Positions 1 to 38,514 of a stretch of 38,514 bases of DNA are shown piece after piece. Positions within the stretch are counted from its first letter, which is position 1; each line of letters opens with the position of its first letter. The translations under genes and the position numbers were made by a program. This DNA is from an uncultured Candidatus Berkelbacteria bacterium (GTDB taxonomy: Bacteria; Patescibacteriota; UBA1384; UBA12157): NCBI GenBank assembly GCA_903877885.1, contig CAIRFN010000001.1:1-38514 (forward strand), in the 5' to 3' direction. A model generated the notes under the pieces. The model worked only from the letters and a program-made list of their open reading frames with translations. It was not told where the DNA came from and did no database searches.

Positions 1-115
1 CATATGGTAAAAACGGCTATTCGAACACCCAAATTAGCCCATTTTACAGAGCAATTTTGGACTTGCAAGCAAGTCCTATCTCATTTGGCGGAACATCGTG
101 AACGATGTTAGAACT

Positions 116-144
116 ATTATACAACAGGAACAGGAATATATCTA
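116..144 (-). promoter_or_regulatory. Candidate leftward promoter
   Basis: On the minus strand a perfect TATAAT (116-121) lies 17 bp downstream of TAGATA (139-144), a 4/6 match to the -35 consensus. A transcript would start near 109, at the first base of an inverted repeat (92-109), and run off the left edge. Seen in sequence only; activity is inferred. Confidence 0.4.
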
Positions 145-191
145 TATCCCTGATTTATCAGGTGCTGTAATCTAATACACTCTTGTTATAC

Positions 192-214
192 AAAAAATTC
201 CTTACTTTAGGAAT
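192..214 (-). terminator. Likely terminator of the chaperone operon
   Basis: On the minus strand the stem ATTCCT/AGGAAT (197-202 with 209-214, 6-nt loop) is followed directly by a run of T (plus-strand A's 192-196). It lies about 230 nt downstream of the last operon gene, so it would give a long structured 3' untranslated region. Confidence 0.55.
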
Positions 215-446
215 CCTTTGTGGGAGTAGCAAGTGAGAGAAAATCTTTCACTTTTCAATCCTCATTTTTTGCTTCAATTATGCTCGATTGAACTCTTGGT
301 GCACCCGTAAGCCAATTTTGCTTTTAACCGCACAAGGCGGACTTATTACACAAAACTGTTTCCAGCCAAATGACTAAAAAACACCAACTCTCACTACTCC
401 AAATAAACTATATCAAATTTTACCCCACCCCGCTACTCACTATTTC

Positions 447-599
447 TTATTCCTTGTTTTTAGGTATTGGTCTATAAATAACTTTCATCAAAGTCATAAG
501 ACGAGTGGCTAATTCGAGAGTTTTTTCATTACTTAATTCCTCGCCAAACTCGCTCTTATAAATTTCTTTGAACTCATCGAGTGCTTTTTGAGATAACAT
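447..599 (-). CDS. Small 50-residue protein, paralogue of the 12060-12245 product
   Basis: This is a 50-residue open frame, starting MLSQKALDEFKEIYKSEFGE and ending YRPIPKNKE. It starts 4 nt downstream of the macro-domain gene's stop, so it is probably the last gene of the operon. Pattern and length match the protein at 12060-12245: MLS start, helical FKEIYK-type segment, FGEE, an acidic helix, then VIYRPIP versus LVYKPMT. The family is common in CPR mobile elements. Its function is unknown to me; a small helical DNA-binding or accessory role is possible but not shown. Two copies in one element, one at the end of the left operon and one in the right module, argue that it is a real gene. Confidence 0.7.
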   Translation of the reverse strand: MLSQKALDEFKEIYKSEFGEELSNEKTLELATRLMTLMKVIYRPIPKNKE

Positions 600-603
600 T
601 ATT

Positions 604-1176
604 TTAATCCGACCAAATATCTTTTAGGTTTCGCAAATAAACCTTTTTATCTTCTTCGGAAAACAAAACAAAATAAATTTGGTTGAAAATATAAACATCT
701 GTATAAAGGTTTTTCCGCAACCACTCTTTAATTGTTTTGCCAGCTATCTTTGAAGCTTCTTCGATAGGGTATCTGAAAGCCCCTGTACCAATAGAAGGGA
801 ATGCGATTGTTCGTATTTTGTTTTCTTTTGCAACCTCTAAACAGCTAATGTAACAAGTTTCAAGAATTTGCTTTTCATTACCGTTTTCTTTCCCGTAAAT
901 AGGGGCTACCGTATGAATTACATTTTTAGCGTACAAATTATATCCCTTTGTGATTACTGCACTTCCTTTTTTACAACCGCCGATTTTTTTATATTCTTCA
1001 AATAATCCCTCTCCTGCGGCAGAGTGTATAGCTCCATCTACGCCACCGCCAACTGCTATATAAGGATTTGCTGAATTAACGATAGCGTCAACCTCCAATT
1101 TAGTAATATCACCTTTGAATACACTAATTTCTGGTTGATAATATTGTCCTGTATCAGATTTCGCATATAGATTCAT
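604..1176 (-). CDS. Macro-domain protein (ADP-ribose binding or hydrolase)
   Basis: A 190-residue protein that is almost entirely one macro domain. Visible features are GDIT (22-25), AIVNSAN (31-37), the glycine-rich loop GGGVDGAIH (43-51) and SIGTGAFRYP (128-137). In the MacroD/YmdB class the Asn of NSAN and the Asp of GGGVDGAIH take part in hydrolysis of O-acetyl-ADP-ribose or removal of mono-ADP-ribose from Asp/Glu. Both are kept here (N34/N37, D47), so catalysis is plausible. Beyond the core there is a C-terminal extension of about 30 residues with no motif I know. It is cotranscribed with the chaperone genes, 21 nt after the preceding stop. It may reverse or sense ADP-ribosylation within that system, but the substrate is unknown. 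Confidence 0.9.
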   Translation of the reverse strand: MNLYAKSDTGQYYQPEISVFKGDITKLEVDAIVNSANPYIAVGGGVDGAIHSAAGEGLFEEYKKIGGCKKGSAVITKGYNLYAKNVIHTVAPIYGKENGNEKQILETCYISCLEVAKENKIRTIAFPSIGTGAFRYPIEEASKIAGKTIKEWLRKNLYTDVYIFNQIYFVLFSEEDKKVYLRNLKDIWSD

Positions 1177-1197
1177 AATAATATTTGCAGTTTAATT

Positions 1198-1635
1198 TTA
1201 ATAAGGAATCTCCAAAACTTCAATTGGATTATTGCCAAGTCTTCTAAAACGAGCTCTTTCGCCACCTCGACTGAAGAAATTTCTCATAATTGTTTTGTCG
1301 TCTCTGAACCGTTTCTCGTTTAGTTTAAACTGGATAAAAGGTGGCACATCATAATTTTTTTCAATAAGTTCACCAGTCCCTGCGTAAATATACGCTTTCA
1401 AAGTGCCACGAGTAGCAAATGGTAGATTACTCCCGTTTTTCATTGTTCTAATTGGTTTATGATGACTTGGAGGGTAGCAATAACCTTTTATTGAGGGGGA
1501 GAAATAATCCCCATATTTCACTTCTTTATTATCAATCGTGAAAACGACTTCAACAAAGTTCGACGAATGATTGGCAAAATCTATTTGCCTTGTATTATTT
1601 TCATTGACGATTGAAAGCTCGAAAGTTTTAGTCAT
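1198..1635 (-). CDS. Unrecognised 145-residue protein of the chaperone operon
   Basis: I do not recognise the family. The sequence looks beta-rich (alternating hydrophobics such as FVEVVFTI, LKAYIYAG, PFIQFKL) with a basic C-terminal part (RGGERARFRRLG). There is no signal peptide or membrane segment, so it is probably cytosolic. Its ATG overlaps the TGA of the preceding gene (ATGA at 1632-1635), indicating translational coupling and a real product. The central stretch has GDYFSPSIKGYCYPP, with clustered aromatic and proline residues that could form a binding loop. It could be a substrate adaptor or effector of the Hsp70/AAA set; that is inference from position only. Confidence 0.7.
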   Translation of the reverse strand: MTKTFELSIVNENNTRQIDFANHSSNFVEVVFTIDNKEVKYGDYFSPSIKGYCYPPSHHKPIRTMKNGSNLPFATRGTLKAYIYAGTGELIEKNYDVPPFIQFKLNEKRFRDDKTIMRNFFSRGGERARFRRLGNNPIEVLEIPY

Positions 1636-2291
1636 TTTTTTACCTCCGTTTTATGTTTAATATTTTTGTTTATTTCATCGAAATCGATGTCTGTTTCAAT
1701 TTCTGGCAAAAAACCAAAATCGTGGATTAACTCTTCGTCTGTACTATCAACCGAACTTGGCGAACTATCATATTCTTCCTTTGAAATTTGATAAGACCCA
1801 TACAGCTTTTTAAACTCTTCTCTAGGAATACGACCGTTAAATGGATTGCCATCTTTAAAAACAACATCATCATACATTGCCTTATTTTTAAGATTTTCCT
1901 GATACTTCTCATAGTCAGGATATTCACAGAAGAGAATCATACCTATCTCCTGAGCGACTTTGAACATTTTGAGATTTCTTTCTTTTTTTAATGATTCTAA
2001 GAAAATATAATAGGCACATTTAATATAGTTTTTAGGATACGGCAATAATGATTTCGGAATAAACTCGAGATACATCATATGAATATCTAAGTTTTTTTGA
2101 TTAAAGTCATTAAAATCAAGAAAAACTTTTTTGGCTAAAGTATAATTAGGTTCATTATAATCAGGAACAGCTCTCTTTAGTTGATTATACGCAGAAATAA
2201 TTCCTTCGTTTTCCTCTTCCTTTGATTTTGGTGGAGGCGTGTCTTTTTTAAAGATAGCTGAAATTTTTTTAAATACATTATCCGTAATCAT
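1632..2291 (-). CDS. Unrecognised 219-residue protein of the chaperone operon
   Basis: The frame is open further upstream to 2369, but I place the start at the ATG at 2291. It follows the preceding stop (2293) by one base, and the longer form would overlap that gene by 77 nt. The product is soluble. It has a Lys-rich N-terminus with a PPPKSKEEEN linker, a helical middle with aromatic-rich helices (YLEFIPKSLLPYPKNYIK, CAYYIFLESLKKE) and an acidic tail (about residues 180-208) rich in Asp/Glu/Ser. The alternation of helices resembles a repeat scaffold, but I cannot assign a family. Its TGA overlaps the next ATG. A role as client adaptor or regulator within the operon is only inferred. Confidence 0.7.
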   Translation of the reverse strand: MITDNVFKKISAIFKKDTPPPKSKEEENEGIISAYNQLKRAVPDYNEPNYTLAKKVFLDFNDFNQKNLDIHMMYLEFIPKSLLPYPKNYIKCAYYIFLESLKKERNLKMFKVAQEIGMILFCEYPDYEKYQENLKNKAMYDDVVFKDGNPFNGRIPREEFKKLYGSYQISKEEYDSSPSSVDSTDEELIHDFGFLPEIETDIDFDEINKNIKHKTEVKK

Positions 2292-2292
2292 C

Positions 2293-2580
2293 TTATCTTT
2301 TACTTCTCTTGTATCCCGCTTTTTGAGCTTCTTGCTGTGTGGCGAAACATCTTTCAGGCTTAGTTTCATTGTAATACTGGCCGCCAGGTATATGATAAAT
2401 TCCCGATTGAGCGTTACCCTTTATCGGTCGATTCGCTGGGCAATTCCAGCTGCTCGCCTGCGGCGTATATGAACTAATTCTAGTATGATACCAATTCCAA
2501 ACCCAAATCCCAACGAGAACGATTAAAATAGTTGCTACCCAAAACCACCATTTTTTAGCCATCTCTCGTATTTTATCCAT
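2293..2580 (-). CDS. Membrane-anchored sunset-type domain protein
   Basis: A 95-residue protein with one N-terminal membrane segment (about 11-29, WWFWVATILIVLVGIWVWNW). The C-terminal region from about residue 46 reads NCPANRPIKGN...IYHIPGGQYYNETKPERCF and then ATQQEAQKAGYKRSKR. This layout (IKGN, IYHxPGxxYY, C-terminal EAxxAGYR helix) matches the small sunset-type domain found at the end of nucleases and envelope proteins. Charge distribution suggests a short cytoplasmic start with the domain outside, but topology is not certain. The domain's ligand is unknown. The gene sits tightly inside the operon (16 nt after one gene, 1 nt before the next), so it is likely part of a membrane-associated assembly. 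Confidence 0.75.
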   Translation of the reverse strand: MDKIREMAKKWWFWVATILIVLVGIWVWNWYHTRISSYTPQASSWNCPANRPIKGNAQSGIYHIPGGQYYNETKPERCFATQQEAQKAGYKRSKR

Positions 2581-2596
2581 TTTTTAATCCTTTCAT

Positions 2597-2866
2597 TTAT
2601 CGTCCTATTTTCATACCAATTATTCTTAGAATTAACCATATAGCAAATAAACAAAAACCAATTATCTTATTTCGGGTAGTGCCTTGTTTCTTTATTGTTT
2701 CTATAATCAGATAAATAAAACCTATTATTATACAAATAGAACCAAGCGTGCCTAAAGCTCCACCAATAACTCCGCCGATAATAAGTGCTACTAAACTACT
2801 TGCTGTTCCCACCCCCAAAATAACATTTGTGCTTAAGTTTTTGTTTGTTTTCGTGTCTTTGTCCAT
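2597..2866 (-). CDS. Small two- to three-span membrane protein
   Basis: I place the start at the ATG at 2866, which has a good ribosome binding site (AAAGGAG, 6 nt upstream). An in-frame ATG at 2908 lies inside the AAA ATPase gene and is unlikely. The 89-residue product has a polar Lys/Thr/Asn-rich N-terminus, then hydrophobic segments rich in Gly and Ile (NVILGVGTASSLVALIIGG, LGSICIIIGFIYLIIETI) and a last one near the C-terminus (IIGFCLFAIWLILRIIGM). No enzyme motif is visible. It could anchor the neighbouring ATPase or form part of a pore. Confident as a gene, not as a function. Confidence 0.7.
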   Translation of the reverse strand: MDKDTKTNKNLSTNVILGVGTASSLVALIIGGVIGGALGTLGSICIIIGFIYLIIETIKKQGTTRNKIIGFCLFAIWLILRIIGMKIGR

Positions 2867-2888
2867 TTTTAGCTCCTTTATTACTTTA

Positions 2889-3962
2889 TTATTTAGAGTC
2901 TCCGACATTTTTAAAATAATCTAAATCTTCTCGTGAGACCGACGGGATCATATTCCTTATCACAGACTCTAACAGAGCTTCATCTATTTCAGAAAGATCA
3001 TTTCTTACGGCTAATCTTGCTGCGTCTTCTACGATCAATTCGATATCGGAGCTAACATAATTCTCTGTTAATTCCGCAAGTTTACCGTAGTTTATTTTAT
3101 TAGAAAATGGCCGACCACTTATATAGAGTTTAAAAAGTTCTTTTCTGGCTTCAAAATCTGGTGGCGAAATAAAAATTCTTCTATCAAACCTCCCAGACCG
3201 AAGTACTGCGTTATCTATTAAATTAGGTCTATTTGTAGCTCCAACAACTAAAACATTTTCCTCGCCGCTCTTGTTCATTTCTGCTAAAAATTGATTTACT
3301 TCTTCTTGTTTATAGCTTCCTGTTTCACCGAGGTTATCTCTGTTTGGAACTAGCCCCTCAATTTCATCAAAGAATAATATTGATGGCGATAAACTTCTTG
3401 CACGATCAAAAACTCTAGATATTTTCTCAACACTTCCGTGGATATAAGACGATCCAATATCTGATGCTTTTACCTCTACATAATTATATCCCAATTCTTC
3501 AGCTAATTTTCTAACGATGTATGTTTTACCACAACCAGGTGGACCATAAAGTAAAATGCCGTTTGGTATCCCTAATTTAAACTTTACATATTTCTCTGGG
3601 TTAAGAAGAGGGTTAATAACTTCGTTGATTAATAGTTCCTTTAGTTCTTTCATCCCAGCAACCGAATCAAGTCCCACTAATTCAGTCAATTCTTTCCTAA
3701 TCTTTTCCTGAATTTTTCGTGAGTATTCTGGATCAATTACAGCTGGCCTTTTACCGTAAAATGTATCAAGGTAAATTACCTTATATCGGTGGCGGCTATT
3801 GATAATGTTATTTTTTTCTAAATTTTTAAAAAGATATAAATATCCTTTATCATCCTCCAAAGAATAGATGTCAAAGGTTTCATCAGAATCTATTCTATTT
3901 TTTATAGTCAGGTCGTCGGCAACCTCTGTGTTATTCATTAACGCTGGTCTTAATAATGGCAT
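2889..3962 (-). CDS. Classical AAA ATPase (Cdc48/FtsH-like fold, no protease)
   Basis: A 357-residue protein with an N-terminal region of about 95 residues unlike known adaptors, then one AAA module. Walker A is GPPGCGKT (140-147), Walker B is ILFFDE (195-200), sensor 1 is in GATNRP (241-246), and the second region of homology is AVLRSGRFDRR with two likely arginine fingers (R255, R258). A YIHG stretch (173-176) sits where substrate-gripping pore loops occur. A helical C-terminal lid follows. No zinc-protease or other domain is fused, so the protein probably forms a hexameric unfoldase or remodelling motor. Start: AGGAG precedes the ATG at 3962. It lies 8 nt after the preceding gene, and co-expression with an Hsp70 suggests joint disaggregation or complex remodelling, as with ClpB-DnaK, though this is not a ClpB. 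Confidence 0.88.
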   Translation of the reverse strand: MPLLRPALMNNTEVADDLTIKNRIDSDETFDIYSLEDDKGYLYLFKNLEKNNIINSRHRYKVIYLDTFYGKRPAVIDPEYSRKIQEKIRKELTELVGLDSVAGMKELKELLINEVINPLLNPEKYVKFKLGIPNGILLYGPPGCGKTYIVRKLAEELGYNYVEVKASDIGSSYIHGSVEKISRVFDRARSLSPSILFFDEIEGLVPNRDNLGETGSYKQEEVNQFLAEMNKSGEENVLVVGATNRPNLIDNAVLRSGRFDRRIFISPPDFEARKELFKLYISGRPFSNKINYGKLAELTENYVSSDIELIVEDAARLAVRNDLSEIDEALLESVIRNMIPSVSREDLDYFKNVGDSK

Positions 3963-3970
3963 AAGAACTC

Positions 3971-4453
3971 CTAATTTTTACAATATGTATTTAAATAATT
4001 ATTATAAGCGTCGACCTTGGAATTGTAAGCATTTTTAAGATTATTGTATTCGTCAACTTTCGCATTATACTGATCAACTGAATACTGGGAGTAATGATTA
4101 ACTAAGGTAGAGTCAATAGAATTTTTCAGCGAGTCTATCGTGCTACTATCACTATCTGATGGTTTGAGACTTGCGAGTTTCGATGTATCGCAACCAGAAG
4201 TCGAGGTTGTAGTATTGCTACTACTGTCTGATGAATTTGCTATCCAGATGAAAAATACTATCACCCCTATTACGATAAGGATAGTTTTCCAGTTAATTGG
4301 TTTACTTTGACTGTTCTCCGATTTTCTAGTTGTTACTTCAACCGAAACTGGCCCATCAGCTTCTTTCTTTACCACAGGATCAGGAGCTTTAGTATCCACG
4401 CTCTCTAGAAAGTCCAGATCAAAATTTAAATGTTTTTTATTTTTATCGGTCAT
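3971..4453 (-). CDS. Single-span membrane protein with helical C-terminal domain
   Basis: A 160-residue protein with an acidic/basic cytoplasmic N-terminus (DFLESVDTKAPDPVVKKEAD), one membrane helix at about 57-70 (ILIVIGVIVFFIWIAN), a Ser/Thr-rich linker and a helical C-terminal part (LKNSIDSTLVNHYSQYSVDQ, YNAKVDEYNNLKNAYNSKVD) that looks like a short coiled coil. Two cysteines (in GCDTSKL and at the end, YCKN) could bridge outside the cytoplasm. The family is unknown to me. It starts 1 nt after the J-like gene's stop, so it is probably translated with it, and both have a membrane anchor and could interact. This supports a membrane-located chaperone complex. Confidence 0.72.
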   Translation of the reverse strand: MTDKNKKHLNFDLDFLESVDTKAPDPVVKKEADGPVSVEVTTRKSENSQSKPINWKTILIVIGVIVFFIWIANSSDSSSNTTTSTSGCDTSKLASLKPSDSDSSTIDSLKNSIDSTLVNHYSQYSVDQYNAKVDEYNNLKNAYNSKVDAYNNYLNTYCKN

Positions 4454-4454
4454 T

Positions 4455-6086
4455 TTATTTACTATTTTTAATTACACCACCGATTATAAAGAATATTAAT
4501 CCTATACCATAAAACCAAACTGTTAGCCAACCGAGGGTGAAAAATATATTAGCAGTTTGAGCTTTTTTAATGTAATAAATTCCTTTCGGAATAATCTTAG
4601 AGTCAACAAGACTAATAACAACAAATCCCTCCCATTTATCTGGAAAAACTTCTTTAGCTGTTTTCCTTACTTCTTCGCAAATCGTATCAACAACACTTAC
4701 ATTATTAGCGTTTATCAACGCAACTCTTGACTCGATGCTGCTTAAGTAATTGTCTAGACCTTCTTTATTGAAATCATATATTCCAATATATTTATTAACT
4801 ATTTCTTGTACTTCTCTAAATTTAGATTCCGACAAATTCCAATTTTTGCTAGTGAATGCGTCCCATCCATCTTTATTTGTACTGATCGCACACATCGCTA
4901 CAGCAGATTTTAACCTGTCGTCAAGATAAGTTGAAAGATTCTTGTGTTCTTTAAATTTCTTTTGGTTCTTTTCAATCATTTCTATCGCAGAGTAATAATC
5001 TTTCTTTTCAACAAGGTCATCTATCGGTGATAAAATATTCTTTTGCTTTAAAACATCTTCTAGCACAGCAAGATCATCGTTAAGCTTGTTCTCCATCGGC
5101 TTGGTCCCAGCAATTGCGAGAGCGATTTTAGTAAGATTAATAGCCTTATCTGTTTCTCCTAGATTATTATGGATATCAAGTATTATGTTTCTGATAGCAT
5201 CAGCCGCCCTGTCTCGAACTATTTTTACATCGCTATCTTCATATAGACCAAAACTAACAAGTTTATTAAACTGTTCCTGAATCTTTTTAATTGCCAAAGC
5301 AACTTCTTTAGCTTCATCACCCGTTAAAACACCGTCTTTACTAACATTCATTTTCTCTAAATTTTCAACAGCAAGAGAAGCCATATTAATCGCAGGACCA
5401 GATACTGTCTTTTCTACTTCTTCGCCTGTGGCACTAAAAAACTTTCTAAATTCCGTAAAAATATCATCATTAATTTTATTTGCATCTGCATAAGCATCTG
5501 CCAAAAACTTGGGGACATCTTTTCTTAATTGGACTATTAGCAGAGGATCAATTTCATTATTGTTGTTAACTTTGTAAATTTTCTCAAAAGTTTTCCAATA
5601 TTTATCTGAATCTACAATTTCCCTCCAAAGCTTTAATGATTTTTCCAAATATTTTTTACTGCCTTGCTGGGATATATAAACATCTTTATTCAACAACTTT
5701 AAGGTTAAAAGAATTGCAAGATTTTTCTTTTTTAATAATGATTCTATGCCTTCTCCGTCTGACTTGTCCTCCCAAATAGTAATGGCTTCGTTCACTTTGC
5801 CACTCTTAATATAATCAATTGATTTTTGATCCGAAGTGTCATTACTTTCAAACCAAAAAAAGTACTCCTTGAGCTGATTTTTAGGTGCAGATATATTATC
5901 CAGAGCTTCGCTGATAGCGTTCGGGCTTCTGTCTGGTTCTAATAAGCCCCAATCACCATCTACTTTATCAATTCCGATCTCTGCCATTCGAAGCAAATCC
6001 TTGGCTCTTTTGTTTGCATCCTTAAACGAGATATTCGTTTCTAAGCCAAGAATATTGTAAGCATTTTTAGAAAAAACATTTGCCAT
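4455..6086 (-). CDS. Membrane-anchored protein with degenerate J-like N-terminus
   Basis: A 543-residue protein. The first 80 residues resemble a J domain: NAYNILGLETNISFKDANKR (8-27) fits the first helix and the turn into the second, and SPNAISEALDNISAPKNQLK with EYFFWF fits the third helix and its end. At the place of the HPD tripeptide it has EPD (LLEPDR), so the histidine needed by canonical J proteins to stimulate Hsp70 is missing. A long all-helical region (about 90-500) resembles tetratricopeptide-type scaffolds, without clear repeats. One membrane helix closes the protein (about 515-538, LGWLTVWFYGIGLIFFIIGG). It lies 5 nt after the Hsp70 gene. The likely role is to tether or regulate that Hsp70 at the membrane. 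The J-like assignment is from pattern only. Confidence 0.72.
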   Translation of the reverse strand: MANVFSKNAYNILGLETNISFKDANKRAKDLLRMAEIGIDKVDGDWGLLEPDRSPNAISEALDNISAPKNQLKEYFFWFESNDTSDQKSIDYIKSGKVNEAITIWEDKSDGEGIESLLKKKNLAILLTLKLLNKDVYISQQGSKKYLEKSLKLWREIVDSDKYWKTFEKIYKVNNNNEIDPLLIVQLRKDVPKFLADAYADANKINDDIFTEFRKFFSATGEEVEKTVSGPAINMASLAVENLEKMNVSKDGVLTGDEAKEVALAIKKIQEQFNKLVSFGLYEDSDVKIVRDRAADAIRNIILDIHNNLGETDKAINLTKIALAIAGTKPMENKLNDDLAVLEDVLKQKNILSPIDDLVEKKDYYSAIEMIEKNQKKFKEHKNLSTYLDDRLKSAVAMCAISTNKDGWDAFTSKNWNLSESKFREVQEIVNKYIGIYDFNKEGLDNYLSSIESRVALINANNVSVVDTICEEVRKTAKEVFPDKWEGFVVISLVDSKIIPKGIYYIKKAQTANIFFTLGWLTVWFYGIGLIFFIIGGVIKNSK

Positions 6087-6091
6087 TAAAA

Positions 6092-8584
6092 CTACCTCGT
6101 TATTCCTGCTTTTTTATTAATCACTTCTACTTCTTCTGGACTTAGTAATCCATTTAAGCCAATTACACAACTTTTAAGCTGATCGACATCTCCAATCTCA
6201 ATAGCTTTTTCGCCTTTTTCTATGTAATATTTTGCTTCATCTGGATTAGAAAAAGTATACTCGCCCTGTTTTATTTCATTAAATCGATAAACCCAAACCT
6301 GAGGATTAGAAAATAACACCTTCGTACCTAATTCAATAATTTGATCGATACTTCTAGACATCATCACTCTGTCGTTATTCTTAATTGCTTCTTCGCCTTG
6401 TATTTTTATATCATCTAATTTATCTAAATCGGTTTTTTTATTTTCTTCTGAATCCACTTCGTCGATTAATTCTTGTGTAGATTTATATTTTTGTCTAAAT
6501 TCATCTTGTAATCTTGAAGGTTCTTTAGATTTTTCTATCTCGTCGAGCCCTTGACCAAGTTCCTTCAATTCTTTGTTAGCTTTTCTTTTTTCATCCTCAT
6601 CGGTTTCAGCATTATTTACCGATCGAGATACATCTGCGATTTTATTATCAATAACTTCTTTCTCTCTTTCGCTGCAAGATTTTTCTATTGAAGCTGCCTT
6701 TTGTCTCTGCTTTTCTAAGAATTGTCTTAAATCTTCAACCGTTACACTTTCGTCCATAATCGTAGCCCTGAAATTGCCACCTTTTTCGATTATTCGAAGA
6801 TACCACTCAACAGTGCAAACACTCGACTCATCGAATTTAATGGTTATGTCAATTTCTGCTCCTTCTGGAATATCGTGCGGCAAATCCTTACCATCAATTC
6901 CAGTACCAGCGATATAAGTGTTATACTCGGGGTTATTTGATTCACCTTCTAATAATTTTATGTATAAGGGATTAGAAATATCACCTTTTTTCAAACGATG
7001 TGCAGTATGGAATGTTTTATTTTTTTCTAAAGGTAAGCGGTCTCCTTTATGAAAATAAAAATCCATCTCCTCTGATTTAGTATTAACACTACCGATAATT
7101 GCTAACCCTACCGAATGAGAAATTTGTGATTTTCCTGGTGTTAGTCCCTGTGTAACTGAAATCGATTCTGGGTTAACCTTAACTTGGCTGCCATCTGGTT
7201 TTGTCAAATAAAACCAATACAGATCACTCTTATTTGGTTCAATTTTGATTGTCGCTTGAAATTTACCATTAGTAATTGGAATCTTTGGACTATTAAAGTA
7301 ACCGCTTTCACTTTGAATCTGAAGATACCAATCATCTCCCAAATCAGAATCTGTCGAACCAGTTATGAGTTGCTCGTCATCCGATGTTAACCCGTCATAA
7401 TTAATATTTAAATCGATAATATCCTTATTCTTCGTCTTATTCTTCTCTAGAATCTTCTTGGGAATTTTCTGACTAAGGGCGAAAATTGCTGCTCCTCTTG
7501 CTACCGCTGTTAGCGGGTCGGACGATGTATCGACTGCTATACCAGTTTTCTCTTCCAATAAATTTTTGACAATTGGCATTTGAGTTGGACCACCTACGAG
7601 TATAATTCTTTTGATTGAATCTTTTTTAACGCCAGAATCCTTTATAGCTGTTTCCAATAGCTTTAAAGTTTTGTTAAATATCGGGGCGACTAAATCGTTC
7701 AATTCTTTTCTTGTAAATTCAAAATTGATATAAAGATTATTATCATCTGTTTTCAAATTTTTATCATTGATATCTATATCAACTGGGGTTTTCTGTAATT
7801 GAGATAATTCGATTTTTGCTTTTTCGGCTGTATATTTTAATCGGGCGAAGATACTTTTATGCTCATTCCTATTTATGCTACTTAGTTCTGGATATTTTTC
7901 CTTTATTTTAGGGATGATAACTTCTTCGACAATTTTGTTGTCAATATCTTTACCGCCCAAAAAATTATCGCCATTCTGATTTAATACTGAAATAATCCCA
8001 TCTTTCGAAGAGACAACGGCAACATCAAAGGTTCCACCACCAAAATCATAAACAATTACATTTTCGTTGATATTGCTATCAAAACCATAAGACATAGCAG
8101 CAGCAATTGGTTCTTGCAAAAGAACTATATATTCAAATCCTGCTAATTCTCCAGCTCTTTTCGTAGATTCCTTTTGTAAAATAGAAAAATACGCTGGGAC
8201 CGTTATTACTGCGGCGTTCGCATTAGTATCAGGATATTTTCTTTGAACATCCTCCCTTAAGCTTTTGAGTATTTCTGCCGAAATCTCTTCAGCATTCATC
8301 TTAATAGATGCATTCGGAAAAGATACTTTTTCGGGCGTACCCATCAGTCTTTTCACTTCGGATTTATAATTCTTTTCTTCTTCCGATGAACCGTCTTTAA
8401 AAAGTTTTTCGTAAGCCTTTTTACCAATAATTTTATTCTTCGCTTTATCGAACCCAAAAACAGATGGAGTATATTCGTCCTGCCAAACATTTTTCACAAT
8501 TTCTATAGTACCTTTTGAATTAACAGCCACTTCTGAGTTTGTTGTTCCTAAATCAATGCCTATTTGAATGTTCTGTGCTGCCAT
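6092..8584 (-). CDS. Large divergent Hsp70-family chaperone
   Basis: An 830-residue Hsp70-family ATPase, well above the usual 600-640. The nucleotide-binding half (1 to about 380) is intact: IGIDLGTTNSEVAV (8-21), VYDFGGGTFDVAVVSS, and the adenosine motif IILVGGPTQMPIVKNL. Between it and a recognisable substrate-binding beta region (about 495-620, SHSVGLAIIGS onward) lies an extra beta-rich segment of about 80 residues (WYLQIQSESGYFNSP onward) not found in DnaK. The usual hydrophobic linker is not obvious. The C-terminal 200 residues are charged helices, an enlarged lid. A strong ribosome site (AAGGAG) precedes the ATG. With the GrpE-like gene 8 nt upstream and the J-like gene 5 nt downstream it forms a dedicated chaperone set, not the housekeeping DnaK. 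Confidence 0.92.
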   Translation of the reverse strand: MAAQNIQIGIDLGTTNSEVAVNSKGTIEIVKNVWQDEYTPSVFGFDKAKNKIIGKKAYEKLFKDGSSEEEKNYKSEVKRLMGTPEKVSFPNASIKMNAEEISAEILKSLREDVQRKYPDTNANAAVITVPAYFSILQKESTKRAGELAGFEYIVLLQEPIAAAMSYGFDSNINENVIVYDFGGGTFDVAVVSSKDGIISVLNQNGDNFLGGKDIDNKIVEEVIIPKIKEKYPELSSINRNEHKSIFARLKYTAEKAKIELSQLQKTPVDIDINDKNLKTDDNNLYINFEFTRKELNDLVAPIFNKTLKLLETAIKDSGVKKDSIKRIILVGGPTQMPIVKNLLEEKTGIAVDTSSDPLTAVARGAAIFALSQKIPKKILEKNKTKNKDIIDLNINYDGLTSDDEQLITGSTDSDLGDDWYLQIQSESGYFNSPKIPITNGKFQATIKIEPNKSDLYWFYLTKPDGSQVKVNPESISVTQGLTPGKSQISHSVGLAIIGSVNTKSEEMDFYFHKGDRLPLEKNKTFHTAHRLKKGDISNPLYIKLLEGESNNPEYNTYIAGTGIDGKDLPHDIPEGAEIDITIKFDESSVCTVEWYLRIIEKGGNFRATIMDESVTVEDLRQFLEKQRQKAASIEKSCSEREKEVIDNKIADVSRSVNNAETDEDEKRKANKELKELGQGLDEIEKSKEPSRLQDEFRQKYKSTQELIDEVDSEENKKTDLDKLDDIKIQGEEAIKNNDRVMMSRSIDQIIELGTKVLFSNPQVWVYRFNEIKQGEYTFSNPDEAKYYIEKGEKAIEIGDVDQLKSCVIGLNGLLSPEEVEVINKKAGITR

Positions 8585-8592
8585 ATTTCTCC

Positions 8593-8937
8593 TTACTTAG
8601 TTACAATTACTTTAGCTCTTTTCACAATTTTGCCATCGTATTTGATCATCGGTTCGATTGTTTCTGATATAAAAGCTTTATGTTTTCTCTCATCTATCAC
8701 TGAAAGTACATCTACATTTAGCCCCTCGTTAAAACTTAATCCTGTGAAGTCGACAACCTCAATTTGATTTTTGGTTAAAATAGACTTAATTTTTTCAATT
8801 GAGTTGCTCACAGAACTAGCAATATCCTTAGATAATTCAATTTTTTTGATCTTCTTCTCTAATCTCCAGAGTTCAATAGCTAAATTATTCACATCACTAA
8901 TTTGAAAATTCAATTGTAGAAATGAATCCTTGATCAT
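8593..8937 (-). CDS. Short GrpE-like nucleotide exchange factor
   Basis: A 114-residue protein. The N-terminal 60 residues form amphipathic helices (LAIELWRLEKKIKKIEL, IASSVSNSIEKIKSIL). The C-terminal part reads VDFTGLSFNEGLNVDVLSVI and ends ETIEPMIKYDGKIVKRAKVI, which resembles the GrpE beta domain, whose end normally reads G-Y-x-x-x-G-K/R-V-x-R-x-A-x-V-x-V. It is much shorter than typical GrpE (about 170-200) because the long N-terminal coiled coil is reduced. In the family this domain opens the Hsp70 nucleotide cleft to release ADP. Being the first gene of the operon, with an AAAGGA site and the Hsp70 gene 8 nt downstream, fits that role. The assignment is by pattern and context. Confidence 0.68.
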   Translation of the reverse strand: MIKDSFLQLNFQISDVNNLAIELWRLEKKIKKIELSKDIASSVSNSIEKIKSILTKNQIEVVDFTGLSFNEGLNVDVLSVIDERKHKAFISETIEPMIKYDGKIVKRAKVIVTK

Positions 8938-8966
8938 ACTATCCTTTCGAAAAGATTCTTTTATTA

Positions 8967-8994
8967 ATAAAAAATCGCCACTATAAAAATGGCG
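8967..8994 (-). terminator. Terminator or attenuator ahead of the chaperone operon
   Basis: On the minus strand CGCCA (8994-8990) pairs with TGGCG (8980-8976) and is followed by a T-run (plus-strand A's 8967-8974). It sits about 30 nt before the GrpE-like start, inside the leader, so it would end most transcripts unless read through. This fits an attenuator or the 3' end of a free small RNA. Confidence 0.6.
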
Positions 8995-9056
8995 TCCTTA
9001 GTAAGCGATGATACGAAAATAAAAACTTTATTAATTGTAATTGTAATTTATTAGGC

Positions 9057-9195
9057 ATACTCTGAACGGCTTTTTAGTCTACTGGCTTGAGGTATAAAAG
9101 CCCCTCGCCAGCGATGGCTTACGCCACCCATACCTCTTTCGAGATACGACCGTTCAGAGTGCTCTGACGAGGAGCTTAATACTCTGAACGGCTTT
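9057..9195. repeat. 17-bp direct repeat with inverted partner between copies
   Basis: ATACTCTGAACGGCTTT occurs exactly at 9057-9073 and 9179-9195. The reverse complement of its core, CCGTTCAGAGT, lies at 9150-9160. The arrangement lets either copy pair with the central one. It could also serve as binding sites for the HTH protein encoded immediately beside it (9258-9470). Confidence 0.8.
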
Positions 9196-9257
9196 CTTGC
9201 CATACCTTATATTTCTATAAGGGTTAGGCAATCAATTGTGTGAACGAAATATGCTAT

Positions 9258-9470
9258 TTACTCTTTCTTTTTAGCCATCAACTCTATTATATCGCTTTTT
9301 CTGTATCGTCTGTCTTTTCTTTCTCCAAAACGAACAGCTACCAAAATACCTTTTTTATCCCACTCTCGCAAGGTATTCGGATGGCAACCTAAAATATGAC
9401 AAGTTTCCTTCATTGTGAGAAGCTCTGGCATTTCAGGTTCTGTGTCGGTTGTTGATTGATTACTTAACAT
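9258..9470 (-). CDS. Small MerR/excisionase-type helix-turn-helix protein
   Basis: A 70-residue protein of which almost all is one winged helix-turn-helix of the excisionase/MerR N-terminal type: LLTMKETCHILGCHPNTLRE (17-36), then WDKKGILVAVRFGERKDRRYR and SDIIELMAKKK. Such proteins bind DNA near the integration module of mobile elements and act as excision factors or repressors. It lies between the two divergent arms of the element. Its promoter (9482-9510) overlaps the region that must drive the 703-residue gene, so it is a good candidate regulator of both arms. The predicted start of transcription is only about 5 nt upstream of the ATG, so the mRNA is nearly leaderless. A shorter start at residue 14 is possible. 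Confidence 0.85.
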   Translation of the reverse strand: MLSNQSTTDTEPEMPELLTMKETCHILGCHPNTLREWDKKGILVAVRFGERKDRRYRKSDIIELMAKKKE

Positions 9471-9481
9471 TTGATAACATT

Positions 9482-9510
9482 ATTATACAGAACAATAAAT
9501 TTGTCTGCAA
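9482..9510 (-). promoter_or_regulatory. Promoter of the HTH gene
   Basis: On the minus strand TTGCAG (9505-9510), a 17-bp spacer and a perfect TATAAT (9482-9487) lie just upstream of the ATG at 9470. Predicted transcription start is about 9475. Confidence 0.7.
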
Positions 9511-9518
9511 CATTAAAT

Positions 9519-9524
9519 TATAAT
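9519..9524 (+). promoter_or_regulatory. Likely -10 box of the rightward element operon
   Basis: A perfect TATAAT on the plus strand ends 14 nt before the ATG at 9539, giving a leader of about 8 nt and no Shine-Dalgarno. The -35 is poor. It lies within 10 bp of the opposing promoter's -35, so the two promoters could not easily be occupied together. Confidence 0.5.
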
Positions 9525-9538
9525 TAACCAAAATCATT

Positions 9539-11650
9539 ATGACCCCAGAAGAAAGATTTAACCAAGATGTTTGGTGGATTCTACAAGAAATCAAAAAAGA
9601 CGAGTTCCTAACTCCTAAAGGAGAAAAAGTTGAGTTTTCGATTAGGAACTTATCCAAAGCTCGCAGTGTAAAACAAAAAGTCATTGATTCTAACTTTCCA
9701 CAAAAAGAAACACAACAGAAGCTTTTACGCAAATTAAAAGAATGGAAAGCTATAGAAAGCTTGGAAACAGTTGATGATTTTCTTCGGGGAAGTGATATTC
9801 TCGACCCAAACATATATCGTTTCTCTATTAAACAACCAGAGTTCAATAATCTTTATCAGTTATACGAGGATGGCGAATTTTATTCAGAAAATCAAAAAAC
9901 ATCTGTAGAAGCTGATAATTTGCAGTCCGTCATTAAACTCAAGAGTTTAGAGCTTATCGCTAAAGAAATCGGCGAGATGGATAATGGCTTAAATCTTATA
10001 GAATTTCTTGTTAACTGTGGTGTCAAACGGGAACTTATCGAGTATCCAAACACAAAATGGCGGATGGTTTATGATATTTTGAAAACTTATGCAGTATCTC
10101 CAAGAATCGAGGACAATCAAGTATTATTTAAAATTATCGAGGAATCCGTCCACCCGCTAATGCATAACGGAGACGAAGATGTTGCCAAAAAATTTGAGGA
10201 CAAATTCTGTAAACTTATTGGTTACGATGGTTATGCTATCAGGGATTATAAGATTAAGAAAATTTCCAAAGAAGCCAAGCAGGATAACGACTTAGACTTA
10301 TATTTAAAAAAGAAGATTTTAGTGGAAAATTGGCGTGATGACCTCCCTCACCCAATTACAGAACTATCGTTCACCAAAAATACGATGGAGCAGATTTGTT
10401 ATTCTTTATGGGACTTATTTATATCAGATGTTATTTATTTTGGAGCAAATACATTCCCAGAGAATATTTTAATCGAAACAGACCCACGATTTCACCAAGA
10501 AATTGCTTTTAATTGGCAATTGATTAGAGACTTAGACAATAATCCCCATAAAGTTGACGATAATTATAGCTTCGACATAGAAGTACTTGATGAGAAAAGA
10601 CTCAAAAGAAACATAGAAGAAGAAATAGAGGAGTTTATCGCCAACAAGGTTGATATGAGCAAATTTGAGAAAGCAAAAGATTTATATCCAGATACAAAAT
10701 TTTTTGAAACTCCATCGTTTTCAAGAGGTATTCCCGCTAATTATTATGCATATAAAAAACAACGAAAAATTTTACTTAACTTAATCGCTAACCTCTATGA
10801 CAAATTTGAAAATGAAACACTCGTCATAAACTTTAATAAGATAAATGATAAAAATGTTAATGTTTTGCGGACGATACTGGCTTTAGAAAAAGAAGGATTT
10901 TTTACTATAAAAGAGCTACGCAACGATAAAAATGAATGGATAGATAATGATAATGTCTATGCAAAGATTTCGATTGATAAAAAGGACATTCCGATTATTA
11001 AAAGTTTCAAATTAAATAATGAAGATAAAGCAAAAACGGAAAAAAATAAAATAGATAGGTTGCCAGTATCTGAGAGTAATCTGGGCACAAAAGAACCATT
11101 TAAGGTTGAAGTTGTAGGATTGCAAGAGGGATTGAAAGCTCTTGGTCAATCAAAGGAAGATAAACAGATAAAATTCCCTTTTAAATTGCCAGCAGGAACT
11201 AAATGGCAAGATTTTATTATCAAGTTCTTAGACGATGAAAATATATCTATCCAAGTAAAGCACATAAAGCATAATGTTGGTTACAAAGGGATGGGGATGG
11301 TCGGAAAAGGTAAAAATCCCAATCCAAGCGAAGGGTGGGCGTTTCTAAAAGTATTAGCAGTAGTTAACGGTGAATTAACAATAAAAGACCCTGAGGCGAA
11401 AGATAAATATAAAAAACAAAAAGAATTATTAGCGAAAGAACTACAAAGCTACTTCTCGCTTGATTACGACCCATTTTACCCATACTTTTCATCTCCTGAG
11501 AAAAAAGGTAATTCATATAAAATTAAGTTTACTTTAATACCACCAGACAAACTTTCTAATGAAACCGTTACCGATGACGAAGAAGATGATTCGCTGGGCA
11601 TAAAAGAAGCATATTTAGAACAGACCCCTCGGGTTTACGAAAACCAGTAG
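9539..11650 (+). CDS. Large unrecognised element protein (703 residues)
   Basis: A soluble, charged protein, first gene of the rightward arm. Residues 1 to about 350 are helical (MTPEERFNQDVWWILQEIKK at the start). A middle part (400-480) with LLNLIANLYDKFENETLVIN, then LALEKEGFFTIKELRND, resembles winged-helix DNA-binding units. The C-terminal third holds a beta-rich segment starting FPFKLPAGTKWQDFIIKFLD with a Gly-rich GYKGMGMVGKGKNPNPSEGW loop. I do not recognise a catalytic motif. Position ahead of the primase and the length suggest a replication or maintenance protein of the element. A terminator follows at 11691-11714. No ribosome site is seen; the mRNA is probably almost leaderless. 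Confidence 0.75.
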   Translation: MTPEERFNQDVWWILQEIKKDEFLTPKGEKVEFSIRNLSKARSVKQKVIDSNFPQKETQQKLLRKLKEWKAIESLETVDDFLRGSDILDPNIYRFSIKQPEFNNLYQLYEDGEFYSENQKTSVEADNLQSVIKLKSLELIAKEIGEMDNGLNLIEFLVNCGVKRELIEYPNTKWRMVYDILKTYAVSPRIEDNQVLFKIIEESVHPLMHNGDEDVAKKFEDKFCKLIGYDGYAIRDYKIKKISKEAKQDNDLDLYLKKKILVENWRDDLPHPITELSFTKNTMEQICYSLWDLFISDVIYFGANTFPENILIETDPRFHQEIAFNWQLIRDLDNNPHKVDDNYSFDIEVLDEKRLKRNIEEEIEEFIANKVDMSKFEKAKDLYPDTKFFETPSFSRGIPANYYAYKKQRKILLNLIANLYDKFENETLVINFNKINDKNVNVLRTILALEKEGFFTIKELRNDKNEWIDNDNVYAKISIDKKDIPIIKSFKLNNEDKAKTEKNKIDRLPVSESNLGTKEPFKVEVVGLQEGLKALGQSKEDKQIKFPFKLPAGTKWQDFIIKFLDDENISIQVKHIKHNVGYKGMGMVGKGKNPNPSEGWAFLKVLAVVNGELTIKDPEAKDKYKKQKELLAKELQSYFSLDYDPFYPYFSSPEKKGNSYKIKFTLIPPDKLSNETVTDDEEDDSLGIKEAYLEQTPRVYENQ

Positions 11651-11690
11651 CGAAATTCGTTTATAAAATTTAAATAGCACTAATAAAATT

Positions 11691-11714
11691 TCCCTCTGAA
11701 AAAGAGGGATTTTT
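11691..11714 (+). terminator. Rho-independent terminator after the 703-residue gene
   Basis: CCCTCT (11691-11696) pairs with AGAGGG (11702-11707) over a GAAAA loop and is followed by ATTTTTT. It lies about 40 nt after the stop at 11650 and separates this gene from the DUF5659-primase-recombinase set. Confidence 0.85.
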
Positions 11715-11796
11715 TGTGTTAAAAACCGAAAAGCGTGAAATTCGCCATTTATAAGTGAGGGACAAAAAAATTAACATTCATTAACCAAAGGATTAT

Positions 11797-12057
11797 ATGA
11801 CACAAGATTTTGAATCGGAAAATTACACTAATTATTTACACACTTTTGACTTGGGAGCGGCCGCCTCACTGGTTACGGCTGGCTTTGAGCTTATTTCACT
11901 CGATAAGAACAATCCCCGTAAAGTGCAATTCATCTTTCGCCGAGAAATCGGAATTGAAAAGGTCGTTGATGAGTACTGGCAAGACCGATTAGAGGTTAAG
12001 GCACGAGCACTTTTTGACAATATCAAAATGTTAAAAAACAGAATTTATAGCGAGTAA
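11797..12057 (+). CDS. DUF5659-type small protein
   Basis: An 86-residue protein with the pattern YLHTFDLGAAASLVTAGFEL, LDKNNPRKVQFIFRR and DEYWQDRLEVKARALFDNIK, then LKNRIYS at the end. This matches the DUF5659 family, frequent in CPR elements and of unknown function. It is compact, with no signal or membrane segment, and is probably DNA- or protein-binding. AAAGGA lies 5 nt before the ATG. The next gene starts 2 nt after its stop, and the pair recurs next to primases in such elements, which suggests a replication or copy-control role (inference). Confidence 0.8.
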   Translation: MTQDFESENYTNYLHTFDLGAAASLVTAGFELISLDKNNPRKVQFIFRREIGIEKVVDEYWQDRLEVKARALFDNIKMLKNRIYSE

Positions 12058-12059
12058 AT

Positions 12060-12245
12060 ATGTTATCGGATGAGCAAATTACAAAATTTCAAACGCTTTA
12101 TAAGAATCGTTTCGGCGAAGAAATTAGCCGAGAAGAAGCTTATGAACAAGGAGCGAAGCTCATTCGTCTGGTTAAGTTAGTTTATAAACCTATGACCGAA
12201 AAAGACCTTGAGGAGCTACAACAACGCCGAGAGGCAACAAAATAA
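12060..12245 (+). CDS. Small 61-residue protein, paralogue of 447-599
   Basis: The protein starts MLSDEQITKFQTLYKNRFGE and continues EISREEAYEQGAKLIRLVKL, then VYKPMTEKDLEEL. It is predominantly helical. It shares length, register and the FGEE / V-Y-x-P end with the 50-residue product at 447-599. It begins 2 nt after the DUF5659-type gene. The function is unknown. Repeated occurrence in the same element makes a structural or regulatory role in element maintenance likely. Confidence 0.78.
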   Translation: MLSDEQITKFQTLYKNRFGEEISREEAYEQGAKLIRLVKLVYKPMTEKDLEELQQRREATK

Positions 12246-12263
12246 ATATAAGGAGAAATTACT

Positions 12264-14444
12264 ATGACATTAGAAACCATTACAATTAACAATTATTTAA
12301 CTAAAAAAGGTATCCCGTTTATTGAAAGAGGAAATGAATTATTGGTTCATTGTCTTTTTGGTGATTGCGATAAGAACAGTAAAGAAAATGAAGCACACCT
12401 CTATTTCAATAAGGATACTGGCCAGTTCGAGTGTAAGAAGTGCGGAGCTAAAGGCAATATGGTAACTCTGGCTAAACATTTCGGAGACGAAATCAAAGAC
12501 ATTGCTATTAACCAGCGAACACCCACTAAAAAACCAAAAGAAGAATTTAACGAAGACTTAGTTAATAACTGCCACCAAGCACTTCCCGACCATATCCGCC
12601 AGTATTTAAACGATAGAGGTATCATCAATGAAATTATTGATGAATATAAAATTGGTTGGGGCAAATTCTATGGAAAATACTGGATAACGATTCCGATTAA
12701 AGATATTGATGGAACTTATAAGTTTTTTAAGTTAAGACAAGACCCAAATATCGGGAAAGATAAGATAACATTTCCTAAGGGTATTGAGGCAGAAATATAT
12801 GGGTGGGAGACGCTACAAGACGCTACAGACAGCGTTATGGTTTGTGAGGGTGAATTGGATAGGTTGGCTTTGCTATCAATTGCTATGCCAGCAATTACCT
12901 CAACGCACGGAGCGATGACTTTCAAGCAAGAATGGTCTGAAAAGTTAGTAAATGTTAGTAAAATCTATATTTGTTATGACAATGACGAAGCTGGTAGAAA
13001 AGGAGCTGAACGAGTAGCAAAAATGGTGGAAAATGGTGGAAATGAGCTCTTTATAGTTACCTTGCCAGAAGAAGTTGGCGATGGTGGCGATATTACCGAT
13101 TACTTAACCAAACTCAAGGCAAACCCCGATGACTTATTGGGTAAATACGCAAAGGCATACCCAGAAAAAATTGACACTTCCCAATTTCAACCAATTACGA
13201 CAGAAGAGCTCGCTAATACGCTTGAACTCACTATTAAACAAGATACGGAAAATAAAATTGTAACTTTTCTGTGCGAACTCTCGGCTTATACCGAGAATGC
13301 TCAGTTCAATATTAGCTATAACGCACCATCCTCAACAGGTAAAAGTTTTATTCCTTTGGAAATATCTAATTTATTCCCGAAAGAAGATGTGATGAAGTTG
13401 GGTAACTGTTCGCCAACAGCGTTTTTTCACGAACAGGGTGAATATGATAAAGAAAAGAATGCTATCACTGTAGATTTATCAAGAAAGATAATCATATTTT
13501 TAGACCAACCACATAATGGCTTGCTCGAACGATTGCGTTCGTTATTCTCTCACGACGAGAAGGAAATGCAGTCAAAAATCACCGATAAGAACCAGAAGGG
13601 TGGCAACAGAACGAAAACAGTTGTCATTAAGGGATTCCCATCTGTAATTTTCTGTAGTGCTGGATTAAGAATTGACGAACAAGAAGCCACCCGATTTTTA
13701 CTTTTGAGTCCAGAAGTTAATCAAGACAAACTAAGAGATGGCATTATGGCTTCAATAATGAAAGAAGCAGATAACGAAAGTTATAAATCTTGTCTTGAAG
13801 CAAAACCTGAACGAGTACTGCTTAAGAACAGAATATTGGCCATAAAGCAGGAAAAAATTGGCGAAATAAAGATTTCAAACTCTGAAAAAATTACAGAGCG
13901 GTTTTTAGGAAAAAACAAAATACTCAAACCCCGCCATCAAAGAGATATTAAACGACTCCTATCAATAATCAAATCTTTCGCATTGCTCAATGTATGGTGG
14001 CGAGAAAAAACAGGAAAAACAATAACTGCTAATGATAGTGATATTGAAGAGGCGTTTAAGGTTTGGGAGAAAATCTCGGCAAGCCAAGAGTTAAATCTTC
14101 CTCCATATATTTATGACCTATATCGTGAAGTCATTTTGAAGATTTGGGATGAAAAAAACGGCAATCGGTCAAAAAGTATTGAAGAAGTAACAGGTCAATT
14201 AGGTATAACTCGCCAAGAAATACTTAAAAAACATTATCAAGTATATGGTCGAATGCTTGATAATAACCAGTTACGACAGCAGATTTTGCCAATGCTCGAA
14301 ACGGCTGGTTTAATCACTCAGGAAAAGGATATAAGCAATGCAACAAGAATGTTAGTATTCCCCGCTATGTATTTGCCGATAAACGAAGCGGATACAAATA
14401 GTGATGACGAGGGTGGGGTAAAAATAGAAGATATTGATTTTTAA
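12264..14444 (+). CDS. Primase-helicase fusion of the element
   Basis: A 726-residue protein that combines priming and ATPase modules. The N-terminal zinc-binding domain has C30, C35, C57 and C60. A TOPRIM domain follows (about 190-290) with VMVCEGELDR, holding the catalytic Glu, and the acidic pair in ICYDNDEAGRKG. The C-terminal half has a P-loop, APSSTGKS (about residue 356), and a Walker B IIIFLDQP (about 413), then winged-helix-like segments. The overall design resembles phage and plasmid primase-helicases that open and prime a replication origin. AAGGAG lies 8 nt before the ATG. It implies that the element can replicate by itself after excision. Not a housekeeping DnaG, which lacks this C-terminal part. 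Confidence 0.88.
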   Translation: MTLETITINNYLTKKGIPFIERGNELLVHCLFGDCDKNSKENEAHLYFNKDTGQFECKKCGAKGNMVTLAKHFGDEIKDIAINQRTPTKKPKEEFNEDLVNNCHQALPDHIRQYLNDRGIINEIIDEYKIGWGKFYGKYWITIPIKDIDGTYKFFKLRQDPNIGKDKITFPKGIEAEIYGWETLQDATDSVMVCEGELDRLALLSIAMPAITSTHGAMTFKQEWSEKLVNVSKIYICYDNDEAGRKGAERVAKMVENGGNELFIVTLPEEVGDGGDITDYLTKLKANPDDLLGKYAKAYPEKIDTSQFQPITTEELANTLELTIKQDTENKIVTFLCELSAYTENAQFNISYNAPSSTGKSFIPLEISNLFPKEDVMKLGNCSPTAFFHEQGEYDKEKNAITVDLSRKIIIFLDQPHNGLLERLRSLFSHDEKEMQSKITDKNQKGGNRTKTVVIKGFPSVIFCSAGLRIDEQEATRFLLLSPEVNQDKLRDGIMASIMKEADNESYKSCLEAKPERVLLKNRILAIKQEKIGEIKISNSEKITERFLGKNKILKPRHQRDIKRLLSIIKSFALLNVWWREKTGKTITANDSDIEEAFKVWEKISASQELNLPPYIYDLYREVILKIWDEKNGNRSKSIEEVTGQLGITRQEILKKHYQVYGRMLDNNQLRQQILPMLETAGLITQEKDISNATRMLVFPAMYLPINEADTNSDDEGGVKIEDIDF

Positions 14445-14452
14445 GGAGAAAG

Positions 14453-14977
14453 ATGACTGAATTATCACAAAAACAATTAGAAGCAAATCGAGAAAACGCT
14501 AAACTTGGCGGGGTTAAAACCGAAGAAGGTAAAGCTGTTAGCAAATACAATGCTATGAAGCACGGTATTTTGAGCAAAGAAGTCTTACTTGAAGGAGAAG
14601 ATGAAAAAACTTTAATCGAAATTGGCCACAAACTTCGAACAGAATTAGAACCAAATTCAGAACTTGAATTAGTGTTGGTCGATAGGATAACCGCTAATGT
14701 TTGGCGGCTAAGACGAGTTATGCAAATTGAACGAGAAATGATGACTGATGATATGGACACTGATATTTCGTTCGGCTCAAGCAATAAAACACTCGGCAGA
14801 GCATTAAGCCAAGATTTCTCAAACTATGATACCTATGGCAAGCTAATCCGCTACGAAACCAGTATTGAACGAGGAATTTACAAAGCTTTGCACGAGTTAC
14901 AGCGTATTCAATCAGTTCGCTTAGGTGAAAAAGTACCCGCTCCAATAGCGATTGATGTCGACATATCAAAAGAATAA
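14453..14977 (+). CDS. Conserved element protein with NAxKHG motif
   Basis: A 174-residue protein. The N-terminus reads LEANRENAKLGGVKTEEGKA, then SKYNAMKHGILSKEVLLEGE, the R-x-NA-x(n)-K-T-x-x-GK-x(n)-NA-x-KHG pattern of a widespread family in phages and mobile elements. The following helical part contains LVDRITANVWRLRRVMQIER. The function of the family is not established; because of the basic, Gly-rich start it may contact nucleic acid. It starts 8 nt after the primase gene (AAGGAG 4 nt before the ATG), so it is likely in the same operon. Confidence 0.7.
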   Translation: MTELSQKQLEANRENAKLGGVKTEEGKAVSKYNAMKHGILSKEVLLEGEDEKTLIEIGHKLRTELEPNSELELVLVDRITANVWRLRRVMQIEREMMTDDMDTDISFGSSNKTLGRALSQDFSNYDTYGKLIRYETSIERGIYKALHELQRIQSVRLGEKVPAPIAIDVDISKE

Positions 14978-14999
14978 CAAATAATAACAAAAGGAAAAA

Positions 15000-15233
15000 A
15001 TGAAAATTATTTTAGAAAAACAATTAAACAGAATGTTTATGAAAGAAACTTGCGGGATTTGCTTAGACCCCTTCAGTGCCGATGAAAATTACATTTACAG
15101 GATAACTTATAACGATGGATATGCCTGCTATAACTGTGCTGGTGAAACGAAAGAAGAAATAATTAAAAGAATTGATAGAAAGATAGACTTTCTTAAGGAT
15201 TCGAAGGAAAAGTTAATCAAAAGCGACTTATAA
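15000..15233 (+). CDS. Small zinc-ribbon-like protein
   Basis: A 77-residue protein with two CxxC pairs, C18/C21 (ETCGICLDPF) and C43/C46 (YACYNCAGE), spaced as in a treble-clef or ribbon, followed by a charged helix (EEIIKRIDRKIDFLKDSKEK). It probably binds one zinc ion. AAAGGA precedes the ATG. It is in the element's accessory part between replication and recombination genes. No specific function can be given. Confidence 0.68.
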   Translation: MKIILEKQLNRMFMKETCGICLDPFSADENYIYRITYNDGYACYNCAGETKEEIIKRIDRKIDFLKDSKEKLIKSDL

Positions 15234-15332
15234 ATGGGTTCGTTTGGCAAAAAATGTAGTAAAATGTAAAGTTCATTACAGGTTAAGTTTAAACAATCTT
15301 TAATGATTTCGGCGGTATTTAGGAAATTTATT

Positions 15333-15962
15333 ATGTCTAAGACAATAGCAGAACAATCTCACGCATTAAGTATATTCTGGCTTCAAAAAAATGGTTATTT
15401 AGACCAAAATTATTGCCACTATCAAGGTAGTATATGGTGGAATCGTGGCGAAACTAACCGTGAAAGCAGTATAGGGTTTGAGATTATGATAGATAATGCA
15501 GAGAAAGCAGACGAAAAAAACTATATAGGGTTGAATTACACTCATACAAGTCGAGAAAGTGGAGAAAAAGAAAATTTGGATTATAAAATTAAACTCGTAA
15601 CAACACTTTGTAATTATGGTGGTAAAAGATACTGGTTTATTTGTCCCTTATCAAAAAACGGTCAATATTGCGGAAGGCGTGTCGGGGTACTTTTCCTCAT
15701 AGGTAAATACTATGGTTGTCGGCACTGCGGAGAAATAGCTTATAATTCCCAAATGCAAACCGAAAGATATAAAGGTTTTGTATCTATCCCAGATATAGAG
15801 AAAGCTGAAAAAGAAGTTAAGCGATATTACTATAATGGGAAACCGACGAGAAAATATAAAAAAGTTATCGAATTAAATAATAAATTTGAAAATGGTTTTA
15901 TCAAATCGATGGCGAAGTTAGATAAAAGGTTTTCAAAATTTACAAATAATGGTATTATATAA
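15333..15962 (+). CDS. Zinc-ribbon protein next to the recombinase
   Basis: A 209-residue protein, starting MSKTIAEQSHALSIFWLQKN. I take the ATG at 15333, which has AGGA 8 nt upstream, over the one at 15303, which has none. The centre has a predicted ribbon, ICPLSKNGQYCGRRVGVLFL, followed by YYGCRHCGEIAYNSQ: cysteines in pairs around a beta hairpin, as in a family seen in mobile elements and CPR genomes whose function is not known. The first 100 residues look beta-rich with many aromatics; the end is helical and basic. It is the last gene before the recombinase leader, and could be a DNA-binding accessory factor. Confidence 0.7.
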   Translation: MSKTIAEQSHALSIFWLQKNGYLDQNYCHYQGSIWWNRGETNRESSIGFEIMIDNAEKADEKNYIGLNYTHTSRESGEKENLDYKIKLVTTLCNYGGKRYWFICPLSKNGQYCGRRVGVLFLIGKYYGCRHCGEIAYNSQMQTERYKGFVSIPDIEKAEKEVKRYYYNGKPTRKYKKVIELNNKFENGFIKSMAKLDKRFSKFTNNGII

Positions 15963-15964
15963 AT

Positions 15965-16084
15965 GTTCACCCACCGTTTTTAAATCCGAAGAGATTTTTG
16001 TTTACCGACCTTAATGGGGCAGTCTGCCAGTAAACTACTCTTCGGAGCAAGCGAGTTGGGTGAACCAGACTGTCCCTTAAAGGT
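15965..16084 (+). promoter_or_regulatory. Pseudoknot-like RNA controlling the recombinase start
   Basis: Two sets of inverted repeats interlock. Stem 1: 15965-15973 with 16057-16065 (9 of 9), 15985-15993 with 16038-16046 (9 of 9) and 16000-16005 with 16030-16035 (6 of 6). Stem 2: 16008-16026 with 16066-16084 (17 of 19 positions pair, one of them G-U). The 5' arm of stem 2 lies in the loop of stem 1 and its 3' arm lies outside, the layout of an H-type pseudoknot. The 3' arm includes AAAGG (16079-16083), the ribosome site of the ATG at 16089. The fold would therefore hide the recombinase start. What opens it is unknown. It is not a terminator, since no T-run follows. Confidence 0.65.
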
Positions 16085-16088
16085 ATAT

Positions 16089-17729
16089 ATGAAACAAGAA
16101 AATCAAAAATTAAGATACTTTCTTTACGCCAGAAAATCGTCGGAAAGCGAAGACCGACAGGTTCAATCTATTGATGACCAAATCAATCGCTTGAAAGAAC
16201 TGGCGAAAGATTTGAATTTAGATATTAAAAAGATTTATACAGAGGCAAAATCGGCTAAGAAACCGAATAATCGTCCGTTATTTGATGAAATGATTGGCCG
16301 AATCGAAAAAAATGAAGCTGATGGTGTCTTATGCTGGCAAATAAACCGTTTATCTCGAAACCCGATAGATAGCGGTAGATTAAGCTGGCTACTACAACAA
16401 GGAACTCTTAAGTCAATTCAAACCATAGACAGGCAATATCTCCCTGATGATAATGTCATTCTTTTTAATGTTGAAAGCGGTACGGCTAATCAGTTCATTA
16501 TCGACTTAAGAAAAAATGTTAAAAGAGGACAGCACTCTAAACTTGAAAAAGGTTGGCTTCCTTGTTTTTGTCCGCAAGGATATTTGAATAGCAAAATAAA
16601 AGATAAAGGTGAAAACGATATTACTTCAGACCCCGAAAGATTCCCATTGATAAGAAAAATGTGGGATTTAATGCTGACGGGTAACTATACACCTCCCCAG
16701 ATTTTAAAAATCGCCAATAAAGACTGGGGTTACAGAACCAGAAAATTAAGAAGAAGTGGCGGCAATCCCTTATCGAGAAGCGGTATTTATAAACTATTTA
16801 CCAATATTTTCTATACAGGCAATATCCTATACTCTGGAGTTCAATATGAGGGCAAACACGAAAAAATGGTCTCATTGGAAGAATACGACAGAGTTCAGTT
16901 TCTTCTTGGTAGAAAAGGAAAACCAAGACCAAAAACGCATAAATTTGCTTTTACTGGCTTTATCCGTTGTGGCGAGTGTGGTTGTCTTGTTACGGCCGAA
17001 ACTAAATCAAAATTGATTCAATGCACTGGAGAACTTAAGGAATATACTTATTATCATTGCACACATAAGAAAACGGTTGCTAAATGCAAACAGAAATCTA
17101 TGAAAGACGATAATTTGGAGCTTAAAGCAGAAAAGAGAATAGAAGAGCTTACGATATTGCCAGAATTTTTAGACTGGGCATTAGAAGATTTAAATCTGAA
17201 AAATGATACTGAAATTGAGGATAGAACAAAGATATATGAATCACAGCATAAAGCTATCGTTCAATCTCAAAAAGAATTGGATGAGCTTACTAAAATGAGA
17301 TACCGACAACTAATTGATGACGAAACCTTTATAAAGGAACAAAACACTCTGAAATCACAAGTTAGCCAATTAAAAAGCAGATTAAGGGAAACTGAAGCAA
17401 GAGCTGAGAGATGGCTTGAACTTACTCAAAAAACTTTTAACTTCGCTACATACGCTCGCATAGCTTTTATAAACGGTGGGTTAGAAACGAAGAAAGAAAT
17501 TCTAATGGGATTAGGTAAATTCCTTACAATTAAGGATGGAGAACTAAATGTTGAGACAAACAAATGGCTCGTTCCAATCAAAAATGGCTATCCCGCTTTA
17601 GAAGCAGAATACAGAAGGTTAGAACCGACTTTACAAAATGCTACAACAGGTATAAATAACGCAAAAAGCGAGGCATTAACCTCACTTCGTGCACATTGGC
17701 GGAGAGGGAGAGATTCGAACTCTCGGTAA
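16089..17729 (+). CDS. Large serine recombinase (element integrase)
   Basis: A 546-residue serine integrase. I start it at 16089 (AAAGG 5 nt upstream); the frame extends to 16014, but that part lies in a structured RNA. The catalytic domain (1-150) has FLYARKSSESEDRQVQS with the nucleophile S17, and the arginine motif INRLSRNP. The recombinase domain follows, then a zinc ribbon (FIRCGECGCLVTAE with later HCTHKK and AKC) and a coiled coil (about 380-455). The enzyme would insert and, with a directionality factor, excise the element. Its last 11 codons are read from the complementary strand of tRNA-Ser(GCT), placing an attachment junction at or near this tRNA. The HTH protein at 9258-9470 is a candidate partner. 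Confidence 0.92.
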   Translation: MKQENQKLRYFLYARKSSESEDRQVQSIDDQINRLKELAKDLNLDIKKIYTEAKSAKKPNNRPLFDEMIGRIEKNEADGVLCWQINRLSRNPIDSGRLSWLLQQGTLKSIQTIDRQYLPDDNVILFNVESGTANQFIIDLRKNVKRGQHSKLEKGWLPCFCPQGYLNSKIKDKGENDITSDPERFPLIRKMWDLMLTGNYTPPQILKIANKDWGYRTRKLRRSGGNPLSRSGIYKLFTNIFYTGNILYSGVQYEGKHEKMVSLEEYDRVQFLLGRKGKPRPKTHKFAFTGFIRCGECGCLVTAETKSKLIQCTGELKEYTYYHCTHKKTVAKCKQKSMKDDNLELKAEKRIEELTILPEFLDWALEDLNLKNDTEIEDRTKIYESQHKAIVQSQKELDELTKMRYRQLIDDETFIKEQNTLKSQVSQLKSRLRETEARAERWLELTQKTFNFATYARIAFINGGLETKKEILMGLGKFLTIKDGELNVETNKWLVPIKNGYPALEAEYRRLEPTLQNATTGINNAKSEALTSLRAHWRRGRDSNSR

Positions 17730-17788
17730 GGGTTACCCCCTACAGCGGTTTAGCAAACCACCGCACTAGGCCACTATGCGACCTCTCC
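17697..17788 (-). tRNA. tRNA-Ser(GCT)
   Basis: Acceptor arm GGAGAGG/CCTCTCC, discriminator G and encoded CCA at 17697-17699. The anticodon stem GTGGT/ACCGC carries loop TTGCTAA, anticodon GCT. A long variable arm (type II) and a T-loop TTCGAAT are present. The 3' end overlaps the 3' end of the recombinase gene on the opposite strand, so this tRNA marks the right boundary of the element. Confidence 0.95.
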
Positions 17789-17802
17789 GAAGCATATTTT
17801 TT

Positions 17803-17901
17803 TTATTTCTTTTTTCCGCTCCAAACACTGGCGGCGAAAATAATAGCAATAGCCAAGCCAAGGATGGCAACAATGATATAAAAACCAGTTAAATCGTTCA
17901 T
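17803..17901 (-). CDS. Tiny 32-residue membrane protein
   Basis: The frame encodes MNDLTGFYIIVAILGLAIAI, then IFAASVWSGKKK. It is one hydrophobic helix with a basic end, inserted with the C-terminus inside by the positive-inside rule. Its ATG overlaps the stop of the 71-residue gene (ATGA at 17898-17901), a typical sign of coupled translation. Function unknown. It resembles small single-span subunits or regulators of membrane complexes. Confidence 0.6.
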   Translation of the reverse strand: MNDLTGFYIIVAILGLAIAIIFAASVWSGKKK

Positions 17902-18113
17902 TTTCTTTTCCTTTCACTAAAAGCATATTTTGAAAACCAAAGTGAGGTTATCCAAAAGAAAATCATTGCAATCACACCGTTCATAATCAGAATTAGGTTT
18001 TGTTTGTCAATTAAAAATGGAATAACTAATGTTGCAAAACAAACCTGTGCAATATCGGCGCATATGTCTGAAAGTTTAAGATAAAAATAATTTGGTGAAT
18101 TGTCGTGTGACAT
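17898..18113 (-). CDS. Small two-span membrane protein
   Basis: A 71-residue protein. A polar start (MSHDNSPNYFYLKLSDICAD) is followed by two hydrophobic segments, IAQVCFATLVIPFLI and LILIMNGVIAMIFFWITSLW, and a basic end (SERKRK). There is no recognised family. An extended -10 box TGTTATAAT (18119-18127) ends 5 nt before the ATG, so the mRNA is probably leaderless. It lies between two tRNA-Ser genes on the same strand and overlaps the 32-residue gene by 4 nt. The pair may encode interacting membrane peptides; a toxin-like pair cannot be excluded but has no direct support. Confidence 0.65.
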   Translation of the reverse strand: MSHDNSPNYFYLKLSDICADIAQVCFATLVIPFLIDKQNLILIMNGVIAMIFFWITSLWFSKYAFSERKRK

Positions 18114-18142
18114 ATTCTATTATAACAAAATCATTTTCATTT

Positions 18143-18230
18143 TGGCGGAGGGTATAGGACTCGAACCTATAAGCCCCTTGCGGAGCCCCAGTTTTCAAGA
18201 CTGGTGCCTTACCATTCGGCGCAACCCTCC
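18143..18230 (-). tRNA. tRNA-Ser(TGA)
   Basis: Acceptor arm GGAGGGT/ACCCTCC, discriminator G, encoded CCA. Anticodon stem CCAGT/ACTGG with loop CTTGAAA, anticodon TGA at 18195-18197. Long variable arm and T-loop TTCGAGT. The 5' half is also the last codons of the upstream homing endonuclease frame, which ends on the anticodon itself. Confidence 0.95.
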
Positions 18231-18953
18231 GTATACAAACCCATCTATTTCTTGAATCATAATCTTATTTGCTTTGTTTGGATTGCTTGATCCAATTTCA
18301 ATAGCAAATTTTTCGATTTGTAAACGGTTACTAATATAAATATTTTTGGTAGAATTTTTTGTTGGTTTATAATCAAGTAATTCTAATGATTTTTCAATAA
18401 AATTTAAAATGTTTTCGTTTTTATTTGTAAAGGTGACTTGCTTGTAAAAGTAATTTCCATTTTTTCCTTTAAAATATTTAATTCCAACGCTTCCTTCTGT
18501 ATCAAAGATGCCTCTTAAAGTCGCTTTTGTAAATTCTTTATTATTTATTATCCATTTTGGGATGCTGCGAATTTTACGGTCAAAACCTATTTTTTTGAAG
18601 AAATTACAAACGTCTGTCGATGATATTTGTACAATATTGACACTATTATGGGGCACAGGAAAAGTTGTAACTGGCGATTCAGGAAATAATTTACGAGCTA
18701 ATTGTAAAACATATGGGATATACATTTTATCACTAGTTATATTTAAGTAAACCTGAATATAATATTTTGTCAAAGTTCCATCGCCAAGTAAAATTCCGTA
18801 TAATTCTGCCAGATCATTACTAAACTTTTTAGGTAATACAGCGATTTTCTTATTATTCAAATTTGACCGATTTGCACAAGTAAGGGAACAATAAATTCGT
18901 TTTCTATTACATTTGAAACTTTTTTGGCAAAATTTACAAATTATTTCTATAAT
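18195..18953 (-). CDS. LAGLIDADG homing endonuclease with hidden zinc finger
   Basis: Two LAGLIDADG-type helices are visible, ELYGILLGDGTL and TLRGIFDTEGSV, about 100 residues apart, the single-chain two-motif form of homing endonucleases. The first canonical start is TTG at 18860 (221 residues). The same frame stays open upstream to a stop at 18972-18974, and residues between encode IIEIICKFCQKSFKCNRKRI, then YCSLTCANRSN, a cysteine-rich finger common at the start of such enzymes. I therefore extend to ATT at 18953 (AAAGG just upstream), a rare start; a decayed start codon is the alternative. The gene fills the space between tRNA-Arg and tRNA-Ser(TGA), with its last 12 codons inside the tRNA. 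It probably moves by homing near tRNA genes. Confidence 0.75.
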   Translation of the reverse strand: MIEIICKFCQKSFKCNRKRIYCSLTCANRSNLNNKKIAVLPKKFSNDLAELYGILLGDGTLTKYYIQVYLNITSDKMYIPYVLQLARKLFPESPVTTFPVPHNSVNIVQISSTDVCNFFKKIGFDRKIRSIPKWIINNKEFTKATLRGIFDTEGSVGIKYFKGKNGNYFYKQVTFTNKNENILNFIEKSLELLDYKPTKNSTKNIYISNRLQIEKFAIEIGSSNPNKANKIMIQEIDGFVYGGLRRMVRHQS

Positions 18954-18978
18954 CCCGCCTTTACATAACTTTCAAAAA

Positions 18979-19054
18979 TGGTGCGCCCGACAGGACTTGA
19001 ACCTGTGGCCTTCTGCTCCGCAAGCAGACGCTCTATCCACTGAGCTACGGGCGC
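18979..19054 (-). tRNA. tRNA-Arg(GCG)
   Basis: The acceptor arm GCGCCCG/CGGGCGC with discriminator A and encoded CCA is that of bacterial tRNA-Arg. D-arm GCTC/GAGC, anticodon stem TCTGC/GCAGA with loop TTGCGGA, T-arm ACAGG/CCTGT. The anticodon reads GCG, not the usual ACG that is edited to inosine, which is unusual for the CGN box. It is the most upstream of the minus-strand tRNA cluster. Confidence 0.93.
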
Positions 19055-19183
19055 AAACAATATTAAATAATAATCTAAATCATTAATATCTTACCTGATT
19101 TTTTAGAAAAATTCAAGCTGTGCTTGATGTCAGGTTGCAAAAGGCTTACGATTTGAATATCTTGCATCACAAAGGAGATAATG

Positions 19184-19540
19184 ATGGCAAAGATTTTAGT
19201 TGTCGATGATACCGATATTGTATTATTCGCAACAGAACAAACGCTCATTCGATGTGGTCACGTTGTATCTATTGCTAGCAATGGTGTCGAGGCATTAGAA
19301 TTATGGGATAGTACCTTTGATTTACTCTTGACTGATCGTGATATGCCACAAATGGGTGGTCGGGAATTGATTAGATGCTTGATCGGACATGGTGAAACCC
19401 GACCGATTATCCTAATGACCGGTGATCATCAACTATATGAACGAGAAGTTCTTTCCTGGGGAGCAGCAGCCTTGCTTTACAAACCTTTCGAATTAAATAA
19501 ACTCATTTCAATTATCGATCGACTTCTATCTCCGACCTAA
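19184..19540 (+). CDS. Stand-alone response-regulator receiver domain
   Basis: A 118-residue receiver domain without an output domain. The acidic pair D8/D9 (LVVDDT) and the phosphoacceptor D51 (LLLTDRDMPQ) are visible, with T79 (ILMTGD) and K100 (LLYKPFE) at the usual signalling places. Such proteins take phosphate from a histidine kinase and act by protein contacts, as CheY or Spo0F do. No kinase is seen in the window. I prefer the second ATG (19184), since AAGGAG is 6 nt from it and only 3 nt from the first (19181). It is a single-gene unit with its own terminator. Confidence 0.9.
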   Translation: MAKILVVDDTDIVLFATEQTLIRCGHVVSIASNGVEALELWDSTFDLLLTDRDMPQMGGRELIRCLIGHGETRPIILMTGDHQLYEREVLSWGAAALLYKPFELNKLISIIDRLLSPT

Positions 19541-19546
19541 CTTCTC

Positions 19547-19570
19547 AAGACGGCTTCGGTCGTCTTTTTT
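19547..19570 (+). terminator. Terminator of the receiver-domain gene
   Basis: AAGACGGC, tetraloop TTCG, GTCGTCTT (8 pairs including one G-T), then a T-run. It begins 6 nt after the stop at 19540. Confidence 0.9.
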
Positions 19571-19584
19571 CTTGCCACAAAACC

Positions 19585-19593
19585 TGTTATGAT
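19585..19593 (+). promoter_or_regulatory. Extended -10 promoter of the polysaccharide locus
   Basis: TGT-TATGAT (19585-19593 region) ends 7 nt before the ATG at 19601, placing the transcription start at the start codon. TTGCCA lies further upstream but too close for a regular -35. The same TGTTAnnAT layout precedes the genes at 18113, 23339 and 24998. Confidence 0.55.
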
Positions 19594-19600
19594 TTAATTA

Positions 19601-21064
19601 ATGTCACTTACACGCAAAGTTGCTTTTAATACAATAGTTCAGATTATTGGCAAGGTTGTCACCACCTTGATCTCTTTGGTTTTGGTTGCGGCTTTAACCC
19701 GTTATTTAGGTGTGTCCGGCTACGGTGAATTTACCACTATTTTTGCTTATTTAGCTTTTTTTGGAGTTTTGGCTGATTTCGGCTTTTTTTGGATTTTGGT
19801 GCGCGAAATTGCTAATCCAGAAGCGGATATGGATAAAGCGGTTTCTAATATTTTAACTTTACGGACAGTCGTCGGTGTGGCTGTTTTTGCTCTCGGCTAC
19901 CTTATCAGTTTATTTATTCCCCAATATAGTGCCATTCGCACCGGTATTGGGATTGCCGGTTTTAGTATGTTGTTTCTGGCTCTTAACTCAACATATATCG
20001 GGGTTTTCCAAAATAAACTGCGAATGGATAAAGCGGCGATTACCGATGTGACCGGCCGAATTATTATTCTTGGTATCACTTTATATTTAATCAATCAAAA
20101 TTATGGTTTAAACATGATTTTGTGGGCATATTCCGTTGGCAACATTATCAACTTGCTCTTTAGCGCCTGGTTAGGTCGGGTTTATGTTAATTTTCGACCG
20201 GCGTTTGATTGGACTTATTGGAAAAAAGTGACGATTCAGGCACTGCCGATGGCAATAGTTTTAGTTTTAAATTTGATTTATTTCCGGGTCGATACTTTAA
20301 TGCTATCACTTTTGAAAAGCTCGACTGATGTTGGTATTTATGGGCCGCCGTACAAAGTTTTGGAAATGATTTTGCTCTTGCCGGCTATGTTTATGGGTAA
20401 TGTTTTTCCGATTATCGCACGTTATGTTCACACCAAAGACGATCGACTTCATCTGGCGATTCAAAAATCATTTGATTTTTTACTGATGTTAGCAATGCCG
20501 ATCGCGCTTCTGGTTATCTTTGCCGCTAACCCGATTATTCGGATTGTGGCTGGTCATGATTTTGTGGTGGCTCAAACCGTTCCCAATGTTTTTGGACTCG
20601 CCGCCACTTCGGTTTTGGCTTTGCAAATTTTGATTATTGCCGTCGCTTTCTCCTTTATATCGATTATTTTCAATTATTTGGTTATTGCTCTAGGTAAACA
20701 AGCAAAATTAATCTGGCCGAATATTTTATTTGTGATTTTTAATATTGGGATGAACTTGATCTTAATTCCGCGTTTTTCCTATATTGGCGCGGCAGTCGTG
20801 ACTGTGATGACTGAATTTTTAGTTTTGGTCTTTACCTGGTGGATTGCCAAAAAAAGTATGGAACTTAAATTAAACTGGAAAATCGTTTGGCAGGTCGGTC
20901 TAGCCGGATTGGTTATGGCTTTAACCTTATTTTTACTCTCGCCATGGATCAACTGGATTATTATCTGCGTGATTGCTTCAGCTCTATATCTAGCCATTTT
21001 GTGGGTTTTGAAAGTCATAAATAAGGAAATGATTAATTCGATTTTTAGGAAGGGCCAGATATGA
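19601..21064 (+). CDS. Wzx-type polysaccharide flippase
   Basis: A 487-residue integral membrane protein with about 12-14 hydrophobic segments, of the MATE/MOP-like polysaccharide exporter fold. Typical features are the N-terminal KVAFNTIVQIIGKVVTTLIS and the repeated ALTRYLGVSGYGEFTTIFAY, then FGFFWILVREIA. Members move lipid-linked repeat units across the cytoplasmic membrane. No Shine-Dalgarno is visible; the promoter suggests a leaderless mRNA. The TGA overlaps the ATG of the first glycosyltransferase (21061-21064), so they form one operon. It probably exports the product of the glycosyltransferases downstream for polymerisation or ligation by the two multi-span proteins at 25-27.6 kb. 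Confidence 0.88.
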   Translation: MSLTRKVAFNTIVQIIGKVVTTLISLVLVAALTRYLGVSGYGEFTTIFAYLAFFGVLADFGFFWILVREIANPEADMDKAVSNILTLRTVVGVAVFALGYLISLFIPQYSAIRTGIGIAGFSMLFLALNSTYIGVFQNKLRMDKAAITDVTGRIIILGITLYLINQNYGLNMILWAYSVGNIINLLFSAWLGRVYVNFRPAFDWTYWKKVTIQALPMAIVLVLNLIYFRVDTLMLSLLKSSTDVGIYGPPYKVLEMILLLPAMFMGNVFPIIARYVHTKDDRLHLAIQKSFDFLLMLAMPIALLVIFAANPIIRIVAGHDFVVAQTVPNVFGLAATSVLALQILIIAVAFSFISIIFNYLVIALGKQAKLIWPNILFVIFNIGMNLILIPRFSYIGAAVVTVMTEFLVLVFTWWIAKKSMELKLNWKIVWQVGLAGLVMALTLFLLSPWINWIIICVIASALYLAILWVLKVINKEMINSIFRKGQI

Positions 21065-22131
21065 GAATCGGAATAGATGTTCAAACCACACTCGGACAGA
21101 AGTCTGGATTCGGTTTCTATGTAAAAAATTTAGTCGAGCATCTCGAGAAGATTGATACAAAGAATGAATATGTTTTGATTGCGCCTGAAGGCCAAAGAGA
21201 TTTTAATACTTTTCAACGATTTTTTTGGGATCAATTTTCCTTTCCCAAAAAAGCTAAACAAGCGAAAGTGGATATTTTGCATCAGCCATGTTTTTCAGCA
21301 CCGCTTTTTTATTCAGGTAAAATTGTTCTAACAATTCACGATCTTATCTCTCATTATTTTCCTCAAAATATGCCAACCGGTTCCAGACTTTATTTTTCCA
21401 AGTGGATGCCTTTAACTTATAATCGAGCCGAAAAAATTATTGCCATTTCGCATAATACTAAAAAAGATATTATGTCGCTTCTTAAAATTCCTGAAGAGAA
21501 AATTGTGGTGATTCATTCGGCAGTTGGTGATGAATTTCGACCGATTGAAAACAAAGAAAAAATTCAAGAGGTTAAGGCTAAATATAAAACTGGTGAAAAG
21601 TTTATTTTGGACGTAGGAACTTTGGAACCACGAAAAAACTTACCGTTTTTAGTTAGAGCTTATCATTTGGCTTTACAGGAAGGGAAAATCAACCATAATT
21701 TGGTTTTAACTGGCAAAAAAGGTTGGTATTATGAAAGTTTGTTTGATCTTATTAAAGAATTAAAATTGGAAGACCGAGTCATTTTACCGGGTTATGTTCC
21801 CGATGAAGATTTACCTGCTTTGTACAATGCCGCCGATTTATTTTGTTTCCCGAGTCTGTATGAAGGTTTTGGTTTTCCGCCGCTGGAAGCGCTTTCTTGT
21901 GGTACTCCGGTTATTGCCGCTGACAATTCCTCAATTCCAGAAGTTGTCGATAATGCTGGGATTTTATTGCCGATTGATGATGAAAAAGTCTGGGCCGAAA
22001 ATATTATCAAAGTTCTAAATAATTCGGATTTACAAAAAGAACTAAGTTTAAAAGGCCTCGCACAAGCCAAAAAGTTTTCTTGGTCAAAAACCGCAGCCGA
22101 AACAATCGCGGTATATGAGAGTATTAAATGA
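21061..22131 (+). CDS. GT4-family glycosyltransferase
   Basis: A 356-residue two-domain enzyme of the GT-B fold, starting MRIGIDVQTTLGQKSGFGFY. The C-terminal half has the phosphate-binding strand DVGTLEPRKNLPFLVRAY and the GT4 E-x7-E signature YEGFGFPPLEALSCGTPVIA, whose acidic residues hold the sugar nucleotide. It is most like mannosyl- or other hexosyltransferases of capsule and O-antigen loci; donor and acceptor cannot be told from sequence. It overlaps both neighbours by ATGA, so it is translated with the flippase and the next transferase, which has a similar layout and probably arose by duplication. Confidence 0.9.
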   Translation: MRIGIDVQTTLGQKSGFGFYVKNLVEHLEKIDTKNEYVLIAPEGQRDFNTFQRFFWDQFSFPKKAKQAKVDILHQPCFSAPLFYSGKIVLTIHDLISHYFPQNMPTGSRLYFSKWMPLTYNRAEKIIAISHNTKKDIMSLLKIPEEKIVVIHSAVGDEFRPIENKEKIQEVKAKYKTGEKFILDVGTLEPRKNLPFLVRAYHLALQEGKINHNLVLTGKKGWYYESLFDLIKELKLEDRVILPGYVPDEDLPALYNAADLFCFPSLYEGFGFPPLEALSCGTPVIAADNSSIPEVVDNAGILLPIDDEKVWAENIIKVLNNSDLQKELSLKGLAQAKKFSWSKTAAETIAVYESIK

Positions 22132-23234
22132 AAATCGCCATTGATATAACTCGAGCAATCATTGAAAATGCCGGCATAGGTCGCTATGCTAGAGAAATTG
22201 CGCAAAATATTTTGGAAATTGATTCAGCCGATCAATTTACGCTTTTGGCGACTCATTTTAATAGTAATGACGAAAAAGTTAAACGCCTAAAGCAGTTTAT
22301 CAAACCGAATGTAAAAATTAGTCGGATAAAATTACCAGGTAGTTTTAAGGAATTAGCCTGGGGTTGGCCTTGGGGTTGGTATGAAAAATCTTTAGGCCAA
22401 TCAGAAGTTTTGTTTGCGCCAAGTTTTTTTGAAGTTAGCCTAGGCTTTTCCTTACCGCAAGTGGTAACGATTCACGATATGGCGACTTTTTTGTATCCTC
22501 TACAACGCGGCAAAAAGGTTTCGCGCCGCCATAATATTCGAGTCAGAAAGGTTTGCCAAAAAGTCAAAAAAATCATTGCTATGTCAGAATCGACAAAAAA
22601 AGATTTAATACGGTTATTAAAAGTCAAACCAGATAAAATTCAAGTCATTTATCCTGGAAAAACCGAATTTCCAGCTGGTGGCAGATTGCCAAAAGATATA
22701 ATATCTCAAAAATACATTCTGTTTGTCGGAACTTTGGAACCAAGAAAAAATTTGAAAAATTTGCTCGAGGCTTATAAATTATTATCCGACGATATTAGAA
22801 CAGAATATTCATTAGTCATTGTTGGCGCCAAGGGTTGGAATACGGCCGAAGAAATAAAAGATATCAAGGAAACTCAAGGAGTAAAGTGGCTGGGCTATGT
22901 TTCTGATAAAGATTTGGGCGAGCTTTACAAAAATGCCTATATCTTTGCTTATCCAAGTTTGTATGAAGGTTTTGGTTTGCCAATTTTGGAGGCACAACAG
23001 TTTGGTGTGCCGGTTTTAACCTCAAATGTATCCAGTTTACCCGAAGCCGTCGGCGACGGCGGTCTTCAAGTCGATCCACTGGATACGAATTTAATCGCCA
23101 AAGGTTTAGAACAATTGATTGAGGATAAAAATTTACATCAAGAATTAGCTCAAAAAGCCAAAGCCCACGCCGAAAAATTCACTTGGGTTAAAGCGGCGAG
23201 GGAAACGCTGGAAGTGATAAGATCGGTCAAATAA
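22128..23234 (+). CDS. GT4-family glycosyltransferase, second copy
   Basis: A 368-residue GT-B enzyme. It parallels its upstream neighbour: start MKIAIDITRAIIENAGIGRY, central FVGTLEPRKNLKNLLEAYKL, and signature YEGFGLPILEAQQFGVPVLT with the two glutamates. It probably adds a different sugar to the same lipid-linked chain in the cytoplasm. ATGA overlap with the preceding gene. Two bases after its stop begins the hairpin of the putative minus-strand RNA, so the operon may pause or end here. Confidence 0.9.
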   Translation: MKIAIDITRAIIENAGIGRYAREIAQNILEIDSADQFTLLATHFNSNDEKVKRLKQFIKPNVKISRIKLPGSFKELAWGWPWGWYEKSLGQSEVLFAPSFFEVSLGFSLPQVVTIHDMATFLYPLQRGKKVSRRHNIRVRKVCQKVKKIIAMSESTKKDLIRLLKVKPDKIQVIYPGKTEFPAGGRLPKDIISQKYILFVGTLEPRKNLKNLLEAYKLLSDDIRTEYSLVIVGAKGWNTAEEIKDIKETQGVKWLGYVSDKDLGELYKNAYIFAYPSLYEGFGLPILEAQQFGVPVLTSNVSSLPEAVGDGGLQVDPLDTNLIAKGLEQLIEDKNLHQELAQKAKAHAEKFTWVKAARETLEVIRSVK

Positions 23235-23277
23235 AAAATCTCCCGCAATTGAAGTATATAAACTTCGCGCCGGAGAC
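23233..23277 (-). ncRNA. Putative 45-nt hairpin RNA upstream of the NYN gene
   Basis: On the minus strand TATAAT (23284-23289), a 17-bp spacer and TTGTAT (23307-23312) would start transcription at about 23277. That is one base before the stem TCTCC-CGC...GAAGT/ACTTC...GCG-GGAGA (23239-23276), and a T-run (plus-strand A's 23233-23238) follows. The product would be a single hairpin. On the plus strand the same stem lacks a good T-run, so it is not a strong terminator for the glycosyltransferase gene. A bidirectional terminator is the alternative reading. Confidence 0.45.
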
Positions 23278-23326
23278 TTTCTAATTATATTACAAGATAT
23301 AAACAAATACAAATTGAATATTCTGT

Positions 23327-23332
23327 TACAAT
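23327..23332 (+). promoter_or_regulatory. -10 box of the NYN gene (leaderless)
   Basis: TGT-TACAAT ends 6 nt before the ATG at 23339, so transcription should start on the A of the start codon. No Shine-Dalgarno is present. Confidence 0.55.
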
Positions 23333-23338
23333 ATAAAT

Positions 23339-23830
23339 ATGCTAAAGAAAGCGAATAACTACGCCTTTATCGATGGGCAAAATTTGAATTTAGGCGTCCA
23401 AAGTCAGAATTGGAAGCTTGATTTTGAAAAATTTCGAGTTTTGCTTAAAGAGAAATACGAAGTTGAAAAAGCATTCTTATTCATTGGTTATATGCCTGGC
23501 AATCAAAGTCTTTACTCGTCTCTTAAGAAAGATGGTTACCATTTAGTTTTTAAACCTATATTAGAAACAAAATCAAAAGATAAAATAATTAAAATCAAAG
23601 GTAATGTTGACGCGGAACTTGTGTTACACACCATGATTGAATTAAATAATTTTGATAAAGCTATAATTGTTAGCGGCGATGGAGATTTCTATTGCTTAGT
23701 TGATTACTTATTCAAAAATAAAAAATTATTTAAAATAATTGTTCCAAATAAAAAATATTCCTCTTTATTGAGGAAATTTAGTCAGAACATTGTGCCAATC
23801 TTTTTATTCAAAGATAAATTAAAGAGATAA
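23339..23830 (+). CDS. NYN-domain (PIN-like) ribonuclease
   Basis: A 163-residue protein made of one NYN/LabA-type domain. The start AFIDGQNLNLGV carries D12 and N15; NVDAELVL carries D91; SGDGDFYCLVDYL carries D114 and D116. These acidic residues bind divalent metal in PIN-like nucleases that cut RNA, and all are present. It interrupts the plus-strand polysaccharide locus, has its own leaderless promoter and a more AT-rich composition, and is flanked on both sides by hairpins with minus-strand promoters. It may be a later insertion. Its RNA target is unknown; the neighbouring hairpins are worth considering as substrates or regulators. Confidence 0.82.
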   Translation: MLKKANNYAFIDGQNLNLGVQSQNWKLDFEKFRVLLKEKYEVEKAFLFIGYMPGNQSLYSSLKKDGYHLVFKPILETKSKDKIIKIKGNVDAELVLHTMIELNNFDKAIIVSGDGDFYCLVDYLFKNKKLFKIIVPNKKYSSLLRKFSQNIVPIFLFKDKLKR

Positions 23831-23888
23831 AAAAAGAGAGGCATTTCCGCGGGACGAAACCCTTTGGTAGTCCTCTCATCGTGATTCT
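23829..23888 (-). ncRNA. Putative 60-nt RNA downstream of the NYN gene
   Basis: A near-consensus minus-strand promoter (TTGACA, 17 bp, TATTAT; 23895-23923) gives a start near 23888. The transcript has a stem of GAGAGG (23877-23872) and CCTCTC (23841-23836), an inner GGG/CCC hairpin with TTTCGT loop, and ends in seven T (plus-strand A's 23829-23835). Promoter, stem and T-run at correct spacing make a compact independent RNA gene. On the plus strand no T-run follows the stem, so it is not a terminator of the NYN gene. No family recognised. Confidence 0.6.
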
Positions 23889-23894
23889 GAATAA

Positions 23895-23923
23895 ATAATA
23901 TCATAAATTAACAAAAATGTCAA
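23895..23923 (-). promoter_or_regulatory. Near-consensus promoter facing the NYN gene
   Basis: Minus-strand TTGACA (23918-23923) and TATTAT (23895-23900) with a 17-bp spacer. The -35 overlaps the start codon of the rightward glycosyltransferase at 23917. It can only drive the 60-nt RNA at 23829-23888, as no minus-strand gene follows. Confidence 0.7.
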
Positions 23924-24990
23924 GTTCAAAAAAACCAATCCTAGCCATATTAACAGAAGCAATCCGGTTTGATAACCAGGATGCTTTGAAATATTTTTCC
24001 GAGATCCAGCCGGTTCATTTTTATGAATCCGCGCCTTATGGCGATTTGAAAGAAGAGGAACTTAAAAATGCGATTAAATATGAAGGTTTGACTGATTTAG
24101 AACAAAAATTATTGGAATTGAAACCCAATATGATTCAAGGAGCCGAACCATATGCTTCACGCAAAGCCTTAAAACTTTGTCTAGTCGCTAAGAAAATCTC
24201 GAAAAAACTAAATATTCCGTTGATTTTTCCGATGCTAGAAAATAAAACGGCCGAGGCTCGATTTGGAATTATTACCGCTTTTTTTATGAAAAAAATCTTG
24301 AAAAGCTATGCCCAGGCTTCGAGTTTAATTTTTGCTTTAAATAACGGCGCGATTCGAAATTTGCATCAGGTTGGCATATCAGATAGCAAAATCATCAAAC
24401 TTTTGTACGGTATCTGGGGCGTGGAAACAGATATTTTTAAACCGCTATCTACTAACTACCATCTATCATCTACTATTCTTGTCTTGGGTCGTCTTGACGA
24501 AGCCAAAGGCTTGCCGTATGTGGTCGAAGCCTGGAAAAGTATTGAACAAGAATATCCAAATATTTCGATTCATTTTGCTGGCAAAGGGGAATTAGCACAT
24601 CTAATTGATGGTCAGAGAATGACGCACGGTTTTGTTAAAAATAGCGATTTACCAAAATTAATAAATGAATCACTTTTTACAATCACCGCATCAATTACTC
24701 AACCACGCTGGGAAGAACAGGTTGGGATGACGAATTTACAAGCTTTAAGTTGCGGTGTGCCGGTTATCACTACCAAATCCGGGGCAATTCCGGAATATGT
24801 AACCTCGGAAGTGGGAATTTTGGTGCCAGAAAAAGATTCGAAAGCCATCGCCCAAGCAATGAGAAAATTATTAGACGATGAGACTTTACGAACAGAAATG
24901 GGTCAAAAAGCGCGTCAATATATTTTGGATCACTTTGATGCCCAAAAAACCGTGGAAAAAGTGGAAAAAATCTTATTAAATCTGTTATAA
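23917..24990 (+). CDS. GT4-family glycosyltransferase, third
   Basis: A 357-residue GT-B enzyme. The C-terminal half has ILVLGRLDEAKGLPYVVEAW and a variant GT4 signature around WEEQVGMTNLQALSCGVPVI, in which the first Glu lies in the RWEEQVG stretch. The N-terminal half lacks the glycine-rich start of the two previous enzymes, so it is a different subgroup. Between the halves an in-frame low-complexity piece (24445-24478) encodes LSTNYHLSST. The start has no clear ribosome site. It belongs to the polysaccharide locus; the next gene's promoter overlaps its stop codon. Confidence 0.82.
   Translation: MSSSKKPILAILTEAIRFDNQDALKYFSEIQPVHFYESAPYGDLKEEELKNAIKYEGLTDLEQKLLELKPNMIQGAEPYASRKALKLCLVAKKISKKLNIPLIFPMLENKTAEARFGIITAFFMKKILKSYAQASSLIFALNNGAIRNLHQVGISDSKIIKLLYGIWGVETDIFKPLSTNYHLSSTILVLGRLDEAKGLPYVVEAWKSIEQEYPNISIHFAGKGELAHLIDGQRMTHGFVKNSDLPKLINESLFTITASITQPRWEEQVGMTNLQALSCGVPVITTKSGAIPEYVTSEVGILVPEKDSKAIAQAMRKLLDDETLRTEMGQKARQYILDHFDAQKTVEKVEKILLNLL
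24445..24478. repeat. CTA-rich low-complexity insertion
   Basis: Short imperfect repetitions of CTA/CTAC and ATC within a glycosyltransferase gene, at the junction of its two domains. It encodes a Ser/Thr-rich linker and looks like a small inserted repeat tolerated in frame. Confidence 0.45.
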
Positions 24991-24991
24991 T
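24983..24991 (+). promoter_or_regulatory. Extended -10 promoter inside the upstream stop codon
   Basis: TGT-TATAAT contains the TAA stop of the glycosyltransferase (24988-24990) and ends 6 nt before the ATG at 24998, predicting a leaderless transcript for the first O-antigen-ligase-like gene. Confidence 0.6.
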
Positions 24992-24997
24992 TAATCA

Positions 24998-26425
24998 ATG
25001 AATAAACTGTCGTTGAAGGAAAAACTTATTTTTGGTAGCCTAGCCATTCTGGCCATTCTGGCTTCCGGTTTTGTAATTGCTAAAACAGGTACCGATAGTA
25101 TTGGTTTAATTTTAGCCTTTTTCTTTCTGATTATCGCGATTTATAAAACCTTCAAAGATCCGTTTTGGGGTTTTTCGGCCATGGTTTTCTTTTTGCCGTT
25201 TGAACGGTTTCCAACCTATAATTTGGGCGGTATTGATATTAAAATTAACACCGTTTTAGGTTTTTTGGTTTTATTTGCCTGGATTTTATCCTTAATGTAT
25301 AACGCTAAAAAGTGGAAAATCCAGCCAAATGTTTTATTGGCGCCAATCGGACTTTTTGTGATGGCTTTGCTTTTATCTTTAACTCAAGCGACTTTTCTCG
25401 ATCGATCTTATCAGGTTTTAGTTTTTGTTCTTTTTACTATCGCTGTTGGTTTAATGAGCACTAGTATGATTCAAAGCCGCGATGATTTGATTAAGGTTTT
25501 GAAAGTTTTGCTGATTTCGGCAACGGTGGTGGCGATTTTTAGCTTTTTCCAGTTTGCCGGCGATATTATCGGTCTACCCAAAGACATTACTTTGCTAAAA
25601 CAAGGTTATGGTTCGGAAGTGTTTGGCTTTCCGCGAATTCAAGCTTTTTCGATGGAGCCGCTTTATTTGGCTGATTATCTTTTTATTCCGATTATGCTTG
25701 GTTTAGCTTACTTTTTTGGCAAAAACCAAACCTTATCTAATCGCTGGTGGCTAGCCGGACTAACCACAGCTTTAATTACTATTTTGGTTTTGACTGTTTC
25801 ACGCGGCGCCTATTTAGGTTTTGCAGTAGCACTTTTAGTGATGGCGATTTTTCAGTTTAGACAGATTTTTACTTGGAAACATATTTTAGTCGGTTTTTTG
25901 GCCGTTCTAATTATTGGCGGCGGTGTTTATTTTGCTCTTTCTAAGGGCAATCCGCAGGCTATCAACGAGTTTATCGGCCATGTTTCTCTAAATGATTATA
26001 GTAACGGCGAATCGATTCAAGGTAGACTTTCGGCTTTTGAACTGGCTTACCAGGCCTTTTTGCATCATCCAATTTTAGGCATCGGTTTAGGTAATTACGG
26101 CCCTTATGCCAATGGTTATATTGGTCAAACGCCGGCCGGTGGTTGGGATATTGTTAATAATGAATACTTGGAAATTCTGGCCGAAACGGGAATTGTCGGA
26201 ATTTCCGCTTTTTTCTTGATTATTTTAACTCTAATTGGTCGGTCTTTTTGGGCGATTTACAAAGCTAAAGATGAGTTTCTAAAGTTGACACTAATTGGTC
26301 TTATCACCGCTATGATTGCTATTTTGGTTCAATATGTTTCTTTTTCAACCTTATACATTTTCCATATTTGGATTTTAATCGGGCTAATTGTAGCGACACA
26401 AAACCTAATTTTGAAGAAAGAATAA
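24998..26425 (+). CDS. O-antigen ligase/polymerase-like membrane protein (475 aa)
   Basis: A 475-residue protein with about 12 membrane segments and one large outside loop (about residues 320-385) between two helices, the layout of WaaL/Wzy-type enzymes. The loop holds the conserved ending HHPILGIGLGNYGPYANGYI (from about residue 351), with the HP-x-x-GxGxG pattern of this family. Such enzymes join or transfer lipid-linked glycans outside the membrane. In an organism without a classical outer membrane, ligation to another carrier or to protein is as likely as to lipid A. The next gene encodes a similar protein 3 nt downstream. Confidence 0.85.
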   Translation: MNKLSLKEKLIFGSLAILAILASGFVIAKTGTDSIGLILAFFFLIIAIYKTFKDPFWGFSAMVFFLPFERFPTYNLGGIDIKINTVLGFLVLFAWILSLMYNAKKWKIQPNVLLAPIGLFVMALLLSLTQATFLDRSYQVLVFVLFTIAVGLMSTSMIQSRDDLIKVLKVLLISATVVAIFSFFQFAGDIIGLPKDITLLKQGYGSEVFGFPRIQAFSMEPLYLADYLFIPIMLGLAYFFGKNQTLSNRWWLAGLTTALITILVLTVSRGAYLGFAVALLVMAIFQFRQIFTWKHILVGFLAVLIIGGGVYFALSKGNPQAINEFIGHVSLNDYSNGESIQGRLSAFELAYQAFLHHPILGIGLGNYGPYANGYIGQTPAGGWDIVNNEYLEILAETGIVGISAFFLIILTLIGRSFWAIYKAKDEFLKLTLIGLITAMIAILVQYVSFSTLYIFHIWILIGLIVATQNLILKKE

Positions 26426-26428
26426 ATT

Positions 26429-27622
26429 ATGTCTTATCTTATCTTTTTGATTTGTCTATCTTTGCCCGCTTATCTGATTAGATTTAGTCTTTTTGGCATT
26501 CCCACGACTTTGCTCGAGATTATCATTTATATTTCATTTATAATTGGACTATTTAATTTTAAAAAAGCTCAAAGAATTAATTTCAAAATTTGGTTGCCGA
26601 TTATGTTATTGTTGCTTGCGGCCACAATATCCACTTTAGTTTCGCCAGATAAATTAGTGGCTTTGGGCCAGCTCAAAGCATATTTTGTTGACCCAATACT
26701 GGTTGTCTGGCTGGTTTTATCGTTTCTTAAAAAAGAAGATTTTATCTGGATTTTATCAGGACTGGCTGGCTCAAGTCTGATTGTTTCCGGATTTAGTCTT
26801 TATCAAAAAATCATTGGTCAGGTGACTGATGATGAGCGAGTAGTGGGGATTTTTGGTTACAGTCCCAACTATGTCGCTTTATTTTTAGGTCCAATTATCG
26901 GCATGGTTTTGGCGCATAACCTGGAATTAATGACTAAAAATATTGCGGTTAAAGATAAAAATTTAAAAATTGTTCTCGGTTGGCTAGTGGTGGTTATCGA
27001 CTTTATTGCCATCTATTTATCAGTATCTCGTGGCGCGTTTTTAGCCCTTTTGGCTGGTCTAATTTTCTATTTAATTATCCATTTTTGGAACAAAATTAAA
27101 CAAAATTTTTGTCTAAAGATTAGCTTGTTAGTAATAATTGTCATCGCAATTATCGCTGCTTGGCTGGTATTTCGGCCAAACTTTTTGCTTTCACCTGAAG
27201 CTGGTAGTCGAGTGACTTCGAGTAATAATATCCGCTGGCAGATTTGGCAAACATCAATTGAGCTAATCGGTAATCATCCAATCCTGGGAATTGGCTTAGG
27301 AAATTATCAAAATGCTTTTGATTTATTAACTCACAACCGAGTCAATTTCAGCGCTTATATTACGCCGTTGGCATTATCGAGCCACAACATCTTTTTAATG
27401 TTTTGGCTTTCGACAGGTTTATTAGGTTTAATAGCGTTTATTTGGTTATTAATTATCTTTTTTCAAAAAGCTTTTCAAAATCTGGACAAGCCAATCGCCG
27501 TAGTTTTGGTAACTGCTATGGCAATTTTAATTTTTCAAGGTTTTGTGGATACACCTTATTTTAAAAATGATTTGAGCCTGTTATTTTGGCTCTTGTTCGC
27601 CTTTATGTTAATATTAAATTAA
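26429..27622 (+). CDS. O-antigen ligase/polymerase-like membrane protein (397 aa)
   Basis: Same family as the preceding gene, with about 10-11 membrane segments and a long outside loop containing GNHPILGIGLGNYQNAFDLL (about 282-301). The paired arrangement suggests one acts as polymerase and the other as ligase, though sequence alone does not tell which. It starts 3 nt after its neighbour's stop. The arginine in LSVSRGAFLALLAGL (about residue 200) is at a place often functional in the family. Confidence 0.84.
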   Translation: MSYLIFLICLSLPAYLIRFSLFGIPTTLLEIIIYISFIIGLFNFKKAQRINFKIWLPIMLLLLAATISTLVSPDKLVALGQLKAYFVDPILVVWLVLSFLKKEDFIWILSGLAGSSLIVSGFSLYQKIIGQVTDDERVVGIFGYSPNYVALFLGPIIGMVLAHNLELMTKNIAVKDKNLKIVLGWLVVVIDFIAIYLSVSRGAFLALLAGLIFYLIIHFWNKIKQNFCLKISLLVIIVIAIIAAWLVFRPNFLLSPEAGSRVTSSNNIRWQIWQTSIELIGNHPILGIGLGNYQNAFDLLTHNRVNFSAYITPLALSSHNIFLMFWLSTGLLGLIAFIWLLIIFFQKAFQNLDKPIAVVLVTAMAILIFQGFVDTPYFKNDLSLLFWLLFAFMLILN

Positions 27623-27654
27623 TAAATAAAATTTAAATTTAAGCAGGAGTTTTA

Positions 27655-28692
27655 ATGAATCAAAAAACGGATCAGCAAAAAAATCTTTGGCTAATGGTTG
27701 GCATTGGCGCGGTGATTGTTATTGGAGTTGTTTTTGGAATTTTAGCTGCGACTCATGGTTTAACTAAGAAAAATGCTTTTCTATGGGGCGTAATGACGCG
27801 CGAAGCCTCACTTCAAGACTATACCTTAGATTATTGGAACAAAGAGCTGGGCTACGATAAGCAACTTGGAGTTAACTCAATTAAAATTGATTACGATGCT
27901 CATGCTGGCTACAAACGATCAGTGGAAATGGTCCAATCAGCCAAGAGCAAAAATTTGGAAGTTTTGTTCACTTTTGCTCCAGCCGATATTTTAAAAGTTC
28001 AAAAACCATACGATGAAGGTTATAGTTTAGGTAAAAAATTAGGAACTAAATTGGCTGGCCAAGTGGCTTATTACCAATTGATGAGTGAACCGGCTTCAAC
28101 CGCGCTTAAGGGTGGTCAATTTACTGGAACATTGCAATCCGATTATGATCAAGCTAAATATCAAATTGTTATGAACTGGTTAAAAGGAGCTTCCGATGGC
28201 GTCAGAGCTGGGGACCCAAAGGCAAAAATTGTGATAAACGATCAGTGGACTCATTTTGCGTTCTTTGACATGATTGCTCGCGATGGCGTCAAATTCGATT
28301 ATCTTGGTTGGAACTGGTTTTCAGATATGGGTTTCTTAGGCGATAAAACTTTAGACAATGGCACGAAAGTTTTTGATAAACTAAAATCCTATAACAAACC
28401 GATTATTTTAACCGAAGTTAACGAGCGTCCAGATTCCGTTAAAGGTATGGATGAAAATGCGCAATCAGATTTTATTCAAAAAATGGCCGATTTTGCTTGG
28501 GCAAATAAAGACGCAATCAAAGGTTTCTTTGTTTTAGAATTAACCGATCAACCGGCCACTCAAATTCATGCGCCAAAATCTGAATATTATGGTTTGATTA
28601 AATTCTCTCAAAATGCCGATGGTACCTATACTTTTGGTCAACCAAAGAAGGCTTTTGCTACCTATCAGAATATTATCAAAACGCATAAATAA
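27655..28692 (+). CDS. Membrane-anchored glycoside-hydrolase-like protein
   Basis: A 345-residue protein with one N-terminal hydrophobic helix (about 12-32, LWLMVGIGAVIVIGVVFGIL), then a domain that looks like a (beta/alpha)8 barrel of clan GH-A. YYQLMSEPAS resembles the acid/base strand (usually NEP) and KPIILTEVNERPD the nucleophile strand, with E in both. DYLGWNWFSD and the aromatic residues nearby would line a sugar cleft. It could trim or release the polysaccharide at the cell surface; such genes commonly sit in exopolysaccharide loci. The SEP in place of NEP makes the exact family uncertain. AGGAG lies 6 nt before the ATG. Confidence 0.72.
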   Translation: MNQKTDQQKNLWLMVGIGAVIVIGVVFGILAATHGLTKKNAFLWGVMTREASLQDYTLDYWNKELGYDKQLGVNSIKIDYDAHAGYKRSVEMVQSAKSKNLEVLFTFAPADILKVQKPYDEGYSLGKKLGTKLAGQVAYYQLMSEPASTALKGGQFTGTLQSDYDQAKYQIVMNWLKGASDGVRAGDPKAKIVINDQWTHFAFFDMIARDGVKFDYLGWNWFSDMGFLGDKTLDNGTKVFDKLKSYNKPIILTEVNERPDSVKGMDENAQSDFIQKMADFAWANKDAIKGFFVLELTDQPATQIHAPKSEYYGLIKFSQNADGTYTFGQPKKAFATYQNIIKTHK

Positions 28693-28698
28693 TAACTT

Positions 28699-29829
28699 AT
28701 GAAAATCGGAATTGATGCCAGATTATATCGGGCGAGTGCTGCCGGAATTGGCCGTTATAGTCAAAATTTAATCAAGAATCTGTTAATGATTGATATAGAA
28801 AATCAGTATGTATTGTTGATGACAAAAAAAGATAATGAAGAATTCAGAATTCAGAATTCAGAATTAAGGTCTAAAAACGTTAAAATTATTGAAACTAATA
28901 TTGAACATTATAGTTTGGATGAGCAAATAAAACTGCCAGCAATCTTAGAAGATCAAAAATGTGATTTATGGCATTTTTTAAATTTTAATGTGCCAGTGCG
29001 TTTTAAAGGTAAATATGTGGTGACGATTCATGATTTGACCTTATTTTTTTATGAAGGCCGGACTAAAAAAAGCTTAATCCATAAAATTGGCTACAAGTAT
29101 ATTTTCAAAAAATCCTGTCAAAATGCAGCCGAAATCATCGCGGTTTCCGAATCGACTAAAAATGACATTGTTGATGTTTTTAAAACTGATCCAAAAAAAA
29201 TCAAAGTGGTGTATGAAGCGGCTGATGATAAAACTTTTGGTGATGTTCCAGCTGACACTATCGACAACTTAAAATCTAAATATAATTTGAGCCATGAACC
29301 AATTATTCTCTATGTCGGTCAATGGCGGCCGCATAAGAATTTATTAGGTTTAATTGAGGCTTTTGATTTACTCCGCAAAGGGCAGAATGTCAAGTTGGTG
29401 ATTGTCGGAAAAATTGATTCAGCCTTCCCTGAAATTCAAGAAGCCATTGACAAATCACCCCATATGCGTGATATTATTAAAACAGGATTTGTTAACGAAC
29501 AAGAATTGGCCGCTTGGTACAAGTTAGCGACTGTTTTTGTTTTCCCTTCATATTATGAAGGTTTTGGTCTACCGGGATTGGAGGCGATGGCTGCTGGCTT
29601 GCCTGTGGTAGCCTCCGACCGAACCAGCTTACCGGAAATTTATCAAGACGGGGCGCTTTACTTTAACCCGTCTGATCCAGCGGATATCAAAAATAAAATT
29701 GCCGAAGTGATTAATAATCAGAAAGTCAAAGCTGATTTGATCGCGGCCGGCAAAATTATCAGTCAGCATTTTTCTTGGAACAAAGCCGCTCAAGAAACTC
29801 TAAAAATTTACGAAGAAATATTAAAATAA
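28699..29829 (+). CDS. GT4-family glycosyltransferase, fourth
   Basis: A 376-residue GT-B enzyme starting MKIGIDARLYRASAAGIGRY. It has YVGQWRPHKNLLGLIEAFDL and the signature YYEGFGLPGLEAMAAGLPVV with both glutamates. It is more like the 22128 enzyme than the 23917 one. It starts 6 nt after the hydrolase-like gene. Codons 47-56 are built from four tandem copies of a 7-bp unit, AGAATTC, so loss or gain of one unit would shift the frame. It ends the polysaccharide set; the pyrophosphatase gene follows after 27 nt with its own strong ribosome site. Confidence 0.9.
   Translation: MKIGIDARLYRASAAGIGRYSQNLIKNLLMIDIENQYVLLMTKKDNEEFRIQNSELRSKNVKIIETNIEHYSLDEQIKLPAILEDQKCDLWHFLNFNVPVRFKGKYVVTIHDLTLFFYEGRTKKSLIHKIGYKYIFKKSCQNAAEIIAVSESTKNDIVDVFKTDPKKIKVVYEAADDKTFGDVPADTIDNLKSKYNLSHEPIILYVGQWRPHKNLLGLIEAFDLLRKGQNVKLVIVGKIDSAFPEIQEAIDKSPHMRDIIKTGFVNEQELAAWYKLATVFVFPSYYEGFGLPGLEAMAAGLPVVASDRTSLPEIYQDGALYFNPSDPADIKNKIAEVINNQKVKADLIAAGKIISQHFSWNKAAQETLKIYEEILK
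28839..28866. repeat. 7-bp tandem repeat (AGAATTC x4) inside a glycosyltransferase gene
   Basis: Three exact copies and one with a final mismatch. The unit is not a multiple of three, so slippage would switch the gene off. The translated peptide (EFRIQNSELR) is a repeat-derived segment, not a family feature. Confidence 0.85.
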
Positions 29830-29856
29830 AAATTACAAATTAGTCATGGAGGTCTT

Positions 29857-31857
29857 ATGTCCATCACCAATCTAACCTACATCTTGGCTTTCGGCGCCGG
29901 CGTTTTAGCCGTTGCTTATGGCTTATTCTTAATCTGGCGAATTATGAAAAGTTCTGCCGGAAATCCAAAAATGCAACAAATCGCTGCCGCCATTCAAGAA
30001 GGTGCGGCTGCTTATTTGTCGCGTCAATATAAAACCGTGGCTGTGATTGCTGTTCTACTGGCCGTTGTTTTGTATTTTCTCTTGGGTTGGCAAACAGTTT
30101 TGGGCTTTTTAATCGGCGCAATTTTGTCAGCGGCGGCCGGATTTATTGGTATGAACGTTTCGGTTCGGGCCAATGTCCGCACTGCCGAAGTGGCGCGTAA
30201 AGGTTTAGCTCCAGCTCTCTCAATGGCCTTTAACGGCGGCGCCGTGACCGGTCTTTTGGTGGTTGGTTTGGGCTTACTTGGCGTGACTGGTCTTTATTAT
30301 TTGACTCATAATATTCAAGCCTTGGTTGGTTTGGGTTTTGGTGGGTCACTGATCTCTATTTTTGCTCGATTAGGTGGTGGAATTTATACAAAAGCGGCTG
30401 ATGTGGGCGCTGACTTGGTTGGTAAAGTTGAAGCTGGTATTCCTGAAGATGATCCAAGAAATCCAGCTGTGATTGCTGACAATGTCGGTGATAACGTTGG
30501 TGATTGTGCCGGTATGGCTGCGGATTTATTTGAAACCTATGCTGTGACTGCGGTGGCCGCGATGCTTTTGGGCTCAATTATTTATCCACATAATGAATTA
30601 ATTATCTTATTGCCATTGGCTTTAGGTGGAATTTCCGTTTTAGCTTCGATTTTGGGTACATTTTTTGTTAAACTGACTGGCGACAAAATTATGCATGCAT
30701 TGTATAAAGGTTTGATTGCCGCGGCTGTTATTTCAGCTATCGGTTTTTACATTATTATTAACTGGATGTTTGCCGGTTCAACCGGTATTAACACTGTCAG
30801 CATTTTCTGCGCCAGTTTGGTTGGTATTGTTTTGACGATGGGTATGGTGGTGGTAACTGAATATTACACTTCAACCCGTTACAATCCGGTTCGTTCGATT
30901 GCTCAAGCTTCGGTTACAGGACATGGCACCAACGTAATTCAAGGTTTGGCTGTTTCCATGAAAGCCACCGCTTGGCCAATCGTTTTAATTTCTGCCGCAA
31001 CTTTATTTTCTTATCATTTTGCCGGTTTATTCGGTATTGCGGTAGCGGCTTTTTCTATGCTTAGTATGACTGGAATTATTGTGGCCATCGATTCCTATGG
31101 TCCAATTACTGATAATGCTGGTGGCATTGCTGAAATGGCTGAATTACCAGAATCAGTTCGAAATATCACCGATCCACTTGATGCGGTCGGCAACACTACT
31201 AAAGCAGTAACTAAAGGTTATGCCATTGCTTCAGCCGGGTTGGCTGCCATGGTTTTGTTTGCGGCCTACGTTCAAGAATACACGGTTGCTCACGGCGCCA
31301 TCAGTTTTGATTTATCTAATCCAAAAGTTTTAGTCGGTTTGTTTATTGGTGGTTTATTACCATATCTCTTTGGTGCTATGTGTATGGAAGCAGTGGGTAA
31401 AACTGCCGGCGCGGTGGTGACTGAAGTGCGTCGCCAATTCCGCGAGATTAAAGGAATTATGGAAGGTAAAGCCAAACCAGATTATTCCAAAACTGTGGAT
31501 ATTGTGACTCAAGCGGCGATCAAGCAAATGGTTATTCCGGCATTGTTGCCAATCGTGGCCGTGATTGCTGTTGGTTTTGGTTTGGGCGCTGTTGCGCTTG
31601 GTGGTTTACTAGTTGGTTCAATTGTGACCGGTTTGTTTGTGGCGATTTCCATGACCTCCGGGGGCGGAGCATGGGATAATGCTAAAAAGTATATTGAAGA
31701 AGGTAATCATGGTGGTAAAGGTTCTCCAGCTCATGCCGCGGCCGTTACTGGCGACACTGTCGGCGATCCATATAAAGATACTGCCGGTCCAGCTATTAAC
31801 CCAATGATTAAGATTCTTAACATCGTGGCCTTGTTGATCGTAAAATTCCTGAAATAA
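29857..31857 (+). CDS. hppA: Membrane-bound pyrophosphatase, K+-independent type
   Basis: A 666-residue protein with about 16 membrane helices that couples pyrophosphate hydrolysis to ion transport. The diphosphate site is clear: [16 protein letters not shown] (K179 and following), then [20 protein letters not shown], and near the end [20 protein letters not shown]. In [13 protein letters not shown] the residues K449 and T452 are those of the K+-independent subfamily (K+-dependent ones have Ala and Gly/Ala), so it is most likely a proton pump. GGAGG lies 5 nt before the ATG. In an energy-limited cell it would save energy from pyrophosphate made in biosynthesis, including that made by nucleotide-sugar formation. 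Confidence 0.95.
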
Positions 31858-31858
31858 A

Positions 31859-32074
31859 GTGACTATTCATCTTCCCTGTAAACTAATTTCCAAAAAGGGG
31901 AAAAAGACTGAAATCGAGATTGAAGGTCAGAAAATTGAGATATCTTCGGAGTATCTACCGAAAAATATTGAAGGCGACACTTTACAGATTTGTTTTTTGT
32001 TAGATGACGAAGCTAAGAACAAAGAAACAAATATTGCTAAACAAATTTTGGAAGAAATTTTAAACGGCAAATAG
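31859..32074 (+). CDS. Small acidic protein, DUF3006-like
   Basis: A 71-residue protein read from GTG one base after the pyrophosphatase stop. It has a beta-rich first half, HLPCKLISKKGKKTEIEIEG, with SSEYLPKNIEGDTLQICFLL, and a charged helix (NKETNIAKQILEEILNGK). The order strand, LP, EGD, then a helix resembles DUF3006-type proteins; this is a low-confidence match. The next gene starts 10 nt later, so it is likely cotranscribed between the pyrophosphatase and VanW-like genes. Confidence 0.62.
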   Translation: MTIHLPCKLISKKGKKTEIEIEGQKIEISSEYLPKNIEGDTLQICFLLDDEAKNKETNIAKQILEEILNGK

Positions 32075-32084
32075 AAGAGGGAAA

Positions 32085-33884
32085 TTGGCAAAAAAGCATA
32101 AAAATAGCCGAACTCTAATAAGCCCGATTATTGTAAAATCTGGGCTTGTTTTTGGTGGAATAATTGTTTTAATTTTTTTGTTTTGCCTAATTTTTAATTT
32201 AGCTTATGCTCACGTCATTTTCCCGAATACTTATATTGGAAATGTTAATTTAAGCAATAAATCCTATGACGAGGCGCGCGCTACTTTAACCAAACAAATT
32301 GATTCAGCGAACCAGAAAAGTTTAAATCTAAAATTTAATGATCAGACAAAAACGATCTCGCCGAAAGATATTGATTTAAAATATGATTTACAAAAAAACT
32401 TGGATTTAGCTTGGTCAGTTGGTCGGCAAGGAAATTTTGCCTGGATAGTAAAAGAACAAATTTATTCACTGGTTAGTTCAAATAAAAAAATGGCCGTTTA
32501 TGATATCAATAATGATAAATTAAATAAACAGATTGCCGAATTGGCCGCTAAAGTTGATCAACCGGAGCAAGATGCCATAATTATGATCAAAGATTTGGTA
32601 CCATCAGTGACTGATGAGAAAACCGGTTTCCGGGTTAATCAAGATCAGGCTAAAACATTAGCTCAAAATCTGATTAGTAATTTTTTAGAAAATGCTAATA
32701 TTGAGTTAAAGACCCAAGAAACTTTGCCAAAAGTGGTGAAGACAAAAACCGATGCGGCTTTGAAACAAACTCAGACAATTATGGCTCATTCGGTTAAAAT
32801 TAAAGCCAAAGAAAAAGATTTAACGCTTGATCCAAAAGATGAAGTTGGTTTATTGGAATTTAAGCCGGAACAAGAACTTTTAAGTCGCCAGTGGGTTTTG
32901 ACTGTGACTTTAAAGAAAGATGCGACAAACAAACTAATTGATAATATTGCCACGTCAGTTGATCAGCCAGCTAAAGACGCAAAATTTGCAGTCGAAAATG
33001 GCCGCGTAACGACTTTTCAAATGGAACAACCGGGTTACGAATTAGAGAAAATCGACGCTTTAAATAAGATTACTGATGCGGTTTTAAATCAAAAAGATCA
33101 AATTGAATTATCGGTTAAAACCACCGAGCCAAAAGTTACCAGTGAATCGATCAAAACTAACGGTATTAAAGAGCTGGTGGCCGAAGGGGTGACTTCTTGG
33201 AAAGGCAGTCCAAAAAATCGGATTCATAATTTAACTTTGGGCGCCAATAATATTTCTGGGACGATTGTTCAACCAGGCGATGAGTTCTCCACTGTTAAAG
33301 CGCTCGGTCCAATCGATGAAGATCATGGTTTTCTAAAAGAATTAGTGATTAAAAATGGTAACCAGGTGGTGCCGGATGTCGGCGGTGGTTTGTGTCAGGT
33401 TTCCACGACTTTGTTTCGGGCGGCGATGAACGCAGGACTAAAAATTACTGCGCGAACTAATCATTCTTTCCGAGTTAGTTACTATGAACCGCCGGTTGGG
33501 ATGGATGCGACAATTTACGATCCGAAACCGGATTTTAAGTTTATCAATAATATGAGTACGCCGATTTTGATTTGGGCTACCCCAACCGACACCGGTTTAT
33601 CTTTTCAAATCTATGGGACTAAAGACGGTCGAAAATCAGATATTTCCGATCCGGTTTTAACTGATTATGTTAGCCCGCCAGACCCAATTTACACTGAAAC
33701 CGATACGATGGCTACCGGTGATATTCGCCAGGTTGAGCGCGCCACCCGTGGCGTGACCGCCAGTTTTCATTATAAAGTTACAGCCAAAAATGGCGATATT
33801 TTGCAAGATCTGGATTTTGTCAGTAAATATATTCCGATTGCCAACACATTCTTGATGGGTCCAGGAACTCAAATTCCACAATAA
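32085..33884 (+). CDS. VanW-family envelope protein with peptidoglycan-binding-like repeats
   Basis: A 599-residue protein anchored by one N-terminal helix (about 17-42, VKSGLVFGGIIVLIFLFCLI). The outside part has two or more repeats of the type found before VanW domains (YDEARATLTKQIDSANQKSL, and a related piece near residue 260-330). A VanW domain follows (about 390-520): PGDEFSTVKALGPIDEDHGF, then VPDVGGGLCQVSTTLFRAAM with the conserved Gly-Gly-Gly-x-Cys. The function of VanW is not settled; it is linked to peptidoglycan and vancomycin loci. The start is TTG at 32085 with AGAGG upstream. It probably acts on or binds the cell wall. Confidence 0.88.
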   Translation: MAKKHKNSRTLISPIIVKSGLVFGGIIVLIFLFCLIFNLAYAHVIFPNTYIGNVNLSNKSYDEARATLTKQIDSANQKSLNLKFNDQTKTISPKDIDLKYDLQKNLDLAWSVGRQGNFAWIVKEQIYSLVSSNKKMAVYDINNDKLNKQIAELAAKVDQPEQDAIIMIKDLVPSVTDEKTGFRVNQDQAKTLAQNLISNFLENANIELKTQETLPKVVKTKTDAALKQTQTIMAHSVKIKAKEKDLTLDPKDEVGLLEFKPEQELLSRQWVLTVTLKKDATNKLIDNIATSVDQPAKDAKFAVENGRVTTFQMEQPGYELEKIDALNKITDAVLNQKDQIELSVKTTEPKVTSESIKTNGIKELVAEGVTSWKGSPKNRIHNLTLGANNISGTIVQPGDEFSTVKALGPIDEDHGFLKELVIKNGNQVVPDVGGGLCQVSTTLFRAAMNAGLKITARTNHSFRVSYYEPPVGMDATIYDPKPDFKFINNMSTPILIWATPTDTGLSFQIYGTKDGRKSDISDPVLTDYVSPPDPIYTETDTMATGDIRQVERATRGVTASFHYKVTAKNGDILQDLDFVSKYIPIANTFLMGPGTQIPQ

Positions 33885-33907
33885 ATTTTTTCAATTTTTT
33901 TAGTACT

Positions 33908-33932
33908 AAAAAACCGCGTAAATTACGCGGTT
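33908..33932 (-). terminator. Terminator of the unknown membrane protein gene
   Basis: On the minus strand a 10-bp palindromic stem (33912-33932, AACCGCGTAA/TTACGCGGTT) is followed by TTTTTT. On the plus strand it is preceded by A's and not followed by T's, so it mainly serves the minus gene ending at 33984, though it may block VanW-gene read-through too. Confidence 0.8.
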
Positions 33933-33935
33933 GAT

Positions 33936-33974
33936 GGTTAGAACTAACCTGTCAGAGCCCACCTACGCGGTGGG
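33936..33974 (-). other. Two extra hairpins before the terminator
   Basis: GGTTAG-AA-CTAACC (33936-33949) and CCCACC/GGTGGG (33958-33963 with 33969-33974) lie in tandem between the stop at 33984 and the terminator. A TATAAT (33975-33980, minus strand) precedes them but has no good -35. Possibly a stable 3' end. Confidence 0.5.
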
Positions 33975-33983
33975 ATTATATGG

Positions 33984-35009
33984 TTAGTCGTATTTTATTT
34001 TGATACGGGGACAGGCGCCTTTTTTTAGCGCCGCAATCATACGAAATGGCCAGGCGATGCCGTTGCCGGCGGCTTTTAAGGTAACAACCGTATAGTCTCT
34101 GGTTTTATCGATCCAGAGAGGCACGACGCGAACTTGACCACCAGCTAATTCCGGACCGTTTTTCGGTTTATCTTGTGCTTGAATATAATTAGTAATCGTG
34201 CCAAGCAGAATAAAACTAAATAAGAAAGTAACTAGTGTTGTTATAATTACCAATAAACTAGGTTGAGTATTATGTTGAGGTATTTGTTCCAATAATAAGT
34301 ATGGCAACGAAATAAAACTAACCCAGAATATCGGAATAATCTTAAAGTTTTTAATACCAAAAACTTTAATACGGTCCCAGTTAAAGACATAGTCAGAAAA
34401 GCATTCGCCTATAAAACCAAATGGACTTCGGCCGGTAAAGAAGAAAACCGCTAAAGCAGCGATTAAAACGCAGACGAATTTGATTGGAACACAGATTAGA
34501 TACCAAATCAGATTTAAGAAAATATTTCCACTAGTTGACCAGCTTAAATTGCAGATATTGCTTTGACTGGTGATATTGACATCCAGCTTATTCAGAATCA
34601 ATTTGATAATGGGATTTTCACGGTCAATCTCTAAAACACCATTTTCACTTTGACAACCAGTTAGAATCAGGGTACCGCTGAACATAGCTAGAATCCAAAA
34701 AAATGCGCCAATCAAAAAGAATATCCAGAACGTAGCATTTAGAACTACAAGTCCGTTTGGATCGGCGATTGGAAAAATGATGGCTATATGGCCGTGGCAA
34801 AATCCAGCAACAGTTTCCCACCAATTGATGGCCGAATAGCCGAATAAAATCGGTCCAGCCAAATAGGCGCCGTAACGAATCGGGTGAGTCAGGCGGATTT
34901 TACTGACCGCGGCTAAAAAGATGGCCGCAAAGGTTTGTAAAGCCATGGCCCAGAAAATTGGGCAATCGATCACCAAGTGATCCAACCAAACCAAAAAGTT
35001 TTCTTTCAC
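33984..35009 (-). CDS. Unknown multi-span membrane protein
   Basis: I start at GTG 35009 because AAAGGAG lies 7 nt upstream; an in-frame ATG at 35048 has no ribosome site. The 341-residue product has at least six hydrophobic segments (such as FWAMALQTFAAIFLAAV, TFWIFFLIGAFFWILAMFSG, FVCVLIAALAVFFFTG, SLLVIITTLVTFLFSFILLG) and a soluble end with VRVVPLWIDKTRDYTVVTLK. A short loop with a cysteine (GCQSENGVLEIDRENP) sits between two segments. No family is recognised. It is a single-gene unit with a full-consensus promoter and a strong terminator, so it is probably well expressed. Function cannot be inferred. Confidence 0.75.
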   Translation of the reverse strand: MKENFLVWLDHLVIDCPIFWAMALQTFAAIFLAAVSKIRLTHPIRYGAYLAGPILFGYSAINWWETVAGFCHGHIAIIFPIADPNGLVVLNATFWIFFLIGAFFWILAMFSGTLILTGCQSENGVLEIDRENPIIKLILNKLDVNITSQSNICNLSWSTSGNIFLNLIWYLICVPIKFVCVLIAALAVFFFTGRSPFGFIGECFSDYVFNWDRIKVFGIKNFKIIPIFWVSFISLPYLLLEQIPQHNTQPSLLVIITTLVTFLFSFILLGTITNYIQAQDKPKNGPELAGGQVRVVPLWIDKTRDYTVVTLKAAGNGIAWPFRMIAALKKGACPRIKIKYD

Positions 35010-35066
35010 GGTACTTCTCCTTTGATTGTAAAGTTTCGAGTTTGACATTAGTCAACTCATGTATGG

Positions 35067-35095
35067 ATTATATGGCAAAATAGCCCTTTTGTCAA
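35067..35095 (-). promoter_or_regulatory. Full-consensus promoter of the unknown membrane protein
   Basis: Minus-strand TTGACA (35090-35095), 17-bp spacer, TATAAT (35067-35072): a perfect match to the housekeeping consensus. Start near 35060, giving a leader of about 50 nt. Confidence 0.85.
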
Positions 35096-35111
35096 GGGAA
35101 AAATAGAAAGT

Positions 35112-35202
35112 TGTCATTCCGGTCGGGTGAGCCACCCAGAACCGGAATCCAGAAATATAGTCCTAGATTCCAGATCCTGACGCCGTCCGGTCTGGAATGA
35201 CA
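35112..35202. repeat. Palindromic dispersed repeat, copy 1
   Basis: Ends TGTCATTCC and GGAATGACA are inverted to each other, with further inner inverted pieces. Its reverse complement matches copy 2 (36913-37007), sharing TGTCATTCCAGACCGG and AGGATCTGGAATCTAG exactly. It looks like a non-autonomous MITE-like or REP-like element between pyrG and the membrane protein gene. Confidence 0.8.
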
Positions 35203-35206
35203 TTGG

Positions 35207-36829
35207 TTATTTTAGAGAAGACTTAACAAATTCTAAAAACAACGGATGAGGAGAAAGCGGCCGAGATTTAAATTCCGGGTGAAATTGGACACCGACAAAG
35301 AACGGGTGATTTTTAATTTCGACAATTTCCACTAATTTACCGCTTGGGCTAGTCCCAGCAATCACCAAACCTTTTTCTTCTAAAATTTGGCGATAGTCAT
35401 TATTAAATTCATAGCGATGACGATGACGCTCGGAAATAAGTGAATCATGGTAGGCTTTGAAAGAAATAGTATCCGGGGTAAGTTTACAATCATAGGCGCC
35501 CAAGCGCATCGTTCCGCCATAATTATCACCTTCAAGCAATTTTTCTTGTTCCGGCATAATATGAATGACTGGATATGGCGTTTTTTTATTAATTTCCGTT
35601 GTATTAGCATCTTTTAAGCCAGCGATGTTTCGCGCAAACTCAATCGTTGCTAGTTGCATGCCATAGCAAAGGCCGAGGAACGGAATTTTGTTCTCGCGCG
35701 CAAACTTGATCGCCAAAATCTTGCCTTCAATGCCGCGGCCGCCAAAGCCTCCAGGGACGACAATGCCATCGATATTTTTTAAAATTTCGGCAATATTTTC
35801 CGGATCTTTTTCAATTTCTTCAGCATCAATCCAATCAATGGCAATTTTAGTATTGTTGTAAACTCCGGCGATTTTTAAAGATTCGGTCACTGAAAAATAA
35901 GTATCTTTCAGTCCCAAATATTTAGCCACTAATCCGATATGAATTTCCTGATCTGATTTATCAATTTTTTCTAAACGTTTAACAAATTTAAGCCAGTTGT
36001 GACCATCTTTTTCCGGCATTTTTAGTTTTAATTTTTTGGCAATAATTTTTTCAATATTCCAATTTTGCAAAATGGCCGGAACTTTGTAAATCGAATCAAC
36101 GGTTTCTAGCGGAATAACCGCTTCGCGCTCGACACCAGTGAACAAAGCAATTTTATCTAAATGGCTACCGGCGACTGGATAATCCGAACGGGCAATCACC
36201 ACATCTGGCTGAATACCCATTTTTTGTAAGTCATGAACACTATTTTGCAATGGTTTGGTTTTAATTTCTTCAGACGCGCCTAAATAAGGCAAAAAACCAA
36301 CGTGGACATACAAAGTATTTTCTAGGCCGACATCGTGGCGCATTTGGCGAATTGCCTCAACAAAATGAACGCCTTCATAATCGCCGATTGTGCCGCCAAT
36401 TTCAATGATGGAAACTTCAGCTTTATTTTTTTCGGCCGCCTCTAAAATTCGCCGTTTAACTGCATCGGTAATATGTGGAATCATTTGAATAGTTTTGCCC
36501 AGGAATTTTCCGGCGCGTTCGTTTTCCAAAATTTCCTGGTAAAGTTGGCCGGTCATAACCGAAGAAGACCGATTTAAATTCGTATCAATGTAGCGTTCGT
36601 AATGGCCCAAATCTAAATCTGTTTCCGCACCGTCGTCGAGGACAAAAACTTCGCCGTGCTCGTTCGGATTCAAAGTGCCGGCATCGACGTTTAAATACTG
36701 ATCAAACTTTTGCATCCAGACACGAAAACCGCGGCTGCGAAGGAGGTTGCCAATGCTAGCGGCAGTGACGCCTTTACCTAAACCTGATAGAACGCCACCA
36801 GTGACAAAAATAAATTTGGTCTTTGACAT
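35207..36829 (-). CDS. pyrG: CTP synthase
   Basis: A 540-residue enzyme of normal length, converting UTP, ATP and glutamine to CTP. The synthase half starts KFIFVTGGVLSGLGKGVTAA (P-loop-like) and includes FDQYLNVDAGTLNPNEHGEV and IIEIGGTIGDYEG. The glutaminase half has PFLGLCYGMQLATIEFARN with the nucleophile Cys and the VQFHPEFKSRP His/Glu pair. The oxyanion-loop GGFGGRG is present. All catalytic residues are in place. Its start codon is about 84 nt from the repeat copy 2, and its stop lies 4 nt from copy 1, so the gene is bracketed by repeats. No close operon partner. Confidence 0.97.
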   Translation of the reverse strand: MSKTKFIFVTGGVLSGLGKGVTAASIGNLLRSRGFRVWMQKFDQYLNVDAGTLNPNEHGEVFVLDDGAETDLDLGHYERYIDTNLNRSSSVMTGQLYQEILENERAGKFLGKTIQMIPHITDAVKRRILEAAEKNKAEVSIIEIGGTIGDYEGVHFVEAIRQMRHDVGLENTLYVHVGFLPYLGASEEIKTKPLQNSVHDLQKMGIQPDVVIARSDYPVAGSHLDKIALFTGVEREAVIPLETVDSIYKVPAILQNWNIEKIIAKKLKLKMPEKDGHNWLKFVKRLEKIDKSDQEIHIGLVAKYLGLKDTYFSVTESLKIAGVYNNTKIAIDWIDAEEIEKDPENIAEILKNIDGIVVPGGFGGRGIEGKILAIKFARENKIPFLGLCYGMQLATIEFARNIAGLKDANTTEINKKTPYPVIHIMPEQEKLLEGDNYGGTMRLGAYDCKLTPDTISFKAYHDSLISERHRHRYEFNNDYRQILEEKGLVIAGTSPSGKLVEIVEIKNHPFFVGVQFHPEFKSRPLSPHPLFLEFVKSSLK

Positions 36830-36912
36830 ACATTCAACTTAACCGCGGCGCCAAAATTTGTCAAATCGACTGGGAAAGAATAAAATAAAAATAATTTTGA
36901 AATTCAAATTTT

Positions 36913-37007
36913 TGTCATTCCAGACCGGTTGTCAAACAGGATCTGGAATCTAGATTAATTATTCCTGGATTCTTGATGTCGGATTACCATCCGGCTCGAG
37001 AATGACA
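36913..37007. repeat. Palindromic dispersed repeat, copy 2 (inverted)
   Basis: Partner of copy 1 in opposite orientation, on the other side of pyrG, between it and the phosphohexomutase gene. It carries the same TGTCATTC / GAATGACA ends with more divergence in the right half. Confidence 0.8.
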
Positions 37008-37025
37008 ATTTAAAAAAGGAGTCTT

Positions 37026-38378
37026 ATGTCTATGGATCAAACAATTTTTAAAGCATATGATATTCGGGGGATTTACCCGACGCAAATTAACGAAGATCTG
37101 GTTTACAAAATCGGTCAGGCCTATGCTGCGATCATTAAACCAAATGGCAAAGTGGCAGTCGGCATGGATGTTCGGCTATCATCGCCAGAACTAAAAAAAG
37201 CCTTAATCGAAGGTTTAACCGATGCTGGTATCAATGTATTGGACGTCGGTTTAATTTCGACGGAAATGATTTATTTTGCGACTGGTTTTTACAAACTGGC
37301 TGGCGGAATTCAAATTACCGCCTCGCATAACCCGGCTGAATATAACGGGATGAAAATGGTTCGCGAAGAGGCGATTCCGATTTCTTCGGATACCGGGATT
37401 TTTGCGATTCGCGATTGGGTGGCATCGAATCAGGAAAAAATATCAGTGACAGAAAAAGGCCAAGTCGAAACCAAAGATATTTTGGCGGATTTTGTCAAAT
37501 TTGCGCTTGGTTTTATTGAAATTGATAAATTAAAATCAACTAAACTGGTTTATAATCCAAATTTTGGTTATGAAGGTGTTGTTTTAAAAAAGGCCGTGGA
37601 ACTGGGAAATTTGCCTCTAGATTTGGTTGGGTTAAACGAAAATCCCGATGGAAACTTTCCTAAAGGCCGGCCCGATCCATTTGTACCGGAAAATCGTCCA
37701 GAGTTCGTCGAATTAGTTAAATCTTCGGGCGCAGATTTGGGTGTGGCTTGGGATGCTGACGCTGATCGCGTTTTCTTTTGTACTAAAAATGGCCAATTTG
37801 TTGAGCCGTATTATTTGAATGCGTTACTGATTAAAGGTGTCTTGAAAAAAAATCCTGGCGCAACGATTATTTATGATCCGCGTTACACCTGGGCTTTGAT
37901 TGACGCGGCTAATGAAAATGGCGGCAAAGCCGATATTTGTCGAGTAGGGCATTCGTTTATCAAGGAAAAGATGCGCGAAGTCGATGCGGTTTTTTCGGGC
38001 GAAAGTTCGGGGCATACTTATTTCAAAGATTTTTACTATGCTGATTCCGGGCTGATTCCACTTCTTATAGTTTTGGAAATGATATCAACCGAAGGAAATC
38101 TGGACGAACTTTTGCAACCTTATTTTGCCAAATATTTTATTTCCGGCGAAATTAATACTAAGACTGACAAAGCTCAAGAAATTATGAAAGAACTGGAAGA
38201 AAAATATAGCGACGGTCAAATTTCTAAAATCGATGGACTTTCGATCGAATACTCTGATTGGCGCGCTTCGATTCGCACTTCCAACACCGAACCATTACTA
38301 CGCTTAAACGTCGAAGCCAAATCCGAAGCCAAGATGGAAGAGATGAGAGATGAAGTATTAAATTTAGTTAATCAATAA
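37026..38378 (+). CDS. Phosphomannomutase/phosphoglucomutase
   Basis: A 450-residue alpha-D-phosphohexomutase that interconverts hexose 6- and 1-phosphates. The phosphoserine is S100 in TASHNPAEYNGMK, metal is held by DADADR (about 243-248), the sugar loop is FSGESSGHTYF, and phosphate is bound by RTSNTEPLLRLN near the end. The Glu-Ser-Ser-Gly-His sugar loop suits both glucose and mannose. It provides the precursor for nucleotide sugars used by the glycosyltransferases at 21-30 kb. AAGGAG lies 4 nt before the ATG. The next gene follows after 14 nt. Confidence 0.94.
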   Translation: MSMDQTIFKAYDIRGIYPTQINEDLVYKIGQAYAAIIKPNGKVAVGMDVRLSSPELKKALIEGLTDAGINVLDVGLISTEMIYFATGFYKLAGGIQITASHNPAEYNGMKMVREEAIPISSDTGIFAIRDWVASNQEKISVTEKGQVETKDILADFVKFALGFIEIDKLKSTKLVYNPNFGYEGVVLKKAVELGNLPLDLVGLNENPDGNFPKGRPDPFVPENRPEFVELVKSSGADLGVAWDADADRVFFCTKNGQFVEPYYLNALLIKGVLKKNPGATIIYDPRYTWALIDAANENGGKADICRVGHSFIKEKMREVDAVFSGESSGHTYFKDFYYADSGLIPLLIVLEMISTEGNLDELLQPYFAKYFISGEINTKTDKAQEIMKELEEKYSDGQISKIDGLSIEYSDWRASIRTSNTEPLLRLNVEAKSEAKMEEMRDEVLNLVNQ

Positions 38379-38392
38379 AATAAGGAGCCAAT

Positions 38393-38514
38393 ATGCCAGA
38401 ATTTAGTCCTAATCCAGACTTTTTAAAAGAAAAGTATCAGAGTGTTCAAAATCCAGACGGAACGCGCGGATTGCATAATGCGCCGGAAGTCCAACGATCG
38501 GCAAATTTTGTATC
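38393..38514 (+). CDS. Start of an unknown gene, cut by the window end
   Basis: AAGGAG lies about 6 nt upstream of the ATG. The visible 40 codons encode MPEFSPNPDFLKEKYQSVQN, then PDGTRGLHNAPEVQRSANFV. No family can be assigned from this part. It is spaced as the second gene of an operon with the phosphohexomutase. Confidence 0.65.
   Translation, partial: MPEFSPNPDFLKEKYQSVQNPDGTRGLHNAPEVQRSANFV

What the first reader, a model, noticed from the sequence alone, without database searches (positions are those of the whole stretch)
15965..16084. Interlocking inverted repeats hide the recombinase ribosome site
Three perfect pairings (9, 9 and 6 bp) and a 17-of-19 stem interlock as an H-type pseudoknot; the last arm contains the AAAGG of the recombinase start. 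It could be an RNA switch that keeps the integrase silent until a signal or protein binds, which is unusual for serine integrases.
Basis: partly seen in the sequence, partly recalled or inferred. Interest (0 to 1): 0.72.

Follow-up and report, generated by a model that had tools for sequence, protein, structure and literature searches.

The report
Pseudoknot leader RNA of CPR integrases
The interlocking repeats are a real, evolutionarily conserved RNA knot that starts exactly at a predicted transcription start and ends just before the integrase gene, and the same knot, absent from the Rfam library of known RNAs, precedes integrases and some CRISPR (Cas12a) and restriction-modification genes across tiny CPR bacteria, where it probably throttles their expression.

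Summary
Three nested helices (9, 9 and 6 bp) and a 17-of-19 loop-to-3'-flank helix form an H-type pseudoknot at 15965-16084 (0 of 4,000 shuffles score as high). It is an RNA: a sigma-70 promoter aligns without gaps on the first base of helix P1 in 80 homologous loci, so +1 is 15965. In 50 diverged homologues 92.9% of cells pair (70.4% shuffled) and 37 of 41 pairs show two-sided changes; the pseudoknot helix was not part of the alignment model. Rfam 15 has no match. Covariance searches of two samples of about 380 CPR genomes gave 62 loci: 45 directly upstream of large serine recombinases, 5 upstream via an intervening gene, 4 before type III-like DNA methyltransferases, 4 before cas12a, 2 facing reverse-transcriptase genes, 2 other. 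A Shine-Dalgarno motif appears in only 12 of 78 copies, whereas a U-tract directly after the knot's GC core is present in 68 of 78, so hiding the ribosome site is true of this window but is not the shared function. Most likely: a cis-acting leader that attenuates the downstream gene, chiefly by pseudoknot-coupled termination, sometimes also by covering the start site. The trigger is unknown and nothing was tested experimentally.

The parts
15930..15958 (+). promoter: -35 TTTTCA 15930-15935, extended -10 TG-G-TATTAT (TG 15950-15951, hexamer 15953-15958); predicted transcription start 15965
   Evidence: scan; ungapped alignment of 80 loci on the first base of P1 gives T.90 A.91 T.76 A.81 A.80 T.93 at -12 to -7, TG at -15/-14 and TT at -35/-34
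15965..15973 (+). P1 5' arm, 5' end of the RNA
   Evidence: 99.1% of cells paired in 50 homologues, all 9 pairs with two-sided change
15985..15993 (+). P3 5' arm
   Evidence: 89.1% paired, 9 of 9 pairs with two-sided change
16000..16005 (+). P4 5' arm
   Evidence: 89.2% paired, 8 of 8 pairs with two-sided change
16008..16026 (+). pseudoknot 5' arm in the P4 loop
   Evidence: pseudoknot helix 93.4% paired, 11 of 15 pairs with two-sided change
16031..16036 (+). P4 3' arm
16038..16046 (+). P3 3' arm
16057..16065 (+). P1 3' arm; the pseudoknot 3' arm follows with no linker
   Evidence: gap of 0 nt in most homologues
16066..16084 (+). pseudoknot 3' arm CAGACTGTCCCTTAAAGGT; U-tract position 16077 on (only UU in this copy); AAAGG 16079-16083 inside the arm
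16089..17729 (+). large serine recombinase (Resolvase, Recombinase and zinc-ribbon domains), the gene led by the RNA; its 3' end overlaps tRNA-Ser(GCT) 17697-17788 (-)
   Evidence: PF00239, PF07508, PF13408 and phrog_95; homologue starts align with ATG 16089; tRNA

Best explanation
15965-16084 is a cis-acting 5' leader RNA of a family that I could not find described. Transcription starts at the base of P1; P1, P3 and P4 fold as one long hairpin while it is transcribed; its apical loop then pairs with the bases that emerge directly after P1, closing the knot. In most relatives the zipped-up knot ends in a GC core followed by U4-U8, like an intrinsic terminator whose stem is a pseudoknot, so RNA polymerase often stops and the recombinase is made at a low level. 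Where the ORF begins within about 12 nt, as here, the same helix also covers the ribosome-binding region. Relief of the knot by an unknown factor would raise recombinase expression. Shown by computation: the structure, the promoter and +1, the conservation, the gene association and the U-tract. Inferred: termination, repression and the existence of a trigger.
For: Covariation 469 two-sided cells vs 124 in shuffles, 0/500, slid controls 37-48% paired vs 92.9%; the pseudoknot was unpaired in the covariance model that made the alignment. Promoter in fixed register with P1 in 80 loci. In 45 of 62 loci found by RNA model alone the next gene is a serine recombinase, even relatives at 23-30% identity. 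ORF start often 4-12 nt after the knot, leaving no room for another promoter. T at 88-92% in positions 1-3 after the GC core, more conserved than its A partners, and T-rich again at 8-10 where pairing is at chance; the U-tract is kept whether the ORF is near or far. The RNA changes state about 26 times on the recombinase tree and is missing in relatives 71-75% identical, as expected of a dispensable control module.
Against: The window's own U-tract is weak (CCCUUAAAGG), so termination here would be inefficient. Pairing covaries at positions 5-8 beyond the first U's, which suits a knot kept in the finished mRNA. Two copies (L201, L214) face an RT gene and have no gene to control in cis. No alternative anti-terminator fold and no ligand were identified. 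No transcript data.
Confidence: 0.5

Rival explanations
1. Purely translational switch: the pseudoknot buries the ribosome-binding site or start region, and ligand or protein binding frees it.
For: AAAGG 16079-16083 pairs with ACCUU 16008-16012 in this copy; in about 35 of 81 copies the knot ends within 12 nt of the start codon; pairing beyond the U-tract covaries.
Against: Shine-Dalgarno motif in only 12 of 78 copies; the start codon is 13-45 nt away in about 35 copies and farther in 11; conserved U-tract unexplained.
Confidence: 0.22
2. Stand-alone non-coding RNA made from its own promoter and terminator that works in trans, for example with the recombinase, Cas12a or methyltransferase as partner or on another mRNA.
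For: Own promoter and terminator-like end; two copies without a sense gene; in some loci the start-codon region repeats the P1 5' arm, so the P1 3' arm could pair with it.
Against: Close recombinase relatives lack the RNA, so it is not an obligate cofactor; no special complementarity to the tRNA at the integration site, own 20.1 vs other 20.5; nearly all bases are paired, leaving no guide.
Confidence: 0.13
3. mRNA stabiliser: a 5'-terminal stem with a ring-like knot that blocks 5'-to-3' decay, in the manner of exoribonuclease-resistant RNAs.
For: P1 begins exactly at +1; the hairpin-loop-to-3'-flank topology resembles, from memory, plant-virus xrRNAs.
Against: Does not explain the U-tract or why mobile and defence genes are chosen; no Rfam match.
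Confidence: 0.1
4. DNA element: attachment site, operator or cruciform.
For: Nested inverted repeats next to an integrase gene.
Against: Register with +1, a G.U pair kept in 38 of 50 copies at the third pair of the knot core, and the integration site apparently lying at the other end of the gene: in most loci scanned a tRNA gene overlaps or closely follows the recombinase 3' end.
Confidence: 0.02

Closest known systems
Pseudoknot riboswitches and attenuators (preQ1, SAM-II, fluoride type)
   Same: 5' leader pseudoknot directly upstream of an ORF; read-out could be termination or ribosome access
   Different: No conserved ligand pocket evident: sequence drifts widely while pairing is kept; knot helix is 11-19 bp; genes are mobile and defence enzymes, not metabolism; no Rfam match
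RNA-controlled leaders of mobile elements (IncI repZ pseudoknot, IS10 RNA-IN)
   Same: RNA structure limits expression of an element's own DNA enzyme (from memory)
   Different: No antisense RNA was identified; a long hairpin whose loop pairs with the immediately adjoining 3' sequence; found in CPR bacteria
Exoribonuclease-resistant RNAs (plant-virus type)
   Same: Apical loop pairs with the sequence directly 3' of the hairpin (from memory)
   Different: At the 5' end of bacterial mRNAs, longer knot helix, followed by a U-tract
Bridge RNA of IS110 and omega RNA of IscB/TnpB
   Same: Structured RNA encoded beside a DNA-recombining or DNA-cutting enzyme
   Different: No guide segment; no match to the tRNA at the integration site; recombinases often lack it

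Membership tests
any Rfam 15 family | score above the family's gathering cut-off | tested here: not met
   Searches (gathering; E up to 10): only chance matches below cut-off
cis-regulatory 5' leader RNA | co-transcribed, same strand, directly upstream of a conserved gene class | tested here: met
   45 of 62 loci directly upstream of serine recombinases, further ones upstream of Mod or cas12a; promoter register; co-transcription itself is inferred, not measured
cis-regulatory 5' leader RNA | structure kept by compensatory change | tested here: met
riboswitch | conserved ligand-binding core and ligand-dependent switching | not testable with these tools
   no strongly conserved unpaired core apart from U-rich and GCAAG segments; ligand binding needs an experiment
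intrinsic (transcription) attenuator | GC-rich helix followed by a U-tract | tested here: met
   68 of 78 copies have at least 3 U in the first 4 nt after the core; weak in the window itself
intrinsic (transcription) attenuator | mutually exclusive anti-terminator fold | tested here: inconclusive
   local hairpins within the knot arms appear in nested folds but were not shown to compete
Shine-Dalgarno sequestering switch | Shine-Dalgarno motif within the closing helix across the family | tested here: not met
   12 of 78 copies have any such motif before the start codon; true for the window copy
RNA guide (bridge or omega RNA) | segment complementary to the target site | tested here: not met
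   own tRNA no better than other tRNAs

The most novel reading that the evidence does not exclude
A dedicated RNA switch shared by mobile and defence operons of CPR bacteria (serine integrases, Cas12a, type III methyltransferases) that senses one common cue, such as entry of foreign DNA or host state, and turns on DNA-acting enzymes together by melting a pseudoknot terminator.
Probability: 0.22. Interest if true: 0.92.

Novelty: new variant of a known kind. Interest (0 to 1): 0.76.

Why it matters
It adds what looks like an undescribed structured-RNA family in a barely accessible part of bacterial life, and the first RNA leader I know of for large serine recombinases; the same module in front of cas12a and restriction-modification genes suggests a common RNA-level brake on enzymes that cut or rearrange DNA. 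Serine integrases and Cas12a are widely used tools, so a natural brake is of practical interest. The structure is short and makes clear, cheap predictions for reporter tests.

Tried and rejected
Known RNA family: none. DNA similarity search in 380 CPR genomes: useless because the sequence drifts. Exact arm patterns in viral contigs: only unrelated matches or none. T-box-like or guide pairing with the tRNA at the integration site: rejected. Duplicate of the tRNA end marking the far end of the element: not found. MAFFT plus RNAalifold alone misaligned P3 and chose the knot over the hairpin; solved by iterating a covariance model. Spread to other phyla: 0 of 14 genomes with recombinase relatives; sampling of whole other phyla was not possible. 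P1-mimicking start regions as a general mechanism: only a handful of loci. Literature: no paper found linking a leader RNA to serine recombinases or CPR cas12a in the held library.

Full report
CHECK. The finding's arms are all present. The RNA fold is far more stable than shuffles (z -3.9), and the interlocked topology reaches 55 where 4,000 shuffles reach at most 53; it is the best-scoring tile of the whole window. The window lies in a 1.0 Mb genome (G000); most of the named close relatives are Patescibacteria/CPR.

RELATIVES. The gene downstream is a large serine recombinase. Homologues occur in about half of 380 genomes of the phylum. Upstream of many of them the same layout appears with little sequence identity: TATAAT, six bases, a hairpin arm (often GTTGACCCA), a second and third helix, a loop with GGGCGGTTCTG, the return strands, then at once CAGAACCGTCC complementary to the loop, then T's, then ATG. 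A detector of this topology gave 46 loci a score of 50 or more, above all 20 shuffles of each.

STRUCTURE. A covariance model was built with P1, P3 and P4 only, used to align 50 leaders, and the whole structure including the pseudoknot was then counted: 92.9% of cells pair (shuffled 70.4%), 37 of 41 pairs have two-sided change, 469 two-sided cells against 124, 0 of 500 shuffles; sliding partners by 1-3 columns drops pairing to 37-48%. The pseudoknot helix, which the model did not contain, pairs in 93.4% of cells with 11 of 15 pairs compensated, so it is not an artefact of the fitting. A G.U at the third pair of the knot core is kept in 38 of 50 sequences, which fits RNA rather than DNA. Beyond the core the knot extends through A/U pairs to pairs 5-8, again above shuffles.

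TRANSCRIPTION UNIT. Aligned without gaps on the first base of P1, 80 loci show a sigma-70 promoter at exact -35, extended -10 and -10 positions. The RNA therefore most likely begins at P1; in the window +1 is 15965. After the GC core come U's: 88, 92, 91 and 69% at positions 1-4, a purine and G, and U-rich again to about 10, then A-rich sequence to the start codon. The U's are better kept than their A partners. Start codons follow the knot at up to 12 nt in about 35 of 81 loci, 13-45 in about 35, farther in 11. Shine-Dalgarno motifs are rare, 12 of 78. In the window the U-tract is short and AAAGG sits in the arm, so translational occlusion is the more plausible read-out for this copy.

GENE CONTEXT. 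Scans with the RNA models alone, over 380 and 384 genomes with a few shared, gave 62 distinct loci (my tally): next gene a serine recombinase 45; recombinase after an intervening gene 5; N6/N4 DNA methyltransferase (Mod, with a ResIII gene behind it in L212) 4; cas12a 4 (TIGR04330, E 1e-129 to 1e-215); facing a reverse-transcriptase gene, no sense gene, 2; others 2. Searching cas12a itself in 384 genomes of the class found it in 17; five show the standard topology upstream and a sixth, L234, a minimal version of it, four also by model. On a tree of 160 recombinases the RNA changes state 26 times or so (18 forced by well-supported branches; FastTree, sampling biased because some members were found through the RNA), and relatives 71-75% identical lack it. 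It is a movable, dispensable module. Fourteen genomes of other phyla with recombinase relatives have none.

MECHANISM. Because the promoter is strong and no other fits before the ORF, recombinase mRNA must run through this RNA; a stable knot ending in a U-tract there is most simply a brake, by premature termination, by blocking ribosomes, or both. This is inference. What releases it is unknown. Rivals are a purely translational switch, an RNA acting in trans, an mRNA-end protector and, least likely, a DNA site.

A further hint of regulation through P1: in three Mod loci the start codon lies in a hairpin whose loop repeats the P1 5' arm (GTTCACC), and L157 (recombinase), L055 (small ORF) and L234 (cas12a) also repeat it at the start codon, so the P1 3' arm could pair with the start region. 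Four loci with 8 or more identical bases were seen against 0.3 expected, at most 3 in 200 permutations; the three Mod loci are related, so this is a lead only.

LIMITS. No transcripts, no probing. The library searches cover open-access papers only; 'undescribed' means not in Rfam 15 and not found there. E-values of the home-made models are rough. Weak hits of the long subtype (L176, L196-L199, L201, L204) align less well.

Noticed in passing
L215-L218 / L224, L226, L228, L247, L248 (upstream of cas12a); L234 minimal version: The same pseudoknot leader lies upstream of cas12a in several CPR genomes; a possible RNA brake on a CRISPR nuclease.
   Followed up: partly
L196, L197, L212 (Mod); L157; L055; L234: Start-codon region repeats the P1 5' arm of the RNA just upstream, so the P1 3' arm could pair with the start codon; in the three Mod loci the start codon sits in a small hairpin with GTTCACC in its loop.
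   Followed up: partly
window 17697-17729 and L014-L103: In most loci scanned the recombinase 3' end overlaps or closely faces a convergent tRNA gene (His, Gln, Trp, Ser, Asn, Lys, Phe, Gly, Pro): serine recombinases that appear to use tRNA genes as sites, with the ORF end borrowed from the tRNA (GRDSNSR in the window).
   Followed up: partly
L201 (=L221), L214: A long-subtype copy of the RNA faces a reverse-transcriptase gene tail to tail, with no sense gene of its own; in L201 methyltransferase-like fragments precede the RT.
   Followed up: no
L018 and L053: Recombinase relatives without the knot have a promoter-like TACAAT and a long terminator-like hairpin in the same place, which suggests a functional substitute.
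   Followed up: no
L021, L028, L029, L068, L070, L080, L107, L109: Shorter or double pseudoknots of the same topology upstream of recombinases, not covered by the model.
   Followed up: no
window 9113-9230 (-): LOOT RNA (RF03000, 101.7 bits) upstream of a GrpE-like gene and an HSP70 gene.
   Followed up: no
window 15303-15962: A 219 aa protein with zinc-ribbon-like cysteines and no Pfam match that recurs directly upstream of the RNA and recombinase in several genomes.
   Followed up: no
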